The translations under genes and the position numbers were made by a program. A stretch of 64,000 bases of DNA from Roseivirga ehrenbergii (lineage in GTDB: Bacteria > Bacteroidota > Bacteroidia > Cytophagales > Cyclobacteriaceae), in contig NZ_LQZQ01000002.1 in the NCBI RefSeq assembly GCF_001593005.1, positions 186,001 through 250,000 of the forward strand. Reading direction: 5' to 3'. The notes below the pieces were generated by a model that searched no databases, had not been told where the DNA came from, and saw only the letters and a program-made list of their open reading frames with translations. Numbering within the stretch: the first letter of the stretch is position 1; the number at the start of each line of letters is the position of its first letter. Shown in pieces: positions 1 to 64,000 of this stretch.

Positions 1-324
1 TGTTTGGGGAAATAGCGAGGCAATCACACCTTCCGAATCATCGCCATCGTGTTCCATGGAAAGTGACGCTTCTTTCTTTTTCTTGCTTTTATTGACAATC
101 AGGTTTCGGGCAACGCGAAACAGCCAACCAGAAATATTCTCAATAGGATTGTGCGTGGTGTCCATGGTTTTCACGAACTGAAAAAACACATCCTGAGCAA
201 TATCTTCAGCATCTTCTGTAGAAGGAACCCTGTTCTTGATAAAAGAGCGGATTCTAGGCTGATGTTCCTTAATCTGCCTTTCTACATTTTCCCTATGTTC
301 AGTTTTGCTCACGGTCAGGACCAT
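1..324 (-). CDS. ECF-type RNA polymerase sigma factor, C-terminus cut by window edge
   Basis: The reverse strand reads without a stop from an ATG at 324 to the window edge, giving 108 codons. The start of the product contains IRSFIKNRVPSTEDAEDIAQ, then DVFFQFVKTM and GWLFRVARNLIVNKSKKKK. This is the region 2 helix pattern of extracytoplasmic-function sigma-70 factors (core binding and -10 recognition). Region 4 lies outside the window. The start overlaps the end of the upstream two-TM gene by 26 bp, so the two are probably cotranscribed and translationally coupled; a GTG at 312 is an alternative start. No anti-sigma factor is visible, so the signal it responds to is unknown. Confidence 0.85.
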   Translation of the reverse strand, partial: MVLTVSKTEHRENVERQIKEHQPRIRSFIKNRVPSTEDAEDIAQDVFFQFVKTMDTTHNPIENISGWLFRVARNLIVNKSKKKKEASLSMEHDGDDSEGVIASLFPQT

Positions 325-703
325 CGTTTTCTTTTACGTCCGAATCAGAAAAACAATCATTTTTATGCTCCATCCATTGCGCAAACTTCCTCTTTTTAAA
401 CCATTCTTTACGTTCCTCTGAACTCATGGTCTTCCATTCTTCACGACCTTTTAAGTCACTCCATTTGTGTTTATGAGAATGTTTCTTTTTACCCCCAATT
501 CCTGAAAAGAGGATTCTGGAAAGGATGAAGAGTCCTAAGGCCTGCCAAAAACTAATGGTAGTGAGACCAAAGATTTCTGGCATTAACCAGTTCCATAAAA
601 GCATGATTACGGAACCAAATAAAAACAACGCTGCTGCGCCAAATACAGGGAAGAAAATGTATTTGTACTTATATATAAATTCTTTCTTTCTCATTTCGAT
701 CAT
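299..703 (-). CDS. Small two-TM membrane protein upstream of an ECF sigma factor
   Basis: This 134-residue protein starts with a short basic segment. Two hydrophobic helices follow (about residues 15-38, rich in F/V/L and ending LLWNWLMPEIFG, and about 48-66, FWQALGLFILSRILFSG). The tail is hydrophilic and strongly charged, with a His/Lys stretch (KKKHSHKHK) and a KWSDLKGREEWKTMSSEERK segment. I do not know a named function; proteins of this look commonly sit directly upstream of ECF sigma genes in Bacteroidota. The 26-bp overlap with the sigma gene suggests one transcript and possibly a role in controlling that sigma factor. It lacks a recognisable zinc-finger anti-sigma motif. A Met at codon 4 is an alternative start. 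Confidence 0.7.
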   Translation of the reverse strand: MIEMRKKEFIYKYKYIFFPVFGAAALFLFGSVIMLLWNWLMPEIFGLTTISFWQALGLFILSRILFSGIGGKKKHSHKHKWSDLKGREEWKTMSSEERKEWFKKRKFAQWMEHKNDCFSDSDVKENDGPDREQN

Positions 704-793
704 TAATTATGTTCTCTTGTATAGGTAGACAAATGAGAGAGAAGAATATTTTAAGTGGGCAGAATTTTTTTTTAGAATCGGAGCAAAATCGTT

Positions 794-1103
794 CGGTGAT
801 GATTAGTGTTTTGAGTTGAGGTCAACTTGGGCTACGGTCTGACCTTCGGTACCAACCAATTACACAGAGGCTATTCGATGGTCGGCACTAACAAGCTAAG
901 TCATGCTGTAAGCATCTTTTTCAGAAGCGCAGATAGGGAAATATCTTGTGAAATGTGAAAAGGCCTCTACGAGGTGACTGTAATAGTAGGCTTAGGTCGA
1001 TTGAGACTGCTTCGTGCCTCGCAGTGACGGTACTGGGCATTGACTGTTTGAACCGTCATACTGCTCCGAAGCTTCGGAAGGTTTCAGCATCCCTCAAAAT
1101 TAG
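794..1103. repeat. Long dispersed intergenic repeat, copy 1
   Basis: About 310 bp that recur at 4550-4925 with only scattered substitutions. Copy 1 lacks a 66-bp segment present in copy 2. The unit carries several small dyads: ATGCT-GTA-AGCAT, CCTC-TAC-GAGG and the 12-bp palindrome CCGAAGCTTCGG. At 1003-1030 it also carries the reverse complement of a CGTCACTGCGAGGCACGAAG-type sequence, which resembles the CGTCATTGCGAGG repeat common in bacterial intergenic DNA. There is no coding potential, so it looks like a REP/BIME-like or non-autonomous mobile sequence. Confidence 0.75.
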
Positions 1104-1107
1104 GTCA

Positions 1108-1162
1108 CGTCCTGAAATAGGTTGACACAATCAATTGATAATTGTCAACTAAAATCAGGACG
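1108..1162. mobile_element. 55-bp mini-element with IS3-like terminal inverted repeats
   Basis: Two 18-bp imperfect inverted arms, GTCCTGAAATAGGTTGAC (1109-1126) and GTCAACTAAAATCAGGAC (1144-1161), face each other across 17 bp. The left arm extended to 20 bp matches the inner-facing end of the complete IS3-family element at 44699-44718 in 19 of 20 positions. It has no coding content, so this is probably a relic or miniature derivative of a related IS. A plain hairpin is the alternative reading. Confidence 0.65.
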
Positions 1163-1213
1163 AGACATTACCTGAGAAGCAATAACTCCACTCGTTTCAA
1201 TTATTTTTTCCTA

Positions 1214-1264
1214 TTTACTTAACAAGTATGAAACTAATTATTACTTTTACTTTTGTTAAGTAAA
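1214..1264 (+). promoter_or_regulatory. Promoter/operator region of the PadR-permease operon
   Basis: A perfect 12-bp inverted repeat, TTTACTTAACAA (1214-1225) and TTGTTAAGTAAA (1253-1264), is separated by 27 bp just upstream of the PadR start. Each arm also sits in a smaller dyad, TACTT-AAC-AAGTA and TACTT-N5-AAGTA. TACTTTTG at 1248-1255 matches the Bacteroidota -7 consensus TAnnTTTG and overlaps the right arm, so a bound repressor would block it. Autoregulation by PadR is inferred from family habit. Confidence 0.55.
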
Positions 1265-1273
1265 CAAATAACT

Positions 1274-1603
1274 ATGTCAGAACATTCGTTGGGTGAGTTT
1301 GAGGAACTGGTATTACTGCTGGTAGCCGCCAATAATAAAGAGGCCTATGGCGTACTGATCCTTGAAAACCTTGAAGAAAAATTAGGAAAGAAGGTAAATG
1401 TCAGTGCCGTGCATGTGGCCCTCAAACGCATGGAAAACAAGGGTTTTGTAGAATCTAGTTATGGCGGCATCACCAACGAACGTGGAGGCCGCAGAAAAAA
1501 ATATTATAGTATTACTTCAATAGGGAAAAAGGTACTGGATCAGCAATACGAAGTCAGAACTTCGATTTACCAGCAGATTCCTAAAATTTCATTTGGTCAA
1601 TGA
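1274..1603 (+). CDS. PadR family transcriptional regulator
   Basis: A 109-residue winged-helix protein. It opens MSEHSLGEFEELVLLLVAA, then VSAVHVALKRMENKGFVESS (recognition helix) and GGRRKKYYSITSIGKKVL (wing). This is the classic PadR layout, without the long C-terminal dimerisation extension of PadR-s2 members. The frame is open to a TTG at 1253, but the ATG at 1274 gives the conserved PadR N-terminus and leaves room for a promoter. Its stop overlaps the permease start (ATGA), so the two are translationally coupled. It most likely represses its own operon through the inverted repeat just upstream. The ligand is unknown. Confidence 0.9.
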   Translation: MSEHSLGEFEELVLLLVAANNKEAYGVLILENLEEKLGKKVNVSAVHVALKRMENKGFVESSYGGITNERGGRRKKYYSITSIGKKVLDQQYEVRTSIYQQIPKISFGQ

Positions 1604-4278
1604 AAGCCCAGCCGCCAAAAAGAGCACTCCAATTTCTGCGCTGGTTTTGCAGGGAAGATTACCTCGAAGAATTCGAGGGTGATCTGATTGAGCTCTTTGA
1701 GAAGCATTTTGAAACATCACCCAAAAAGGCGAAAAGAAAATTCTTTTGGGGCGTAATGCGCTCTTTCAGGCCGGGGTTTATGAAAGCATTTTATAAGGTC
1801 AACTATTCAATAACAACAGCTATGTTTAAAAACAACTTGAAGGTGGCGTGGCGCAATGCGCTTCGACAACCTTTCTTCACTTTCCTCAACACATCGGGTC
1901 TTGCCATTGGTATGGCAGGCGCCTTGATTATTACTTTGTTTCTCCACGATGAGCTCAGCTTCGACAAAATGTTTGCCGATGCAGATCGCATTTACCGCGT
2001 CAATATCGACAACCGAACCGCGGGCGAAACCAATCATTTTGCAGCCGTTTCTAGCCCTTTGGCCAATGTAATGCAAAGTGATTTTCCGCAGGCAGAAATG
2101 ATCACTCGATTAAAAGTGAGCAACAGCATTTTACTTAAGGAGGTAAATGCCGAACAAAATGTAAAAGAAGATTACGTTGCTGGTGCAGACTCTACTTTTT
2201 TCGAAATGTTTGGTTTGAAACTGCTCTATGGAAATGCAAAAAACGCATTGCAAAAGCCAAACTCTATTGTACTCACCAAAACCGCAGCCCTCAAGCATTT
2301 TGATTTAGATAAAGCACTTGGCCAAAGCATGGTGCTCAATAATGATGAGATATATGTGGTCACTGGCGTGATGGACGATTTACCTAAAAACTCGTTTTTA
2401 AGAAATCATCAGGTCTTTATTTCACTTTCCAGTTTTGATGATGCCAAAAGCTTGGCTTGGAATACTTGGAGCTTTCCCACTTTTGTGAAACTTAGCCCTA
2501 CGGCAAATGAAGAAAATTTACAGGTTTATTTGAGCACGGTGAAAGATCGTTACTTAATTCCTTGGGCCATGACTTTTATGCCAGGACTCACCGTAGAAAG
2601 TGCCAAAGAAATGGAGAAATCCTCTGGTGATTTTATGCGGTTTACGCCCATTGCTCTAACTGATATTCACCTGCATTCACCCAATATTGAAGATGAGTTA
2701 AGCACCAATAGCGATATTCAGAATGTATATATACTCGCTGCGGTTGGTCTATTCTTAATCATCCTTGCCTGTGTCAACTTTATGAACCTGTCTACCGCGC
2801 GGTCTCTGAAAAGAGCAAAAGAAGTGGGCGTGCGCAAAACGTTAGGCAGCAGTAGGTCAGGGTTGATCAAACAGTTTCTAACGGAATCTACTTTAGTAGC
2901 ATTCATGGCACTGGTATTGGCCATAGCCATTGCAGCCCTCTGTTTGCCTTACTTTAATCAATTGGCGGGAAAAGCCATTTCAATTCCTTTTGGGAATCCG
3001 TTGTTTTGGTTGGTACTCTTGGGGGTTTCGCTTGTTTTGGGTTTTGGTTCGGGGAGCTACCCTGCATTTCTAATGTCGAGATTTGCACCCATTAAGGGAA
3101 TGAAAGGAGGGGACATTAAAGGAAATGGAGGCAGAACGGTGATCAACAGCCTTGTGGTTGTTCAGTTTGCCATTTCACTATTTCTCATGTTGGGTACTTT
3201 TGTAGTTTTTCAGCAACTCAATTTCATTCAGAATAAAGACCTAGGGTATCAAAAAGATCAGGTGCTGATTATTGATGATGTAGATGCTACAGGTAAACAA
3301 ATCGAAGCTTTTAAAAACCAAGTGAAGACAATTGCTCAGGTAGAAAGTGCTTCATTGAGTAGCTATTTGCCGACTCCTTCACCAAGAAGTGCCACCACAC
3401 TTTTTCCTGATAAATCGCTTGGGAGCGAAAATGCTTTGATCATTGGCAGTTGGGATATTGATTACGACTACCTCTCCACCTTGGGGCTGGAATTAGTGGC
3501 AGGTCGTGATTTTAACAGGGAATTGGCCACGGATTCTAGCGCCATGATTTTGAACGAATCCACAACTGTACTGCTTGGCTTGTCTCCCGAAGAAGCCATA
3601 GGAATGCGATTCACGGATGATTTCCATAGAGAGGATAAGGAAAACATGCGCTACTTCACTGTGATTGGAGTAGTCAAAAACTTCCACTTTGAAACCCTGA
3701 GAAACAGCATTGATGCCCTTAGCCTGACGCTGGGAGGAAAGCCTAAGAAAATGCTAGTCAAACTGAATGCTGGAGATTTTTCGAAAGGTATTTCGGAATT
3801 AGAAACCGTATGGGAAAAGTTCGCGCCAGGTCAGCCTTTCAGTTATTATTTTATGGACGATTCCTTCAATAATACTTATGATACTGAACAGCGTTTGGGC
3901 AAAATATTTGTGATTTTCACTTCGCTTTCCATTTTTATTGCCTGCCTTGGCCTGTTTGGTTTGGCGGCTTTCAATGCCGAAAAAAGAGCGAAAGAGATCA
4001 GTATCCGAAAAGTGCTGGGCGCCAGCATAGGTCAAATTACTTACAAACTGTCCATTGATTTTCTAAAGCTGGTGGGCTTAGCGACAATAGTGTCACTGCC
4101 CTTAGCAGGCTATTTCATGAACCGCTGGCTACAAGATTTCTCTTACAGGATTGAGATCCCTTGGTGGGTGTATGTACTTACGGCTTTTATGGCGGTGGTT
4201 ATTTCTATCCTCACCGTGAGTTTTCAAAGCACAAAAGCCGCTATGAGTAGTCCGATTAAAGCTTTGAAGCAGGAGTGA
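1600..4278 (+). CDS. ABC transporter permease, MacB/FtsX type with PadR-linked prefix domain
   Basis: An 892-residue inner-membrane protein with four parts. Residues 1-70 form the small permease prefix domain found in PadR-coupled permeases (PPKRALQFLRWFCREDYLEE). Then come a MacB-type periplasmic core domain, an FtsX domain near residues 380-500 (NFMNLSTARSLKRAKEVGVR), a second core domain and a second FtsX domain near 770-890 (GLAAFNAEKRAKEISIRKVL). About eight TM helices are expected. Such permeases handle lipoproteins, antimicrobial peptides or mechanotransmission and need a separate ATPase, which is not encoded nearby. The gene overlaps PadR by 4 bp. The substrate cannot be told from sequence. 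Confidence 0.88.
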   Translation: MKAQPPKRALQFLRWFCREDYLEEFEGDLIELFEKHFETSPKKAKRKFFWGVMRSFRPGFMKAFYKVNYSITTAMFKNNLKVAWRNALRQPFFTFLNTSGLAIGMAGALIITLFLHDELSFDKMFADADRIYRVNIDNRTAGETNHFAAVSSPLANVMQSDFPQAEMITRLKVSNSILLKEVNAEQNVKEDYVAGADSTFFEMFGLKLLYGNAKNALQKPNSIVLTKTAALKHFDLDKALGQSMVLNNDEIYVVTGVMDDLPKNSFLRNHQVFISLSSFDDAKSLAWNTWSFPTFVKLSPTANEENLQVYLSTVKDRYLIPWAMTFMPGLTVESAKEMEKSSGDFMRFTPIALTDIHLHSPNIEDELSTNSDIQNVYILAAVGLFLIILACVNFMNLSTARSLKRAKEVGVRKTLGSSRSGLIKQFLTESTLVAFMALVLAIAIAALCLPYFNQLAGKAISIPFGNPLFWLVLLGVSLVLGFGSGSYPAFLMSRFAPIKGMKGGDIKGNGGRTVINSLVVVQFAISLFLMLGTFVVFQQLNFIQNKDLGYQKDQVLIIDDVDATGKQIEAFKNQVKTIAQVESASLSSYLPTPSPRSATTLFPDKSLGSENALIIGSWDIDYDYLSTLGLELVAGRDFNRELATDSSAMILNESTTVLLGLSPEEAIGMRFTDDFHREDKENMRYFTVIGVVKNFHFETLRNSIDALSLTLGGKPKKMLVKLNAGDFSKGISELETVWEKFAPGQPFSYYFMDDSFNNTYDTEQRLGKIFVIFTSLSIFIACLGLFGLAAFNAEKRAKEISIRKVLGASIGQITYKLSIDFLKLVGLATIVSLPLAGYFMNRWLQDFSYRIEIPWWVYVLTAFMAVVISILTVSFQSTKAAMSSPIKALKQE

Positions 4279-4284
4279 TTTCTG

Positions 4285-4320
4285 TTCTTAACCGCTAAGA
4301 GCGCTGAGTTTCGCAAAGAT
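4285..4320. repeat. 36-bp direct repeat, first copy
   Basis: TTCTTAACCGCTAAGAGCGC and the following 16 bases recur at 4485-4520 with about three differences, exactly 200 bp downstream. It resembles the AACCGCAAAGAGCGCAAAG-style intergenic repeats often seen in Cytophagales. It contains no coding frame. Confidence 0.65.
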
Positions 4321-4371
4321 TGCAGAATATAGTCCGTTAGCTATTCTATTAAAGCTAGTTTCTGGATAATC

Positions 4372-4480
4372 GCTAACAAGCTAAGTCATGCTGTAAGCAT
4401 CTTTTTCAGTAACAAAGTTGGAGGGTGTTTTGTCTTGTAAAGCATGAAAAGATCTCTACGAGATGACTGTAATAGTGGGC
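4372..4480. repeat. Partial diverged copy of the dispersed repeat
   Basis: It shares GCTAACAAGCTAAGTCATGC, GTAAGCATCTTTTTCAG and CTCTACGAGATGACTGTAAT with the two long copies, but its middle is diverged and it stops at AATAGTGGGC. It runs into the second 36-bp direct repeat. Confidence 0.65.
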
Positions 4481-4484
4481 GGTT

Positions 4485-4520
4485 TTCTTAACCGCTAAGG
4501 GCGCTGAGTTTCACAAAGGT
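4485..4520. repeat. 36-bp direct repeat, second copy
   Basis: This is the second copy of the unit at 4285-4320, with AAGGGCGC for AAGAGCGC and TTTCACAAAGG for TTTCGCAAAGA. The pair delimits the partial dispersed-repeat copy between them. Confidence 0.65.
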
Positions 4521-4549
4521 TTAATCGAAGAGCAATCGCTCGGTTGCAC

Positions 4550-4925
4550 CGAGTGATGGTTAGTGTTTTGAGTTGAGGTCAACTTGGGCTACGGTCTGAC
4601 CTGCGGTACCGACCGATAACACAGAGGCTATTCGATGGTCGGCACCGAATGACTGTTTTGAGACTGCTTCGATTGATGGCGCTTTGAACAATGCTAGTTA
4701 TGAGCAGTCACTAACAAGCTAAGTCATGCTGTAAGCATCTTTTTCAGAAGCGCAGATAGGGAAATATCTTGTGAAACGTAAAAAGACCTCTACGAGGTGA
4801 CTGTAATAGTAGGCTTAGGTCGATTGAGACTGCTTCGTGCCTCGCAGTGACGGTACTGGACATTGACTGTTTGAACAGTCATGCTGCTCCGAAGCTTCGT
4901 GGGTGTTTCAACATCCCTCAAAATA
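4550..4925. repeat. Long dispersed intergenic repeat, copy 2
   Basis: It matches 794-1103 over its whole length in the same orientation, plus a 66-bp insertion after GGTCGGCAC (4646-4711). The insertion itself repeats the GAGACTGCTTCG motif found later in the unit. The REP-like sequence is at 4826-4853. Both copies end in CATCCCTCAAAAT. Confidence 0.75.
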
Positions 4926-4987
4926 CTGGAGAACTAATTGGGGTTTTATTGATTTAAAACGGACAGGGTCCTAGCGCTCATATTGGG

Positions 4988-5031
4988 TCACAGGTTCTGC
5001 CAGAGGCAGATAAATCGGAGAACCTGCGACA
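4988..5031. repeat. Nested hairpin (outer 8-bp, inner 5-bp stem)
   Basis: CAGGTTCT (about 4992-4999) pairs with AGAACCTG further right. Between them lies a second hairpin, CTGCC-AGA-GGCAG. No T-run follows, so it does not look like a terminator. It lies about 15 bp beyond the 3' end of the DUF695 gene. Confidence 0.45.
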
Positions 5032-5044
5032 CAGGGAGGTGATT

Positions 5045-5527
5045 TTAGTCTTTTTTAAAATCTTCTATCAATTTTTTAAATTCTCTCCACTCAGGGTCTT
5101 CATAAAAATCTATCTCAATTGGGTATCTTTCATGTTTAGTAAGCGTCTTATTTAGTGAAGCCATAAAATCATCTTGAGAAGCACTGTAATAAACGAGTTC
5201 TTTTAAATTATTTCCTGTTCGACTATAGGCGTGTTGATATTTTTTGAACGAGCTCTTTATGTTCTCAATGGCTTCCTCTAGGTCAATCATTTTTTCATTT
5301 ATCTCATGGGGAGGCATTCCATTGTTAGTTTCACCTTCGTATTTCCAAGAAATAACAGTCAGCACAGGGGATTTTTTTATTATTGAATCATTCGGAATCT
5401 CATCAACGAACTTTACTATTACGGGAAACTCATTTTCATAATACCTTCCAATTATTCCCTTTTCTTCAGAAGCGGCCTCTGATTCATTTAGCTTTTTCTT
5501 TTTTGCAAATCCGAAAAATGATGCCAT
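5045..5527 (-). CDS. DUF695 domain-containing protein
   Basis: A 160-residue, soluble, acidic protein without a signal peptide. After a Lys-rich start (MASFFGFAKKKKLNESEA) it shows a segment of the form FPVIVKFVDEIPNDS, and it ends in the YPIEIDFYEDPEWREFKKLI block. That pattern, with the aromatic FYEDPEW, is what I recognise as DUF695. Biochemical function is unknown. The gene stands alone between a repeat-rich region and comM, with its own short upstream region that carries two ATAAACCCTAAAC repeats. I am fairly sure of the family and cannot propose a pathway. Confidence 0.7.
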   Translation of the reverse strand: MASFFGFAKKKKLNESEAASEEKGIIGRYYENEFPVIVKFVDEIPNDSIIKKSPVLTVISWKYEGETNNGMPPHEINEKMIDLEEAIENIKSSFKKYQHAYSRTGNNLKELVYYSASQDDFMASLNKTLTKHERYPIEIDFYEDPEWREFKKLIEDFKKD

Positions 5528-5657
5528 TAGATGTTTTTAAGAATGTAATATCACTCACTATTAAAGTTTACAGATAAACAGTACAATGGTAAGTAGCTAA
5601 AGTCTAATCAAATTCTAAACTATAAACCCTAAACAATAAACCCTAAACTTCACAAAC

Positions 5658-7193
5658 TCACCCCGCCCATCCATCTCTGTCCAAGCTGCGGTATTGAATG
5701 GCTTCGGCCAGGTGCTCAATTTTGATTTCTTCGCTGCCGGCTAAATCGGCAATGGTGCGGCTTACTTTTAGGATTCTGTCATAAGCACGGGCAGAAAGCC
5801 CCAACCGCTCCATGGCGGTTTTTAAAAGTACCCTTCCTGCTTCGTTAATCTGGCAAATGTCTTTAACCATTTGCGAAGGCATCATGGCATTGGAATGCAG
5901 GCCGTGGTCTTTGAGTCGGGCCGTTTGAATAGCGCGAGCTTTGATTACCCTTTCACGAATGGCGGTACTGTCTTCGGCCTTTCGGTTTTCCGTCATTTGA
6001 TCGAAGGAAACGGGCGTTACTTCTACGTGTAAATCAATGCGGTCGAGCAATGGGCCGCTGATTTTATTGAGGTAGCGCTGCACTTGTCCCGAACCGCAAA
6101 CGCAGTCTTTTTCCGGGTGATTATAATAGCCACAAGGGCAAGGGTTCATGCTGGCAATCAGCATAAAGTTGGAAGGAAAATCTACCGAAACCTTAGCACG
6201 AGAAATGGTCACTTTACGTTCTTCCAACGGCTGACGCATTACTTCTAAAACCGTGCGTTTAAACTCGGGTAATTCATCCAAAAAAAGTACGCCATTGTGC
6301 GCCAATGAAATTTCTCCGGGTTGCGGATTTCCACCGCCCCCGACCAAGGCTACATCGCTTACGGTATGGTGCGGGGAACGGAAAGGTCTTTTCGTAACCA
6401 AGTCGCCATTGGCAGTCAGTTTACCAGCTACCGAATGTATTTTGGTGGTTTCCAACGCTTCATACAAACTCAATGGAGGAAGGATTGAAGGAAGCCTTTT
6501 CGCTAACATGGTTTTTCCTGCGCCAGGCGGGCCAATCATGATGACGTTATGACCACCCGCTGCTGCAATTTCTAAAGCTCGTTTGATATTTTCTTGTCCC
6601 TGAACATTCGAAAAATCCGCTTCATAGTCATTCAAATGGGTAAAGAACTTGTCGCGAGTATCGTATTCTAAAGGCTCGATGTGCCGTTTTCCTTCCAAAA
6701 ATTCGATGGCCTCAATTAGGTTGCCTACACCAATTACATCAAGGTCGTTGACGATGGCTGCTTCGTTCGCATTTTCGCTCGGAAGAATAAAACCTTTGAA
6801 ACCATTATTTCTAGCCTCAATGGCAATGGGCAGCACACCTTTAATCGGCCGAAGATTTCCATCCAAGGCCATTTCACCCATAATGAGGTACTTCTCTAAT
6901 TCTGGTGCATTGATTTGGTTAGAAGCATTCAACACGCCCAAGGCGATGGGCAAATCGTAGGCAGAACCTTCTTTCTTGATGTCGGCTGGCGCCATATTGA
7001 CCACCACTTTTTGCCGTGGCATGCGGTAATCAAAATGCTTTAGGGCAGATTCTATGCGATGCTCACTTTCCTTCACAGCGCTATCGGGCAAACCACTGAG
7101 CCAGAACTTAGTGCCTTGCACAATGTTCACTTCAATGGTGATGATTCTTGCATCTACACCATGTACAGCCGCTCCGTAGCCTTTACTCAGCAT
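5658..7193 (-). CDS. comM: YifB/ComM family Mg-chelatase-like AAA+ ATPase
   Basis: A 511-residue cytoplasmic protein in three parts. The N-terminal Lon-protease-like (S16) fold spans about residues 1-170 and includes [20 protein letters not shown]-type sequence. The AAA+ core carries the Walker A motif [10 protein letters not shown] near residue 215. The C-terminal Mg-chelatase domain includes [20 protein letters not shown], typical of YifB. ComM of naturally competent bacteria is a helicase that promotes branch migration during integration of transforming DNA, and homologues are widespread in non-competent species. Its start overlaps the end of gmhA by 11 bp, so the two are coupled. The length is normal for the family. 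Confidence 0.95.
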
Positions 7194-7770
7194 CTATGGT
7201 TCCTTTTTCTATCAGTTGAATAAGTATGTGAATTACTTTAATGTGAATTTCCTGAACTCGGTCGGCATAGCCCATGTGTGGCACACGGATTTCTACATCG
7301 GCCAGTTCTGCCAATTCCCCCCCATTTTTCCCCGTAAGGGCAATTACTTTCATTTTTCGTTGCTTGGCCACTGTGGCTGCGCGAAGAATGTTCTTCGAAT
7401 TTCCACTGGTGCTAATCGCCAAAACAGCATCGCCTTCGCGTCCTAAACCTTCGATATAGCGAGAGAAAATGGATTCGTAACCGAAATCGTTTGAAACGCA
7501 GCTGATATGGCTGGGGTCTGAAATAGCAATGGCAGGCAATGCCCTGCGGTTTTCGCGGTAACGACCAGTCAGTTCCTCGGCAAAATGCATGGCATCGCAG
7601 TGCGAACCACCGTTGCCGCAGCTGAAAATTTTACCATCATTATTTATGGTATCTACAAAGGCTTGCGCAGCCTTTTCTATGGCTTCAATGTTTTGTTCGT
7701 TGTCCAGAAAGTTTTCTAGCACTTTGGCGGCTTCCTGTAATTCTTGCTTAATCAGACTGTAATTGTCCAT
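7183..7770 (-). CDS. gmhA: D-sedoheptulose 7-phosphate isomerase
   Basis: A 195-residue single SIS-domain protein, close in size to E. coli GmhA. Diagnostic segments are [35 protein letters not shown] and ISTSGNSKN, and the C-terminal half ends in a helix with [15 protein letters not shown]. The enzyme converts sedoheptulose 7-phosphate to D-glycero-manno-heptose 7-phosphate, the first step of heptose synthesis for LPS core. No other heptose gene is adjacent; instead it is cotranscribed with comM (11-bp overlap). An MsbA-like exporter lies upstream in the same direction, a plausible envelope-biogenesis link. Confidence 0.95.
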
Positions 7771-7835
7771 GTTGAAGAGGTTTTAATCGAAGAAAGGAAA
7801 TTATACGAAATATATCAATGCAATCTGAAATAAAT

Positions 7836-9665
7836 CTAAATGGATTGCATGTTGATAAGCTTAGTATAGACCCCGTTTTGTTGCAATAAAGTTTGGTGAT
7901 TCCCCCGCTCTACGATTTCACCTTTTTGCATTACCAAAATTTCATCGGCATGTTGAATGGTACTCAATCGGTGGGCAATCACAATCGATGTTCTGTTTTT
8001 CATTAGGTTGGCCAAAGCTTCCTGCACCAGCTTTTCAGATTCAGAATCGAGTGCCGAAGTGGCTTCATCCAAAATTAATACCGGTGGGTTTTTCATTACT
8101 GCGCGGGCAATGCTCAATCGTTGGCGCTGACCACCAGAAAGCTTTCCGCCTCGCTCACCAATATTGGTTTCGAAACCATGTTCCAAATCCATGATGAAGT
8201 CGTAGGCATTGGCAATTTTAGCCGCTTGAATTACATCTTCCAGCTTGGCATTGGGCATGGCAAAAGCGATGTTCTTAAATACGGTGTCGTTAAATAAAAT
8301 AGACTCTTGCGTGACGATACCCATCAGCGCACGTAAAGACTCGGCTGTTACGCTAGTGAGCGGATGTCCGTCAATTAGAATTTCGCCATCTGTTGGGTCG
8401 AAATAGCGAGGAATCAAATCTGCCATGGTCGATTTTCCGCCTCCGGAAGAACCCACCAAAGCCACCGTTTTCCCTTTTTCAACCGTAAAGTTGATGTTCT
8501 TTAATACCGTTTCTTTGTCGTAAGCAAAGCTCACATTTCGGAACTCAATTTCATTATTGAAACCCTGTAGTACGGTAGCATTAGGTTCATTTTCGATTTT
8601 TGGCTGTTCGTCAATCAATTTAAAAATACGATCGGCTGAAACGATACCGCGCTGAATGTTACTCAAGGACTGAGAGATACTTTTTGCTGGATTAATAATT
8701 TGGCTGAACACGGCAATGTAAGCCAAAAGCTCACCCGCTTGTAAGCCACCTTGTTCGTTCAAAACGAGTGTTCCACCATAAACCAAAAGGGAAGCCACTA
8801 CCACAATACCTAAAAACTGAGAAACGGGCGATGCCAGTTCGTTCTTACGTGCCATGGAAATGTTGATCTTTCGGTAGGTCAGGGTTTCCTTTTCGAAAAG
8901 GTCGTCTACATAATCCTTGGCATTAAAGCCTTTGATAATGCGCATGCCTGAAAAAACTTCGTCCATCAGGTTCACAATTCTACCCAACGACTCTTGGCTT
9001 AGTACCGCCTTTTTCTTCAATTTTTTTACAATCCACGAAATCAGAAAACCCATAACAGGGAAGAAAACCAAAACGAATAAGGTTAGCTGAAGCGAAGTGG
9101 CTAAAAGGAAAGCCACATAAATGATGATGGTGGCAGGTTCTCTAAAAAGCACTTTAATAGAGCTGACCAATGTGACTTCAATTTCCTGAATATCGTTCGT
9201 CATACGCGACATGATATCGCCTTTTCTTTCGCCAGAAAAGAAGTTTAAGTGCAGATTAGTAGTGTTTTTAAAAACCTTAGTTCGAATACGTTGCACCACG
9301 TTGGCCCTTACAATGCCCATAGTCACATTGGAAAGGTAAGTGAAGAGGTTCGAGAGCAGGGCTGAGATGGCAATAATGATACTGACATAAATTAAGCTGC
9401 TCGATTTGCCTTGTGTGTCGCGCAGGTAAATCAGTTTTTCGTAAAGAATAGATTTAAGGCGATCTAAAAAACCCATTTGATCACCTACTGCCGCCACAGG
9501 GTCAAGTCCTTCTTTTGTGTTTTCGAATATTATACTGAACAAAGGCTCGAGTAAAGCCAAATTGGTCAAACTGAAAATGATGGCCAGCGTAGCAAACAGA
9601 AAATACTGCGGGAAGTGTTTATGGTAGGGTTTGGCAAATGCCAGAATTCTCCGAAAAGTCTTCAT
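7836..9665 (-). CDS. ABC exporter, MsbA-like (TMD-NBD fusion)
   Basis: A 609-residue half-transporter. The N-terminal membrane domain spans about residues 1-330 with six helices. The nucleotide-binding domain has Walker A GSSGGGKSTM, the ABC signature LSGGQRQR, Walker B VLILDEATSALD and a switch His in IVIAHRLSTIQ. Homodimers of this type export lipid A (MsbA), other lipids or drugs. Length and order fit MsbA, but sequence alone does not settle the substrate. It sits 65 bp upstream of gmhA on the same strand, compatible with an envelope role and perhaps a shared transcript. All catalytic motifs are intact. Confidence 0.9.
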   Translation of the reverse strand: MKTFRRILAFAKPYHKHFPQYFLFATLAIIFSLTNLALLEPLFSIIFENTKEGLDPVAAVGDQMGFLDRLKSILYEKLIYLRDTQGKSSSLIYVSIIIAISALLSNLFTYLSNVTMGIVRANVVQRIRTKVFKNTTNLHLNFFSGERKGDIMSRMTNDIQEIEVTLVSSIKVLFREPATIIIYVAFLLATSLQLTLFVLVFFPVMGFLISWIVKKLKKKAVLSQESLGRIVNLMDEVFSGMRIIKGFNAKDYVDDLFEKETLTYRKINISMARKNELASPVSQFLGIVVVASLLVYGGTLVLNEQGGLQAGELLAYIAVFSQIINPAKSISQSLSNIQRGIVSADRIFKLIDEQPKIENEPNATVLQGFNNEIEFRNVSFAYDKETVLKNINFTVEKGKTVALVGSSGGGKSTMADLIPRYFDPTDGEILIDGHPLTSVTAESLRALMGIVTQESILFNDTVFKNIAFAMPNAKLEDVIQAAKIANAYDFIMDLEHGFETNIGERGGKLSGGQRQRLSIARAVMKNPPVLILDEATSALDSESEKLVQEALANLMKNRTSIVIAHRLSTIQHADEILVMQKGEIVERGNHQTLLQQNGVYTKLINMQSI

Positions 9666-9714
9666 AATTCAATTTCGGCCAAAGTTAAATATAAATAATG
9701 GGGAAAGCCCGATT

Positions 9715-11379
9715 TCAAAACTCGTGTTGGCGCTTGGCCAAATTCCAACGAAGTGAAGCGCTAATGGTTGTACTGTTTAAGTCGCGAGCTGCCAATTCAC
9801 TATCGAAGTTCCTTTGTAACAGGCCTAAATCGAAAAACACATTGTGTATAAGCATGTACGAACCTCTTAATTCGATGTACATGTTTTTAGCATTTGCGCC
9901 CTGCCCAATTTTATTACCCGAAGTAGACACGCGGTCATCTGTATCGGCCAATACGTTTCCACCATAATTTACGCCATCGCCAAGGTCTTCGCCCAAATCG
10001 GAATAGATGATTTTGCCAACTACCGAAAGTCTTTCCAAAGGCTGATACCTGCCTACTAAAACCAATTCTTGAAAATTGGCTCCCAGCGGATGCGCCAGCG
10101 GGTTTCTGTAGTTTGAATAACTATTTTTGAATTCGCTTTGGTACAAATACGGACGTGCTAAGTTCACCTCCGCCAGTAAATCGAGATTACTCACACCAAA
10201 CGCATCAATGCTTTTGCCTCCCAACTGAATACCAAATCGGTTTCGCCAACTGCCATTACCAGCGCGCAAATCGCCAATCACAAACTCATCTAACAGTGCT
10301 TGGCCGTAAATTGAGATGCCTTTTTTCACTTTCCAGTTAAAATCCAGTCCGAGCAAAACGTTATCGGGGCTGCCTTCCTGTAATTCTACAGCCCTATAAA
10401 ATATAATAGGGTTGAAATAAGCCAAAGTGGCTTTTTCGCTCATTACTGACTCAAATAAGCCCAAACTGAATTTCGGAGTAATGTTCAGTCCTAAACGGTG
10501 GAAAGCCCAGAATTTTTTAGGGTAGTCGCCATCGCCAGGTACGCCTCTGCCCGTAAAGGCAATGTCTTCGGTAAGTTCGGAAAACATGGTAGTATACTGG
10601 AAAGGCCCCACTTGAGTATCTATTTTCAGAAATAAATTAGGGCTAGAGAAGTCAGAAAGAATCATGGAACGATGCCCGTTGCCAATAAAATTTTTGTCGT
10701 AACCCGCCTGTACTTTAATGCTTTTGGTAAGCCCAAAGTTGAAATATCCTCTAGCGTGAAGCACATCCCAACCGTTATCACCAAATGCTTTCCAAATGCC
10801 CTCGTTGGGAAATGCCTTTTGCGGGCCAGTAATATATCTATTGACATATTCGGGCAAGCGCATTTCAGTGGTGCTTACAAAAGTGTAGAAGCCAATTTTT
10901 TTGTCAATCGAACCATGAATTTCTGCACCACGAGTGTTGGTGTACAATGTGCCGTCAGCTTCTGAGCCTTTTCCGCCAGTAAAATCAAAAACCGGGTTAA
11001 TGTGTATGGTAGAATTTCCACCTTGGTAATAAAGTAAGTCCGACTTCTTAGTGTAGAAGACATCCCACCAACTTTTATCGTTTTCTATGTATTCTGAATT
11101 GGTGAACTCCCAGTTGTCGTTCATTAAAAACTCGAAATTGAATTTATCTTGTTCCGAAAAATTTGAATACTCCTCTTTAATCGAATTTAAAAATCCCGCT
11201 AAATTTTCTCGGCTTACGGGTTTATAGGTCGTTTGAAACTCTTTGGCCTGCTCAGGAAATTTGGCTACAAAACGATCGATGATATGGTAATAATCTCGAT
11301 TGTAGGGAATTAGACTGCTTTGAGCCAAGGCAGAAACTGTAAAGAATGAAATGCAGAGTAGTAAAAATAGCTTTTTCAT
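9715..11379 (-). CDS. Outer-membrane protein, RemB/Wzi-like beta-barrel
   Basis: A 554-residue protein with a clear signal peptide (MKKLFLLLCISFFTVSALAQ). The frame is open 10 codons upstream, but the ATG at 11379 places the signal peptide correctly. After a 100-residue N-terminal region the rest is a series of amphipathic strands rich in aromatic residues and Gly (for example GDNGWDVLHARGYFNFGLTK, VQAGYDKNFIGNGHRSMILS). It ends in a terminal strand with R/F (TTISASLRWNLAKRQHEF). The GYDKNFIGNGHRS segment is the feature I associate with capsule-assembly Wzi-like and gliding-motility RemB-like barrels. Role in the surface layer or motility is inferred. Confidence 0.7.
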   Translation of the reverse strand: MKKLFLLLCISFFTVSALAQSSLIPYNRDYYHIIDRFVAKFPEQAKEFQTTYKPVSRENLAGFLNSIKEEYSNFSEQDKFNFEFLMNDNWEFTNSEYIENDKSWWDVFYTKKSDLLYYQGGNSTIHINPVFDFTGGKGSEADGTLYTNTRGAEIHGSIDKKIGFYTFVSTTEMRLPEYVNRYITGPQKAFPNEGIWKAFGDNGWDVLHARGYFNFGLTKSIKVQAGYDKNFIGNGHRSMILSDFSSPNLFLKIDTQVGPFQYTTMFSELTEDIAFTGRGVPGDGDYPKKFWAFHRLGLNITPKFSLGLFESVMSEKATLAYFNPIIFYRAVELQEGSPDNVLLGLDFNWKVKKGISIYGQALLDEFVIGDLRAGNGSWRNRFGIQLGGKSIDAFGVSNLDLLAEVNLARPYLYQSEFKNSYSNYRNPLAHPLGANFQELVLVGRYQPLERLSVVGKIIYSDLGEDLGDGVNYGGNVLADTDDRVSTSGNKIGQGANAKNMYIELRGSYMLIHNVFFDLGLLQRNFDSELAARDLNSTTISASLRWNLAKRQHEF

Positions 11380-11473
11380 AGGCGTATATAGCTGTCGCAA
11401 GATAAGCACTGCTAAGGTACAGATGGTTTAATTTTATCGAAAGCTTAAAAACATCAATAATAAAGCAATTATA

Positions 11474-11505
11474 TTTGTGAAATAGACTGTGGCTCACTAC
11501 ATTTG
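11474..11505 (+). promoter_or_regulatory. Bacteroidota-type promoter of rpmE2
   Basis: TTTG at 11474-11477 and TACATTTG at 11498-11505 are separated by exactly 20 bp. They match the -33 TTTG and -7 TAnnTTTG elements described for Bacteroides/Flavobacterium. The implied transcription start, near 11512, leaves about 30 nt of leader before the ribosomal protein start. Confidence 0.6.
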
Positions 11506-11540
11506 CAGTCCTTTTTGAGGGAAGTACTAAGAATAGCGTT

Positions 11541-11783
11541 ATGAAAAAAGAAATCCACCCTGAATATAAGCCAGTTGTATTTTACGATACTTCAAGCGAG
11601 TTCAAATTTATGACGAAGTCTACAATGACTTCAGGAGAGACCATTGAGTGGGAAGATGGAAACACTTATCCATTGATTAAAGTGGAAGTTTCTTCTGCTT
11701 CGCATCCCTTCTACACTGGTAAGAAATTATTTGTTGATACTGCAGGACGTGTTGAGAAGTTCAACAGACGTTACAAGAAGTAA
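11541..11783 (+). CDS. rpmE2: 50S ribosomal protein L31 type B
   Basis: An 80-residue L31 of the zinc-independent (C-minus, type B) class. It has the characteristic start [19 protein letters not shown], the loop [20 protein letters not shown] and the tail [12 protein letters not shown]. There are no Cys residues, whereas zinc-binding L31 carries a CxxC ribbon. It is a single-gene transcription unit with its own promoter upstream and a strong terminator 20 bp downstream. Confidence 0.97.
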
Positions 11784-11802
11784 TCATCAATTTAGCTTAT
11801 AC

Positions 11803-11834
11803 AAAAGAGCCCCGACATGTCGGGGCTTTTTTTT
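11803..11834 (+). terminator. Intrinsic terminator of rpmE2
   Basis: The 20-bp perfect palindrome AGCCCCGACATGTCGGGGCT (11808-11827) is preceded by an A-run and followed by eight or more T residues. A-run and T-run on opposite sides make it usable from both strands, also for the convergent suhB gene. Confidence 0.92.
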
Positions 11835-11890
11835 GTTGTGCGTTTTTGCATTTCGTTTTGACATAATTAGCCGCATTATTTAGCTTAGGT

Positions 11891-12673
11891 TTAAAACCAA
11901 TGTTCTTGAATTAATTGCTGCATAGCAGGTTGCACTTCGTTTCCAGCTATAATTTGTCTTCCGAAAATGTAATCACTTCCACCATTGAAATCGGTCACCA
12001 TTCCGCCTGCTTCTTTTACAATTAAAGCACCCGCTGCTACATCCCAAGGTTGTAGGTTGTACTCAAAAAAGCCTTCGAAACGACCACAAGCGGTGTAGGC
12101 TAAATCTACTGCCGCACTGCCCATTCTGCGCAAACCATGGGTAGATTTCATAAACTCATCTAGAATCACCAAATACTGCGACATCTGCTCAAAGTTGTAA
12201 TAAGGGAAACCCGTAGCCAGCAATGATTTGTCTAAAGTTTTTATGGGAGAAACCGTAATAGGAAAGTGATTTAAGAATGCTCCTTGCCCTTTTACAGCAT
12301 GAAAACATTCATCGCGGTTGATTTCATACACAACGCCCAAAGTCAATTCGTTCCGCTTCATTAAGGCAATTGAAACCGCGAAAACAGGAATACCGTGTGC
12401 AAAATTGGTGGTGCCATCCAGCGGATCAACAATCCAATTATAGGTATCAGACTTTTTTGTGGAAGTGCCTTCTTCGGCTATAAAGCCAGAACCAGGTAAT
12501 ATTTTACTTAAGCCAGCAACAATTCGCTTTTCAGCCTCTTTGTCTACATAGGAAACAAGGTCGTTTTTACCTTTGTATTCAATTTTCGAATGATCAAATT
12601 TTCTTGATTCCTGCCGAATGAATTCTCCCGTTTCTTTGGCAAGCACGATAACATCTTGAAGTAATTGCTGCAT
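11891..12673 (-). CDS. suhB: Inositol-1-monophosphatase family protein
   Basis: A 260-residue protein with all metal-site motifs of the family: FIAEEGTS (Glu ligand), IVDPLDGTTNFAHG (catalytic DPxDGT), and QPWDVAAGALIVKEAGG (the C-terminal WDxAAG). It hydrolyses inositol monophosphates and related sugar phosphates; in E. coli the orthologue SuhB also takes part in rRNA antitermination. The symbol is given on family resemblance. It is convergent with rpmE2 and shares its terminator. No neighbouring inositol pathway gene is present. Confidence 0.92.
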   Translation of the reverse strand: MQQLLQDVIVLAKETGEFIRQESRKFDHSKIEYKGKNDLVSYVDKEAEKRIVAGLSKILPGSGFIAEEGTSTKKSDTYNWIVDPLDGTTNFAHGIPVFAVSIALMKRNELTLGVVYEINRDECFHAVKGQGAFLNHFPITVSPIKTLDKSLLATGFPYYNFEQMSQYLVILDEFMKSTHGLRRMGSAAVDLAYTACGRFEGFFEYNLQPWDVAAGALIVKEAGGMVTDFNGGSDYIFGRQIIAGNEVQPAMQQLIQEHWF

Positions 12674-12861
12674 GGTTTGTTTTCTTAACCTTACAAATAT
12701 AGGGGTTTCAAAACGCAGACATTATTAAAAAAGCGAAGACTGTAAAAACGACAGTTTCTGTAGTAATGACCACCAAAAGCAGATCTACCCTCATTCATAT
12801 ATTTGTAAATATTAAACCTTAATTTATAATATTTTTCATTCTTTAATAGTTACTTTAAAGT

Positions 12862-13638
12862 ATGAATAGATTTGAAAATAGAGTTAGACTTGTAATGGTC
12901 TTCTCACTAATGAGTTTAATTTTTTCTCAAGAAATCTCCGCTCAAAATTTAGTAAACGGAGCGCAATACTACGCTTGGAATGTAAAAGGGACGGTGGTTT
13001 ACTCAGACACAAATACCGCGTCAGAAATTTTGGATAGCCTTGCTTTTGGAACCAAGGTTCAAGTAACAGACGCTTCTTACCCTAAAGTCATTAGAAACTT
13101 TCAGGTCGAATCAGATAAAGATCAAATTGATTATTCCCTGAAAGGTCATTGGGTAAAAATATCTGCGGAAGACGTTGAAGGCTATGTATTTGACGGTGAA
13201 CTTTCTAAAAGATTACCATTGGAACTGCCTGAAAACAAGCGACCAGAAAGAGAAGATGATTATTTAGAGCGGACTTTAGGAGAGGGAGTGGTTACGGAAA
13301 AAAAGGAGCCTCTAGGGACTGAACCTAACATTTACTATCGTTGGATTAAAGACATTAAATTCGCTGATGGTAGCTATATACATTGGGTAAATATAGAAGG
13401 CTGCGATATGGGAGAGTTTTTCATTAGTGGCGCCAATATCAACCAAGTCTATTTTATGTTCACGGCATTTCATTATATGAGAGCAGGCGTCTATTACGTA
13501 GATACGGGAAGTATAGTTAGACTAAAAAACATAGCGGGTTCTAGGTTAGAGTTCACCTATTCTGAAGAGTCAAATGGAAATTACATCACCACCAAAGAAG
13601 ACGGAAAAGTAGTTTTTGGTGGTGGTTTATGTGGTTAA
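12862..13638 (+). CDS. Secreted protein with SH3-like domain
   Basis: 258 residues. An atypically long N-terminal signal sequence (hydrophobic core LVMVFSLMSLIFS, likely cleavage after AQ near residue 28) leads into a region of about 90 residues. That region resembles a bacterial SH3 (SH3b) fold: GTVVYSDTNTASEILDSLAF, then GHWVKISAEDVEGYVFDGEL. The C-terminal 130 residues match nothing I recognise and include IHWVNIEGCDMGEFFISGAN and a final Gly-rich Cys. A TATATTTG element at 12798-12805 could be its -7 box, though without a good -33. Function is unknown; cell-wall or extracellular binding is a guess from the SH3b-like part. Confidence 0.65.
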   Translation: MNRFENRVRLVMVFSLMSLIFSQEISAQNLVNGAQYYAWNVKGTVVYSDTNTASEILDSLAFGTKVQVTDASYPKVIRNFQVESDKDQIDYSLKGHWVKISAEDVEGYVFDGELSKRLPLELPENKRPEREDDYLERTLGEGVVTEKKEPLGTEPNIYYRWIKDIKFADGSYIHWVNIEGCDMGEFFISGANINQVYFMFTAFHYMRAGVYYVDTGSIVRLKNIAGSRLEFTYSEESNGNYITTKEDGKVVFGGGLCG

Positions 13639-13645
13639 ACTATTT

Positions 13646-14341
13646 TTAGATTTCTAAACTTTTGATCGCTGGTGAAAGGACGCTTTTCACAAAGTCCAAT
13701 TCCTTATTAAAGAAGAATCTTTGGTTGACTTCGATTTCGATACCTGAGTAACTTTTTACGCCAAACTTCTTGCGTAAACTGGTGGTAAAACCATCATCAG
13801 TGCCTTTGTAAGGCTCATTCAGGTCGATGGTAAATAAAGGTGCCAACTCTCTAAGCTTATCGGTTAATTCTAATGCAATTTTGCTTTCCAATCTTCTTTT
13901 TGGGTCGAAGAGAATACCGATGTCGGTGGGGCGTTTCTTACCTTCCCAAACTGGTGTAAAGGAATGTATAGAAAAATGAGCTACTTCATTTTTGGCTTCT
14001 GTTTCTCTTATAATCCAATCGGTTACGGCATTTCGGTAAGGGCGATAGTATTTATTTAGCAAAAACTGCTTTACCGAAGGCTCCAAGTCAATGGTGAATT
14101 CACTAAAGAGATGGGGATGGCTTAAAGACCGGTTTACCTCCACTAAAAGTCGCGAAGTAGGATGTATAAAAACCGGAACGGCCAATTCTGCCCCAAGGTA
14201 ACTGGCAAGAATAGCAGCACCAGGGTCCCAACCCCGGTGCGACTCCAACGCCTCTTTCCCTCTTTTAAATAAATATTTATAACTCTCAGGCAATTCGTTG
14301 CCTGCATGCTCGCAGGTAATTAGAATGCGCCTTCCAAGCAT
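13646..14341 (-). CDS. N-formylglutamate amidohydrolase family protein
   Basis: A 231-residue zinc-hydrolase-like protein. The family signatures are ITCEHAGNELPESY near the N-terminus, SHRGWDPGAAILASYLGAEL and HPTSRLLVEVNRSLSHP, plus a central HFSIHSFTPVWEG segment. The named activity hydrolyses N-formylglutamate in histidine breakdown, but no hut genes are nearby. It is the last gene of a four-gene operon and overlaps the GCS2-like gene by 22 bp. There it more likely removes or trims an acyl or amino-acid group from a gamma-glutamyl-type product. That role is inference from context. Confidence 0.85.
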   Translation of the reverse strand: MLGRRILITCEHAGNELPESYKYLFKRGKEALESHRGWDPGAAILASYLGAELAVPVFIHPTSRLLVEVNRSLSHPHLFSEFTIDLEPSVKQFLLNKYYRPYRNAVTDWIIRETEAKNEVAHFSIHSFTPVWEGKKRPTDIGILFDPKRRLESKIALELTDKLRELAPLFTIDLNEPYKGTDDGFTTSLRKKFGVKSYSGIEIEVNQRFFFNKELDFVKSVLSPAIKSLEI

Positions 14342-15585
14342 GGATCAAACATTTGGTTGTTTTCCAAACAGTCAGTCAATTCGCGATACACCATTTTTAA
14401 ATTGCTGTGCTCGTAATTCTCATTAGTGCTGGCTAAAATTCTACTGGCCAAAGTACCCTGATCTAAAATTTTATGAATTTGGTCGTACCAAGGCTCAAGC
14501 CTTTCAGGATACATAATGTGCAGATTAATCAGCATCTTTCTCCAGAAATCACCAGCAGTAACTTCCTCATAAGGGTTAAAACCAAAGGCTTTTAGATATT
14601 CCTTGTCGTTGATTACCGTGTTTTCACCATGCCTAATTACTCCCTTAAAAATGGCCTGTAAATCGGTGGTTTTAAACTCATGCTGCGCTTCAGTAGTCAT
14701 GATTTTCTCTTCTGTAAGCATTTGCAAAAAGGCAATAACCAAGTTGGCAATGGCCAAATCTGCAGAAGGGCATTCCTGAATATCAATGATCCTGATTTCA
14801 ATGGCACCACGATCGAAACGAGCAATTGCACCACGTGAGTTTAACCAAATCGGATCTAAAATTCCATCAGGATCATGCGGAGCAATGTCTTCTTCTATCT
14901 GGCTATAAATGTACTTTCTATAAGTCCTTTTCGAGAAAATAGCTTCTGGAATCACCTTCCCCGTAAGGGAAGGAATGATCTTTTGGTTGTTCTGGTAGTA
15001 ATCTAAACGCTTGTCTAGAAAGTTGGTAAACTTACCTCCAATAATGGGCGAACTGGCCGATAAAGCAGGCAACAATGGCAAGATTAAGCGAATGGCACCA
15101 TGAAGTTTTGAGAACTCTTCATCGTCATAAAACGGCAAGTTAATGTGCGTGCTTTGCAAGTTGCTCCAGCCATGGCCTTTGCAGTTAAAAATCCTGTCGT
15201 AAGCCGCATAGATTTCCCCACTGTCGTGCGTCCAACGGAAAGACTCCGTTTCAGGGTCCATCCAAGGATGTGCAGCCGTTGGCATTAATCGAGCATTGAA
15301 AGTGCTCAAAAGCTCGTTCATCTGCTCAATGGCTTCTTGAAAATCCACACCCAATTGCACCAAATCTTTGGTTGGATGCGAGCATTTAAGTTCAAGCACG
15401 TGCAAAGCTAGCTCGTTGGACCAAGTTACTGACCCCATATTTATTTCTCCGATATATTCTCCGGTCAAAGATTTAAACACCTCGTCTGCGATTGGCTTCA
15501 CATTGAGGGTTTCTATATCCACAATCATGTATTCCAGCTCTATTCCAAATGCTTCGAAAAGATGCAGGCGGTTGGTATTACTCAT
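14320..15585 (-). CDS. Glutamate-cysteine ligase family 2 (GCS2-like) protein
   Basis: 421 residues. The N-terminus LFEAFGIELEYMIVDIETLN carries the Glu-rich active-site start of GCS2 carboxylate-amine ligases. Later segments include ALHVLELKCSHPTKDL, HGWSNLQSTHINLPFYDDEE and RGAIEIRIIDIQECPSADLA. The fold is that of glutamine synthetase-like ligases, which join an amine to an activated carboxylate. Classic members make gamma-glutamylcysteine, but many GCS2 proteins act on other partners. It starts 5 bp after the RimK-like gene and overlaps the amidohydrolase gene, so the operon has two ligases working together. The substrate is unknown. Confidence 0.88.
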   Translation of the reverse strand: MSNTNRLHLFEAFGIELEYMIVDIETLNVKPIADEVFKSLTGEYIGEINMGSVTWSNELALHVLELKCSHPTKDLVQLGVDFQEAIEQMNELLSTFNARLMPTAAHPWMDPETESFRWTHDSGEIYAAYDRIFNCKGHGWSNLQSTHINLPFYDDEEFSKLHGAIRLILPLLPALSASSPIIGGKFTNFLDKRLDYYQNNQKIIPSLTGKVIPEAIFSKRTYRKYIYSQIEEDIAPHDPDGILDPIWLNSRGAIARFDRGAIEIRIIDIQECPSADLAIANLVIAFLQMLTEEKIMTTEAQHEFKTTDLQAIFKGVIRHGENTVINDKEYLKAFGFNPYEEVTAGDFWRKMLINLHIMYPERLEPWYDQIHKILDQGTLASRILASTNENYEHSNLKMVYRELTDCLENNQMFDPCLEGAF

Positions 15586-15590
15586 TCTTT

Positions 15591-17039
15591 TTATTTCATT
15601 TTAATCCGCTCCAACATAATTTCCATTATGCGTTCGTAGAGCTTGTTCTTGATAATCTTATCTTCCACACCCGAATCAATGTTCGGGTTGTCGTTTACTT
15701 CTATTACATAGAATTTGCCATTCACTTCTTTGATGTCCACTCCGTAAAGTCCGTTACCAATCAGTTTTGTGGCCTTTAAAGCGGTTTGTAATAAGCCCAC
15801 CGGAGCTTGCTCTACCGCCAAGGTGTCGGCATTACCCTCCACATGCTTGTCGCCTTCTTTCCAGTTTACAATTTGCCAATGGTCGCGGGCCATGTAATAG
15901 CGACACACATAAAGCGGTTCGTTATTAATAATTCCTACTCGCCAATCGAAAGGAGTTGGCATAAACTCTTGCGCAATCAGCAATTCCGATCCTTTGAAAA
16001 AGCCTTTCAAAAGGGCTTTCAATTCTTCTTCGTTTTTTACCTTTTTCACGCCTCTTGAAAAAGCGCCATCGGGCTCTTTCAGAATAAAAGGGAACTCTAG
16101 CTTTTCAGTATCGGGCGTAGCCTTGTCTTTTGAAATGATGGTTGATTTAGGAACAGGGATTTTGTTGCTGGTCATCAATTCATTCAAATACACTTTGTTG
16201 GTGCATCTCAAAATCGACATTGGGTCATCAAAAACTACCAAGCCTTCTGCTTCTGCTTTTTTAGCGAAGCGGAAAGTGTGGTTGTTTACGTTCGTGGTTT
16301 CCCTTATAAAAAGCGCATCGAACTGGGTAAGCCTGGCATAATCGTTTTTGGTAATTATTTCCGTATTGAAACCCGTTTTTTCGGCTGCCTTCACAAACTT
16401 TTGTAATGCCTTAGCGTCCGATGGCGGGTTGTCATCTTCTGGGTTTACCAAAATGGCCAAGTCGAATTTTCTTCTTGGGTTGCTGGTTCTCACCACCATT
16501 TTTTTGGTGAGGAAAAGCCCCAGTTGATTACTCAAAGTAGTGCGTTCTTCTTCACTTAAATCATGAATGTTAAGTGGTTTCAATTGTTCCAGCGCCCACT
16601 TTTCCTTCTTTACAAAAACCACTTTTAAAATAGGGGTTTGAAAAAGGTTGAAGAGCAACAGCCCCAGTTTAGTGGTGTGTGCACTGCCCGTAAAACCAAA
16701 ATATATTCTCAGTTCAACTTTAGTTTCTTTACTTCCTTTAAAGGTTTTTTGAATCACTTCATCAAAATCTTGCGCATCGTCCTTGATCATGGCCGGGTAA
16801 CGGAAGTCTTGAATGGTAGAAGCTTCTGGCAATACTTTATGGCCTCTGGCTTCCGCCAAAAGCGACACATAATATCCCGTGCTTTGGTATTGGTATGATT
16901 TGCAGAGGTTAATCACTTTAACCTTGTTCAGGTGTCTTAATCCTTCGTTTGCAAAGTATTCTCTGGCGGAAATAACCTCTACGCCAGGAATATCAAAATT
17001 CCATTTCTTTGGGTTCTCTGTAACTATTAGTTTCGACAT
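15591..17039 (-). CDS. RimK-like ATP-grasp ligase with RLAN N-terminal domain
   Basis: 482 residues. The first 150 (starting MSKLIVTENPKKWNFDIPGV, then GYYVSLLAEARGHKVLPEAS) form the RimK-like ATP-grasp N-terminal (RLAN) domain. The ATP-grasp part follows: FPFILKEPDGAFSRGVKKVK, the adenine-binding stretch LLIAQEFMPTPFDWRVGIIN, and the Mg-binding YVIEVNDNPNIDSGVED. ATP-grasp ligases of this class form amide bonds through acyl-phosphates. The start codon overlaps the stop of the peptidase gene by one base (TAATG), and the GCS2-like ligase follows after 5 bp. RLAN-type RimK genes are known to associate with GCS2 and peptidase genes. Confidence 0.9.
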   Translation of the reverse strand: MSKLIVTENPKKWNFDIPGVEVISAREYFANEGLRHLNKVKVINLCKSYQYQSTGYYVSLLAEARGHKVLPEASTIQDFRYPAMIKDDAQDFDEVIQKTFKGSKETKVELRIYFGFTGSAHTTKLGLLLFNLFQTPILKVVFVKKEKWALEQLKPLNIHDLSEEERTTLSNQLGLFLTKKMVVRTSNPRRKFDLAILVNPEDDNPPSDAKALQKFVKAAEKTGFNTEIITKNDYARLTQFDALFIRETTNVNNHTFRFAKKAEAEGLVVFDDPMSILRCTNKVYLNELMTSNKIPVPKSTIISKDKATPDTEKLEFPFILKEPDGAFSRGVKKVKNEEELKALLKGFFKGSELLIAQEFMPTPFDWRVGIINNEPLYVCRYYMARDHWQIVNWKEGDKHVEGNADTLAVEQAPVGLLQTALKATKLIGNGLYGVDIKEVNGKFYVIEVNDNPNIDSGVEDKIIKNKLYERIMEIMLERIKMK

Positions 17040-17770
17040 TACTGGTTTTTATCTCTTGGTTCAATAATTAATAAATTGGCATCGTAGGTTACAATGCCCA
17101 ACATAATCGCATTGATCAGGCGGTTAATATCCACTTTGTAGTGTTGCTCACCGTTGTTCATCGGGTTGTTCTTCAATGGGTCGGCAATGGATACCATTCC
17201 TGTTGCCTCAGAATAACCGTTGAGTACCACAAAGTGACCTACAGGCAGACCTCTCAAGTCATCATATTCGGTTACTGTATCTCCAATTTCACGTTTGCTA
17301 CCATACAAATAAGTGGCGCTTAAGCCTGTTAAAATTGGTTGCTTCGAGAAGAGGAATTTCTTGATTAATTCTGGACTCAAGTCTTCAAATTTGATTTCTC
17401 CTCCCTGTTTTAAAAACTTCATATAAGCCACAGATGCGAACTGAATTCTACGCTGTGGTTTATATCTTTTTTGCAATCCTAGTTTATGAAGTAAATCTGG
17501 CTCTTCTGCATCAAACCATGACGGATCGAACAAGTTGAGATTATAGGTGTAGAGCGTTGCTTTGTAACCACGTTTTAAGGCGTGGTTGCCTAAGTTTACC
17601 GCTAAGGTTCCTCCGCTTTTCAACTGCTTTACTTCACCAATTATATCAGGCAAAGAGATGTAGTCTCCGTAATATTGATAAACCGCTTGCAAACAAGTGG
17701 GCCCACAAGTGGAGTCCGTTGGCTGCGGAAGCATATCAATACCAAACCATGCTTTATCTAAAACGATCAT
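17039..17770 (-). CDS. C39-like cysteine peptidase, first gene of amidoligase operon
   Basis: 243 residues from the ATG at 17770; the frame remains open to a GTG at 17821, an alternative start. The papain/C39-like catalytic elements are visible: Cys in PQPTDSTCGPTCLQAVYQYY, His in LPVGHFVVLNGYSEATG, and Asp in VSIADPLKNNP. There is no signal peptide or TM segment, so it should act in the cytoplasm rather than as part of a bacteriocin exporter. It heads an operon with two amide-forming ligases and an amidohydrolase. It may process the peptide or conjugate those enzymes make, or act as a transpeptidase. Confidence 0.82.
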   Translation of the reverse strand: MIVLDKAWFGIDMLPQPTDSTCGPTCLQAVYQYYGDYISLPDIIGEVKQLKSGGTLAVNLGNHALKRGYKATLYTYNLNLFDPSWFDAEEPDLLHKLGLQKRYKPQRRIQFASVAYMKFLKQGGEIKFEDLSPELIKKFLFSKQPILTGLSATYLYGSKREIGDTVTEYDDLRGLPVGHFVVLNGYSEATGMVSIADPLKNNPMNNGEQHYKVDINRLINAIMLGIVTYDANLLIIEPRDKNQ

Positions 17771-17919
17771 GTATTTTTCTACCTTTAATACTCCTTTGAC
17801 GAAGCCATAATAAAAAGTCACTTTGCACAGGGAATTTATGAAGAAGAGCCACTGTTATTGACAGAAGCAAACGCAACCTGAACAACTATTTTAGTCCCTT
17901 TTTTTTAAGTTAGAACGAT

Positions 17920-18513
17920 ATGAAATTTTCGATAGAAGAAACTAATAACCTGCTCCGAAACCGCAGATCAATATATCCCGCCATGTATTCTGATGTGCCC
18001 GTGGATGACGCCATCATTAATGACATGCTTGAGAATGCCAATTGGGCACCTACCCATAAACTTACCGAGCCTTGGCGCTTTGTGGTTTTCAAAGGTGAAG
18101 GCTTGAAGAAGCTCGCTGCTTTTCAATCTGAACTTTATAAAGAACTTTCCACCAAGGCTGGCAATTTTGATGCATCGAAATTTGAGAAGCTGGCCACCAA
18201 ACCATTGATGGCATCGCATATTATTGCTCTCGGCATGAAGCGTGACCCAAAAGCACTGGTCCCAGAAATTGAAGAAATCTCGGCAGTGGCCTGTGCGGTG
18301 CAAAACATGTATTTAACGGCTACTGCTTATGGAGTTGGCTGTTATTGGGGCTCTGGCGGAATTACTTATAAAGAAGAAGCCAAAAGCTTTTTTCGCTTAG
18401 GTGCCGAAGATAAACTACTCGGCTTTCTCTATGTAGGAAACTTAAAAACGGACAAATGGCCGACAGGAAAACGTGGCCCAATTGAAGAAAAAGTGAGTTG
18501 GGTGGAAGGTTAA
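17920..18513 (+). CDS. Nitroreductase family protein
   Basis: A 197-residue FMN-binding oxidoreductase of the compact (YdjA-like) nitroreductase type. Segments include LLRNRRSIYPAMYSDVPVDD (FMN phosphate site), ANWAPTHKLTEPWRFVVFKG, VACAVQNMYLTATAYGVGCY and WGSGGITYKEEAKSFFRLG. It probably reduces nitro compounds, quinones or related substrates with NAD(P)H. It is monocistronic, divergent from the peptidase operon and convergent with the methyltransferase, and a 33-bp hairpin repeat lies directly after its stop. The natural substrate is not readable from sequence. Confidence 0.92.
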   Translation: MKFSIEETNNLLRNRRSIYPAMYSDVPVDDAIINDMLENANWAPTHKLTEPWRFVVFKGEGLKKLAAFQSELYKELSTKAGNFDASKFEKLATKPLMASHIIALGMKRDPKALVPEIEEISAVACAVQNMYLTATAYGVGCYWGSGGITYKEEAKSFFRLGAEDKLLGFLYVGNLKTDKWPTGKRGPIEEKVSWVEG

Positions 18514-18520
18514 ATTTGTC

Positions 18521-18553
18521 AACCCTCCAAGGGTTTGAAACCCTTGGAGGGTT
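18521..18553. repeat. 33-bp hairpin repeat (AACCCTCCAAGGGTTT type), copy 1
   Basis: Perfect inverted arms AACCCTCCAAGGGTTT and AAACCCTTGGAGGGTT flank a single G. The same element with one changed base lies at 56366-56398. It lies between convergent genes, so it may act as a bidirectional terminator, but there is no clear T-run and its recurrence marks it as a dispersed palindromic repeat. Confidence 0.8.
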
Positions 18554-18568
18554 CGTTCACTTCAAAAA

Positions 18569-19258
18569 CTAAAAAATCAACTGCCACCTAAAAGCCCACA
18601 TCCAGCGTAGCTTGAAAAACGGAATGTCGGCTTGCTTCATGATTTTTTCTAACTCTGCTTTTTTGAAGGCCCTCCTTACCGAAAGCGGGGCATCGTTTTT
18701 TACCATCTCAGATTTGGAGAAAAAGTGAGTCAGCCATTTGATTAAAAACTCGGCCAAACCATGGCGATGTAAATCATTAATTACCGTCCCTTTTTTTGCT
18801 TGGGTTTTAAACTGATTGAAAATATTGATGAGTTGTTCATCGGTAAAGTGGTGGGTAAAGAGGGTACAAAGAATGACATCGAATTGCCTTTCTTTAAATG
18901 CTTCTGAAAAAATATCAGACACTTCGAAACGGATGTTCGGGTAGGCCTTACAGTTCTCTATGGCGTACTCCACAATGGCGGGATTGGCGTCAAAACCGAC
19001 CAGATCAACTTCTAGCTTTCTTTGCTTTGCCCACTGCGCAACAAGCTTTAGCATATCACCTCCGCCACAGCCCAAGTCGGCAATTACAAGTTTCTCATTC
19101 GTTTGTGACCGAATGAGTTTATCCAAACCATTAATGGTCACAAAGTTTCCACCGAGCCATTTATTGATGGTTTCTAGCTCCTTTAGCGTCTGCGAAATTA
19201 CCTCACCAGAGACCTCAAGGTCATCCATTAATTCTTCTTCGTATGATCGGCTGCTCAA
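18569..19258 (-). CDS. Class I SAM-dependent methyltransferase of the PKS cluster
   Basis: 229 residues starting with TTG at 19258. The upstream frame closes with TAA and no ATG exists before the conserved RSYEEELMDDLEVSGEVI start, so TTG is the likely initiator. The SAM site is KLVIADLGCGGGDMLKLV, followed by VDLVGFDANPAIVEYA and FDVILCTLFTHHFTDEQLI. The C-terminal SVRRAFKKAELEKIMKQADI helix is typical for small-molecule O- or C-methyltransferases next to type III PKS genes. It follows the PKS and the small BamE-like gene on the same strand. A role in methylating the polyketide is analogous to SrsB of Streptomyces, and is inferred. Confidence 0.85.
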   Translation of the reverse strand: MSSRSYEEELMDDLEVSGEVISQTLKELETINKWLGGNFVTINGLDKLIRSQTNEKLVIADLGCGGGDMLKLVAQWAKQRKLEVDLVGFDANPAIVEYAIENCKAYPNIRFEVSDIFSEAFKERQFDVILCTLFTHHFTDEQLINIFNQFKTQAKKGTVINDLHRHGLAEFLIKWLTHFFSKSEMVKNDAPLSVRRAFKKAELEKIMKQADIPFFKLRWMWAFRWQLIF

Positions 19259-19284
19259 TGTATTATTTTAAAGGTCAATATTTT

Positions 19285-19605
19285 TCATTCAAAGTAGACA
19301 ATCCGTTTTACTATCCCCAAAGAGTCGAAATGAATATAAATACCATCTGATGCAAGGTATGGAGGCTGATAATAGAACGAAGGAACATTACTCTCTGAAT
19401 CATATTCATTTCTCGCATCAGGCTCACCCATTATGCTTTTTACCTGCAATGAGTCCATTCCTATTTCCAGCTTTTCGGAGTTGGTCACATTTTGTTTGCT
19501 TTTTCTGGCAACAGCATTCCATTCTGTAAAGTAGAAAAACACTAAAACCAGCAGTGAAACTAAAACACCAATAAATATGAAAACCTTTTTCATTACCTTA
19601 AACAT
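19285..19605 (-). CDS. Membrane-anchored BamE/SmpA-like small protein
   Basis: 106 residues if started at the ATG of 19605, which overlaps the PKS stop as TGATG; the ATG at 19593 (MKKVFIFIGVLVSLLVLVFF) is an alternative. One N-terminal hydrophobic helix anchors it. The rest, KLEIGMDSLQVKSIMGEPDA followed by FDSLGIVKRIVYFE, has the two-strand/helix pattern of SmpA/BamE-like domains. There is no lipobox Cys. It may be an envelope accessory protein; a role in the polyketide pathway is unclear and only suggested by the tight coupling. Confidence 0.65.
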   Translation of the reverse strand: MFKVMKKVFIFIGVLVSLLVLVFFYFTEWNAVARKSKQNVTNSEKLEIGMDSLQVKSIMGEPDARNEYDSESNVPSFYYQPPYLASDGIYIHFDSLGIVKRIVYFE

Positions 19606-20696
19606 CAAGCAATTTCCAATACCATCGACTCCAAGGTAAGGCCGGGGCCAAAGGCTACCGAAAGACAATTTTCGCCTTTTGTAGGCTTTTCTTGCATCAG
19701 TTTTTCCAATACAAAGATTAGAGTAGCGGACGACATATTTCCATAATTCTGGAGCACCTCATAGGCATAACGGTTATCGTTTTTGTCAAGATTTAGTTCT
19801 TGTTCAATCACTTCTAAAATCCGCTTTCCGCCTGGATGAATGGCATATTGTTGAATAGAACTTCCTCCCATTTTCGTTTTCAATTGGTCAATCATTCCCT
19901 CAATACCTGACTCAATTAGTATAGGCACGTAAGAAGAAAGCTTCATTTCGAAGCCAAAATCACCAATGTCCCAAGCCATGTTCTCGCCACCATCATTCAG
20001 TATTTGATTATGGAAGGCTACGGGCGATAAGCCTTTATTTCCTTGTTCTGAAGAAGTCATTAAAAGGGCTGCTGCGCCATCGCTGAAAAGTGCGTTGGCC
20101 AGTAAATTATCCTCGTCTGTTTTGTTCTGAAAATGAATGGTACATAGCTCCGTTGAAACCACCAAAACTTTAGCTTTGGGATCGGCTTTGCAAAAAGCAT
20201 CAGCGGTACGAATACCCGTTATGGCTGCATAACAGCCCATAAAATTGATGCAAGTACGCTGAACATTGGGTCTTAATTTTAGTCCATTGACCAAATCAAT
20301 ATCTAAACCAGGGGCATACATACCTGTGCAACTAATGGTGATCAAATGGGTAACTTCGTCCAGTTTTATATTCGATTTTTGAATGCAGTTTCTCACTGCC
20401 TGCATGGCCAAATCTGGTGCTGTTTCTTTATATAAAAGTGACCGTTGTTGGGTTGTTGGGAAAGGGCTGAGGTCTTTACTTTTGGGGTAGAATGTCCAGT
20501 CTTCCATATTCAGACTACCGTAATCCGGAATTACAGAATGGCGGGTTTGAATTCCACTAGCGCGGTAAAGTGCTTTCAGTCGGGTTTTATCCTTACCTTC
20601 AAACCCATGGGCATTTGCCATAAACTCAAGAATTTCCTTCTGAGGAATTTTGTTTTCCGGAACTGCGGTGCCTATGGCCGATATGACTGATCTCAC
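19605..20696 (-). CDS. Type III polyketide synthase (chalcone/stilbene synthase family)
   Basis: 363 residues starting with GTG at 20696, since no earlier ATG fits. The thiolase-fold catalytic triad is intact: Cys155 in INFMGCYAAITGIRTADAFC, His287 in YAIHPGGKRILEVIEQ and Asn320 in LQNYGNMSSATLIFVLEKL. Such enzymes condense malonyl-CoA onto an acyl starter and cyclise to resorcinols, pyrones or phloroglucinols. With a methyltransferase, a UbiA prenyltransferase and a flavin oxidoreductase around it, an alkylresorcinol/quinone-like lipid is a reasonable guess, by analogy with srsABC of Streptomyces. It is divergent from UbiA with only 50 bp between starts. Confidence 0.95.
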   Translation of the reverse strand: MRSVISAIGTAVPENKIPQKEILEFMANAHGFEGKDKTRLKALYRASGIQTRHSVIPDYGSLNMEDWTFYPKSKDLSPFPTTQQRSLLYKETAPDLAMQAVRNCIQKSNIKLDEVTHLITISCTGMYAPGLDIDLVNGLKLRPNVQRTCINFMGCYAAITGIRTADAFCKADPKAKVLVVSTELCTIHFQNKTDEDNLLANALFSDGAAALLMTSSEQGNKGLSPVAFHNQILNDGGENMAWDIGDFGFEMKLSSYVPILIESGIEGMIDQLKTKMGGSSIQQYAIHPGGKRILEVIEQELNLDKNDNRYAYEVLQNYGNMSSATLIFVLEKLMQEKPTKGENCLSVAFGPGLTLESMVLEIA

Positions 20697-20746
20697 GTTC
20701 TATATTATCCTTTTTTCCGCTAAATTGTTCAGTATAACTTCCACAT

Positions 20747-21652
20747 ATGTTTAAAAAGTCAACTTGGTTACATTTAAGAATTCCGTTTAGCTACTTTCTT
20801 CTCCCTATCTATTTCTTTGGAATTTCTATTAGCCCCAACCTAAGTGAGCCCAATCTGCTCTGGCTTTTTATTATTCTTCATCTTTTTATTTACCCTGCCA
20901 GTAATGCGTTTAACAGCTATTTCGACAAGGATGAAAAGAGCATTGGTGGCCTAAAAAACCCACCTCCCGTTGATAGAAATCTGCTTTACATGGCTTGGCT
21001 TTTCGATATCATCGGAATTGCACTTTCCATTTGGCAGTTCAAAAACAACTGGACGTTGACGCTTATGCTACTTGTCTATATTCTGGTTTCAAGGGCATAC
21101 AGCCACCCTTCAATTCGATTAAAAAAATATGCCCTCCTGAGCTGGTTTATCGCTGGGCTTTTTCAAGGCGCTTGGGTAGTTTGGATCATTTACATTGGGC
21201 TTAATAATTTCGAGTTCAGTCATATTTTAAAACCTCATGTCCTTATTCCTGGACTTTTGGCCTCTGTTATTTTGTGGGGGGCTTATCCTATGACCCAAAT
21301 TTATCAACATGAAGAAGATACCAAAAGAGGTGACAAAACCCTCAGTATAAAGTTGGGGATTAAAGGCACTTTTCTATTCACCGCTGTCTTTTTTGTGATG
21401 GCAGCAGTGCTTTATTTCTTCTATTTTGACGCCTATCATCAAACTAAATATGGCTGGACGTTTATTATCGCAATGATCCCTATTGTTCTCTTTTTTATAG
21501 GCTGGTTTTTAGCGGTGCTTAAAAATGAAGACAAAGCGAATTACAAAAATACCATGTGGCTGAACTTTATTTCGGCTACCTGTTTGGGTGGGTTTTTCCT
21601 CTACTTTTTTCTGGATTCTACTAACATTTTATCGGCAGTGGGTCAATACTAA
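20747..21652 (+). CDS. UbiA-family prenyltransferase
   Basis: A 301-residue integral membrane protein with about eight helices. The first polar Mg/diphosphate motif is NAFNSYFDKDEKSIGGL near residue 63. The second is IYQHEEDTKRGDKTLSIKLG near residue 184, with a DxxxxD pattern. UbiA enzymes attach isoprenyl chains to aromatic or related acceptors. The gene shares a 50-bp divergent promoter region with the type III PKS, which suggests that the PKS product is the acceptor, though lipid or quinone substrates from elsewhere cannot be excluded. The motif is NxxxDxD-like rather than the textbook NDxxDxxxD. Confidence 0.88.
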   Translation: MFKKSTWLHLRIPFSYFLLPIYFFGISISPNLSEPNLLWLFIILHLFIYPASNAFNSYFDKDEKSIGGLKNPPPVDRNLLYMAWLFDIIGIALSIWQFKNNWTLTLMLLVYILVSRAYSHPSIRLKKYALLSWFIAGLFQGAWVVWIIYIGLNNFEFSHILKPHVLIPGLLASVILWGAYPMTQIYQHEEDTKRGDKTLSIKLGIKGTFLFTAVFFVMAAVLYFFYFDAYHQTKYGWTFIIAMIPIVLFFIGWFLAVLKNEDKANYKNTMWLNFISATCLGGFFLYFFLDSTNILSAVGQY

Positions 21653-22014
21653 AACGGCTTTTGTAAATAATTTCAATATAATGTTAAACCTGTTTGAATA
21701 GGTTTAATCAATAGCTTTCAAGAGTTAACTAAGAAATACCCACCTCTAGAAATTGTCTTTGCTAATTTCTAAAAGATGAAAAATCAGACATGAAACAGAT
21801 CATAATTATGTATTAATTAGTAACACTCAAGCATCAACGGGAGTCTCGTAATTATATGTTCTAGACTCTATTATCAGTTCAGCTAAAAACACTTATTACT
21901 CTCCACTTCTTCACTAAATTAATGTGGTTGATTGCTTTTAATGCAATGATTTGAATACCTTAACACAACACATTAAACTCTAAATAGCAAGAATCTATTT
22001 CACACAAATAATTT
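21653..22014. other. AT-rich intergenic stretch upstream of the CHAT gene
   Basis: 362 bp between UbiA and the TPR-CHAT gene with no coding frame of interest. It is visibly AT-rich, with no clear terminator hairpin and no promoter that matches TTTG-N19-21-TAnnTTTG well. It may mark one edge of a module inserted into the PKS cluster. Confidence 0.5.
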
Positions 22015-25000
22015 ATGATAAAGTATTATATTACTTATACACATATATTCATACTCTTTTTATTTACCTATCAGTACTCTCAAGGCCAAGCTATTAGCGC
22101 TTCATTGTCCGGGCGATCTTTACTTATAAAGGCCGATTCGTTGATTAATATTCAATCTCTGGAGAGTGCCCAAGAAGTATTGAGTCTAGCTTCAGCTCAA
22201 GCATTGAGAGAAAAAGACACTCTTAGTTATTTACAAAGTCTAAATAAAAAGGCGTATACTTTTAGTAAACAAGCTCAATATGATAGTTCTCTGATAGTAG
22301 CTAGAGCTAGCATTCAATTGATGCATGAACTGCCTTACACTGACCCGATTTTATTAGCTGAACTTTCCAGAAGCATTGGCCTAGTTTATGAATTAAGAGA
22401 CAATGATCTATCAAAAGCTGCTGAAGAATACCAAAAAGGTTTAAAAGTACTTAATAGTTTGGAGGGTGATAAGCCATATTTGTCAATAGAGCTTAGCAAA
22501 GATCTAGTCATTATCCTATTAACTAAAGGACTCATAGATTCTGCTTCAACAGCTTTGGATACCATTATAAATAGTCAAGAAATCTATTTTTCAGAAAAGC
22601 ATATGGAATTGGCTGATACTTACCGACTAAAAGCTGTTGGTTTAAGTATTTCTAACTACACGATTGAAGCTATAAAATACTACAACAAAGCACTGTCATC
22701 TCTAAACAAAGCAAAAAAATCAAAAAGAACACAAAAGGGCAAAGCCGACATATTAGGAAACATTGGAAACTTACACCATTTGTCTGGCTATTACGATTCT
22801 GCGTTTATCTACTATAGCAAGCAAAAAAACATTAATGAGATTGTATTAAGCGAGAACGATAAATCATTAGCAAACCTTTACAGAAACCTTAGTTCAATAC
22901 ATCAATTCAAAGGCTATTATGATTCAGCCATTTACTATGCTAGAAAAAGCCTAAACATTACAGAATTAACATTATCAAAAAATCATCCGGATTTAGCTGA
23001 GTCATATAGTGCTTTGGCTATTACTCTTCAGCAAGAAGGTAAAATCCAAGAATCACTTGTCTACTATTCCAAATCTTTCGAAATAATTGAGTCCAACTTT
23101 GGCCTGAATCACTGGCGTACTTACAATGTTTTATCGCAATTAGGGATAGCACAGAGTGGTTTAGGTGACTACACTAAGTCTAATGAATACTTTAAACAGG
23201 CCATCAGTATTGGGCTCAATGGAGATTTCGCAAACATAGAATCAATCGTCAGAAATCATTTATATTTAGCAGACAATTTTATAAAAATTGGAGACTTAGA
23301 AAAAGCTAACAAAGCAATTTCCAAAGCCAATGAGTTAACACATAAATTACCTAGTGTTAACCATCAAATTTTTGGTGAAGTGCAAATTCGAAAAGGTGTA
23401 CTTTATAACCAGCAAAAGAATCCGCTAAAAGCAGAAGAGTCCTTTTTGAATGCTTATAAAAGCTTTATAAATATTTTTGGGGAGCGCCATCCAAGAGTAG
23501 GGGAAATACTTATTCAGTTGGCCAAACTGAAAATAGAAAATCAAGAATTGGTTGAGGCCAAAGAGCTTTTATGGAAAGCTATTCTTTCAAATACATACGA
23601 GTATGAAGAAGTTAAATTAGGGGTAGTTCCTAGGTCATATAACATAATAAACCCATTACAAACCATTCAATCCCTTGAGCTACTAGCTAAAGTCGAATGG
23701 GAAATTTCAGAAACTGAAAACGACTTATCGTTCCTTCAAAAAAGTCGTGAGTTATACGACACTCTACTAAACCTGTTAGCAGAAATCCTATTTGAAACCA
23801 CCCAAGAAGAAGATCTTGCTCAAATAATCAAGTTATTTCACGCCAACTATTCAAGTGCAATAAACCTTTTATATGAAATGAAGGAAAAAGGCATTCTGGA
23901 TGAACAAGAGTATCTAGAGAATCATTTCAACTATTCTGAGGCTTCTAAGGGTATTGTAACTTCTTATTCTCTATTCAAACATAAAGCTCTAAAATCATTC
24001 AAAGGTAAATCTAATCAAGTGGATAGTCTTAGGTCTATTACTAAAGAAGCTTCCTTTGTAAAAAGTCAAATAACCACGTTTGAGATCGAATATCCCAATA
24101 ATGAAAATTTAAAATACTACCAAGATTGGCTTTTCAACCTTCTAAATAAAAAAAGACAGATCCTTTCAAAGCTCGAATCAGAGGAAACAACTTTCAAAAA
24201 TTTCTTGGAAGAAAGCATGATGAAATCTGTTGATATAATTCAGAAAGAAGTTGGTTATACACATACTATAATTGAGTATTTCTTAACGGACGACAAGTTA
24301 TTTACCTTGCTAATCAAAAAGAATGAAACTAAAGTATCTGCCCAAACTCTAAACGACAATTTCTTACAGCAAATCAGTAACCACCAGAGCCTTAAGAACA
24401 ATGATATAGAAAATTACGCACGGGGCAGCAGAGCACTTTATGACATACTTATTGCCCCAATAAAAAGCGATTTAAAAGACATAGAGAAACTCCTTATTAT
24501 TCCTGACAAGACACTATGGAATGTGAATTTCGGGCTACTATTAACTGATGATAAAGAGCATATAGATACAAAAAAACTTCCATACCTTTTAAAGGATTAC
24601 CAAATAAGCTATGCTTATGCAGTTAAGCTCATGGGTAAAAACCCTCCCAAGCAGGAACAATTGGATAACAAGAAAGTACTGGCTTTAGCTTATGGTGATG
24701 ATAATGGTACAAAGCCTCAACTTTCATCATTTAGAAACACCCCTCTTGCTAAAATACGGGGGACTGCTTTTGAATTAAAAGCTATTGAAAAATTAGTTGA
24801 TGGGGATTTCATTTACGGGCAAAAGGCAACTGAAGCATTATTCAAAGAAAAAAGCTCTGAGTACGGAATACTTCACTTAGCTATGCATGGAGTAATGATC
24901 GACAGCTCAATTAATGAATCCTATTTGGCGTTTTTTGCTGATAGTTTACAAGAAGAAGATGGAAGGTTATATCCATTCGAGTTGACTGAATTAGACCTCA

Positions 25001-25422
25001 GTGCGGATCTCGCAGTTTTGAGTGCATGCGAAACTGGGGCTGGAAAGATTGTCAACGGAGAGGGGGTTATGAGTATTGGGAGAGGGTTCTTTAACGCTGG
25101 TGTGAAAAGCCTTTTATTGACACAATGGCCCCTTTCTGATGCTGTGGCTCCCGAAATTATGGAGAGCTTTTATCAATATTTAAACAAAGGAATTGATAAA
25201 GATGAGGCCTTAAGAAGCGCTCAATTGGATTTTTTAGAAAACGCAAACAACATATCGGCAAATCCGTATTATTGGGGAAGCTTTTTTATACTTGGAGATA
25301 CTGAGCCTATAGATTTTAGACCTCGCACCCCTCGCTGGTATTATATTGTTGTAGCCTCAATCCTTTTATTTCTTGCAGTTCTTGCATTACGCAAGAAAAA
25401 GCGGAGAGGACAAAGAAGCTAA
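22015..25422 (+). CDS. Secreted, membrane-anchored TPR-CHAT cysteine protease-like protein
   Basis: 1135 residues. A signal peptide (about residues 1-25, IFILFLFTYQYSQGQA) is followed by many tetratricopeptide repeats to about residue 520 (for example YDSAFIYYSKQKN, YDSAIYYARKSLNITE). A helical linker leads to a CHAT domain near 850-1100 and a C-terminal TM helix (about 1109-1126) with a basic KKKRRGQRS tail. The caspase-like dyad is intact: His958 in ILHLAMHGVM and Cys1005 in VLSACETGAGKIVNGEGVM. This topology puts TPR and CHAT in the periplasm. It is convergent with a TPR-bearing anti-sigma gene (4-bp overlap), an obvious candidate substrate. The second paralogue is at 33137. Confidence 0.88.
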   Translation: MIKYYITYTHIFILFLFTYQYSQGQAISASLSGRSLLIKADSLINIQSLESAQEVLSLASAQALREKDTLSYLQSLNKKAYTFSKQAQYDSSLIVARASIQLMHELPYTDPILLAELSRSIGLVYELRDNDLSKAAEEYQKGLKVLNSLEGDKPYLSIELSKDLVIILLTKGLIDSASTALDTIINSQEIYFSEKHMELADTYRLKAVGLSISNYTIEAIKYYNKALSSLNKAKKSKRTQKGKADILGNIGNLHHLSGYYDSAFIYYSKQKNINEIVLSENDKSLANLYRNLSSIHQFKGYYDSAIYYARKSLNITELTLSKNHPDLAESYSALAITLQQEGKIQESLVYYSKSFEIIESNFGLNHWRTYNVLSQLGIAQSGLGDYTKSNEYFKQAISIGLNGDFANIESIVRNHLYLADNFIKIGDLEKANKAISKANELTHKLPSVNHQIFGEVQIRKGVLYNQQKNPLKAEESFLNAYKSFINIFGERHPRVGEILIQLAKLKIENQELVEAKELLWKAILSNTYEYEEVKLGVVPRSYNIINPLQTIQSLELLAKVEWEISETENDLSFLQKSRELYDTLLNLLAEILFETTQEEDLAQIIKLFHANYSSAINLLYEMKEKGILDEQEYLENHFNYSEASKGIVTSYSLFKHKALKSFKGKSNQVDSLRSITKEASFVKSQITTFEIEYPNNENLKYYQDWLFNLLNKKRQILSKLESEETTFKNFLEESMMKSVDIIQKEVGYTHTIIEYFLTDDKLFTLLIKKNETKVSAQTLNDNFLQQISNHQSLKNNDIENYARGSRALYDILIAPIKSDLKDIEKLLIIPDKTLWNVNFGLLLTDDKEHIDTKKLPYLLKDYQISYAYAVKLMGKNPPKQEQLDNKKVLALAYGDDNGTKPQLSSFRNTPLAKIRGTAFELKAIEKLVDGDFIYGQKATEALFKEKSSEYGILHLAMHGVMIDSSINESYLAFFADSLQEEDGRLYPFELTELDLSADLAVLSACETGAGKIVNGEGVMSIGRGFFNAGVKSLLLTQWPLSDAVAPEIMESFYQYLNKGIDKDEALRSAQLDFLENANNISANPYYWGSFFILGDTEPIDFRPRTPRWYYIVVASILLFLAVLALRKKKRRGQRS

Positions 25423-26126
25423 TCATTAATAGCGCTTAACAGTTTTTGAGCATTCTTGTATTCAAAGTCCCCTTCTTCTATTAAAAGAAGGGATTCCCGC
25501 GCCAATGTTATATCTCCCTTTTGCCAATATGCTAAACCTAAATACCACCTGGTCTGTTGGTAATATTCGTTAGATGGATCTGTTCCAATGCTTAGAAATA
25601 AGTTAACTGCCTCTTCAAATTTTTCACTCCCCAGTGCACTCATCGCAAAATAAAACTTCAAAGCCTCATTAAGATTAACATCATTTGACTTATCAAAAAG
25701 ATCATATGCTTCCTTATATTCTCTATCCGAATATGCCTCTAGCGCCTTAGAAAAATCTGTTTCTCCCAAGTTTCTAAATGTGATTAATTGGTCAAAGTGA
25801 TCAAAGTAATTATCGAATTTTGGGCCAGAGGAATCTCTCTGAATTAAGAAAAAGCTGACAACTCCTATGAGAATAACGGAGGCAGCCACAGCTATAATTC
25901 TGGAGAACGACAGACTACCTCTACCCACTAAATCTCGATGTTTTTCTTTTAATTCAGCTTTCAATCCTTCTGCTTCCAAATGGCTTTGAACGTCAAGATA
26001 GTCCTCTATGAATTTACTTAACTCCATAGGATCTAGGGGCTCATTATTAACAGAAAGCACCTCCTCTTTGGTAATTTCGCCAACAATGTATTTTTCTAAT
26101 AATTCAAGGTTTATTTCCTTACTCAT
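25419..26126 (-). CDS. Membrane anti-sigma-like protein with periplasmic TPR domain
   Basis: 235 residues from the ATG at 26126; the frame is open 15 codons further, but this start overlaps the sigma stop by 8 bp (ATGAGTAA). Residues 1-70 are soluble and acidic, and include EKYIVGEITKEEV, which resembles the sigma-binding N-terminus of Bacteroidota anti-sigma factors. A TM helix spans about 77-95 (IIAVAASVILIGVVSFFLI). Residues 110-235 are tetratricopeptide-like (ALEAYSDREYKEAYDLFDKS, TRWYLGLAYWQKGDITLARE), predicted periplasmic. No FecR domain is present. Together with the sigma and CHAT genes it suggests a regulated-proteolysis switch; that is inference. Confidence 0.75.
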   Translation of the reverse strand: MSKEINLELLEKYIVGEITKEEVLSVNNEPLDPMELSKFIEDYLDVQSHLEAEGLKAELKEKHRDLVGRGSLSFSRIIAVAASVILIGVVSFFLIQRDSSGPKFDNYFDHFDQLITFRNLGETDFSKALEAYSDREYKEAYDLFDKSNDVNLNEALKFYFAMSALGSEKFEEAVNLFLSIGTDPSNEYYQQTRWYLGLAYWQKGDITLARESLLLIEEGDFEYKNAQKLLSAIND

Positions 26127-26682
26127 TGCTAAAATCAGTTCTCCGAATCTTATTTTTATTAACATAGGCAATCAACTTCTGTAAGCACCTATACTTTTTA
26201 TTTTTAGCCACCTTCTCACTGGCCAACTTATATTTCTCAGAGATTTCCCTCATTGAAATACTCCTGTAGTAAAAATCAATCAGTAGCTCCGAGCAGCCCT
26301 TATCAATCTTATTCAATACCTCTCGAACGATTATTTGATTTTCGTATATAACCACTTCTTCCTGAAAACCAGAAGTATTATCAATTTCTTCAAAAACAGT
26401 TAGCGATGATTTCTTAATTTTTTTTAACCATATATTTCGATTAATACCAAAAAGGTAAGCGCCAATATCTAAATTTAAATTCGGTTCCTTTTTTAGTTTC
26501 AAATAGAACACTACCAATGTATCTTGAAAAACATCTGCAGCATCGGCTTCTGTACCACTATTCTTTAAAACATAACTTTGGCAAGTCGCATAATACTTTG
26601 CATATAAATACTTAAATGCAGCATTCTTGTTCTTGTCGACCGTTGATAGTAATTGATCAGCTAAACTCTTATTTGTCATCAT
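26119..26682 (-). CDS. ECF-type RNA polymerase sigma factor of the CHAT module
   Basis: 187 residues with region 2 (FKYLYAKYYATCQSYVLKN, then EADAADVFQDTLVVFYLKLK and YLFGINRNIWLKKIKK) and a region 4 helix-turn-helix (CSELLIDFYYRSISMREISE, KYRCLQKLIAYVNKN). The region 4 part is somewhat diverged: EKYKLASEKVAKNKKYRCLQ is more basic than usual. It may start at 26682 or one codon later (MM). It is cotranscribed with the downstream anti-sigma gene (8-bp overlap) and divergent from a small secreted protein at 26899, a plausible target. Confidence 0.85.
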   Translation of the reverse strand: MMTNKSLADQLLSTVDKNKNAAFKYLYAKYYATCQSYVLKNSGTEADAADVFQDTLVVFYLKLKKEPNLNLDIGAYLFGINRNIWLKKIKKSSLTVFEEIDNTSGFQEEVVIYENQIIVREVLNKIDKGCSELLIDFYYRSISMREISEKYKLASEKVAKNKKYRCLQKLIAYVNKNKIRRTDFSNE

Positions 26683-26898
26683 TCAAAAACCTTCTAGGTT
26701 CTAAACCTAAAATAAAACTATTTCTATCTGAACTACTAATAACAATCAATCCCCACAACTTGCTGATTTCAAACTGCTAACAGTAAAATTTAATTAGCTC
26801 AAATAAAATTTGAAAAAACATGATGACCTTTTGACTTTAAAAGAGACTAGTAGGTGAATATCAAGAAAGTCTTGATTGTAAACTAAAATTAATTAAAA

Positions 26899-27387
26899 AT
26901 GAGAAAATTATTTATCGCTTTACTTGGCGTATTCGCAATGGCCCAAATTACTCAAGCCCAAGACTTGCCTGGGGACCTCTTAATACCAGGCGGATCAGCT
27001 ACAATGAATTATCAAACTGAATTTCGCCCTTATTTTGCGCTAGGTGTAAGCTCAATGCCAGGTGCTGGTATGATCTTTCCTCTTATAGAGATGAATGCAA
27101 ACGCCACATTAGAAGATGGAGAGTTCGAACAATTAAATTCCTATAGCTTTTCATTACCTGAGGGTAGCGGAGGAGTTCTTTACACTGGCCATGGAGAAAT
27201 TAAGATATCCGATAAACAAATGTGGATAGAATCTTCTGATCCAGAAATAATCTCCTGGTTCGTAAAAATTAAATACACTGCCATATCAGGTAATCATGAG
27301 TATTTCTTGATCACAGGAAATATTTCATTCAGTGAATTTATTAACAATTCTGGTGGTGGTCCAGGTGGTCCAATTATTATGTATTAA
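26899..27387 (+). CDS. Small secreted protein divergent from the CHAT-module sigma factor
   Basis: 162 residues with a standard signal peptide (MRKLFIALLGVFAMAQITQA). The mature part is mainly beta-strand by composition: FRPYFALGVSSMPGAGMIFP, GVLYTGHGEIKISDKQMWIE and a Gly/Pro-rich end (NNSGGGPGGPIIMY). I recognise no family. Start regions of this gene and the sigma gene face each other across 216 bp, so it may belong to the sigma regulon. A good hairpin terminator follows 10 bp after the stop, making it a single-gene unit. Confidence 0.7.
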   Translation: MRKLFIALLGVFAMAQITQAQDLPGDLLIPGGSATMNYQTEFRPYFALGVSSMPGAGMIFPLIEMNANATLEDGEFEQLNSYSFSLPEGSGGVLYTGHGEIKISDKQMWIESSDPEIISWFVKIKYTAISGNHEYFLITGNISFSEFINNSGGGPGGPIIMY

Positions 27388-27396
27388 GAATCACAT

Positions 27397-27427
27397 AAAA
27401 AGAAGCTGCTATAGACAGCTTCTTTTT
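27397..27427 (+). terminator. Intrinsic terminator after the small secreted gene
   Basis: AAAAAGAAGCTG (27397-27408) pairs perfectly with CAGCTTCTTTTT (27416-27427) over a 7-nt loop. A- and T-runs on both sides make it usable from both strands. Confidence 0.85.
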
Positions 27428-27497
27428 ATATATTTTAGTTTATATTTTGAATACACACATCTTTATTATAAAAAAATTCTTTCATATTCGCTAAAAA

Positions 27498-28613
27498 CTA
27501 AAACGGCTTTCCGTGTGTGTTCTTCATGATTTTTTTCGCCAACCAAGGTGAATTTTTCATTACCGAAAGGGCAGCGTTACTGCTCCATTTTGAACCAAAA
27601 AAGGACTGGGTTTTTCTTCCCACCCAAAGCCTTCTTTTAAAAGTCGTATTCCATTTCTCACTGTAAGCACTTTCCACTTTTTGCCTGTCCCAACTCTCTG
27701 AAAGGGCATGTTCAGCAATGGTGTCGGAGAGAATTTTAGCAGAGTGAATTGCCATCGCCATTCCATTGCCGCACAAAGGAGTAATGAGGCCAGCAGTATC
27801 TCCCGACATCAGAATATGGTTTTCAATTAACTTCTTGGGACGAAAAGAAAATGCATTAATTACCACCGGTTTTTCGTGCACAAATTCAGCATTATCGAAA
27901 ATGGATTTTAGAAACGGATTGACTTTAAGTACTTGCGCTTCCATGGCCTCTACAGAGCCCGCTGTTTTCAAATCTTCTCTTCTTCCCAAATAGCATAAGT
28001 TAAATTGATCGTTTTCAATGGCTACGATACCGCAATAGCCTCCTTCAAAGTTATGTAAAGCCACCAAGTCTCTAGGAAAATCTGTTTTAATGTGGTGTTT
28101 TACACCAATAAATGGCGTGTCAAACTTCAAATAATTCCGCTCAAGTTTTTTATCCAGCACCCCGTTTTTGCCATAAGCCCCAATCACTAAATCAGCATAG
28201 TAAACTTCATTGGTGCTACTTTCTAGTTTGAATTGATCGTTGCCAAATTCAACATTAATGATGGATGTATTCTCGAGAATTTTTGCCCCAGATGTTCTGG
28301 CTTGATTTGCCAAAAAATCATCGAGTAAAAAACGGCTTATACCAAAACCGCCTAAATCCAGTGGCATGGTTAAACACTGACCGTTAAAAGCACTGATTTG
28401 AAACTTACTAATTTGCGGGAAGTCGTGGTTTTCAGGCAGAAGATTCTCTACTTTCATGAAGTCTAACACTTCATTTGAAAGGTATTCTCCACATACTTTA
28501 TGGAAGGGGTACTGCTTTTTTTCAAAAAGCAAAACCTCGAAATTCAAGCGAGAAAGTCGTACAGCAGTCACTAAGCCTGCTAAACCTCCACCAATTATTG
28601 CTATTTTTTTCAA
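27498..28613 (-). CDS. FAD-dependent oxidoreductase of the PKS cluster (geranylgeranyl-reductase-like)
   Basis: 371 residues starting with TTG at 28613 (KKIAIIGGGLAGLVTAVRLS), the Rossmann GxGxxG FAD site. Further motifs are FHKVCGEYLSNEVLDFM and the GD-box GDTAGLITPLCGNGMAMAI, both characteristic of GGR/PHBH-type flavoproteins. It is of the kind commonly found with type III PKS and methyltransferase genes in Bacteroidota, where it may hydroxylate or reduce the polyketide (SrsC-like role). Here it is separated from the PKS by the CHAT/sigma block. The non-ATG start is shared with the PKS and methyltransferase genes. Confidence 0.85.
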   Translation of the reverse strand: MKKIAIIGGGLAGLVTAVRLSRLNFEVLLFEKKQYPFHKVCGEYLSNEVLDFMKVENLLPENHDFPQISKFQISAFNGQCLTMPLDLGGFGISRFLLDDFLANQARTSGAKILENTSIINVEFGNDQFKLESSTNEVYYADLVIGAYGKNGVLDKKLERNYLKFDTPFIGVKHHIKTDFPRDLVALHNFEGGYCGIVAIENDQFNLCYLGRREDLKTAGSVEAMEAQVLKVNPFLKSIFDNAEFVHEKPVVINAFSFRPKKLIENHILMSGDTAGLITPLCGNGMAMAIHSAKILSDTIAEHALSESWDRQKVESAYSEKWNTTFKRRLWVGRKTQSFFGSKWSSNAALSVMKNSPWLAKKIMKNTHGKPF

Positions 28614-28719
28614 TTTTACATTCCCCTTTTATAATTCTAAAGTGCCTTTCAAGTAATATAGGCTTAATCGTACAACATAAGCAATTAGCTTAAGCGACAA
28701 TTATTAAACCACTAAAGGA

Positions 28720-31200
28720 ATGAAAAAGATTAAAACGATTACACAACGGCCATTATTGGTTGCTGTAGCCGTCTTATTTTTGCTCGCAGGGTTCGCAGAC
28801 AACTCTTTTGGGCAAACTAGGAAGGAAAAAAGAGAAGCGGCTGAAAAAGCTGCCGCAGCTGCAGCTGCTCCAAAGCAAGAAGCAAAACCTAAACTTAAAA
28901 AAGGTGAGCCAAAACCTTATAGCGAGGTGATTACAAAAGATGCCGTTTCAGACGATGGCCTTTTCCAAGTTCATAAAATTGATGATAAGTACTTCTTCGA
29001 GATTCCGAATGATCTATTAGGAAGAGATATGCTTATGGTTTCCCGAATTGCAAAAACTGCTTCAGGCATTGGTTTTGGTGGTGGAAAAACAAGCACCTTA
29101 ATGTTGAGATGGGAGCGTTATGAGAATAAGATTCTTCTCAAAATCATTTCAACTCAAGTAACAGCGGATGACAATCTACCAATTAGCGAAGCGGTTAAAA
29201 ATTCAAACTTAGACCCAATCTTAGCGTCTTTCCAAGTTGAAGCTTTATCTAAAGACGGTAACGGAGTAGTAATTGATGCTTCTTCTTTATTGACTAGCGA
29301 CATAAAGCCTCTTGGTTTGCCACAGCGTAACAGAACTCAGTATAAAGTTTCTAGAATGGATAACGACCGTTCTTATGTAACTAGAGTAAGCAGCTACCCT
29401 GAAAACATTGAGCTTAGACATGTTAAAACTTATTTAGCTGGTGATTCACCATCGTCTAGAGAAGATGGAGCCATTACTATTGAAATGAGCAATTCAATGA
29501 TTCTTTTGCCAGAAGTGCCAATGCAAAGAAGACTTTATGATGAAAGAGTAGGTTGGTTTGCTAGAGGAACAACCGATTATGGTTTGGATGTTCAGCAGTC
29601 TAAAACTGTTAGATATTTAGACAGATGGAGACTTGAAGTAAGAGATGAGGATATGGCTAAATTCCGTAGAGGAGAGTTAGTTGTTCCGAAGAAACAAATC
29701 GTTTACTATATCGATAGAGCAACTCCTGAAAAGTGGGTAAAAGCGATTAAAGATGGTATCGAAGATTGGCAGGTAGCGTTTGAAGCCGCTGGTTTTAAAG
29801 ATGCTATTATTGCTAAAACACCTCCAACTCCAGAAGAAGACCCAGATTGGAGTCCAGAAGATGTTAGATACTCTGTAGTTAGATATTTGGCTTCTCCAAT
29901 TCCAAACGCAAACGGCCCACACGTGAGTGATCCACGTTCTGGTGAAATCTTAGAAAGTGATATCAACTGGTATCACAACGTAATGACATTATTGAGAAGA
30001 TGGTTCTTTGTTCAAACTTCTGCCATCAACCCTGACGCTCAAAGCCCAGAGTTTGACGATGAAGTAATGTCTCGTTTGATCCGCTTTGTGTCATCTCATG
30101 AAGTAGGCCATACTTTAGGTTTACCACATAACTTCGGCTCAAGTAATGCCTACCCTGTAGATTCTTTGAGATCGGCAGAGTTCACCAAAAAAATGGGTAC
30201 AGCGCCATCTCTTATGGATTACGCTCGATTCAATTACATAGCTCAACCAGAAGATAAAGGTGTTGCTTTAATGCCAGAAGTAGGAGTTTATGATAAATAC
30301 TCAATTGCATGGGGTTATAGACCAATATTAGATGCAAAAACTCCTGAAGAAGAACTTCCTACTTTAAGAAGATGGATCGAAGAAAAAAATGGTGATCCAC
30401 TATATAGATATGGAAGACAGGGTAATGCCAATGATTACACGGCTCAAAGTGAAGATTTAGGTGATGATGCCATGAAGGCAAGTGATTATGGAATTAGAAA
30501 CCTAAAAATAATCATGAACAACCTAAAGAAATGGACTTATGTGCCAGGTTCTGATTATACTGAATTGGAAGAAATGTATGGAGAAGTTCAGTCTCAGTTT
30601 AACCGTTACATGGGTCATGTAGGCCGTTATGTAGGTGGTGTTAAAGAAGATTACAAAACAGTTGATCAGGAAGGTGCAGTTTATACACATGCTCCAAAAG
30701 CCAAGCAAAAAGAAGCTGTTAAGTTCTTAAACGATCAATTGTTCAATACTCCAAAATGGATTCTTGACAATGAGATTTTGAACAGACTTCAAGATGACGG
30801 TGCGGTAACTGCAATGAAATCTATGCAAGTAAGAACTTTAAACTCTGTTTTAGAGCCAAGAAAACTAGGAAGAGTTATTGAAAACGAAGCCTTAAACGGT
30901 AAGGATGCTTACGGAATGCTAGAGTTATTCAGCGATGTAAGAGACGGTATTTGGTCTGAATTGTCTGCTGGTAAAACAATTGACACTTACAGAAGAAACT
31001 TGCAAAGTGGATATATCGATAGAATGGAAACTTTAATGAAGGACAATAGTCAGTCTGACATCTCTTCAGTAGCAAGAGCAGAGCTAAAAACTTTGCAGTC
31101 TAGAATTAAAGCTGCTATTCCAAGAACTTCTGATAGAATGTCGAAAATACATTTAGAAGATGCATTGGAGAAAGTGAATAACATTCTTGATCCGAAGTAA
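28720..31200 (+). CDS. Secreted zinc-dependent metalloprotease (DUF5117/DUF5118 type)
   Basis: 826 residues. The N-terminus (residues 1-32) is a signal peptide ending around FADNSFGQ, followed by an Ala/Glu/Lys-rich segment (KREAAEKAAAAAAAPKQEAK). The catalytic motif HEVGHTLGLPHNFGS begins at His460, with ligands His460, His464 and His470 and general base Glu461; a Met-turn candidate is TAPSLMDYARFNYI. The size and the preceding regions fit the DUF5117/DUF5118 zinc protease family of Bacteroidota, probably acting in the periplasm or at the surface. It is single-gene with a bidirectional terminator after it. Its codon use appears regular, as in a well-expressed gene. Confidence 0.92.
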   Translation: MKKIKTITQRPLLVAVAVLFLLAGFADNSFGQTRKEKREAAEKAAAAAAAPKQEAKPKLKKGEPKPYSEVITKDAVSDDGLFQVHKIDDKYFFEIPNDLLGRDMLMVSRIAKTASGIGFGGGKTSTLMLRWERYENKILLKIISTQVTADDNLPISEAVKNSNLDPILASFQVEALSKDGNGVVIDASSLLTSDIKPLGLPQRNRTQYKVSRMDNDRSYVTRVSSYPENIELRHVKTYLAGDSPSSREDGAITIEMSNSMILLPEVPMQRRLYDERVGWFARGTTDYGLDVQQSKTVRYLDRWRLEVRDEDMAKFRRGELVVPKKQIVYYIDRATPEKWVKAIKDGIEDWQVAFEAAGFKDAIIAKTPPTPEEDPDWSPEDVRYSVVRYLASPIPNANGPHVSDPRSGEILESDINWYHNVMTLLRRWFFVQTSAINPDAQSPEFDDEVMSRLIRFVSSHEVGHTLGLPHNFGSSNAYPVDSLRSAEFTKKMGTAPSLMDYARFNYIAQPEDKGVALMPEVGVYDKYSIAWGYRPILDAKTPEEELPTLRRWIEEKNGDPLYRYGRQGNANDYTAQSEDLGDDAMKASDYGIRNLKIIMNNLKKWTYVPGSDYTELEEMYGEVQSQFNRYMGHVGRYVGGVKEDYKTVDQEGAVYTHAPKAKQKEAVKFLNDQLFNTPKWILDNEILNRLQDDGAVTAMKSMQVRTLNSVLEPRKLGRVIENEALNGKDAYGMLELFSDVRDGIWSELSAGKTIDTYRRNLQSGYIDRMETLMKDNSQSDISSVARAELKTLQSRIKAAIPRTSDRMSKIHLEDALEKVNNILDPK

Positions 31201-31220
31201 TAGGACCAAAACAAACTAAT

Positions 31221-31257
31221 AAAAATAGGGCTTCCTTTATGGTAGCCCTATTTTTTT
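31221..31257. terminator. Bidirectional terminator between convergent protease genes
   Basis: AAATAGGGCT and AGCCCTATTT form a 10-bp stem with a loop of about 10 nt, flanked by A-rich and T-rich runs. It separates the zinc protease (+) from the aspartyl protease (-), whose stop lies inside the T-run at 31256. Confidence 0.85.
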
Positions 31258-32500
31258 ATAGTAGTCGCTTATGTTTTAGGTTAAACTGCATGAGTTCACC
31301 ATTTCTGCGAATAATTAGCTTAAGCCTTTCCCCTGGTGTACGTTTCAAAACAGAAACAACTTCATCCAACTTATAAAAAAATGCAGGGTTGTTGTTCATG
31401 GCAATTACTTCATCTCCAATCTCTAAGCCTGCCTTTTCTGCTGGTGAACCAGGAATAATATCATTCACGTAGTACTCATTTAATCGCTCTCCAAAGGCCA
31501 TTACATTCATACCAATGGTATTGAATTGGAATCGTTCACGAAAGTTATCATTTGGCTTTAAGTACATATAGCCTTCGGAGTAATTGAAAATTACATGGAA
31601 CTTAGAAAGAATGTCAGAACCAATTGTTCCATATCGGATATTCTCTCGTTTTGTATCATCATCTGGTCTAGACAAACCCCACTCCTCAGGATAGGAAGTC
31701 AGTACTTTTTTGAATTTATATTTACCGAGTTTTATTTTCTTTACCCTTCCTATTTTTCCTTTAATCACTCCCGCAAGGCCCCTTCCAATGGTATGATCAA
31801 GCGTTCTTTCTGGTAAAATGATGTCTTCATTGGATTCCGCATCAAGAAATAATGCGCTGCTGGCTCCTGTATCAATAAGCAACTTTACGGTAATAGGCTT
31901 TTCCCCTTTTTGCTTTACATTCACCTTTACATAAGGTCGGAAATTCTCTATCGAAATTGGAATTTTTTTGTATTTCTTAAGCCGCTTAAAATCTTCTGGG
32001 TGCGATAAGTTGATTCTTCTTTCTGAGTAATCAATGTGGACAACAAAACGGTTAAAGATTTCTGAACCCAAAATTCCATGTGCCTCAACACCAAGCACAT
32101 TTTCTATATCAACAAAATTACTCTGAAGCACCAACATAGACTGATCCTTACCATGCACCCCTGCAAAATTTATTCGAATGTCGTTAGCTACCCAAAGGTC
32201 GGTTACCTTATTTCCATCTGCCGCATAAATGGGAATGGTTCTCGCGTTTACCAAGTTATTTTCTCCTATAATCAGTTTGTCAAAGATCATCCCAGATTCA
32301 GAGCCTGTATCTAAAATAAAATTGAAGGGTCCTTGGTCGTTTATTTTAATAGGGACAATCATTAGGTTGCTTTCATTCTTGAAAGACAGCGATACCCTAT
32401 TGGCTCCGTTTTCTAGACCGAAACCAATTGAGTTTTGAGCATGAAGATTTGTGCCATGAACGAGGAACGTGGATAAGAGTATAATTGGCAGATATTTCAT
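31256..32500 (-). CDS. Secreted retropepsin-like double aspartyl protease with PDZ domain
   Basis: 414 residues from the ATG at 32500, which gives a proper signal peptide (MKYLPIILLSTFLVHGTNLH); the frame is open 11 codons upstream. Two retropepsin-like lobes are present, each with a DTG: FILDTGSESGMIF (Asp64) and LLIDTGASSALFL (Asp210). Both belong to one chain, so an intramolecular dimer could form the active site. The last 90 residues form a PDZ domain (DIIPGSPAEKAGLEIGDEVI). Such proteins are common in Bacteroidota, with periplasmic or surface proteolysis presumed. Substrate unknown. Confidence 0.85.
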   Translation of the reverse strand: MKYLPIILLSTFLVHGTNLHAQNSIGFGLENGANRVSLSFKNESNLMIVPIKINDQGPFNFILDTGSESGMIFDKLIIGENNLVNARTIPIYAADGNKVTDLWVANDIRINFAGVHGKDQSMLVLQSNFVDIENVLGVEAHGILGSEIFNRFVVHIDYSERRINLSHPEDFKRLKKYKKIPISIENFRPYVKVNVKQKGEKPITVKLLIDTGASSALFLDAESNEDIILPERTLDHTIGRGLAGVIKGKIGRVKKIKLGKYKFKKVLTSYPEEWGLSRPDDDTKRENIRYGTIGSDILSKFHVIFNYSEGYMYLKPNDNFRERFQFNTIGMNVMAFGERLNEYYVNDIIPGSPAEKAGLEIGDEVIAMNNNPAFFYKLDEVVSVLKRTPGERLKLIIRRNGELMQFNLKHKRLL

Positions 32501-32591
32501 ATGAGTGGGTGTTTTGCGTTCTGAATGAATCAATTAAATAACACTCTGAAAAAGGTAAACCCTTACCAGTGTAAGTTTTGATATACTTTTC

Positions 32592-33029
32592 TCATTTTCT
32601 AAACCACTTTTTATATATTGGTATTCGATATATAAATTGAAAGTAAATCAAAGGGTATAGTATATAATTCAACAACAGAAATGGTGTTGTGTATTCAATG
32701 TCATCGACAATCATGGTCCCCGATTCTAATCGCTCCATTATATGTTTATGCCTCCAACGCTTAAAGAAAGAAGGAAGTTTTTTACCAACATCGATAAATT
32801 CAAAGCGTTGTTCGGTTTCGGTTTGGTCTATAATTTCACTTATCCATTCTTGTTTGAAAAGGAAAAAGTTTAGTGTAAGCCCCACAATATCACCCGACTT
32901 GCAGCCATCATATCGATTTAACTCAACTTTTGGAAATGGAGGATTTAGGCGAATAAATAACCTTTCGTTAAAGCCTTCCTTTACATTTGACAAGTCTTGT
33001 TCTACCTTTGTAGAAATTTTGATTTTCAT
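32592..33029 (-). CDS. SRPBCC-family ligand-binding protein
   Basis: 145 residues without a signal peptide. Conserved segments are LFIRLNPPFPKVELNRYDGC, GDIVGLTLNFFLF and FEFIDVGKKLPSFFKRWRHK, a pattern I know from cytoplasmic SRPBCC/START-like ligand-binding proteins of Bacteroidota. Such helix-grip folds bind hydrophobic ligands. The C-terminal end (LLLNYILYPLIYFQFIYRIP) is very hydrophobic and might bind membrane. It is a lone gene divergent from the second CHAT gene. Confidence 0.72.
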   Translation of the reverse strand: MKIKISTKVEQDLSNVKEGFNERLFIRLNPPFPKVELNRYDGCKSGDIVGLTLNFFLFKQEWISEIIDQTETEQRFEFIDVGKKLPSFFKRWRHKHIMERLESGTMIVDDIEYTTPFLLLNYILYPLIYFQFIYRIPIYKKWFRK

Positions 33030-33136
33030 ACCCCAATAACTAACATTTAAAGCGAAAGTTTATCACTTTTAGTTATTTGGAACTGCAGTCTAAACTTCCT
33101 ATTTTTCATAATATTCACTCGACTCTAAACACTGGA

Positions 33137-36100
33137 ATGTCTCTACTACCGAGATGCTATTCTAACTCTACCCTACTAAGCTGGCTTTTACTAATATTTC
33201 TATGTACCCAGCTAAATGCCCAGCAAAGCGATTTTAGCAAAGTAAAAACACCCTTTGAATTTAAAAACACTTGGGTTGATAAACTCAACGAACAGCTTAA
33301 AGAAGATCGGCAGAATTCGTATTTATTGAACGCCAACAGTTTAGAGTATATTCAATCGGTGTTGCCGCAAATTGAAGCCGCAAAAGACTACGAGTCGCTG
33401 ACTTATTTTTTAGAGCGAAATGCGATGATCTTATTCAGCATAAAACGCGATTCGTTAGCCTTGGCTTCAGCAAACAAGTCTGTCGAAACAGCTAAGAAAC
33501 ACCTTCCAAAAAATCACTTTTTACTGTCGAGAGCATACTTTAGAAGAGGGTCCATAGAACACAGCACGAATAACTTCTACAATGCTGGCTCTGATTTAGA
33601 CTCTGCCCAAACGGTTTATCAGGCTTCAAAAAACTACGATTCGGCCTATTATGAGACCTTGATAGAATATAAATATTATGCCTACAGTTACGGAGAAATG
33701 AACCTAGATACCCTTGCAAAGTATTTAGAACAACGGATGGAAACGCGGTTAAGCAAGAAAAATCCTAACCCCGATGAAATCCTCTATGTGATGAACGACT
33801 TCGCCAAGGTATATATGCAAAAAGGAGATTACGCTCAAGCATTGGCCTATGCTATTGAAGAAGTGGCTTACTCAAAAGAAAAATACGACTCGGTAAACAA
33901 ATCAAAATATATAGACTCCCGGTTTAACCTGGGGAACGTTCTCTATAAAATGAAGGACTTGGAGCGTGGCTTAAAAGTATGCAATGAATTAATTAATGAA
34001 ACCAAAAATATAACTCAGTTTTTCGGCCCACTTTCTCCTAGAGAAAGGGCAAGTGTAGAAAACGGAATTATTGGAATGAAGGCTTTAAAAGCAGCCATTC
34101 TACTGGGGTTAAACCGGTATAAAGAGTCCATCAATAGCCTTCAAGAAATTATCATAGCAAATCCTGGTGAGTCACGGTTTGTTATTCAACAAAAAATAAA
34201 TATTGCCAACGGATTACTCGGTTTAGGTAATTACGAAGGGGCGAGGTCATATATAGAAGATGTTTTAACTGAGTTAAGGCCTGCATTTCCGAATAAGCAG
34301 GCCGAATCACTGTTCAATGTAGCAGGGTCGCTTTATCAAGAGCTTGGCAAAGCTGAGCTTTCGTTCTATTACTACGACTCTGCCGTGAGAAACAGTATTC
34401 CTGAATACTACAGCGCTGATATTTTAGAGTTTCCAGAAATCAAAAATCAAAAACTTACAATTACTGCCCTTAGCTCATTACGCGACAAAGCCATATCATT
34501 AATTAGCTACTATAACCAAAGCCTAAAAGACAGTTTAAGTGTATTGTTATCCGCTAGCAATTATGCTAGTAACACACACAATATTTTAATGAGCAGTAGG
34601 CAAGAATTAATGAGAACCGAAGGAAAACTATTCTTGTCAGAAAACTTTAAATCGTTATATGAGGCAGGCATAGAGGCATCTTACTTAATGTTTAAACTTG
34701 GCAGTAAAAACCTTGGTTTCGAAAATGCTTCTGAGTTTTTCAGGTTGAGTAAAGCGGTATTGTTTTTAGAGCAATCGGGTGAGTTTGGAAAAATTCAAAA
34801 CTCCAATGTTCCCCAATATTTAAGAAGTGAGTTTTACCAGTTAAAAACCGAAATAGAAGGTTTAAACTCTACCTTCTATTCAATTTTAGACAAATCATCT
34901 CCTACAAGTGATTCTGTAGGAAGAATCAACAACAGGTTATTAAATGCCAGTGAAAAACTGAAGGATTTAAAAGACAGTGTTTCCCTCTTTTTAGATGACC
35001 AAGCCAATGACGACTACCTAGTTTTTAAAAACAACACCCAAGATAAAATAGCCCAAAACAAAGCCATAATCGAGTTTTTTGTTGGCGAGAGTCAAATATT
35101 CATATTAGGAAAATCGGCCAATAAGCAAGTTTTTGAAAGGATAAGTATTGACGAACGATTCAAAAATTCTTTTAATGACTTAATCTCAGAAGTAGGCAAC
35201 AGACCACAACTTTCGGATTATGAAAACAAACTTAGCGCATTCAGCGCAAACGCTAATTATATCTATAATCTACTTCTAAAGCCTGTTATCGATCAACTAG
35301 ATAATAAGATAAACGACCTCACCATTATTCCAGATGAGTATCTATCCCGACTTCCTTTTGAAACGCTAATTACTTCTGAAGTAAAAAACCCAAGATCATT
35401 TAAGGACTTGCCCTACCTTATTAACAACTACATCATTAATTATCAGCTTTCTTCAAATCGCGACCTTAACAAAGCCACAACAAAAAGAACCCCAAAGAAT
35501 TTAATGGGAATTGGCTACAGTCAGGGAGATAATAATTTAGGATTTGCGGGGCTTCCTGGTACGGATAGAGAAATCAAGTTTCTGCAATCGAAAATTGAAG
35601 GCGACTATTATTTAGGCAATGAAGGTACCAAGAGCGTGTTTTTAGAAACCGCTAAGGATTATGATATACTTCATCTGGCCATTCATGGGCGAGCTGATAG
35701 TACAGGGAAGTACGAGTCTAAATTGATTTTTAATGGGAAAGACAACGTTCTTAAAACCAGCGACCTCTATTTGGCCGGATTACAGGCCAGACTAGCCATA
35801 CTCAGCGCTTGTGAAAGCGGGGTAGGAGAATTAAACAAAGGTGAAGGAGCATTTAGTATTGCTAGGGGTTTTGCCCTTGTTGGAGTACCTTCAATAGTAA
35901 TGAGCCTTTGGAGTGTAAATGATAAAGTTACTTCAGAGTTAATGGTGAATACACATAAGCTACTGAATGAGAAAGTGCCGATTAATATGGCCATTGCCCA
36001 AACCAAAAGGGACTATCTAAAAAAATCCGACAACTATACTGCTCACCCATATTATTGGGCAGCATTCATATCATTAGGTTCTCCAATTGCCATAGAATCA

Positions 36101-36211
36101 ACAACTCATACATGGGTCAATATTGTATTAATTGGCTCCATAGTAGTTTTAGTACTGCTTTTATTTCTAATCTGGCGGAAGAGAAAATCAAATCAATCTC
36201 CTGTATTTTAA
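33137..36211 (+). CDS. Second secreted, membrane-anchored TPR-CHAT protein
   Basis: 1024 residues from the ATG at 33137; a TTG at 33077 would add 20 residues with no signal value. A signal peptide (about residues 1-28, LLSWLLLIFLCTQLNAQ) is followed by TPR-like helices to about residue 440. After a linker, a CHAT domain at about 760-1000 carries His850 (ILHLAIHGRAD) and Cys892 (ILSACESGVGELNKGEGAF). A TM helix (VNIVLIGSIVVLVLLLFLIW) and a basic tail end the chain. The order of domains is as in the protein at 22015, with clear similarity in the CHAT part, so the two are paralogues. No sigma or anti-sigma gene lies next to this one. Confidence 0.87.
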   Translation: MSLLPRCYSNSTLLSWLLLIFLCTQLNAQQSDFSKVKTPFEFKNTWVDKLNEQLKEDRQNSYLLNANSLEYIQSVLPQIEAAKDYESLTYFLERNAMILFSIKRDSLALASANKSVETAKKHLPKNHFLLSRAYFRRGSIEHSTNNFYNAGSDLDSAQTVYQASKNYDSAYYETLIEYKYYAYSYGEMNLDTLAKYLEQRMETRLSKKNPNPDEILYVMNDFAKVYMQKGDYAQALAYAIEEVAYSKEKYDSVNKSKYIDSRFNLGNVLYKMKDLERGLKVCNELINETKNITQFFGPLSPRERASVENGIIGMKALKAAILLGLNRYKESINSLQEIIIANPGESRFVIQQKINIANGLLGLGNYEGARSYIEDVLTELRPAFPNKQAESLFNVAGSLYQELGKAELSFYYYDSAVRNSIPEYYSADILEFPEIKNQKLTITALSSLRDKAISLISYYNQSLKDSLSVLLSASNYASNTHNILMSSRQELMRTEGKLFLSENFKSLYEAGIEASYLMFKLGSKNLGFENASEFFRLSKAVLFLEQSGEFGKIQNSNVPQYLRSEFYQLKTEIEGLNSTFYSILDKSSPTSDSVGRINNRLLNASEKLKDLKDSVSLFLDDQANDDYLVFKNNTQDKIAQNKAIIEFFVGESQIFILGKSANKQVFERISIDERFKNSFNDLISEVGNRPQLSDYENKLSAFSANANYIYNLLLKPVIDQLDNKINDLTIIPDEYLSRLPFETLITSEVKNPRSFKDLPYLINNYIINYQLSSNRDLNKATTKRTPKNLMGIGYSQGDNNLGFAGLPGTDREIKFLQSKIEGDYYLGNEGTKSVFLETAKDYDILHLAIHGRADSTGKYESKLIFNGKDNVLKTSDLYLAGLQARLAILSACESGVGELNKGEGAFSIARGFALVGVPSIVMSLWSVNDKVTSELMVNTHKLLNEKVPINMAIAQTKRDYLKKSDNYTAHPYYWAAFISLGSPIAIESTTHTWVNIVLIGSIVVLVLLLFLIWRKRKSNQSPVF

Positions 36212-36233
36212 TTCAAAATAAAGGTTGAAAAAA

Positions 36234-36267
36234 GAAAAGCCCAAAGCACATATAGCGCTCTGGGCTT
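36234..36267 (-). terminator. Terminator of the M1 peptidase gene
   Basis: AAGCCCAAAGC and GCTCTGGGCTT form an 11-bp stem with one mismatch. On the minus strand the stem is followed by TTTTCTTTTTTC, a good T-run. The + strand side lacks one, so it mainly serves the M1 gene. Confidence 0.75.
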
Positions 36268-36290
36268 CCATTATTTCTATTTGAGAAAGA

Positions 36291-38633
36291 TTAATTTCCT
36301 CCGTTTGCTTTCTGCATTGGGTTAGAACCTGTGGCTTGGCCTCTAGCGCCAGCGCCTCCACCTCTAAACATTTCGAAACGAGAAGGTTTGTTTACTCTTG
36401 GGAAGTAATTATTGTCCTCATTGGTGTCTGCTGTTTCGCGCTTAGGGTCAATACGAATCTGAACCACTTCCTTGTCTTTCATAAAAGCCTTTGTCACTTT
36501 ATCTTCGTTCTTTCTCCAGATATAAGCAGGAATTCTTTCAATTTCAGTAGTTCCATCGGCATATGTCCATTCAATAATGATTGGCATTACCAGGCCGCCT
36601 TGATTAGAAAAATCTATTTGGTAGAAGTTTTTGTTACTACCTAACATGGCTCGTTCCTCATCACTTAATGAAGCACTGAATCTTCGGTAGGCAGTTTTAG
36701 CCTCTTCGGTCACTTTGAATTCATCATAAGAATAATAGAAATCTTGAAGGCCTTTGTCCTTCTCTGCATAATATGTCATGCCTTCTTCTTTATTCTTGTC
36801 CTTTCTGATGTCATAATCAGCTGCATCTGCTTCTGCCTTCATTCTTGGGTACTCCACCTCTGGATTTTTAGTATCTAGTTTGTACCATTTTACATCGTCA
36901 ATCGAAATATCAGTATGATCAATAGTGAAGTACCAACCTCTAATAAACCAGTCAATATCTACTGCTGAAGCATCTTCTAAAGTTCTGAAAAGATCGTCCG
37001 GAGTAGGGTGTTTGAAAGCCCAACGTTTTGCATATTCTTTAAACGCAAAATCAAAAAGCTCACGGCCCATAATGGTTTCTCTCAAAATATTTAAACCAGT
37101 AGCCGCTTTAGCATAAGCATTATTTCCAAAACCAATAATATTTTCAGAGTTGGTCATAATTGGCTCCAATTGGTCCTTTGGTAAAGCCATATAAGGAGCA
37201 ATTTTATGTGCTGGTCCTCTTCTTGACGGATAGTTTTCGTCAAACTCTTGTTCGGTTAAGTATTGCATGAAAGTGTTCAAACCTTCATCCATCCATGTCC
37301 ATTGACGCTCATCAGAATTTACAATCATTGGGAAGAAGTTATGCCCTACTTCGTGAATGATTACACCAATTGCACCCCATTTAGTCGATTCTGGGTAAGT
37401 GCCGTCAGGCAATGTTCTTCCATAGTTAAAACAAATCATTGGGTACTCCATTCCGTTAGAAGCCTCTACAGAAATCGCTACTGGATATGGATACGGTATA
37501 GTATATTTTGAATACGTTTTAAGCGTATGCGCTACGGCTTTGGTTGAATAACGCGCATAAATTCCATAGGCTTCTTTCGCATAATACGACATGGCCATTG
37601 GATTTTCACTACGGCCTTCAATATCTACGGCCATCGCATCCCAAACAAATTTTCTAGAAGACGTCCATGCAAAATCACGAACATTTTCCGCTTTAAAATT
37701 CCAAGTTTTCTTACCTGTTGGTTTTCCTTTTTCAGCAGCTTTGGCTTCTTCTAAAGTCACAATTTCAACTGGTTCATCATGCGATTTTTTCGCTTGCTCC
37801 CATCTTTTTCTTTGTTCGGCAGTGAGTACAGCGTTAGGATTTTGAAGCACCCCTGTTGAACCAACAATATGATCGTTTGGCACTGTCATTTTCACATCAA
37901 AATCTCCAAAAGTCAAAGCAAACTCTCCACGGCCTGTAAACTGCTTGTTGTTCCAGCCTTGGAAATCAGAGTATACGGCCATTCTTGGGTACCAGCCAGT
38001 AATGGTATACAAGTAGTTTCCATCTTCAGGAAAATACTCATGACCACCTCTAGCACCAGATTCATCTCTTGGCGTTGTATTGTACCACCACTTAATTCCG
38101 AATGTCATTTTATCTCCTGGCTTCAAAGGCGAAGGAAGGTCGATTCGCATCATGGTTTGGTTAATGGTATAGGTCATGTCAGCACCTTTCGCATCTTTCA
38201 CTTCGGTAATGTGAAAGCCCCAATCATTATCGTGACCATTTAGTGCTTTAATCTGATCATAACTCATTCTGTTTCGAATAGCACTTTCTTCCCACTTATA
38301 CACTGGATTATCTGGCTGTCTTACGTTCTCATCTAAAGAAATCCACAAATACTGAAGTGCATCAGGGGAGTTGTTGTAATATGTGATTTTTTCAGAACCC
38401 GTTAGTCGCTGATTGGTATCGTCCAACTCGGCTTCAATCACATAATCGGCCTTTTGTTGCCAATATTCATGGCCTGGGGCTCCAGACGCGGTACGGTACA
38501 CACTTGGGTCACGGAGCATGCGCTCCAATTGCTCAAAACGTTTACCGTGGTTGCTATTAATCACTTGGGCCAATGATTGACCAGAAATGAAAACAACCGC
38601 TGCTACTACGAAAAGTAATCGTTTCATATTCAT
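36291..38633 (-). CDS. Secreted M1-family zinc metallopeptidase
   Basis: 780 residues with an N-terminal signal peptide (MNMKRLLFVVAAVVFISGQS). The gluzincin motif is IIHEVGHNFFPMIVNSD with His427, Glu428 and His431, and the third ligand Glu450 in WMDEGLNTFMQYL, exactly 18 residues after the second His, as in M1 aminopeptidases. The N-terminal beta-domain precedes it (residues 50-260). The extreme C-terminus is a low-complexity Gly/Ala tail. It probably degrades peptides outside the cytoplasm. M1 genes often sit with HupE/UreJ and DUF6702 genes in this phylum, as here. A start two codons later is possible. Confidence 0.92.
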   Translation of the reverse strand: MNMKRLLFVVAAVVFISGQSLAQVINSNHGKRFEQLERMLRDPSVYRTASGAPGHEYWQQKADYVIEAELDDTNQRLTGSEKITYYNNSPDALQYLWISLDENVRQPDNPVYKWEESAIRNRMSYDQIKALNGHDNDWGFHITEVKDAKGADMTYTINQTMMRIDLPSPLKPGDKMTFGIKWWYNTTPRDESGARGGHEYFPEDGNYLYTITGWYPRMAVYSDFQGWNNKQFTGRGEFALTFGDFDVKMTVPNDHIVGSTGVLQNPNAVLTAEQRKRWEQAKKSHDEPVEIVTLEEAKAAEKGKPTGKKTWNFKAENVRDFAWTSSRKFVWDAMAVDIEGRSENPMAMSYYAKEAYGIYARYSTKAVAHTLKTYSKYTIPYPYPVAISVEASNGMEYPMICFNYGRTLPDGTYPESTKWGAIGVIIHEVGHNFFPMIVNSDERQWTWMDEGLNTFMQYLTEQEFDENYPSRRGPAHKIAPYMALPKDQLEPIMTNSENIIGFGNNAYAKAATGLNILRETIMGRELFDFAFKEYAKRWAFKHPTPDDLFRTLEDASAVDIDWFIRGWYFTIDHTDISIDDVKWYKLDTKNPEVEYPRMKAEADAADYDIRKDKNKEEGMTYYAEKDKGLQDFYYSYDEFKVTEEAKTAYRRFSASLSDEERAMLGSNKNFYQIDFSNQGGLVMPIIIEWTYADGTTEIERIPAYIWRKNEDKVTKAFMKDKEVVQIRIDPKRETADTNEDNNYFPRVNKPSRFEMFRGGGAGARGQATGSNPMQKANGGN

Positions 38634-38790
38634 TCGTTTGTTAGATTTTTAAAACTTATTGGGTAACCTTTCTCTCAAAAGGCAAATATCTTTCCTCTAA
38701 AACCTCGAGAAATAAGGGCTCAATTTATAAAAGCTATTCTAAAATTGATAGATATAGTTTAATCTCTTTGCTATTAAAGCCGAGAGGATA

Positions 38791-39375
38791 TTACCAAAAC
38801 TTCATCTCTATCATCATGGTAATTGCTATACCAGCTATAGCAGAAGAAACTACCAAATTCCAGTCTCTTCTTGAAACACTAAATAGGCCAGTAAAAACTG
38901 CTGAAATAATCATGAAAACCGCGACAATGATTATCTGTCCGAGTTCAAGACCAATATTGAAGGCCAATAATTGGGTAATGATACTCTCGTTTTTTCCTAA
39001 AAGGCTTTTTAAATAATTCGAAAAACCTAAACCATGAATCAGACCAAAAAACAGGGCAAAAAAGTAATTGAGGTTGAGTACCGAAGGTTTTAACGAGTTT
39101 TGTTTGCGAATAATATTGCTAAAAGCAGTAATGAAAATGGTAACAGGAATTAAAAACTCAATGATATCGGTACGGAAATTGACTAGTTCGAAAGTACTCA
39201 AAGCAAGTGTAATGGAATGTCCAATGGTAAAAGCGGTGACCAGAATCAGTACTTTTTTCCAATCTTGGGCTACGTAAATGGCACAAAGCGCGATTACAAA
39301 AAGTATGTGGTCGAAACCATAGATGTCGAGGATGTGTTCGTGTCCTAGTTGGAAATAAAGCTTAAACTGATCCAT
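38791..39375 (-). CDS. HupE/UreJ family membrane protein
   Basis: 194 residues from the ATG at 39375; the longer frame adds 26 residues of no evident merit. It has about six TM helices, with YGFDHILFVIALCAIYVAQD, VTAFTIGHSITLALSTF and FGLIHGLGFSNYLKSLLG carrying the conserved His and Gly/His pairs of the HupE/UreJ family (metal or Ni/Co transport-related). It is divergent from DUF6702 and in line with the M1 gene. Whether it moves a metal here is unknown. Confidence 0.85.
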   Translation of the reverse strand: MDQFKLYFQLGHEHILDIYGFDHILFVIALCAIYVAQDWKKVLILVTAFTIGHSITLALSTFELVNFRTDIIEFLIPVTIFITAFSNIIRKQNSLKPSVLNLNYFFALFFGLIHGLGFSNYLKSLLGKNESIITQLLAFNIGLELGQIIIVAVFMIISAVFTGLFSVSRRDWNLVVSSAIAGIAITMMIEMKFW

Positions 39376-39465
39376 TCTTGTATTTTGGTGACTTGCTGAC
39401 AGATTTTCACTTAGCTTTGCAATAATAAAACTTAATTTTTGAAGCACATACAAATAGCTTAAACC

Positions 39466-39963
39466 ATGCCCACTAAGCTTTTATATACGGTGATAATTGG
39501 CCTTTTTTGGAGCTTACACCCTTTTCATGTGAGTGTTTGCGATATGGAGTACAATCAAGAGGCAAAAGCACTTCAAATTAGCCAACGCATATTTATGGAC
39601 GATCTCGCCACTGGCCTTCAGAGCTTCCATAAAATGGACTACATAGACACCTACAAACCTAAAGACCCAAAAAAACTCGACAGTTTGATTAATGAATACA
39701 TTCAAGCCAAGATTTTCATTACCATTGATGGTAAAAATGCCAAACTCGATTATATCGGTAGCGAGTTAGAAGGCGATGCGCGCTGGTGCTATATTGAAGT
39801 AAAAAACATAAGTTCCATTTCTGAGTTAGACATTTCGAACGTTGTATTATTCGAGTCGTTTCCGGAGCAAGAAAACATAGTTCACCTTAAAGTGAACGAT
39901 CAGCTAAAAAGCTATAAACTCAATAAAAAGGAAATTTCACACCTCTTTAAATTTACCCAATGA
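39466..39963 (+). CDS. DUF6702 family protein
   Basis: 165 residues with a hydrophobic N-terminal signal/anchor (LLYTVIIGLFWSLHPFHVSV). It contains HPFHVSVCDMEYNQEAKALQ and a C-terminal strand-rich part (IEVKNISSISELDISNVVLF). This is how I recognise DUF6702, an extracytoplasmic family found next to M1 peptidase and HupE genes in Bacteroidota. Molecular function unknown. It overlaps the next gene (ATGA), so the two are coupled. Confidence 0.75.
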   Translation: MPTKLLYTVIIGLFWSLHPFHVSVCDMEYNQEAKALQISQRIFMDDLATGLQSFHKMDYIDTYKPKDPKKLDSLINEYIQAKIFITIDGKNAKLDYIGSELEGDARWCYIEVKNISSISELDISNVVLFESFPEQENIVHLKVNDQLKSYKLNKKEISHLFKFTQ

Positions 39964-40796
39964 AACCTTTAGGTTTTTTATCTATACTGCTTTTACTTAC
40001 CGCTTGTGAGTTTGGAAAAAAGGAAAGTGTAACTACTCCAGAAATAGTTCAGCCTATTCCCAAAGCCACTTTTGTGAGTTACGAACTCAATAAAATTTCA
40101 GAAAAAAAAGGGCCATGCGTGGCCGATGGAAAAGGAGAGAAATGTTTGAGTATAGAAATTCAGTACCCAACTCTCGAAGGCGGAGCCTCTGACGCAGTGT
40201 TGGATTCAATCAACCGACAAATACAGCATGATATTTTGAACTATGCCTTTATCAGCGAACCTAAAGATGACTTCAAATTGCTGATTGAGGAGATGAGCCA
40301 AGAGTATGAAAAAATACTGGATGAAAACTCAGACTATAAGACGGGCTGGCTTTTAGAAATTAGCTCAGATATCATTCATCAAGATTCAAGCTATATCAGT
40401 ACTGCAACCACCATTTTCACCTTCACGGGTGGCGCGCACCCCAACTCAATGCAGGTGTATCGCAGCTATGATTTAACTACAGGCAAAGTGTTGGAGTTAA
40501 GCGATATCCTTGTGGAAGGTTATGAAGAAGAACTGAATAAGTTAGCCGAAATAGAATTTCGCATGGACAAGAAAATTCCGCCTAGCGAACCTTTAGATGA
40601 ACAAGGTTACTTCTTCGAAAATGGCCAATTTCAGCTCAACAGCAATTTTGCCATTATGAATAAGACTTTGTTGTTTTATTACAATGCATACGAAATTGGC
40701 CCCTATTCTATGGGACCCACCGAGTTGGAACTTAAGCTAACCGATTATATAGACTTGATTAAACCTTCGGGAGTGATTGGCGACCTGAAGAATTAA
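39960..40796 (+). CDS. DUF4163/DUF3298 lipoprotein
   Basis: 278 residues with a lipoprotein signal (MKPLGFLSILLLLTACEFGK), Cys at about residue 16. The C-terminal half carries the DUF3298 signature FTGGAHPNSMQVYRSYDLTT and the preceding half fits DUF4163, the pair found in RsiV-like proteins. In RsiV-type anti-sigma factors this region binds lysozyme, but here there is no anti-sigma domain, so only the extracytoplasmic fold is shared. It starts by a 4-bp overlap with DUF6702 and ends in a 4-bp overlap with the convergent pseudouridine synthase. Confidence 0.8.
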   Translation: MKPLGFLSILLLLTACEFGKKESVTTPEIVQPIPKATFVSYELNKISEKKGPCVADGKGEKCLSIEIQYPTLEGGASDAVLDSINRQIQHDILNYAFISEPKDDFKLLIEEMSQEYEKILDENSDYKTGWLLEISSDIIHQDSSYISTATTIFTFTGGAHPNSMQVYRSYDLTTGKVLELSDILVEGYEEELNKLAEIEFRMDKKIPPSEPLDEQGYFFENGQFQLNSNFAIMNKTLLFYYNAYEIGPYSMGPTELELKLTDYIDLIKPSGVIGDLKN

Positions 40797-41821
40797 TTGT
40801 GTTGCACATAGTGCTCCCACTTTTCAATTACCGCTTTAAAGTCTTCGGGCAATTCTGAATTGAATTGCTCAAACTGACCCGTTACGGGATGCACAAAACC
40901 CAACGATTTAGCGTGAAGGGCTTGTCTAGGCATAATTTTAAAGCAGTTGTCTACAAAAGATTTGTACTTAGAAAATTGTGTCCCCTTCAAAACTTTATCT
41001 CCACCGTAAGTAGCATCATTAAAAAGCGGATGCCCAAGGTGCTTCATATGCGCTCTAATTTGATGCGTGCGGCCTGTTTCTAGGTTACACTGGATTAGAG
41101 TTACGTAACGGAGTTTCTTCAAGATTTTATAGTGCGTTACCGCATGGCGGCCACGACTTCCATCTTCAATGGCCACAGTAACCCTGCGGTCTTTCTCGCT
41201 ACGGCCAAGGTTCACATCAATAGTACCCATTTCTTCATTGGGTTCGCCCCAAACTAAAGCATAATAGGTACGCTCAATAGAGTGATCGAAAAACTGCTTG
41301 GCCAAACCAGCCATAGCCTTTTCGCTTTTGGCAATCACCAAAAGCCCAGAAGTATCTTTGTCTATTCGGTGTACAAGGCCAGGTCTGCCCTCATTGTTTT
41401 GCATGGTAGGCAGGTTCTGAAAATGGTAGGTGAGCGCATTTACCAACGTACCCGACCAATTGTTATAAGCAGGATGCACCACCATTCCAGCTTCTTTATT
41501 TACGATCATCAAGTGATCGTCTTCAAATACAATGTTGAGAGGAATATCTTCCGCAACTACTTCGGTATCGCGCGGAGGCTCTGGTAAAGCCACCACAATT
41601 TCATCACCAGGATGTACCTTATAATTAGGCTTTATTGCTTCACCATTAACTAATACAAAACCATCTTTGATGCCTTGTTGTACCTTATTTCGGGTCACGT
41701 TGGGCAATCTGTCCATCAAGAATTTGTCGATGCGATAAGGCACTTGGCCTTTATCAGCCACAATTCTATGATGCTCAAAAAGTTCGTCTTGTTCGTCTAT
41801 GTCTTCCGCGTAATTCTTCAT
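40793..41821 (-). CDS. RluA-family 23S rRNA pseudouridine synthase (RluD-like)
   Basis: 342 residues. An N-terminal S4 RNA-binding domain (RIDKFLMDRLPNVTRNKVQQ, then GFVLVNGEAIKPNYKVHPGD) precedes the catalytic domain. The active-site Asp is Asp154 in VHRIDKDTSGLLVIAKSEKA. The terminal GRTHQIRAHMKHLGHPLFND is also typical. RluD modifies U1911/1915/1917 of 23S rRNA in E. coli. The family is certain; the precise target is not. It converges with the DUF3298 gene with overlapping stops. Confidence 0.92.
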   Translation of the reverse strand: MKNYAEDIDEQDELFEHHRIVADKGQVPYRIDKFLMDRLPNVTRNKVQQGIKDGFVLVNGEAIKPNYKVHPGDEIVVALPEPPRDTEVVAEDIPLNIVFEDDHLMIVNKEAGMVVHPAYNNWSGTLVNALTYHFQNLPTMQNNEGRPGLVHRIDKDTSGLLVIAKSEKAMAGLAKQFFDHSIERTYYALVWGEPNEEMGTIDVNLGRSEKDRRVTVAIEDGSRGRHAVTHYKILKKLRYVTLIQCNLETGRTHQIRAHMKHLGHPLFNDATYGGDKVLKGTQFSKYKSFVDNCFKIMPRQALHAKSLGFVHPVTGQFEQFNSELPEDFKAVIEKWEHYVQHN

Positions 41822-41931
41822 GTATTCCTATCTGGCTACAAACTTCCGCTATTAAGGCTTATAAAGCAAGGGCATGGCCTTTGGCGAAGAAGTTGAACAG
41901 GGATCAGAAAATCAGTTGTTTGTCGCTTCTA

Positions 41932-43251
41932 TTATACAAAAGCGCTAATCCCAGTAATGTCTCTGCCCACAATCAATGAATTGACCTCTTTGGTGCCTTC
42001 ATAAGTATAGAGAGCTTCGGCATCGGCCACAAATCGAGCGATGTTGTGTTCTAATAAAATTCCGTTTCCGCCAAAAATCTCGCGTGCATGACCTACTATT
42101 TCTCGGGTGTGTTTTGTACAGGCGACCTTGGCCAATGAAGCTTGCTGGTCGGTCATGGTGCCTTCATCTTGTAATTTTGAAAGGTGAAAAGCCATACTCT
42201 GAATGGCGGTTAAATCCGTAAGCATTTGCACCAATAAATCTTGCACCAGCTGGAAACTCGCAATGGGTTTTCCGAATTGGTAACGTTGGGTAGAATATTC
42301 TAAAGCACATTCGTAAGCACCTCTGGCACAACCCACCGCCTGCCAAGCCACACCAGCTCGGGTAGCTTTTAACACTTTAGAAGTGTCTTTAAACGAATTA
42401 CATTCTTGTAATCTATTTTCTTCCGAAATCTCGCAGTTCGTCAGAGTAATTAAGGCATTCTGAACGGTTCGTAAGGCCATTTTGTCTTCTTGTTTTTCAG
42501 CCTTAAAACCCTTGGTTCCTTTTTCTACAATAAAACCTTTCACCTGATTATCGTCCAGATCTCTCGCCCAAATAATGGTCAAGTCAGCGAATGTTGCATT
42601 GCCGATCCATTTCTTTTGTCCGTTCAAAATCCAGCTATCTCCGTCTCTTTTGCAGGTAGTTTCTAGGCCACCTGCTACAGCCGAACCCACGTTGGGCTCG
42701 GTCAAACCAAAGGCACCAATTTTCTCCATTCGCTGCATGGCTGGTAACCATTTCCATTTTTGCTCTTCGCTTCCGCAGAAGTAAATGCTGCCCATGGCCA
42801 AGCCACTTTGCACCCCAAAAAAGGTGGAAATTGACGTGTCGACCCTTGCCATTTCCATCGTGATAAAACCTTCAAGCAGATAACTCCCCATAGGGCTATC
42901 GTAACCTTCATAAGTTAAGCCAGCAATGTTGAGTTCTGCCATTTTTGGAATCAACTCCATCGGGAATTTAGCCTTATTCCAGCAGTCGTTAGCGATGGGC
43001 CTTACATGCTCGTTCATGAACTCACGTACTTTCAACTGAATTTCTCTTTCTTCTGGAGTAAGAAAACGGCTGAGGTGGTAATAATCTCCGTCTATCTCTG
43101 GCGGCTGATATACTTTACCCTTAGACTTGATGATTTTCATGATTTGGTAAAGCTCGGTTTGATTGAGTTTACCTAGGGCATCGATGGTTTCGGATACATC
43201 GATTTGAGAGAATACTTTACCGAATTTGCGTAGGCTGGAGAAAACAGACAT
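41932..43251 (-). CDS. Acyl-CoA dehydrogenase family protein (glutaryl-CoA dehydrogenase-like)
   Basis: 439 residues. Segments typical of the family include GAFGLTEPNVGSAVAGGLET (FAD/substrate site), QKKWIGNATFADLTIIWARD, RYQFGKPIASFQLVQDLL, and EIFGGNGILLEHNIARFV followed by YTYEGTKEVNSLIVGRDITG. The Glu of YEGT is the catalytic base position in glutaryl-CoA-type dehydrogenases. It oxidises acyl-CoA with FAD and hands electrons to ETF. It lies alone, with an IS3 element placed about 120 bp upstream of its start, which could affect its expression. Confidence 0.9.
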   Translation of the reverse strand: MSVFSSLRKFGKVFSQIDVSETIDALGKLNQTELYQIMKIIKSKGKVYQPPEIDGDYYHLSRFLTPEEREIQLKVREFMNEHVRPIANDCWNKAKFPMELIPKMAELNIAGLTYEGYDSPMGSYLLEGFITMEMARVDTSISTFFGVQSGLAMGSIYFCGSEEQKWKWLPAMQRMEKIGAFGLTEPNVGSAVAGGLETTCKRDGDSWILNGQKKWIGNATFADLTIIWARDLDDNQVKGFIVEKGTKGFKAEKQEDKMALRTVQNALITLTNCEISEENRLQECNSFKDTSKVLKATRAGVAWQAVGCARGAYECALEYSTQRYQFGKPIASFQLVQDLLVQMLTDLTAIQSMAFHLSKLQDEGTMTDQQASLAKVACTKHTREIVGHAREIFGGNGILLEHNIARFVADAEALYTYEGTKEVNSLIVGRDITGISAFV

Positions 43252-43335
43252 AGTTTATAGTTTAGCATATAAACTTGGTTTGGGAATTAAGGTTTTAGCT
43301 CAAGGATTCGCTTTGCGAAAATCTAATCCCCCTAA

Positions 43336-43356
43336 CCCCCTTTTCCAAAAAGGGGG
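43336..43356. repeat. Hairpin CCCCCTTTT/AAAAGGGGG
   Basis: A 9-bp perfect stem with a 3-nt loop and surrounding CTAATCCCCCTAACCCCC. This string is a familiar intergenic palindrome in Bacteroidota. It lies 16 bp outside the IS end. Confidence 0.6.
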
Positions 43357-43402
43357 AAGTCACTGCCTGACTCGTCCTAAAAAAAGTTTACAGGTTTAAC
43401 AT

Positions 43403-44377
43403 TTAGTACTGTAATAGATTTACAGTTGTTTGATTGTCCTGATCTATGTTTACAATATCAGGTTTTTTCTTGTAATAGTTTTTCCATAGGCCTTTTGGAT
43501 TAAGGTTTTGTTGATGTACTAGTTCTGGAGTCAACATATCTAAACTCATGTGCGGCCTTTCTTCATTGTATAGTTTCACTATTTCTTTGAGCAAAGCTCT
43601 GGCTTCTGTGAGGTTGTCTACCTCATAGTCATTCAGATATTCATTTTTTATAATGCCATTGACTCTCTCTGCTATTGCATTTTCGAGGGGATCTCCATGC
43701 TCTGTCATGCTTATGTTGATCTGGTTGTCCTGTAATAACTTTACATATTCTTTACAACAATATTGTATTCCTCTGTCTGAGTGATGGATGAGCGACAAAG
43801 GGCTGTCTGGCTCTTTCTTTAAGCCAGAGACAGCCATTTTGAGCGCTCTCACTGATTCTACTGCCTCTAGTGTCTCAGCTATTCTATACCCTACAATCTT
43901 CTTTGAGTACGCATCTGTTATGAATGATATATAGTAGTTTTTACTTTTTGACTTCCAATAGGTTATGTCGCTCACCCATACTTGGTTCTTTCTGTCAATG
44001 CTCTGGTCTTTTATCAAGTTCGGATACTTCCTCAACCAATGAGATGATTGTGTGGTATAAACCCTGCTGCGTCTCTTTTTAACCAATAAGTAGTTTCTGC
44101 CTAGTAAGTCGAATAGTGCATCTCTGCCCATCTTAATCTGATGTTCCAGCATGAACGGCTCTAATAACTCATACAGTTTTCTACCGCCCATACGCCTGTG
44201 AGTCTTTCTTATCTCATGTACTTGCTGCACTATCAGGTGCTCCTCAATACTTCTTTCTTCTCTTACCCATAAATGCTGATAATAGGCCTGGCGGCTAACA
44301 CCAAGTAATCGACACAATCTTACCAAGCTTACCGCATGATAGGGATCACTTGGAATCTGACTTTTTTTCAATCTCAA
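43403..44377 (-). CDS. IS3-family transposase OrfB (DDE integrase)
   Basis: 324 residues. An HTH_21-like N-terminal part (VRLCRLLGVSRQAYYQH, then HRRMGGRKLYELLEPF) leads to an rve integrase core with its DDE triad: Asp in QVWVSDITYWKSKSKNYYIS, Asp in LIHHSDRGIQYCCKEY, Glu in NAIAERVNGIIKNEYLNDY. No ATG exists at its beginning; a TTG at 44377 or frameshifting from OrfA must supply it. Its frame is +1 relative to orfA, not the -1 usual for IS3. Confidence 0.92.
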   Translation of the reverse strand: MRLKKSQIPSDPYHAVSLVRLCRLLGVSRQAYYQHLWVREERSIEEHLIVQQVHEIRKTHRRMGGRKLYELLEPFMLEHQIKMGRDALFDLLGRNYLLVKKRRSRVYTTQSSHWLRKYPNLIKDQSIDRKNQVWVSDITYWKSKSKNYYISFITDAYSKKIVGYRIAETLEAVESVRALKMAVSGLKKEPDSPLSLIHHSDRGIQYCCKEYVKLLQDNQINISMTEHGDPLENAIAERVNGIIKNEYLNDYEVDNLTEARALLKEIVKLYNEERPHMSLDMLTPELVHQQNLNPKGLWKNYYKKKPDIVNIDQDNQTTVNLLQY

Positions 44378-44684
44378 TCTTGAACTTCTTCTCCGCTATT
44401 GCAATCATACGCTGGTAGGCCTCCAGCTTTAGCTGAGCATCTTCTAGTTCCTTTTTGATTGCCTTGAGTTGGGCAGAATCTGATTTTTCGTTCGCTGACA
44501 ATTTAATTGGGCTATTAGGCTTTATTCTATCGTCTGCAAGATATCCTAAATCTCGAAGCCAATTAACTATAGCAGACTTTCCGCCAATACCATATCTATA
44601 TTGTAATTCTACCTTCGATACACCACCTTTCAAATACTCTCGGCATACCTTATGCTTAAAACTTGTCTCATACCTATTATTCAT
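44346..44684 (-). CDS. IS3-family OrfA (HTH transposase subunit)
   Basis: 112 residues. The N-terminal helix-turn-helix (ETSFKHKVCREYLKGGVSKV, then GKSAIVNWLRDLGYL) would bind the IS ends. A C-terminal coiled coil (LKAIKKELEDAQLKLEAYQR, heptad leucines) would serve dimerisation. The end overlaps orfB by 32 bp around an A7G stretch (44361-44368) that could be a slippage site. The start is ATG at 44684, 30 bp inside the right inverted repeat. Confidence 0.9.
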   Translation of the reverse strand: MNNRYETSFKHKVCREYLKGGVSKVELQYRYGIGGKSAIVNWLRDLGYLADDRIKPNSPIKLSANEKSDSAQLKAIKKELEDAQLKLEAYQRMIAIAEKKFKIEIEKKSDSK

Positions 44685-44836
44685 TCTTACACTTATTTGT
44701 GTAAACCTATTTCAGGACAAGACAGCCAAAAGTTTACATTCTTGCAAAGAGCATGAAATCTGCAATGATTACCGATTTCTGATCCCTGATCAAACTGATT
44801 CCCCGTTTACCGATCAACTCTTAACAAATTTCCCAA

Positions 44837-47704
44837 TCAACTAATAGCTAGCTCGTCTCGTAAAAACTTAGCGGTATAGCCTTTTGTGCTTTTGGCTACT
44901 TTTTCGGGTGTGCCTTCGGCTATAATCATTCCGCCTTTGTCTCCGCCTTCTGGACCTAAGTCAATTACATGGTCGGCCACTTTCACTACATCCATATTGT
45001 GCTCAATCACCAAAACCGTATTGCCTTTGTCTACCAATCGGTTGAGTACATCTAGTAAATGTTGAATGTCTTGGAAGTGAAGGCCCGTGGTGGGTTCATC
45101 CAAAATATAGAGCGTTTTTCCAGTGTCCTTTTTGGAAAGTTCTGTCGCCAGTTTTACGCGCTGCGCCTCACCACCCGAAAGCGTAGTGGCATGCTGACCA
45201 AGCGAAATGTAGCCCAAACCAACATCGTTTAGGGTTTGAATTTTACGCAAGATTTTCGGCATGTGCTCGAAGAACTCTACCGCTTGTTCAACCGTCATGT
45301 CGAGTACATCAGAAATCGATTTCCCTTTGTAGCGCACCTCCAAAGTTTCGCGGTTATAGCGCTTTCCTTTACAGGTTTCGCAAGGCACATGAACGTTGGG
45401 CAGAAAGTCCATTTCAATCAACTTCATTCCAGCACCTTCGCAAGTTTCGCAGCGGCCACCCTTTACATTGAAAGAGAAACGCCCCGGCTTATAGCCTCTA
45501 ATTTTCGCTTCTGGCAATTCGGTAAACAGCGAACGGATATCGCTAAAAACGCCAGTGTAAGTAGCGGGGTTCGAACGTGGCGTTCTTCCAATTGGCGACT
45601 GATCTACTTCAATTACTTTGTCAATATTTTTAATGCCCTCGAAGCTGTCATACTCCATTGGTGTTTTTCTGGAACGGAAGAAATACTGGTTCAGAATTGG
45701 AAAAAGTGTTTCGTGAATCAGAGTTGATTTTCCACTTCCAGAAACGCCCGTAATGCAAATCATTTTGCCCAAATCGAGCTTGAGCGTTACGTTTTTGAGG
45801 TTGTTTCCCTTCGCACCTTTCAGCACTAACTTTTCTCCGTTACCCTCTCTTCTTTCTTTCGGAACCTCAATTTTCTTAAAGCCTTTTAAATAATCAGCTG
45901 TGGTACTGCCTTGCGACAAGAATGAATCGGGTTCTCCTGCAGCCACCACATTTCCCCCATGACGACCCGCGCCCGGCCCAATATCGATAATGTAATCCGA
46001 AGCCAACATCATATCCTTATCATGTTCCACCACGATAATCGTGTTGCCGATATCGCGTAAGTCCTGAAGGGCTTTGATCAGTTTCACATTGTCTCTCTGA
46101 TGCAAGCCAATACTCGGCTCATCCATGATATAAAGTACGCCAACTAGCTGTGTGCCAATTTGGGTCGCTAAACGAATTCGTTGTGCCTCACCACCCGAAA
46201 GGGTTCTGAGGGGTCTGTCTAACATCAAGTAATTCAAACCTACATCCAGCAAGAAGCCAATGCGTTTTCTGATTTCTTTGAGTACTTCCGTAGCAATGAT
46301 TTTCTGCTTATCCGTCAGTCGCTCTTCTAGGTTTTCGAACCAGTCCCAAAGGGTGTCAATGTCCATTTGGGCCAGTTCTGAAATGTTCTTTTCTGCAATT
46401 TTAAAATGCAGTGATTCTTTCTTTAGCCTTGCACCATTACATTCAGGGCAGGTTTTTACCGACATAAAGTCTTCAATCCACTTGCGGGTTTTCTCCGTTC
46501 CTTCGTCTTTTTGTTTCTCTAGAAAAGAAATTATGCCTTCGAATTTGGTGTTCCATTCCGTGCCCGGATATTTCTTAGAACTTACCGCCACTGCCACATC
46601 ATCGCCATACAAAAGCGTGTGCATTACTTCTTCGGGAATGTTCTTTATGGGTGTGCTCAGGCTAACTTTATAACGTTTGAGAATGGCCTCAATTTTCTTG
46701 AAAATCCAGATGTCGCGGTAATCGCCTAGGGGCGCAATTCCCCCACGGCTAATGCTCAACTTATCGTCTGGAATTACGGCCTCACGACTGATTTCTTCTA
46801 CTTTCCCTAACCCGTTACAGCTTGGGCAAGCACCGTAAGGCGAATTGAAAGAAAAGGAATTTGGGGCAGGTTCATCATATGATAAGCCGCTTTCCGGATC
46901 CATCAAATACTTAGAGAAATGATGGACAGTTCCTTCTTCATCGCGCACCATAATCACTCCCTTTCCATGGGTCATGGCGGTTTTTACGCTTTGCGCAATG
47001 CGGTAACGGTCTTCTTTTTTGGCTATAATTCGATCGACCACAATTTCTATATCGTGGGTTTTGTAACGGTCCACTTGCATCTTCGGCTCCATGTCAAGCA
47101 CCACACCATCAATGCGCACTTTGGTGAAGCCCATTTTGCGAATCTGCACAAAGAGTTCGCGATAGTGCCCTTTTCTACCTTTGACCACTGGCGCCAAAAG
47201 AATCAATTTCTTTCCTTCGAAATTTTCAATCAGGTGGTCAATCACTTGATCTTCTGACTGACGAATCATTTTTTTGCCTGTATTGTAAGAATAGGCTTCG
47301 CCCGCCCGGGCATAAAAGAGGCGGAGAAAATCGTAAATCTCAGTAAGTGTACCCACCGTAGAACGCGGGTTTTTCGAAGTGGTTTTTTGTTCGATGGAAA
47401 TTACCGGACTAAGGCCGTTGATTTTATCTACATCGGGCCGTTCCATATCGCCAATAAAAGAACGGGCGTAGGCCGAAAAACTTTCCATGTACCTGCGCTG
47501 ACCTTCGGCATAAATGGTATCGAAAGCCAAGGATGATTTTCCGGAGCCGGAAATACCAGTAATTACGACCAGTTTATTTCGCGGAATTACCGTGTCAATG
47601 TTCTTGAGGTTGTGTTCTCGCGCCCCGAAAATTTCTATGTTTTCATGACCAGAAAGGTCTATTGGAGCGAGATCGATTTTTACGTTTTCCTTGAGTTTTT
47701 CCAT
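44837..47704 (-). CDS. uvrA: Excinuclease ABC subunit UvrA
   Basis: 955 residues from the ATG at 47704; an upstream TTG at 47728 is in frame but less likely. Two ABC ATPase units are present: [20 protein letters not shown] in the first and [16 protein letters not shown] in the second, with signatures [12 protein letters not shown] and [12 protein letters not shown]. Zinc-finger Cys pairs are seen in CPSCNGLGK and [10 protein letters not shown], and in CETCEGAGM and CETCKGKRY. UvrA finds bulky DNA lesions and loads UvrB in nucleotide excision repair. The length is normal (E. coli 940). Confidence 0.98.
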
Positions 47705-47814
47705 GGATGTGCTGCCAAAAACAGACAATTGGCAAAGGTCAGGATTTACAGATGGAATTACAACTTAGGGTTGATTATTAATGTTTGGAGTTGGAGGGCT
47801 AATTATTAGGTGTA

Positions 47815-48309
47815 TCAACGGCTCACTTTTTTCCAACGTTTGAGATCCACCTTGTTTATATCAACTTCTCGAACCCATTGAAACCAAGGTGTGAAATCAG
47901 AGACCATGATAATTCGCCTTTGATGTGAGTCATAGTTCTCCTCAAGAATGATCTTTCTATCCGAATAGTACTTGTGTTCATAAAGAATTCTTTCTCGATC
48001 GTTGGAGCCTTCACCGAGAAAAACGAAAATCATGGCCGTGAGCCAAGTGAAGAAGGCAAATCCAACTGCTAGAAAAAAGCTAGCAAACCAATATCTGTCT
48101 CTCCAATTTTTGAAATAGTCTATGACAAAAATCGATATTGCTAAAACGGGAATACTAAAGACAATAAACGTCAGAAAATTCTCTTCTAACTCATAGTCTT
48201 TAAAAATAATGGGCGAATACTGTCTCAATAATAAATACCCCAACATCAAAGGTATGTAGCACAAACAGAGTTTGAAAACCCTTCTCATTGCCAATTCTCT
48301 ATCCATCAC
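47815..48309 (-). CDS. Three-TM membrane protein in the creD operon
   Basis: 164 residues with three predicted helices (about 12-28, 47-63, 75-97) and a charged C-terminal part (RERILYEHKYYSDRKIILEE). It starts within the last 4 bp of the phosphatase-family gene, so it is the third member of the creD transcript. I recognise no family; its membrane location next to CreD hints at envelope function. Start could be at 48309 or one codon later (MM). Confidence 0.65.
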   Translation of the reverse strand: MMDRELAMRRVFKLCLCYIPLMLGYLLLRQYSPIIFKDYELEENFLTFIVFSIPVLAISIFVIDYFKNWRDRYWFASFFLAVGFAFFTWLTAMIFVFLGEGSNDRERILYEHKYYSDRKIILEENYDSHQRRIIMVSDFTPWFQWVREVDINKVDLKRWKKVSR

Positions 48310-49304
48310 ATCCCCCTCAATTCATAAGTGCCCATAATGGCGAGATGATCTGAAGTAATTTTGACAGAGTCCAAAGAACGACAGCCAATCCCTTTAGAAT
48401 GGAAGATATAGTCAATCGGGATTTGGGCCAAGTAAGGGTTCCAAGCAGGAAAAGTTGGCGTCAGCTTTTTACGGCTATCTTGCAAGTCGGTAGTCGATTT
48501 GAAGTTCTTCAAGCGGTTGTCCCAAGGCACAGTGTTGAAGTCACCTAATACCAGAAACTCGCCTTTCTTTTCACTGATGTATTCCTTAGCTATATTCAAG
48601 TGTTCGTTGCGGGTATTCCATTTTAATCGAGTGGTTGGCGAACGGGTATGCAAGGCCAGAAAGTTAATTTCCTCCTCATGCATTTTCACCTTTCCAATAA
48701 TATTGGTAGTGCCCGCCCATTCCACGATTTCAGTATCGATTAATGGATGTTTGCTGAACACCGCAATGCCTTGGCTGGCATCATCATTACTCACCACTTT
48801 AGAAAACGGATAATCAATGGCTAGCCCTTTCTTTAATTCGGTTGCCCATTCCGCACTTACTTCCTGAAAGGAAACAAAATCGGGTGATAGCTGAATCACT
48901 CTATCAATGGTGCTTTCATAGGCTTCATTGGTAGCCAACACATTAAATTGAAGCACTGTCATCTGCTCTTTGCCTTGAGTAATTTGATAACCCAGACCAA
49001 TGGGGCTATTGATCTTAATCAACAGCAACAGATAAATAGAAAAGTTGATGCCCGCCAAACGGTAATGGTGCTTAATAATCCAGAATATACTCAAAAGGCC
49101 ATAAACCAACATGGCCTGAAATAAGAAGGATTGAAACAGGGTAAGTGTAAAGGTATAGGTTGGGATCAGCAGTAAAAGCGCAGGCAATAATAGCACAGCC
49201 GCCAAAGCCCTTTCCTTGTTTTTAGGCTGACGCATAAGGCAGTACATTCTGAGCAAGAAAAGCCCGATCCGGATTAATATTTTGAGTTTTAATTTATGAC
49301 GCAT
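48306..49304 (-). CDS. Endonuclease/exonuclease/phosphatase family membrane protein
   Basis: 332 residues. Three hydrophobic helices fill the first 110 residues (ALAAVLLLPALLLLIPTYTF). Then comes the DNase I-like fold: MTVLQFNVLATNEAYESTID, PDFVSFQEVSAEW (metal Glu), LVLGDFNTVPWDNRL (GDFN) and ITSDHLAIM (SDH). It is similar in layout to E. coli YbhP/YafD-type membrane EEP proteins, whose substrate is not defined. The gene overlaps the end of creD by 11 bp and the next gene by 4 bp. Confidence 0.87.
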   Translation of the reverse strand: MRHKLKLKILIRIGLFLLRMYCLMRQPKNKERALAAVLLLPALLLLIPTYTFTLTLFQSFLFQAMLVYGLLSIFWIIKHHYRLAGINFSIYLLLLIKINSPIGLGYQITQGKEQMTVLQFNVLATNEAYESTIDRVIQLSPDFVSFQEVSAEWATELKKGLAIDYPFSKVVSNDDASQGIAVFSKHPLIDTEIVEWAGTTNIIGKVKMHEEEINFLALHTRSPTTRLKWNTRNEHLNIAKEYISEKKGEFLVLGDFNTVPWDNRLKNFKSTTDLQDSRKKLTPTFPAWNPYLAQIPIDYIFHSKGIGCRSLDSVKITSDHLAIMGTYELRGM

Positions 49305-50643
49305 GGCTAATGATTTCTTTAGATTTGATATTATACCAGTCTACTTTTCTAGATAAATACATGCAGAATCCGAGAACCAACACGAGGCCAAAACTGCCTA
49401 CTAAAAGGGCAAAATCTTCGAGTTGAAGGATGATGAAAATGAAGGAATAGATAAGGGTGAAGAAGCCGAACATGACCATTGCCAGCTTCGAGCTTTGTAA
49501 TATTGATTTAGCGTAGAGCGAAACCATACCCACAATAATGGCCGAGGCGATTAGGTAAGCATTATTAAACCCAACTTGCTCCGAAAGGGAAAGCAACAGG
49601 GTGTAGAAAACGGTCAAAGCCAACCCAACAAGAATATATTGAATAGGATGAATCCGCTTTTTATTCAGAATTTCAACAAAGAAGAAGGTAATGAAAGTGA
49701 GAAACAGAATGAGGATGGCATATTTAGCTGACCGTGTGTTGCGCTGATAATTATCGACTGGCTGATAAAGGTCAACGCCAAAACTAGAATTGCTTATCTG
49801 ATGTGCCTTACCCTCCCATTGTTGTGGGTAATTTCGATTCAAATCGAAAACCGACCATTCCGCGGTAAAACCATTGTCGGTAATGTTATAACTATCGGGT
49901 AAAAACTGACCACCAAAACTTGGGTGCGGCCAAGTAGAAGCCAAACTAATATTCGTGGTTTTGCCAATTGGATTGAAGGAAAGCGACTCGGTTCCGTTGA
50001 TATTTAAATCGAAGGAAAAGGGAATGGATTTACTCTCCGAATCAATTGCGACTTTACTATTAACACCCGAGCTCAATAAATCTTGAACAGGAATTCCCGA
50101 ACCCGCACGATAGGTATTCTCTCCAAATTGAATCTGAATATCAGATTGGATGCCCGCCATGTCTGGAATACCGATGGACACAAAAGCTTCTGACCAAAGA
50201 ATGCTTTCCTCTTCCACTTGAAAATTACTGAAGTCCAAGGCCTCAAATTGACCTTCTGCACTAAGCTCAGAATTGTAAACGATTACTTCGTAAATACCTC
50301 GTTTCCGTTTTTCAGGGTTCAGCTTACCTTTTACATCCAGCTGTGAGGGAAGAAAATGAGCATAGTGTTTGGTGGTATAAGGACCCTCAACTCCTTTGTG
50401 AGTTCTATTAAACGGAATGGTGAGAATAGGCCCAGTGATCTCCAATGGTGCACCCCATTTTTGAGAAACCTCTTCCACCGCTTCAATCTGATTAATTTTC
50501 CTTTCGCTGATCAACGATTTGATCATTGAATTGGGGATTAATAATACGGCAATTAGAAAACCGATGGACAGCAATTTTATACTTACTGAGGTTTTAATGT
50601 TGTTGTTAATTTTTTCGAAAATTGACTCTTGTTTTTCTTCCAT
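49294..50643 (-). CDS. creD: Inner-membrane protein CreD family
   Basis: 449 residues from the ATG at 50643, preferred over an upstream TTG at 50676 that lies inside the operator palindrome. CreD hallmarks are the N-terminal TM followed by KINQIEAVEEVSQKWGAPLE, GPILTIPF, a long extracytoplasmic part with GLNINGTESLSFNPIGK-like strands (SFDLNINGTESLSFNPIGKT), and then six C-terminal helices. In E. coli creD belongs to the CreBC regulon and affects envelope integrity and beta-lactam/colicin tolerance; here no CreBC is adjacent. A 19-bp palindrome lies 19 bp upstream, the same as at the regulator operon. Confidence 0.9.
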   Translation of the reverse strand: MEEKQESIFEKINNNIKTSVSIKLLSIGFLIAVLLIPNSMIKSLISERKINQIEAVEEVSQKWGAPLEITGPILTIPFNRTHKGVEGPYTTKHYAHFLPSQLDVKGKLNPEKRKRGIYEVIVYNSELSAEGQFEALDFSNFQVEEESILWSEAFVSIGIPDMAGIQSDIQIQFGENTYRAGSGIPVQDLLSSGVNSKVAIDSESKSIPFSFDLNINGTESLSFNPIGKTTNISLASTWPHPSFGGQFLPDSYNITDNGFTAEWSVFDLNRNYPQQWEGKAHQISNSSFGVDLYQPVDNYQRNTRSAKYAILILFLTFITFFFVEILNKKRIHPIQYILVGLALTVFYTLLLSLSEQVGFNNAYLIASAIIVGMVSLYAKSILQSSKLAMVMFGFFTLIYSFIFIILQLEDFALLVGSFGLVLVLGFCMYLSRKVDWYNIKSKEIISHAS

Positions 50644-50661
50644 GATAATTGAGTTTAAAAG

Positions 50662-50680
50662 TACTTTGTATTTCAAAGTA
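50662..50680 (-). promoter_or_regulatory. Palindromic operator of the creD operon
   Basis: TACTTTG-TATTT-CAAAGTA: perfect 7-bp arms around 5 bp, starting 19 bp upstream of creD. The same arms recur at 51631-51649. One arm (TACTTTG) resembles a -7 element, so repression by promoter occlusion is plausible. Confidence 0.7.
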
Positions 50681-50696
50681 TAGGAATAAAAAAATA

Positions 50697-51005
50697 TTAC
50701 CCTCTACCTGTCTGTTCTTTAATTAAAGCCTCCAACGCATCAATATGCGCCATAAAGGCCACCTTGCCAGCTTTCGTGGCCACGTATTTCGTATTCGGTT
50801 TTCTACCCACAAATGATTTCTGTACTTCTATATATTCCTCTTTTTCCAAGGCCTTTAAATGGCTGGCCAAGTTACCATCCGTTACTTCCAGTATTTCCTT
50901 CAGGCGGTTAAAGTCCATCTCTTCGCCTGCAATCAATGCGCTCATGATGCCCAACCTCACCCTGTTTTCAAAGGCCTTATTTAATGTATGTATGTTAACT
51001 TTCAA
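50697..51005 (-). CDS. Winged-helix transcriptional regulator of the creD locus
   Basis: 102 residues forming an ArsR/MarR-like winged helix: FENRVRLGIMSALIAGEEMD, FNRLKEILEVTDGNLASHLK (recognition helix) and the wing VGRKPNTKYVATKAGKVAF. It matches the small HTH regulators that accompany CreD genes in Bacteroidota. No sensor domain is visible. It overlaps the upstream membrane gene by 4 bp, and is presumably the protein that binds the shared TACTTTG-N5-CAAAGTA sites. Confidence 0.88.
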   Translation of the reverse strand: MKVNIHTLNKAFENRVRLGIMSALIAGEEMDFNRLKEILEVTDGNLASHLKALEKEEYIEVQKSFVGRKPNTKYVATKAGKVAFMAHIDALEALIKEQTGRG

Positions 51006-51622
51006 CGTTCGTATTTAAAGTACATTACCGCACCGTATACAATGTGCATTACGCCAAAACCCAAGGCCCAAATGAGTAAACCATAACCAGGACTAAGACA
51101 AGCCAAAAGCCCAAGACCTGCTTGAATAATGCCCAAATAGCGAATATCTCTAAAGGTATATTTACTGGCGTTAATCAATGCCATACCGTAAAAGATAAGC
51201 GTGGCTGGAGCCATAAGCGAAATAAAGCCACGAGTATACAGAATCATCACGAAAAGCCCACCAATTACCAGCGGAATCATCAGGTTTAGAATTACTCTTT
51301 TGGCGCTATCGTCCCAAGTTTTAACACCGTGCTTCTTTGCTTTTTTAGTAGTGAAGTACACCCCTGTGCCCACGGCCAAAACAAAAACGGCCACTAAATC
51401 TACAATTAGCCAAGTCAAGTTTTCTGACACTTGCCGCTGGTTGAGCATGTCGTGGTAGAGAATGGTACTGCTGTTATAAATCAGCTTATTGGCTATGAAT
51501 GCACCAATCAACGCATAAATTCCGGCCAAAACCCCCGTTAACCCACTTAAGGAAATAAAGCGTGAGGATTTCTCCATAATGGAGCGAATCTCAGAGATGT
51601 CTTTCAAGTAATCCTTATTCAT
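51002..51622 (-). CDS. Multi-pass membrane protein cotranscribed with the regulator
   Basis: 206 residues from the ATG at 51622 (an upstream GTG lies inside the operator). About five TM helices, including LSGLTGVLAGIYALIGAFIA, LIVDLVAVFVLAVGTGVYF and LGIIQAGLGLLACLSPGYGL, with a charged loop between. No family name comes to mind. It is first in the two-gene operon with the winged-helix regulator, which suggests that it acts as a sensor or as a target in the same envelope response. Confidence 0.75.
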   Translation of the reverse strand: MNKDYLKDISEIRSIMEKSSRFISLSGLTGVLAGIYALIGAFIANKLIYNSSTILYHDMLNQRQVSENLTWLIVDLVAVFVLAVGTGVYFTTKKAKKHGVKTWDDSAKRVILNLMIPLVIGGLFVMILYTRGFISLMAPATLIFYGMALINASKYTFRDIRYLGIIQAGLGLLACLSPGYGLLIWALGFGVMHIVYGAVMYFKYER

Positions 51623-51630
51623 ATTAAAAG

Positions 51631-51649
51631 TACTTTGAGTCACAAAGTA
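51631..51649 (-). promoter_or_regulatory. Palindromic operator of the regulator operon
   Basis: TACTTTG-AGTCA-CAAAGTA: the same arms and spacing as at 50662-50680, starting 9 bp upstream of the membrane-protein start. This second site before the regulator's own operon suggests autoregulation. Confidence 0.7.
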
Positions 51650-51769
51650 AATGATTTGTTTTGATGATGCAATATTATCTGAAGAAAAAACCTTTGCCTT
51701 CTACCAATTCAACATCTCTACTAAATTGAATATTATATGTATAATTGTCCTTTAGGATAGATCGATTCT

Positions 51770-52009
51770 ATGTTAGAAAATGATTATGCAAGTAGTTTAA
51801 ACGAAGTGAGTCATTCAACTACACTGATGAACACAAGAAAATTATTAGGATTTGTTTTTTTAATACTAGGCTTGGTTAGCCTGCTCACTATTGTTCTAAT
51901 GCCAAAAAATGAATCGACTGCTGTCTACTTTAAGCTCGCCTACATTATTCCTCCATTTTGCCTCATTGTGAGTTACTTTGCTTTTAAAAGAAAAACCAAG
52001 CATTCTTAA
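51770..52009 (+). CDS. Small two-TM protein
   Basis: 79 residues from ATG 51770, or 60 from ATG 51827 (MNTRK), which would match the size of the next genes. Two TM helices (LLGFVFLILGLVSLLTIVLM, LAYIIPPFCLIVSYFAF) with a short charged end. No recognised family. It is the first of three consecutive small membrane genes and ends 10 bp before the next. Confidence 0.5.
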   Translation: MLENDYASSLNEVSHSTTLMNTRKLLGFVFLILGLVSLLTIVLMPKNESTAVYFKLAYIIPPFCLIVSYFAFKRKTKHS

Positions 52010-52019
52010 TTTAAGAATT

Positions 52020-52202
52020 ATGAAAAAGAACTATTACTGGATTGTGGGGCTGATTTTAACAACAATAGCCATTATCTCGAACCTTGTTAATACAGACAAT
52101 AACTCCTCAAAAATCTTTTCCTATGTGCTTCTTGCCTCTGCTATAATCATCATTGCTCTTGGGCTGAAAAATAGATCAAAACAAAGACACAGTAATGAAT
52201 AA
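52020..52202 (+). CDS. Small two-TM protein, second of three
   Basis: 60 residues from ATG 52020 with helices YYWIVGLILTTIAIISNLV and IFSYVLLASAIIIIALGL and a basic tail KNRSKQRHSNE. Same architecture as its neighbours; no family recognised. Its last 8 bp overlap the ancestral ATG of the third gene, a typical coupling arrangement. Confidence 0.5.
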   Translation: MKKNYYWIVGLILTTIAIISNLVNTDNNSSKIFSYVLLASAIIIIALGLKNRSKQRHSNE

Positions 52203-52406
52203 TACCGCATGCAGGATTATAGCCGCTATTCTATTAGTACTTCTAATATTGTTTATCCTGTATTGTTTATCCTGACTTTGGTGTTTGGCCTACACCACAA
52301 ATACTATTTCTTCGAAGTAATCAGGTCTTATGTCATTGTTGCTGTTGGTGTGGCGTTCTTGATACTGATTTATACTTCATCTAAAAAACAGAAAAGCGAC
52401 AAATAA
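52195..52406 (+). pseudogene. Small two-TM gene disrupted by a 14-bp tandem duplication
   Basis: From ATG 52195 the frame reads MNNTACRIIAAILLVLLILF and hits TGA at 52273-52275 directly after the second copy of TATTGTTTATCCTG. Removing one copy restores a continuous 65-residue frame through LTLVFGLHHKYYFFEVIRSY to the stop at 52404-52406, with two TM helices like its neighbours. In the present sequence an alternative ATG at 52209 in the downstream frame still yields 65 residues, but it replaces the hydrophobic first helix by MQDYSRYSISTSNIVYP. Either the gene is broken or it is switched to a variant N-terminus. Confidence 0.6.
52247..52274 (+). repeat. 14-bp perfect tandem duplication
   Basis: TATTGTTTATCCTG occurs at 52247-52260 and again at 52261-52274 with no spacer. 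Being 14 bp, it shifts the frame of the gene that contains it. Confidence 0.95.
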
Positions 52407-52594
52407 AGAACTACGGTAGTTGTTCAAGCTACTCCTTAATAACCAAAAGTCCACTTCTCTTAAGCGCTTAATATTATCGACCCAAAAAAATGTTCTAGTT
52501 TTGCAGCAAGAAGTCCAAGCAAGGTTTTGCTGTAGACTTCTGAGGTTCAATCATTCAGGCGCTTATTGAATAAGCATTTTTAACCGAGCATATT

Positions 52595-53167
52595 TTGACC
52601 GATAAAGCATTAATTGACCAAATCAAAAACGGAGACGAAAGTGCTTTCGAAAGCCTATTTCGAGAGTACTTTAAAGTGCTTTCTGTTTTCGCTAAGAAAT
52701 TTCTGAATGATCTAGATGCTGCGCAAGACATCGTTCAGGAAGTCTTTGTCAAATTTTATGAGCAGAGAGAAAAACTAGAAGTTCATACTTCGCTCAAGGC
52801 GCTGCTGTACCAATCGGTGCGCAATCGATGCTTGGACCAAATCCGCAGTACACAAACCCGTAGCGGCCACCACGACAATATTCTAGCGGCTTCTTTCGGA
52901 GCCGATATCGATACTTCTGATTTTATGGAGCAGGCGGAATTGGAACAAATGATTTACAATTCTATTGCCCAGTTGCCCGAACAATGTCAGCTCATTTTTA
53001 AGATGAGTCGATTAGAAGGAAAGAAGAACCAAGAGATAGCCGATGAGCTCGGAATTTCGAAACGCACGGTAGAAACCCAGATCAGCAATGCGCTCAAACG
53101 CCTTCGCCTCGATCTTTTTGAATACCTAAAAGCATTGATAATCATTGCTTTAGAAATTCTTTCATAA
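52595..53167 (+). CDS. ECF-type RNA polymerase sigma factor, FecR-partnered
   Basis: 190 residues starting with TTG at 52595 (TDKALIDQIKNGDESAFESL); no ATG fits the conserved beginning. Region 2 shows LDAAQDIVQEVFVKFYEQRE and SLKALLYQSVRNRCLDQIRS. Region 4 shows LPEQCQLIFKMSRLEGKKNQ and EIADELGISKRTVETQISNA. The FecR anti-sigma gene follows after 57 bp. In Bacteroidota this pair normally controls a TonB receptor; here two beta-barrel proteins follow instead. Confidence 0.92.
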   Translation: MTDKALIDQIKNGDESAFESLFREYFKVLSVFAKKFLNDLDAAQDIVQEVFVKFYEQREKLEVHTSLKALLYQSVRNRCLDQIRSTQTRSGHHDNILAASFGADIDTSDFMEQAELEQMIYNSIAQLPEQCQLIFKMSRLEGKKNQEIADELGISKRTVETQISNALKRLRLDLFEYLKALIIIALEILS

Positions 53168-53224
53168 AATTTTCAATTGGGTCTACGTGTGTTTTATCAC
53201 TAGGCCGTCATATTACTGAACTCA

Positions 53225-54208
53225 ATGAAAAACAGAAGCACCATAGACGAACACCTGCTACTTTCCTACTTAAAGGGAGAGGCCACCGAGGCTGAACTTC
53301 AGCAAGTGGAAGCTTGGTTGGCGCTGGATGAAGGCAATGCTGCTTTGCTTAACAAATGGAAACAGGCTTGGCGACATGCTGATGCCATGGCTGATTTTAC
53401 TACGATTGATGTAGACAAAAATTGGTCGCAAGTGCAAGGCAAGATTCAACCTAAACAAGCAAAGCAGGTATTCTTGTTGCCAAAAATATGGCGCGTGGCT
53501 GCAGCCATTTTGCTGATTGCTACGGTAGCGTTTTTAGGAAGGGAATTTATGAACAATTCTGCTGGAGAAATGCAAAGCCTAATGGCGGCCAGCTTAAACG
53601 GTGAAGCTGCTGTACTCCCAGATGGTTCGCAGGTTTGGCTAAAAGAAGGCTCTTCAATCACTTTTCCAGAAGAATTTTCTTCCAAGGAAAGAGAAGTAAT
53701 CTTAAAAGGGGAAGGCTTTTTTGAGGTGGCACATAATCCTGAACAACCTTTTATTGTAAAGGCCAAACAGACAGAAACTCGGGTTTTAGGCACCTCTTTC
53801 AATTTAAATGCTTCGCAAGAAGGGGAAAGAATTGAACTGGTTTTAATAACAGGAAAAGTAAGATTTTCTACCCAAGAAGAGGTGGTGGTTTTAGCCCCTG
53901 GCGATCAGGTAGTGATTGATGAAGGCGGAAAGCTATCTAAAAAGGAAAATTCAAACGGAAATTTCTTGGCTTGGAAAACAGGCACTTTGGTTTTCGAAAA
54001 CACGCCAATGAAACAAGTAATGGAGGACATTGCGAATGCTTATGGGATTGGCTATGAATTCGAAAATACAGCCTTTATGAATTGCCCACTGACGACAAGA
54101 TTCGAAAATGAATCCATAGAAAATGTGTTGCAAGCCATTGAAGCCCTATTCGATATAGAAATAGAAGAAAATAACGGAGCATATATTATTAAAGGAAACG
54201 GATGTTAA
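53225..54208 (+). CDS. FecR-family anti-sigma factor
   Basis: 327 residues. The cytoplasmic sigma-binding part (residues 1-85, LLLSYLKGEATEAELQQVEA, LNKWKQAWRHADAM) is followed by one TM helix at about 89-107. The periplasmic FecR domain comes next (ILKGEGFFEVAHNPEQPFIV, TRVLGTSFNLNA), and then a C-terminal DUF4974 domain that has the STN-like fold (FENTPMKQVMEDIANAYGIG). It receives a signal from an STN domain of an outer-membrane partner, in this locus presumably the fusion protein at 55061. Confidence 0.92.
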   Translation: MKNRSTIDEHLLLSYLKGEATEAELQQVEAWLALDEGNAALLNKWKQAWRHADAMADFTTIDVDKNWSQVQGKIQPKQAKQVFLLPKIWRVAAAILLIATVAFLGREFMNNSAGEMQSLMAASLNGEAAVLPDGSQVWLKEGSSITFPEEFSSKEREVILKGEGFFEVAHNPEQPFIVKAKQTETRVLGTSFNLNASQEGERIELVLITGKVRFSTQEEVVVLAPGDQVVIDEGGKLSKKENSNGNFLAWKTGTLVFENTPMKQVMEDIANAYGIGYEFENTAFMNCPLTTRFENESIENVLQAIEALFDIEIEENNGAYIIKGNGC

Positions 54209-54330
54209 TGTAGAATCAATTATCAAAACAACATAAACGCATTGCTTTTCAAGAATTGGTCGTTCGCGGAAGCAAAGTGAAAAGGTCAAAAACTCAAAAA
54301 ACAATTCAACAACAGTCAAAAACAAAAATT

Positions 54331-54963
54331 ATGAAAACAACAGTTTTAACAATCGCACTTCTATTTATTGGCTTTAGCGCATTTGCCCAAGAGCCCGATC
54401 AGGAATTCAGAACCATTTTCAACAACAACGGCATTCGTAGCAATGGCGGTTACGGAGCCGTAACTACTGGCTACTCCAAAATTGCCGATCGACATGCCAT
54501 TTTAATGGGTGGCCATGGCGCTTGGCTTATCAACCATCAGTTTGGTTTGGGTTTTGGCGGAACCGGCTTTGTTACCGAACGCAAAACCGACACGCAATTG
54601 AACGACAGATACTCTGTAGCGGGTGGATATGGAGGTCTTAGAATGGAGTTCATTGCCATGCCAAACAGTCCAATCCACCTTTCGTTTCCGATACTCATTG
54701 GCGCTGGCGGGGTTACTTACGTTGAAGCTGGCAGAGACTATGAATTTGCGAGGGAAGAAGACAGCCAAGCCTTTTTTGTAACCGAAGCTGGAGCAGAAAT
54801 AGAAATAAACGTAATCAAGTTTATGCGACTTTCGTTTGGTGCACATTACCGTTATACTTCTGACATCGACTTAACGTATTTAGATACTGGCGCTCCAATT
54901 ATGGATAAAGATGCCTTGCGCGGATTAAGCGGAACCATAAGCCTTAAATTCGGTAAGTTTTAA
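54331..54963 (+). CDS. Outer-membrane beta-barrel protein, paralogue of downstream barrel domain
   Basis: 210 residues from ATG 54331, whose signal peptide (MKTTVLTIALLFIGFSAFAQ) supports this start over an earlier TTG. The mature part is a small barrel with alternating strands: DRHAILMGGHGAWLINHQFG, YSVAGGYGGLRMEFIAM, IHLSFPILIGAGGVTYVE, and the final SLKFGKF ending in Phe as for BAM substrates. It aligns with the C-terminal 170 residues of the protein at 55061 (shared DRxAI-GGH, GGYGGL, HLSFP, EINVIK/EMNVIK, KFG-F). Function unknown. Confidence 0.78.
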   Translation: MKTTVLTIALLFIGFSAFAQEPDQEFRTIFNNNGIRSNGGYGAVTTGYSKIADRHAILMGGHGAWLINHQFGLGFGGTGFVTERKTDTQLNDRYSVAGGYGGLRMEFIAMPNSPIHLSFPILIGAGGVTYVEAGRDYEFAREEDSQAFFVTEAGAEIEINVIKFMRLSFGAHYRYTSDIDLTYLDTGAPIMDKDALRGLSGTISLKFGKF

Positions 54964-55060
54964 GAAATTGTTAAACCCAACTATTTAAATAAAATCCGAC
55001 CTTTAGTCCAGTAATTTATACTGGGCTTTTGGTTTTTAAAGCAGAACTATTCAAACCGAA

Positions 55061-56344
55061 ATGTATCTTAAAACACTTTTGCTTTTAACGCTTCTCACTT
55101 CTCCGCTCCTTGTTTTAAGTCAAGAAAGGGAAAGTCTGCTTTCAAGAAAAGTGACCTTAAACCTGCATGACACCTCCATTGAAGATATTCTGAAACGCAT
55201 TGAAACTGAAGATTTTGCTTTCACTTATTCGGCAGAAGTATTTGATGTGAAGAAAAGGGTCTCCCTCAATGTGAAGGACGAAACCATTGGCAATGTTCTA
55301 GAAATCTTGTTTCGAGGCCAAGGCATGGAATGCCAGCAGCTGGGGAACAAATTGTTGATTAGGAAGAAAAGGGTTCCGAAAGAAACTGTGCCAAAATCAG
55401 ACACTACGAAAAGGGAAACCACCTCCACACCGCCTATAAAGACTTCCGTTCAAAAAGTAGTAAGCCCGGTTATTGAAAAAGAGCGCGAAGAAACCTCAGT
55501 AACAGAAGCGAAAAAAGAAACGGTAACTTCTGCCATAACTGAACAGAGTAGTAAATCGACCATTGGGAACTCAAGTCCTTCTACAGAAGCATTAGTGTTA
55601 GAAAATTCCAGAGCAGAATACTACCAAGAAGAAAGAAAGCAGACTAAGACAGTAGTAGCCGCTTACGAGAACTATACGCTTGCCTCCTTAATTTTTGTGC
55701 CCATTTATGAAGTACACCCAAGGGTCATGCTCCCTATCGAATTCAAAGGTGAAATTGTGACGGAAGAAGTACCTCAAAAGGAGAAGGAACCCAAGCCCGA
55801 GAAACCAGCAAAGGATAATAAGTTTAGAATGAACTTAGCGCCAACCGTTGGCTATTCTGAAATTGGAGATCGGGACGCTATTGTTCTTGGAGGCCATTTG
55901 GTGTATAATCCCACAAAGAATTTTGGTATTGGGGTAGCTGGAAAAGGGTTTCTTACCAGAAATGAACCGGATACGGAATTGGGTGCTGATTATTCTTATT
56001 CTGGAGGTTACGGAGGGTTACTTTTAGAAGCTACATTGTTTCCAGACAAAGCATTCCATCTTTCATTTCCGGTAGTCTTTGGCTTAGGAGAGGTAATGTA
56101 TAATAGTTTACAACCGCTCACCGGCTTAAACACTATTGAAGACCAAAGAACAATTTTTGTTTTTGAACCTGGAGCCTATTTAGAAATGAATGTGATCAAG
56201 TATTTGCGTGTGGGATTTGGAGCAACTTACAGAGATGCATCAAGTGCAAACCTAAAATACCAATCTACTGATCAACCGATTTTAGACAAAAATGGCTTAG
56301 ATGGCTTGAGCATTAATATCATGGTCAAATTCGGCATATTTTAA
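55061..56344 (+). CDS. STN domain fused to a small outer-membrane beta-barrel
   Basis: 427 residues: signal peptide (1-20); an STN (secretin/TonB short N-terminal) domain at about 31-102 (VTLNLHDTSIEDILKRIETE, KRVSLNVKDETIGNVLEILF); a Glu/Lys/Thr/Pro-rich linker of about 150 residues (SDTTKRETTSTPPIKT); and a barrel at about 255-427 paralogous to the preceding gene. STN normally sits on a TonB receptor and signals to FecR. Here there is no plug and no 22-strand barrel. This arrangement in a sigma/FecR operon suggests a TonB-independent or simplified surface-signalling protein. Confidence 0.8.
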   Translation: MYLKTLLLLTLLTSPLLVLSQERESLLSRKVTLNLHDTSIEDILKRIETEDFAFTYSAEVFDVKKRVSLNVKDETIGNVLEILFRGQGMECQQLGNKLLIRKKRVPKETVPKSDTTKRETTSTPPIKTSVQKVVSPVIEKEREETSVTEAKKETVTSAITEQSSKSTIGNSSPSTEALVLENSRAEYYQEERKQTKTVVAAYENYTLASLIFVPIYEVHPRVMLPIEFKGEIVTEEVPQKEKEPKPEKPAKDNKFRMNLAPTVGYSEIGDRDAIVLGGHLVYNPTKNFGIGVAGKGFLTRNEPDTELGADYSYSGGYGGLLLEATLFPDKAFHLSFPVVFGLGEVMYNSLQPLTGLNTIEDQRTIFVFEPGAYLEMNVIKYLRVGFGATYRDASSANLKYQSTDQPILDKNGLDGLSINIMVKFGIF

Positions 56345-56365
56345 TTTGGGCTGAAAATTTAAATG

Positions 56366-56398
56366 AACCCTCCAAGAGTTTGAAACCCTTGGAGGGTT
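56366..56398. repeat. 33-bp hairpin repeat (AACCCTCCAAGAGTTT type), copy 2
   Basis: The same palindrome as at 18521-18553 with G-to-A at the twelfth base, which leaves one mismatch in the stem. It again lies between convergent genes. Confidence 0.8.
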
Positions 56399-56400
56399 AA

Positions 56401-57060
56401 CTATTGCTTTATCATTAACTTAACTTTTCTAGCCAATTCCTCGTGGCTATGGGCTAAATCAAAAACGCCCAACTGTTTCAGCTTTTCACCATGGCCTGGC
56501 TGAATGTGACTTCCCCCTAAAAAACCAATAGTGGTTAAACCTGCTGCCAACGCAGCTTGAACACCAGTAAAGCTATCTTCCACTACAATGATTTCTTCTC
56601 TCGGAATTTGAATCCTATCAATGGCCAATAGATACACCAAAGGGCTGGGCTTTGCTTGAGCAACCATTTCAGCCGAAAACACCCTGTTTTCAAAATGATG
56701 ACTTGCCTCTATTTTCTCAAGGGCTTCGGTTACATAATGCGCGGCACTGTTTGATACCACTGATTTTGGAATAGAAACCTGAGTGAGCAAATTTGATATT
56801 CCCAAAATAGGTCTGACTTTAGCCTTAATTTGCTCATCAAGCAGAGGCACAATGGCCTCTGTTTTCAAGCTTGCTTTTAAGTGGCCTTCTGCCTTAAGTT
56901 GGTTAATAATATTGGTGAAGGTTTTACCAGTATGCTGAATAATAAACTCCTCCACCGAGATGTTCACCTTTTCACTGCTCAACCAATCTACCGTTACTTC
57001 AGCCGCTACTATTTCTGTATCAATTAATACTCCATCGCAATCAAAAATGATATGCTTCAC
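56401..57060 (-). CDS. HAD-superfamily phosphatase (beta-phosphoglucomutase-like)
   Basis: 219 residues with HAD motifs: I IIFDCDGVLIDTE (nucleophile Asp and +2 Asp), II SVVSNSAAHYVTEAL, III around AKPSPLVYL, and IV VVEDSFTGVQAALAAGL. The helical cap following motif I places it with C1-cap phosphatases acting on sugar phosphates or phosphoglycolate-type compounds. It lies 3 bp downstream of the LOG gene and so is probably cotranscribed with it. The exact substrate is unknown. Confidence 0.88.
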   Translation of the reverse strand: MKHIIFDCDGVLIDTEIVAAEVTVDWLSSEKVNISVEEFIIQHTGKTFTNIINQLKAEGHLKASLKTEAIVPLLDEQIKAKVRPILGISNLLTQVSIPKSVVSNSAAHYVTEALEKIEASHHFENRVFSAEMVAQAKPSPLVYLLAIDRIQIPREEIIVVEDSFTGVQAALAAGLTTIGFLGGSHIQPGHGEKLKQLGVFDLAHSHEELARKVKLMIKQ

Positions 57061-57063
57061 TGA

Positions 57064-57768
57064 TTAGAAGTTCGGAGTAAGTAAGTATTTAGAATAGAAG
57101 TCGTCAATTACCTTTACCGCTTCTTCTGGTGTATCTACTAAGTTAATAAGATCTAAATCTGGTGAGCTAATATTACCTTCTGTTAGCATTACATCTCTAA
57201 CCCAGTCGAACAAGCCGGCCCAGAATTTTTTACCTACCAATACAATTGGAAATTTTCCGATTTTATTGGTTTGAATTAGGGTAATGGCTTCAAACATTTC
57301 GTCTAGCGTTCCAAAACCACCAGGCATAATTACAAAGCCTTGTGAGTACTTTACAAACATCACTTTTCTTACAAAGAAGTAATCGAAAGAAATGAGTTTA
57401 TCTGGATCGATATAAACATTGCTGCCTTGCTCATGGGGTAATTCTATGTTTAACCCAACCGACTTACCATTTTCAGATTTTGCCCCTTTATTACCGGCTT
57501 CCATAATACCTGGGCCACCCCCAGTGATAACTCCATAACCATGGCGCACCAATTTAGCGGCAATTTCTTCGGCCATTTTGTAGTATGGATGATCTGGCTT
57601 AGTACGGGCCGAACCGAACACGGAAACGCAAGGGCCAATTTTGGCCATTTTTTCAAAGCCTTCTACAAATTCGGCCATCACTTTAAAAATTACCCAAGAA
57701 TCATGGGTTTTAATCTCGTTCCAATCTCTGTCTTGAAACGCCCTTTTAATTTTATCTTCGTCTGTCAT
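57064..57768 (-). CDS. LOG family protein (TIGR00730)
   Basis: 234 residues. Diagnostic segments are VSVFGSARTKPDHPYYKMA, VITGGGPGIMEAGNKGAKSE, and the PGGFGTLDEMFEAITLIQT motif with the catalytic Arg in FVRKVMFVKYS. LOG proteins release cytokinin-like bases or ribose 5-phosphate from nucleoside monophosphates. The bacterial role is generally nucleotide hydrolysis. It heads a two-gene unit with the HAD phosphatase, a pairing that hints at nucleotide recycling. Confidence 0.92.
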   Translation of the reverse strand: MTDEDKIKRAFQDRDWNEIKTHDSWVIFKVMAEFVEGFEKMAKIGPCVSVFGSARTKPDHPYYKMAEEIAAKLVRHGYGVITGGGPGIMEAGNKGAKSENGKSVGLNIELPHEQGSNVYIDPDKLISFDYFFVRKVMFVKYSQGFVIMPGGFGTLDEMFEAITLIQTNKIGKFPIVLVGKKFWAGLFDWVRDVMLTEGNISSPDLDLINLVDTPEEAVKVIDDFYSKYLLTPNF

Positions 57769-57919
57769 TTTCTTTATTTAATTAATGGCAGGCAAATTAA
57801 AGGGCTTTTCCTTATTCGCCAGCCTTATTTTATTGAATATAATAATTAGGTCAAATTGAATTTTGAAACAAAAATGGAAGAAGGCTCTTCAACATTTAAA
57901 AATGTGACCATTCTACAAC

Positions 57920-58825
57920 TTACTTGTTTTTTGCTAAATCTTCCAAAGCATTTTGCAGCCTTGTGAATTTAAAGTCATAACCAGTTTTATTGATTTTGTA
58001 AGCGCTCACTTTATTGCCTCCTGTTACCACCTGTGCCATTTCGCCTAATACTAGGTGCAAAACAAATTTTGGAACAGGAATTGGCAAATAGAGTTTCCCA
58101 AATGCTTTTGCCGCCCTTTTCGTAAATTCTTTATTAGTTAAAGGTTCAGGAGCTACTGCATTGTACGGGCCAATCATATTTACATCCTCCACTGATTTAC
58201 ATAATATTCTAACCAAATCACTGATATGTACCCAGCTCATATATTGTTTACCACTGGCCAATGGAGCCGCCACTGGTGGGGCTAGTAGCTTTGGTAAAGC
58301 GCCCCCATCATTACTCAGCACCACCCCAATCCTAATTTGAACCACACGAATACCAAGTTCTGTAAATCGGCTAGTTGAATCTTCCCATGCCGTAACAACA
58401 TCGGCTAAAAAATCGTGCCCTGCTGGTGAATCTTCTCTAAGATTTACATCGCCAGTATCCATGCCATAATAGCCGATAGCCGATGCCGCCACCAAAGTTC
58501 TTACCGAATGATTTGTGTTCTTGAGCTTTTCATAAAGCAAATCAGAGGTCTGCGTGCGGCTTTTTAATATTTCCTCTTTTCGTTCTTTTGTCCATCGCTT
58601 ATCGGCAACCCCAGCCCCCGCTAAATGTACAAGGGTATCTACCCCATCAAAAGCACCTTCTTCTATATAGTTATTCTTGTAATCCCATTGGTAAACAGGA
58701 ACGCTTTCTCCTTTGCCCTTTGAACGACTTAGCAAACGCACCTGGTGCCCTGCTCCTTTTAGAAGAGTAACCAGCTCGGAACCTACCAACCCTGTTCCTC
58801 CAGAAATTAATATTGACTTAGACAT
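57920..58825 (-). CDS. TIGR01777-family NAD-dependent epimerase/SDR protein
   Basis: 301 residues: an extended SDR with the Rossmann start ILISGGTGLVGSELVTLLKG, the Ser/Tyr/Lys region (VAASAIGYYGMDTGDVNLRE), and a C-terminal DUF1731 part (PVPKFVLHLVLGEMAQVVTG). E. coli YfcH is a homologue without a defined reaction. The Tyr-x-x-x-Lys catalytic pair is replaced by YYGMDTG, as is usual in this subfamily. The gene is monocistronic. Confidence 0.9.
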   Translation of the reverse strand: MSKSILISGGTGLVGSELVTLLKGAGHQVRLLSRSKGKGESVPVYQWDYKNNYIEEGAFDGVDTLVHLAGAGVADKRWTKERKEEILKSRTQTSDLLYEKLKNTNHSVRTLVAASAIGYYGMDTGDVNLREDSPAGHDFLADVVTAWEDSTSRFTELGIRVVQIRIGVVLSNDGGALPKLLAPPVAAPLASGKQYMSWVHISDLVRILCKSVEDVNMIGPYNAVAPEPLTNKEFTKRAAKAFGKLYLPIPVPKFVLHLVLGEMAQVVTGGNKVSAYKINKTGYDFKFTRLQNALEDLAKNK

Positions 58826-59112
58826 AATTATGTGGTTTTAAAAGTTGGTATGAGCTAATACCTATACTAACCCATCAAAAACAGAATGGTTTTAGCCAAA
58901 CTCGCAGTTTATAAAAATCAACGATCTAGCCTGTATTACGAACAGTTAATCGTTAAAGTTGGCATATTCAATGTATTGACTACTTTACGTTACGCTAATG
59001 TTAAGCTAACACTTCTGAATATAACATTAGTCTCATAAACGTTTAATACAGGTGTAACCTACACTTTACCTCAGTACACGTTCTTTGTACCGTGAAATAT
59101 AGAACAGTACTT

Positions 59113-61860
59113 ATGAGATTATTTTTGTTTTTATTAATGATGAGTTGGTCATGGATGGTGACAGCTCAAGAAGTCGGAATAATAGCCGGAAAGATTACAG
59201 ACAAAGACGCGAATGATGAGCCACTTCCTTTTGCTACGGTATTAATTCAAGGAACCCAGAAAGGTTCAAACACTGATTTCGATGGCCTTTTCAGAATTGA
59301 TGGTGTAACTCCAGGTACTTACACGGTAGAGGTAAGGTTTGTTGGTTACGAAACTTTAGAATTAAAAAACATAGTAGTTACTGCAGGAAAAGTAACTGAA
59401 ATCACTGCTTCAATGAGTGCTGGATCAACTAATCTAGAAGATGTGGTGGTTACAGCTAAAACAGAAAAAGACTCTGATATTGCCATGATTATGCTTCAGA
59501 GAGAGTCTTTACAAATGCTACAGTCTATTGGAGCAAAAGAACTTTCAAGAAAAGGAGTGAGCAATGCCGAAGGTGCTGTTACTAAAGTAACTGGTGTAAG
59601 TAAGCAACAAGGAGCTAAAAACGTATTTGTTCGTGGTTTAGGCGATAGATACAACAGCACATCATTAAACAACCTTCCGCTTCCGTCTGAAGACCCTGAA
59701 TACAAAAACATAGCATTAAGCTTTTTTACTTCAGACATCATTAACAGCATTGATGTAAACAAAGCATTTGGTGCAAGCCTTTATGGCGATGTAGCTGGAG
59801 CAAACATTAACATTACTTCAAAGGAATTAGGTAACGAAGACATTTTTCAAATCGGAGTTTCTTCTGGTATCAACACACAAACCATTTCTGAAGACTTTTA
59901 TAGTGCAAGCGGAACTAGCAAATTCGGAACGGTAGATAACCCAACAAGCCCAATTACGGATTTAAATAAATACGATTTTAAAAACTCATTCGAGCCAACT
60001 AAAGCTGGTACTCCAATCAACTTTGGTTTATCATTAAATGCCGGAAAGAAATTTCAGCTAGGAGCCAATGCGTTAAGCACCTTCTTGGTGGCTTCTCATA
60101 GCTCTGACTTCACTTACCAAAATGGTGTTACAAGAGATATTACCCCTGAAGGTGGAAGAAGTAAAGACCTTACTTTTGATAAATACGAATACCATGTTTC
60201 TCAGGTATTAATGGGCAACTTGAAATACGAAATAGGCGAAAACAATTTCGTATCATACAACGGAACTTACATTCATGACAACAACCAAAGCGTAGGTAAT
60301 TTCAATGGTTTTCATGCAAGTATTTACGATGATGCTAGCAACCCTATTGCTGAAAAATCATTTATCAGAAGACAGCAAGAAAACAATAACAGACTCTATG
60401 TAAACCAATTGCTTTCTTACTTTGAGTTGAACAAAAACATTTCGCTTGACTTAGGTGCTTCATACAACTTAGTACAAGGAAATGAGCCTGACAGAAGAAC
60501 CAATAGCTACGCTTTTGATGGCATTAACTACGAAACCGTTTCTGGTTCTGCAGCAGCCAACCACAGATTCTATTCTGAATTAGAAGAGAAAGATTACGCG
60601 GCTCGCGCTTTGTTAACCGTGAAAATGAACTCTGAAGAATCGCTCAACCAATTCCAGTTTGGTGCTAACTACAGAAATACCAAAAGAGACTTCTCTGCAA
60701 TGCAATTCAACTTCAATTTTGATGCACCTACAGATGTAGATAGAGATAATCCTGATGGATTGTTCAACCAACCGTCTTTAGACAATGGTGTGTTCAACAT
60801 TCTAACAGCCAACGGAAATGGTGTAGACGCTTTCGTTCCGATAACTTATAACGGTGACAGAAGAATTTATGCTGGTTTAGTCAACTACGCTCGTGAGTTC
60901 AATTCAGCTTTACTTTTAAACTTTGGTCTACGTTATGAGCAAATTGAGCAAGATGTAATTTGGGACACCAACCTTGACCGTAACACTTTCAACAATAACA
61001 TTAACACGGTTTCGGAATCATACGTTCTTCCAAGCGTTAATGTAAAATACGACATCACAGACGATAAAGTAGTGAGACTGGCAGGTAGCAAAACCTATAC
61101 CTTGCCTCAATTTAAAGAAGTGGCGCCTTTCCTTTATGAGGATGTAAACTTCTCAAGCTTTGGTAACCCATTCTTAAGACCATCGAACAACTACAACCTC
61201 GACCTTAAGTATGACTGGTACTTCACCAACACAGAATTAGTTTCTGTTACAGGTTTTTACAAAAGAGTTGAAGATGCATTGAACAGGGTTCAAGTAAACT
61301 CAGCGGCCAACGAGCTTTCTTATGTAAACACCGGAAACGCCAATGTTGCGGGTGTTGAATTGGAATTAAAAAAATCGTTGATCCAACAATATGGTGACGA
61401 CAATAGCATGAAGCTTCTAAACTTTGGTTTGAACGTTTCATACCTCTATTCAAATCAAAAATTGGTTGATGTTCCAACCGATGCTTTAACAGTAAGATTT
61501 ACAAATGCAGAAGATAAACTTGAAGGTGCTTCTCCTTTATTGATCAATGCAGACCTTACTTACCAGATTGAAAGAGAAGGACTTGATTTTACTACTTCAG
61601 TAGTAATGAATTACTTCAGCGATAGAATCTTCTCTTTAGGAACGGCCGGAAGCCAGAATATTATGGAGAAAGGTGTTCCTACTTTGGACTTTATCACAAG
61701 AACAAAACTAGGACAGCACTTGGGACTAAACCTGAGCTTAAAAAACTTATTGAACCCAGCGTTTAAACTAACCAAAGAACTTAACAACGGTAGCGATACC
61801 ATCATTAATAGCTATAAAAGAGGCATGAACGTTTCTTTCGGAATCAATTATACATTTTAA
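59113..61860 (+). CDS. TonB-dependent receptor with carboxypeptidase-like N-terminal domain
   Basis: 915 residues from ATG 59113, which fits the signal peptide (MRLFLFLLMMSWSWMVTAQE); a GTG at 59092 is less likely. The carboxypeptidase-like regulatory domain spans about 20-110 (GKITDKDANDEPLPFATVLI, TYTVEVRFVGYETLELK). The plug follows (KELSRKGVSNAEGAVTKVTG, FVRGLGDRYNSTSLNNLPL), and then the long barrel ending GMNVSFGINYTF. It imports a ligand across the outer membrane using TonB energy. There is no SusD partner; a surface lipoprotein gene follows after 34 bp. The ligand is unknown. Confidence 0.92.
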   Translation: MRLFLFLLMMSWSWMVTAQEVGIIAGKITDKDANDEPLPFATVLIQGTQKGSNTDFDGLFRIDGVTPGTYTVEVRFVGYETLELKNIVVTAGKVTEITASMSAGSTNLEDVVVTAKTEKDSDIAMIMLQRESLQMLQSIGAKELSRKGVSNAEGAVTKVTGVSKQQGAKNVFVRGLGDRYNSTSLNNLPLPSEDPEYKNIALSFFTSDIINSIDVNKAFGASLYGDVAGANINITSKELGNEDIFQIGVSSGINTQTISEDFYSASGTSKFGTVDNPTSPITDLNKYDFKNSFEPTKAGTPINFGLSLNAGKKFQLGANALSTFLVASHSSDFTYQNGVTRDITPEGGRSKDLTFDKYEYHVSQVLMGNLKYEIGENNFVSYNGTYIHDNNQSVGNFNGFHASIYDDASNPIAEKSFIRRQQENNNRLYVNQLLSYFELNKNISLDLGASYNLVQGNEPDRRTNSYAFDGINYETVSGSAAANHRFYSELEEKDYAARALLTVKMNSEESLNQFQFGANYRNTKRDFSAMQFNFNFDAPTDVDRDNPDGLFNQPSLDNGVFNILTANGNGVDAFVPITYNGDRRIYAGLVNYAREFNSALLLNFGLRYEQIEQDVIWDTNLDRNTFNNNINTVSESYVLPSVNVKYDITDDKVVRLAGSKTYTLPQFKEVAPFLYEDVNFSSFGNPFLRPSNNYNLDLKYDWYFTNTELVSVTGFYKRVEDALNRVQVNSAANELSYVNTGNANVAGVELELKKSLIQQYGDDNSMKLLNFGLNVSYLYSNQKLVDVPTDALTVRFTNAEDKLEGASPLLINADLTYQIEREGLDFTTSVVMNYFSDRIFSLGTAGSQNIMEKGVPTLDFITRTKLGQHLGLNLSLKNLLNPAFKLTKELNNGSDTIINSYKRGMNVSFGINYTF

Positions 61861-61894
61861 AACAAAACCTAATCAAAAATTCTAATCCATTTTT

Positions 61895-63097
61895 ATGAAA
61901 ACTCTTAAGAATTACTTTGCAATGGCCGCACTATGTGCCGTTATTTTCGGATGTACTGATGACGATCCTGCTCCAGTTCAAACTAAGGACGGTGTGATTT
62001 CATCACAAAGCGATGTTGATCTAGATGCTGCTGACTTAAAAGGAGAAATCACTTCTAGTATTACTTTGTCAAACGCCCAAGAGTGGGTATTAACTGGCCC
62101 TTTGAGTGTAGCTAGCGGTGCTAAATTAACAATCGATGCCGGTACTACTATCAAAGCTCAGGCGGGCGGAACTAACGTTTACATTGCTGTTGAGCAAGGC
62201 GCTCAAATCTTTGTGAATGGTACTGCTGCTGCTCCTGTAAAAATGACTTCAGGTGCTGCTAACCCTGCTTCAGGCGACTGGGGCGGCCTTTTAATCATGG
62301 GTAATGCTCCAATTTCTGGTGGCGGAACTGCTACTACGGAAGTTGTAGATTACACTTATGGTGGAACTAACGCTACTGACGATTCAGGTGACATCACTTA
62401 TCTAATTGTTGAATACACTGGTGCTCGTATTAACGGTGACAAAGAATTTAACGGTGTAACTTTCTACGGTGTTGGTTCTGGAACAACAGTAAGCAACCTT
62501 GCTGTTTTATACGGTGACGATGACGCTGTTGAGTGGTTTGGTGGATCTGTTAGTGTAAGCAACCTTTTGGTAGCTAACGCTAAAGACGACATGTTCGACT
62601 GGACACAAGGTTATGTTGGTCAAAACAACACTAACTTTTACGGAATCAGACAAGCTGGCTTTGTGGCTGTAACTTCTGACCCACGTGGTATCGAAGCCGA
62701 TGGTAACTTAGACGGTAACTCTCCACAAGACGCTGGTCAGTCTAACCCTAAAATTGATGGTATCACTATCATCCACAATGCTGCAGTTGAAATGTCTGAC
62801 ATGGTAAAAATCAGAAGAGGTTCAGGAGCGGTTATCACTAACCTTTATGTGGCTTTAGGTGCTGGCGCTACTGCTGGTGACTTGGTTGATTTAACAGATG
62901 GAAAAGGTGTTGCAATTGATGCCACTTCAATTACAGGTACTGCTAATCCTGCTAACGGGTTAGATATTACTGATATTAAAAGAACTACTGATGTAGATAA
63001 TGTACCTACTACATCAAACGGTACAGTTACTATTACTTCAGGGACAACTTCTGTTGTAAACACTTCAATCTTTGCTTGGACTGGCTTTAGCTTCTAA
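61895..63097 (+). CDS. Surface lipoprotein partner of the TonB receptor, beta-helix-like
   Basis: 400 residues with a lipoprotein signal (MKTLKNYFAMAALCAVIFGC), Cys at residue 20, followed by TDDDPAPV. The acidic stretch right after the Cys fits the lipoprotein export signal that sends Bacteroidota lipoproteins to the cell surface. The mature part is strand- and turn-rich with Asn/Asp/Gly/Thr repeats (GTTIKAQAGGTNVYIAVEQG, GDWGGLLIMGNAPISGGG), which suggests a right-handed beta-helix. It follows the receptor by 34 bp and precedes a strong terminator, so it should help capture the receptor's ligand. Confidence 0.78.
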   Translation: MKTLKNYFAMAALCAVIFGCTDDDPAPVQTKDGVISSQSDVDLDAADLKGEITSSITLSNAQEWVLTGPLSVASGAKLTIDAGTTIKAQAGGTNVYIAVEQGAQIFVNGTAAAPVKMTSGAANPASGDWGGLLIMGNAPISGGGTATTEVVDYTYGGTNATDDSGDITYLIVEYTGARINGDKEFNGVTFYGVGSGTTVSNLAVLYGDDDAVEWFGGSVSVSNLLVANAKDDMFDWTQGYVGQNNTNFYGIRQAGFVAVTSDPRGIEADGNLDGNSPQDAGQSNPKIDGITIIHNAAVEMSDMVKIRRGSGAVITNLYVALGAGATAGDLVDLTDGKGVAIDATSITGTANPANGLDITDIKRTTDVDNVPTTSNGTVTITSGTTSVVNTSIFAWTGFSF

Positions 63098-63128
63098 TTC
63101 ATTAGAAGGTTAGCATATATTTCACAGA

Positions 63129-63157
63129 GAAGACGCTCAGCAATGGGCGTCTTTTTT
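63129..63157 (+). terminator. Intrinsic terminator of the TonB receptor/lipoprotein operon
   Basis: AAGACGC (63130-63136) pairs with GCGTCTT (63147-63153) over a 10-nt loop, and T-residues follow. It lies about 30 bp after the lipoprotein stop. Confidence 0.85.
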
Positions 63158-63432
63158 GGTTTTGGAGGTATTTGATAATTCGAAACACCATGAACAATCA
63201 AATTAAACCATTGATTTATAATGTAATAGATAATTGTAAATCAAGTGTAAAAGTAGTGGGTAAGTTCTGGGGTTTTTACTTGACAAGAGTAAAATTAAGT
63301 CAGTACATTTATAGCGGGACGCGATTTAAGGTTTTAACAGACTGAAAATCAGTCCCTTTTTTGTTGCTTATTGCTGAGTGCTACTCAAAAGTATACTTGA
63401 AAGGAAATTGAAAACACTTTAAAGCGTAGGCA
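63158..63432. other. Gap after the lipoprotein operon
   Basis: 275 bp with no gene I can support. A 51-codon frame (63190-63345, MNNQIKPLIYNVIDN start) ends exactly in a small hairpin, GACTG-AAAAT-CAGTC (63340-63354) followed by six T (63357-63362), a weak terminator. Whether this pair is a tiny gene with its terminator or chance cannot be told. Confidence 0.4.
63340..63362 (+). terminator. Weak hairpin plus T-run
   Basis: Perfect 5-bp stem GACTG/CAGTC with AAAAT loop, two C, then TTTTTT. It is short for an intrinsic terminator but correctly built. Confidence 0.4.
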
Positions 63433-63642
63433 ATGGAATGGATAGTATCAATAGAGATAACAAGTTGGGGTTGGGGTCTGATCATACTTACATTGATTAG
63501 TTGGTTTGGAGCAATTACCCTTTCCAAAATCAATAACAAGCACAAATCGGAGCAGCTTGATAAGGTTTTAAAGTATAAAGGGTCAATTCAAATTGAAGAA
63601 GGCCATCAAAAAGATTCGTTTAAAATTAATAAGCTCAAGTAA
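63433..63642 (+). CDS. Small single-TM protein
   Basis: 69 residues: one TM helix (WGWGLIILTLISWFGAITLS) then a charged tail (NNKHKSEQLDKVLKYKGSIQ). The start MEWIVSIEIT follows an A-rich leader. No family recognised. It could be real, but nothing besides the plausible TM-plus-charged-tail makeup supports it. Confidence 0.4.
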   Translation: MEWIVSIEITSWGWGLIILTLISWFGAITLSKINNKHKSEQLDKVLKYKGSIQIEEGHQKDSFKINKLK

Positions 63643-63783
63643 GATGAACTGTTTTAGACATTTTTTCTGGCTCAGGAGGATTTCTGGTTTGATATAACAA
63701 TTGCTAGCCCTCCTTTCACAGCCCAAAAAAGGCCACAATTCTCATTGCAGCCTTTGATGTTTTTCACTCTGATTTATTCTTGC

Positions 63784-64000
63784 TTAACCGGTTACTACGA
63801 TCTTAAACTTATGCAGCTTACCATTGACCATAATGGTAAGAAGATGAACTCCTTGGCTGATTCGGCTTGTCTTAACCTCCAGACGGTTCTCTGTTCTTTC
63901 TATTTCTATTTGTACTTCCGTTCCATTCATTTGGTGTAATCGAACCTCACCCAATTCTGCTTCTTGATCAAGGCTTATGTATAAGGTTTGTCCTTTTTGC
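63784..64000 (-). CDS. C-terminal tail of a type IX secretion (T9SS) cargo protein, partial
   Basis: The minus strand from the edge to TAA at 63784-63786 reads 71 residues ending GVHLLTIMVNGKLHKFKIVV followed by TG. The pattern (beta-strands, a Gly-Val/His-x-x-x-x turn and a final basic K-x-K-I-V-V strand) matches Por secretion-system type A sorting domains. This would be the signal that sends the protein through the outer membrane for surface attachment or release. Most of the gene lies outside the window. Confidence 0.72.
   Translation of the reverse strand, partial: QKGQTLYISLDQEAELGEVRLHQMNGTEVQIEIERTENRLEVKTSRISQGVHLLTIMVNGKLHKFKIVVTG

Follow-up and report, generated by a model that had tools for sequence, protein, structure and literature searches.

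A locus of Roseivirga ehrenbergii probably encodes a proteolytic switch in which a TPR-CHAT protease would cut a membrane-bound TPR anti-sigma factor after residue 118, thereby starting the destruction of the anti-sigma factor and the release of an ECF-type sigma factor. The locus lies in a window of 64,000 nucleotides (contig NZ_LQZQ01000002.1, positions 186,001 to 250,000), from which an earlier, sequence-only reading had proposed a CHAT/anti-sigma switch, and this idea was well supported by our analysis, which was one of comparative genomics throughout. The residue at position 118 of the anti-sigma linker varied together with positions in the putative S1 pocket of the CHAT domain, as expected of a protease and its substrate; cleavage and sigma release themselves we infer from sequence comparisons.

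Genes of the window

The four genes on which the proposal had been built were all found again by means of open reading frames and profile searches. The TPR-CHAT protease (1135 aa; 22015..25422, forward strand) consists of an N-terminal hydrophobic stretch, TPRs, a CHAT domain (residues 805-1095; 24427..25299) and a C-terminal hydrophobic segment, read from the translation as a TM segment at about residues 1108-1125 (25336..25389), that is followed by a basic tail. The CHAT domain matched Pfam CHAT (PF12770) at 194.3 bits against a cut-off of 24, and the catalytic dyad described earlier, His958 (codon 24886..24888) and Cys1005 (codon 25027..25029), was intact and was present in 125 of 125 aligned CHATs. 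By profile score and dyad, the protein is thus a predicted peptidase. A search of the PDB with the window CHAT sequence alone gave no match; a 47-row CHAT profile retrieved the craspase TPR-CHATs and 8rot. A second TPR-CHAT protease gene in the window (P0005; 33077..36211, forward strand) lies further along.

The anti-sigma gene (25419..26126, reverse strand; 235 aa from its ATG) overlaps the stop of the CHAT gene by 4 bases. Its start is likely the ATG at 26126 and not the TTG at 26171, and even this ATG lies inside the 3' end of the sigma gene (26119..26682, reverse strand; 187 aa). Position and topology suggest that its product is an anti-sigma factor. The TPRs of this protein gave only a weak Pfam match (TPR_16, with 16.5 bits against a cut-off of 32.7), a TM helix was placed at about residues 77-95 (25842..25898) by alignment and a low-confidence model, and a juxtamembrane linker, predicted to be periplasmic, was placed at residues 97-127 (25746..25838) by alignment of relatives. 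The sigma factor scored just below curated cut-offs, with 42.6 bits against 42.9 for TIGR02937 and 19.7 against 24 for Sigma70_r2.

In agreement with the sequence-only reading, a simple hydropathy and charge test placed the CHAT domain and the anti-sigma TPRs on the same, predicted periplasmic side of the membrane. Among 111 module CHATs, a C-terminal TM segment was noted in 106, a basic tail in 101 and an N-terminal hydrophobic stretch in 104 by hydropathy, and 170 of 185 anti-sigma relatives had a single TM segment with the N-terminus inside by hydropathy and charge.

The remaining gene, 26899-27387, is real as an open reading frame. Its suggested place in the sigma regulon found no support, since its product had no relative by phmmer at E 1 among open reading frames of at least 70 aa in 180 fetched regions; for the same reason it was placed outside the conserved module and dropped. 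Matches to PADLOC defence profiles were marginal only (E 0.026 and 0.036).

Recurrence of the module

Co-occurrence of sigma, TM-TPR anti-sigma and TPR-CHAT genes, on which the earlier proposal depended, proved to be conserved, the three forming a module that recurs across the phylum (probably Bacteroidota). CHAT genes were found in 50 of 59 genomes searched, R. ehrenbergii included, and of 65 anti-sigma genes scored, 59 had an ECF-type sigma gene as their immediate upstream neighbour. A CHAT gene lay no more than 1 kb from 45 of 64 anti-sigma genes, that of the window among them, compared with about 0.4 expected by chance from the per-genome counts of anti-sigma and CHAT genes, so that the arrangement is far beyond chance. 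In 49 linked cases, gene order was convergent in 33, divergent in 8, co-directional with the CHAT gene downstream in 7 and co-directional with it upstream in 1; the same partners were kept despite these several orders.

FecR-type anti-sigma factors, which also accompany ECF sigma factors in the same genomes, provided a partial control and gave a different result. Of 124 FecR matches taken from those listed, 105 were in genomes (18 in all) with at least one listed CHAT, and none of these 105 was within 10 kb of a CHAT among the matches listed, which were cut by E-value and covered 49 of the 86 CHATs of these genomes; none of 28 was this close to a CHAT in four genomes for which every CHAT was listed. 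In the same list, 24 of 37 sampled anti-sigma places, the 37 being part of the places found, were within 5 kb of a CHAT.

Counter-evidence came from 32 of 114 sigma-linked anti-sigma factors that carried a linker Arg, by a loose rule accepting any Arg anywhere in the linker, and had no CHAT within 3.5 kb. For six of the 32, a CHAT match, weak in two of them, turned up at 3.6-4.4 kb, and many fetched regions stop shortly beyond that distance; the remaining CHAT-less Arg linkers must reflect a distant CHAT, another protease or another role of the Arg.

Co-variation of linker residue 118 with the CHAT active site

An Arg between the membrane and the TPRs, R118 in the window (codon 25773..25775, reverse strand), was conserved, usually with Gly or Ser as the next residue, and column 118 was Arg in 103 and Lys in 6 of 124 aligned anti-sigma relatives. 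Conservation and co-variation make R118 the predicted P1 residue, with a predicted cut at R118/N119. In a label-free scan of 64,390 inter-protein column pairs, linker column 118 formed all four top couplings, with CHAT columns 920, 1042, 956 and 1003, and its pair with 920 had rank 1. E920 (codon 24772..24774, forward strand) also ranked first among 293 CHAT columns for association with linker Arg; D1042 (codon 25138..25140, forward strand) was indicated by co-variation, and 956 and 1003 are two residues before the catalytic His and Cys. When the Met clade (16 CHATs plus L288) was left out, columns 920, 1042 and 956 held ranks 1, 2 and 4 and column 1003 dropped to rank 13.

E920 together with D1042 was present in 94 of 96 Arg-linker pairs, and E920 was found in 0 of 27 non-Arg pairs. 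Parsimony indicated three independent losses of the linker Arg, and tree-based likelihood ratio tests of the link between Arg and acids gave p values of 9e-8 and 1e-6. Because E920 was discovered using all 115 pairs, only the new pairs fetched after a prediction had been set down are out of sample for this residue; all seven fit (7/7), within one subfamily. D1042, discovered on the first 86 CHATs, was tested out of sample twice, on these 7 new pairs and on a 36-case hold-out of which 34 fit, the non-Arg cases with a residue other than Asp at 1042 all being of the Met clade. Nine multi-module genomes were tabulated, of which seven had both kinds of module, and all pairs there sorted as predicted.

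Exceptions were L288 (Leu linker) and L300 (Lys linker), both of which nevertheless had D1042, L122, in which the residue after the linker Arg was neither Gly nor Ser and the CHAT had no E920, and L078, in which E920 was absent in the alignment. The Lys-type CHAT L348 carried a different acid, Asp, at 920, and the P1 residue of the Met clade is less certain because an acid, E1042, is retained. Linker states were assigned by a text rule over the whole linker, since the alignment of all anti-sigma factors misplaced column 118, and by eye for eight newly fetched pairs; the label-free alignment recovered the column. Excluded before counting were anti-sigma factors below 60 bits (one alignment) or 65 bits (another), CHAT domains below 90 bits or shorter than 200 or 150 aa, ten CHATs with no anti-sigma gene within 3.5 kb, and L344 (contig end, no CHAT). 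Two cases were retained despite distance, namely P0005 with L154, 118 kb apart and matched by orthology, and L351 at 4.6 kb, and one early comparison also took nearest pairs more than 3.5 kb apart.

In the separase model of PMC4626109, as the available text describes it, P1-Arg lies between two acids whose places in the topology of the fold resemble those of CHAT 920 and 1042; by analogy with that model, E920 and D1042 are putative first and second acids of the S1 pocket. Separase D2151 is matched to K670 of the craspase TPR-CHAT in the available part of PMC9729208, whereas our profile alignment put D1042 opposite S666, so that the residue equivalence with separase is tentative. AlphaFold models (pLDDT 49.6 for the CHAT half, 3 rows, and 50.8 for the anti-sigma factor, 2 rows) were too poor for placing E920, D1042 or R118. 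In the weak CHAT model, D1042 is two residues ahead of a helix, as in the separase model, an observation of no weight alone.

Cleavage model and alternative explanations

The same S1 co-variation would be predicted if the linker were a pseudosubstrate that occupies the CHAT active site uncut and keeps the protease off, the true substrate being elsewhere, much as securin holds separase inactive (PMC9729208, in its available part). We consider this unlikely. Of 121 residues at position 119, 112 were one of Gly, Ser, Asn and Asp, with Gly and Ser alone accounting for 97, and a small residue fits the position after a scissile bond; moreover, sigma release by cutting of a membrane anti-sigma factor is established for DegS/RseA, which is named in the excerpted text of PMC10028731.

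Considerably less probable is that the protease is a product of the system, its transcription driven by the sigma factor, with targets elsewhere in cell death or defence and a linkage that signifies co-regulation only. Many ECF sigma factors autoregulate according to the same excerpts of PMC10028731, and neighbouring genes may therefore share control; CHAT was co-directional and downstream of the anti-sigma gene in 7 of 49 linked cases, and gasdermin is the defence substrate of one bacterial TPR-CHAT protease (PMC9729208, available text). Neither the co-variation of the linker residue with the CHAT active site nor the prevalence of convergent genes (33 of 49) is predicted by co-regulation, however.

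Shared ancestry, by which module clades differ at many columns and the link of 118 with 920 and 1042 is a lineage effect, can draw on the single origin of the Met clade, which holds most non-Arg cases, but is highly improbable in view of the three independent Arg losses and the tree-based tests, the top ranks of 920, 956 and 1042 without the Met clade, the sorting within genomes, the fit of 7/7 new pairs inside one subfamily, and the expectation that lineage effects would not single out active-site columns.

Under the preferred reading, in which the three proteins carry a signal from the periplasm to DNA by way of cleavage by the neighbouring protease, the anti-sigma factor would keep the sigma factor at the membrane until an envelope signal activates the TPR portion of the protease. 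The CHAT domain would then cut the linker after residue 118 (between R118 and N119 in the window), and the shortened anti-sigma factor would be processed further, perhaps by the one M50 site-2 protease matched in this genome (C2:126629-127861), after which the sigma factor would be free. Scissile residue and pocket seem to be matched module by module, Arg going with E920 and D1042, and Lys/Gln or Met with pockets that are altered. The balance appears to us to be even for a wider proposal: that Bacteroidota contain many private signalling lines from caspase to sigma factor, together a large family that has gone unrecognised, each line having a periplasmic TPR-CHAT protease with an S1 pocket tuned to the scissile residue of its own membrane anti-sigma factor and being insulated from the others in the cell by swaps of Arg, Lys/Gln or Met, and that the CRISPR craspase is an RNA-controlled offshoot of such a general CHAT/anti-sigma switch.

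To our knowledge, CHAT proteases with a known substrate are few. The module points to a candidate substrate and to the bond at which it is predicted to be cut, names the pocket residues that would recognise this site and supplies natural variants of specificity, and the role of CHAT is therefore directly testable. It also presents an apparently CRISPR-free setting from which the craspase logic of caspase-fold protease, anti-sigma factor and sigma factor may have come, and orthogonal protease/sigma switches might be drawn from it.

Relation to known systems

In the craspase/CASP system of type III-E CRISPR (Cas7-11, Csx29, Csx30 and CASP-sigma), as described in the available text of PMC10028731, a TPR-CHAT protease likewise cuts a protein that restrains an ECF-type sigma factor. 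The partners here are instead predicted membrane proteins with periplasmic action, and the cut is predicted at the linker Arg of a TM-TPR anti-sigma factor, in contrast to Csx30, which is the substrate of an RNA-guided complex. Craspase membership was rejected, as there was no match to the Cas7-11/RAMP effector profile PF03787 in the R. ehrenbergii genome, and the Csx29 profile NF041237 (cut-off 300) gave no match for P0002 and 28.2 bits for P0005.

The EACC2-caspase system resembles the module in having a caspase-fold protease, an ECF sigma factor and a TPR protein (DUF1822) as gene neighbours, but comprises EACC2 plus caspase domain proteins with variable C-termini, and a TM anti-sigma factor and a cut site are not proposed in the available part of PMC8195603. 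With DegS/RseP-RseA-sigmaE the module would share a membrane anti-sigma factor that is cut first in the periplasm and then, likely, at site 2, an M50 protease being present; its site-1 protease, however, would be a TPR-bearing, caspase-fold cysteine protease often encoded beside its substrate. Separase is a CHAT relative with P1-Arg and two S1 acids at like places in the PMC4626109 model but is eukaryotic and cleaves cohesin, whereas the bacterial pairs vary linker residue and pocket together.

A probable split module in the same genome

The second TPR-CHAT, P0005, was 32-40% identical along most of the protein to nine CHATs that in relatives adjoin the same type of anti-sigma factor, of about 340 aa. 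Its probable partner is a sigma/anti-sigma pair 118 kb away, outside the window (C2:99104-100674). The match is kept in this split module, in which the linker has Arg-Gly and P0005 has the corresponding E and D.

Conservation of the module

The TPR-CHAT protein (1135 aa) was encoded on the plus strand at 22015-25422 and contained an unambiguous CHAT domain (194 bits, Pfam). Its gene was convergent with, and overlapped by four bases, the gene for a TM-TPR protein of 235 aa (25419-26126, minus strand) with TPRs that were weak in Pfam. The latter gene came right after that of an ECF-type sigma factor (26119-26682, minus strand) that scored just under curated cut-offs; both the borderline sigma score and the weak TPRs were backed further by relatives. 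A role as anti-sigma factor is suggested for the TM-TPR protein by its position and topology. At one end the module adjoined genes for a methyltransferase, a type III polyketide synthase and a UbiA prenyltransferase, and at the opposite end a gene for an FAD oxidoreductase (18569-21652 and 27498-28613; the methyltransferase from a reading of the ORF, the other three by profile match), as if inserted into a small biosynthetic cluster.

With the anti-sigma as query, matches were obtained in 28 of the 59 genomes searched, a set that included the own genome. The regions read were the window and 60 others, which comprised every listed match except one fragment (G011:C5). A sigma gene was directly upstream of 59 of the 65 scored anti-sigma genes (including one weak match, the FecR-type gene of the window), and a CHAT gene was within 1 kb of 45 and within 3 kb of 49, whereas chance would place one near approximately 0.43 and 0.73, respectively, of 64 anti-sigma genes. 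The association of genes on which the sequence-only reading was built is thus conserved, and sigma, anti-sigma and CHAT form a real module. The same partners were retained despite varying gene order (33 convergent, 8 divergent, 7 co-directional downstream and 1 co-directional upstream among 49 linked cases). Not one of 105 FecR-type anti-sigma genes, taken from 18 genomes as a control, was within 10 kb of the CHATs listed (49 of the 86 in those genomes), nor were any of 28 in the four genomes with all CHATs listed. An internal negative control was noted in the window at 52595-54208, where a second sigma gene was followed by a FecR-type anti-sigma gene (C2:239612-239863 in the own genome) with no CHAT within 10 kb. 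The anti-sigma family was present in 178 of 296 Bacteroidota genomes at E 1e-8, many of these being weak or partial TPR matches; at E 1e-20, the order had it in 174 of 390 genomes and the class in 108 of 396.

Topology and the anti-sigma linker

A simple hydropathy test assigned a C-terminal TM to 106 of the 111 module CHATs of full length (with a basic tail in 101) and an N-terminal hydrophobic stretch to 104; in 170 of 185 anti-sigmas the more positive side of the TM was N-terminal. From these counts, the CHAT domain is expected in the periplasm near the membrane, as are the linker and TPRs of the anti-sigma, in agreement with the earlier prediction that the TPR regions of the two proteins share one side. 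The linker between TM and TPR1 was variable in length with one standout residue, R118 in the window; the aligned position was occupied by Arg in 103 of 124 relatives and by Lys in 6. Among 121 anti-sigma/CHAT pairs, position 118 was R in 94, M in 15, K in 7, Q in 2 and L, H or a gap in one each, and position 119 was G in 62, S in 35, N in 9, D in 6 and another residue in 9. Residue 118 is the predicted P1 of a cut site.

Covariation of the linker with the CHAT active site

The catalytic H958 and C1005 were invariant in 125 of 125 CHATs. D1042 was found first, by asking how CHATs with partner linkers that lacked Arg differed from the others. In a first set of 86 CHATs and their nearest anti-sigmas, the 77 with D1042 were paired with Arg-containing linkers and the nine without it with linkers lacking Arg at that place. 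Sixty new regions provided 36 anti-sigmas with a CHAT within 3.5 kb; D1042 occurred in 24, of which 22 had linker Arg (exceptions, L288 and L300), and E1042 in 12, all with a Met-type linker. When 293 CHAT columns were ordered by how strongly they went with linker Arg, E920 came first and D1042 second. A prediction for a further subfamily, recorded before eight regions were fetched, held in all seven that contained a CHAT (E920 and D1042 in the three Arg cases, neither in the three Lys cases and the single Gln case; one of the latter four, L348, had Asp at 920) and also in a Kordia locus with CHAT and anti-sigma 4.6 kb apart. Over 123 pairs, both acids were present in 94 of 96 Arg pairs, and E920 was present in none and neither acid in 25 of 27 non-Arg pairs. 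Seven of nine tabulated multi-module genomes contained both kinds, every pair in those seven sorting as predicted.

On a tree made without columns 920 and 1042, Arg was by parsimony lost three times (17, 7 and 4 tips) and possibly regained once. Dependent evolution was favoured (likelihood ratio 38.4 and 33.2, p 9e-8 and 1e-6), the test being rough because the signal rests on few events. Label-free scoring of 64,390 column pairs between anti-sigma and CHAT placed those of 118 with 920, 1042, 956, 1003 and 914 at ranks 1-5; with the Met clade (the clade of Met-type linkers) removed, 920 ranked first, 956 second, 1042 fourth and 1003 thirteenth.

CHAT 956 and 1003 are two residues before the catalytic His and Cys, respectively, and Q161 of caspase-3 is two before its catalytic Cys. 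In a published separase model, P1-Arg sits between Glu (strand 1/helix 1) and Asp (helix 4 N-terminus); for caspase-3 (Q161) and MALT1 (D462), that paper names a further S1 contact where strand 4 ends (PMC4626109). By topology, E920, D1042 and S1003 would fit these S1 places. According to PMC9729208, separase D2151 reads P1-Arg, its counterpart in craspase TPR-CHAT is K670, and the Csx30 cut, as cited there, follows a Leu. In a profile alignment, D1042 was opposite S666, not K670, of craspase TPR-CHAT, so its exact equivalence to the separase residue is tentative.

Linkers without a nearby CHAT

An anti-sigma match occurred in 30 genomes of one genus, 22 of them without a CHAT match, and the usual site was missing from each of three linkers read there, all from CHAT-less genomes (two without Arg at the site but with a later Arg-Pro, one with Arg then Glu). 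In one genome family (f5), five pairs without a nearby CHAT lacked Arg at that place and one pair with a CHAT 875 bp away had an Arg-Gly linker; five of the six genomes had CHATs elsewhere. Counter to the cut-site reading, 32 sigma-linked linkers contained Arg (loose rule) but had no CHAT within 3.5 kb, although six had a CHAT match just past that distance and several CHATs were present in some of the genomes. One pair without a nearby CHAT was instead convergent with a gene for a 1094-aa protein that reads as a zinc-ribbon adenylate cyclase (L107:3514-6798), possibly by chance.

Proposed mechanism and related systems

Given the conserved module, the topology from simple prediction, the conserved dyad and the covariation of residue 118 with the CHAT active site, we infer that CHAT would cut the anti-sigma linker after residue 118, that a second protease, with M50 as candidate, would complete release, and that the TPRs would sense the signal. 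One M50 match was present in the own genome. The chief rival, in which the linker is a securin-like pseudosubstrate of CHAT, predicts identical contacts but no cut. Identity with craspase was rejected, there being no RAMP match in the own genome and no agreement with the Csx29 profile. The cleavage reading has the module work like the craspase arm (PMC10028731). A related published system is the EACC2-caspase/ECF/DUF1822 group (PMC8195603). No description of the TPR-CHAT/TM-TPR anti-sigma/ECF module was found in the literature searched, mostly titles and abstract starts, and a mention may exist.

Split and variant modules

The second CHAT of the window and a further sigma/anti-sigma pair were 118 kb apart in the own genome; orthologous types of this pair and CHAT were direct neighbours in nine relatives, and the second module is one with both halves retained after a split. 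A single CHAT occurred near two sigma/anti-sigma pairs in L067, L068 and L070, which raises the question of whether one protease serves two anti-sigmas, and two tandem CHAT genes occurred near one pair in L075, L079 and L112. A CHAT-only protein of 251 aa (L167:6781-7533) was encoded directly 3' of an anti-sigma gene and convergent with a longer gene with a weak CHAT match. An anti-sigma subtype of approximately 340 aa (L095, L097, L108, L085) had an extra conserved C-terminal part (approximately 90-100 residues) beyond the TPRs. Another genome from the order (G037, 4.1 Mb) had 33 CHAT and 0 FecR matches.
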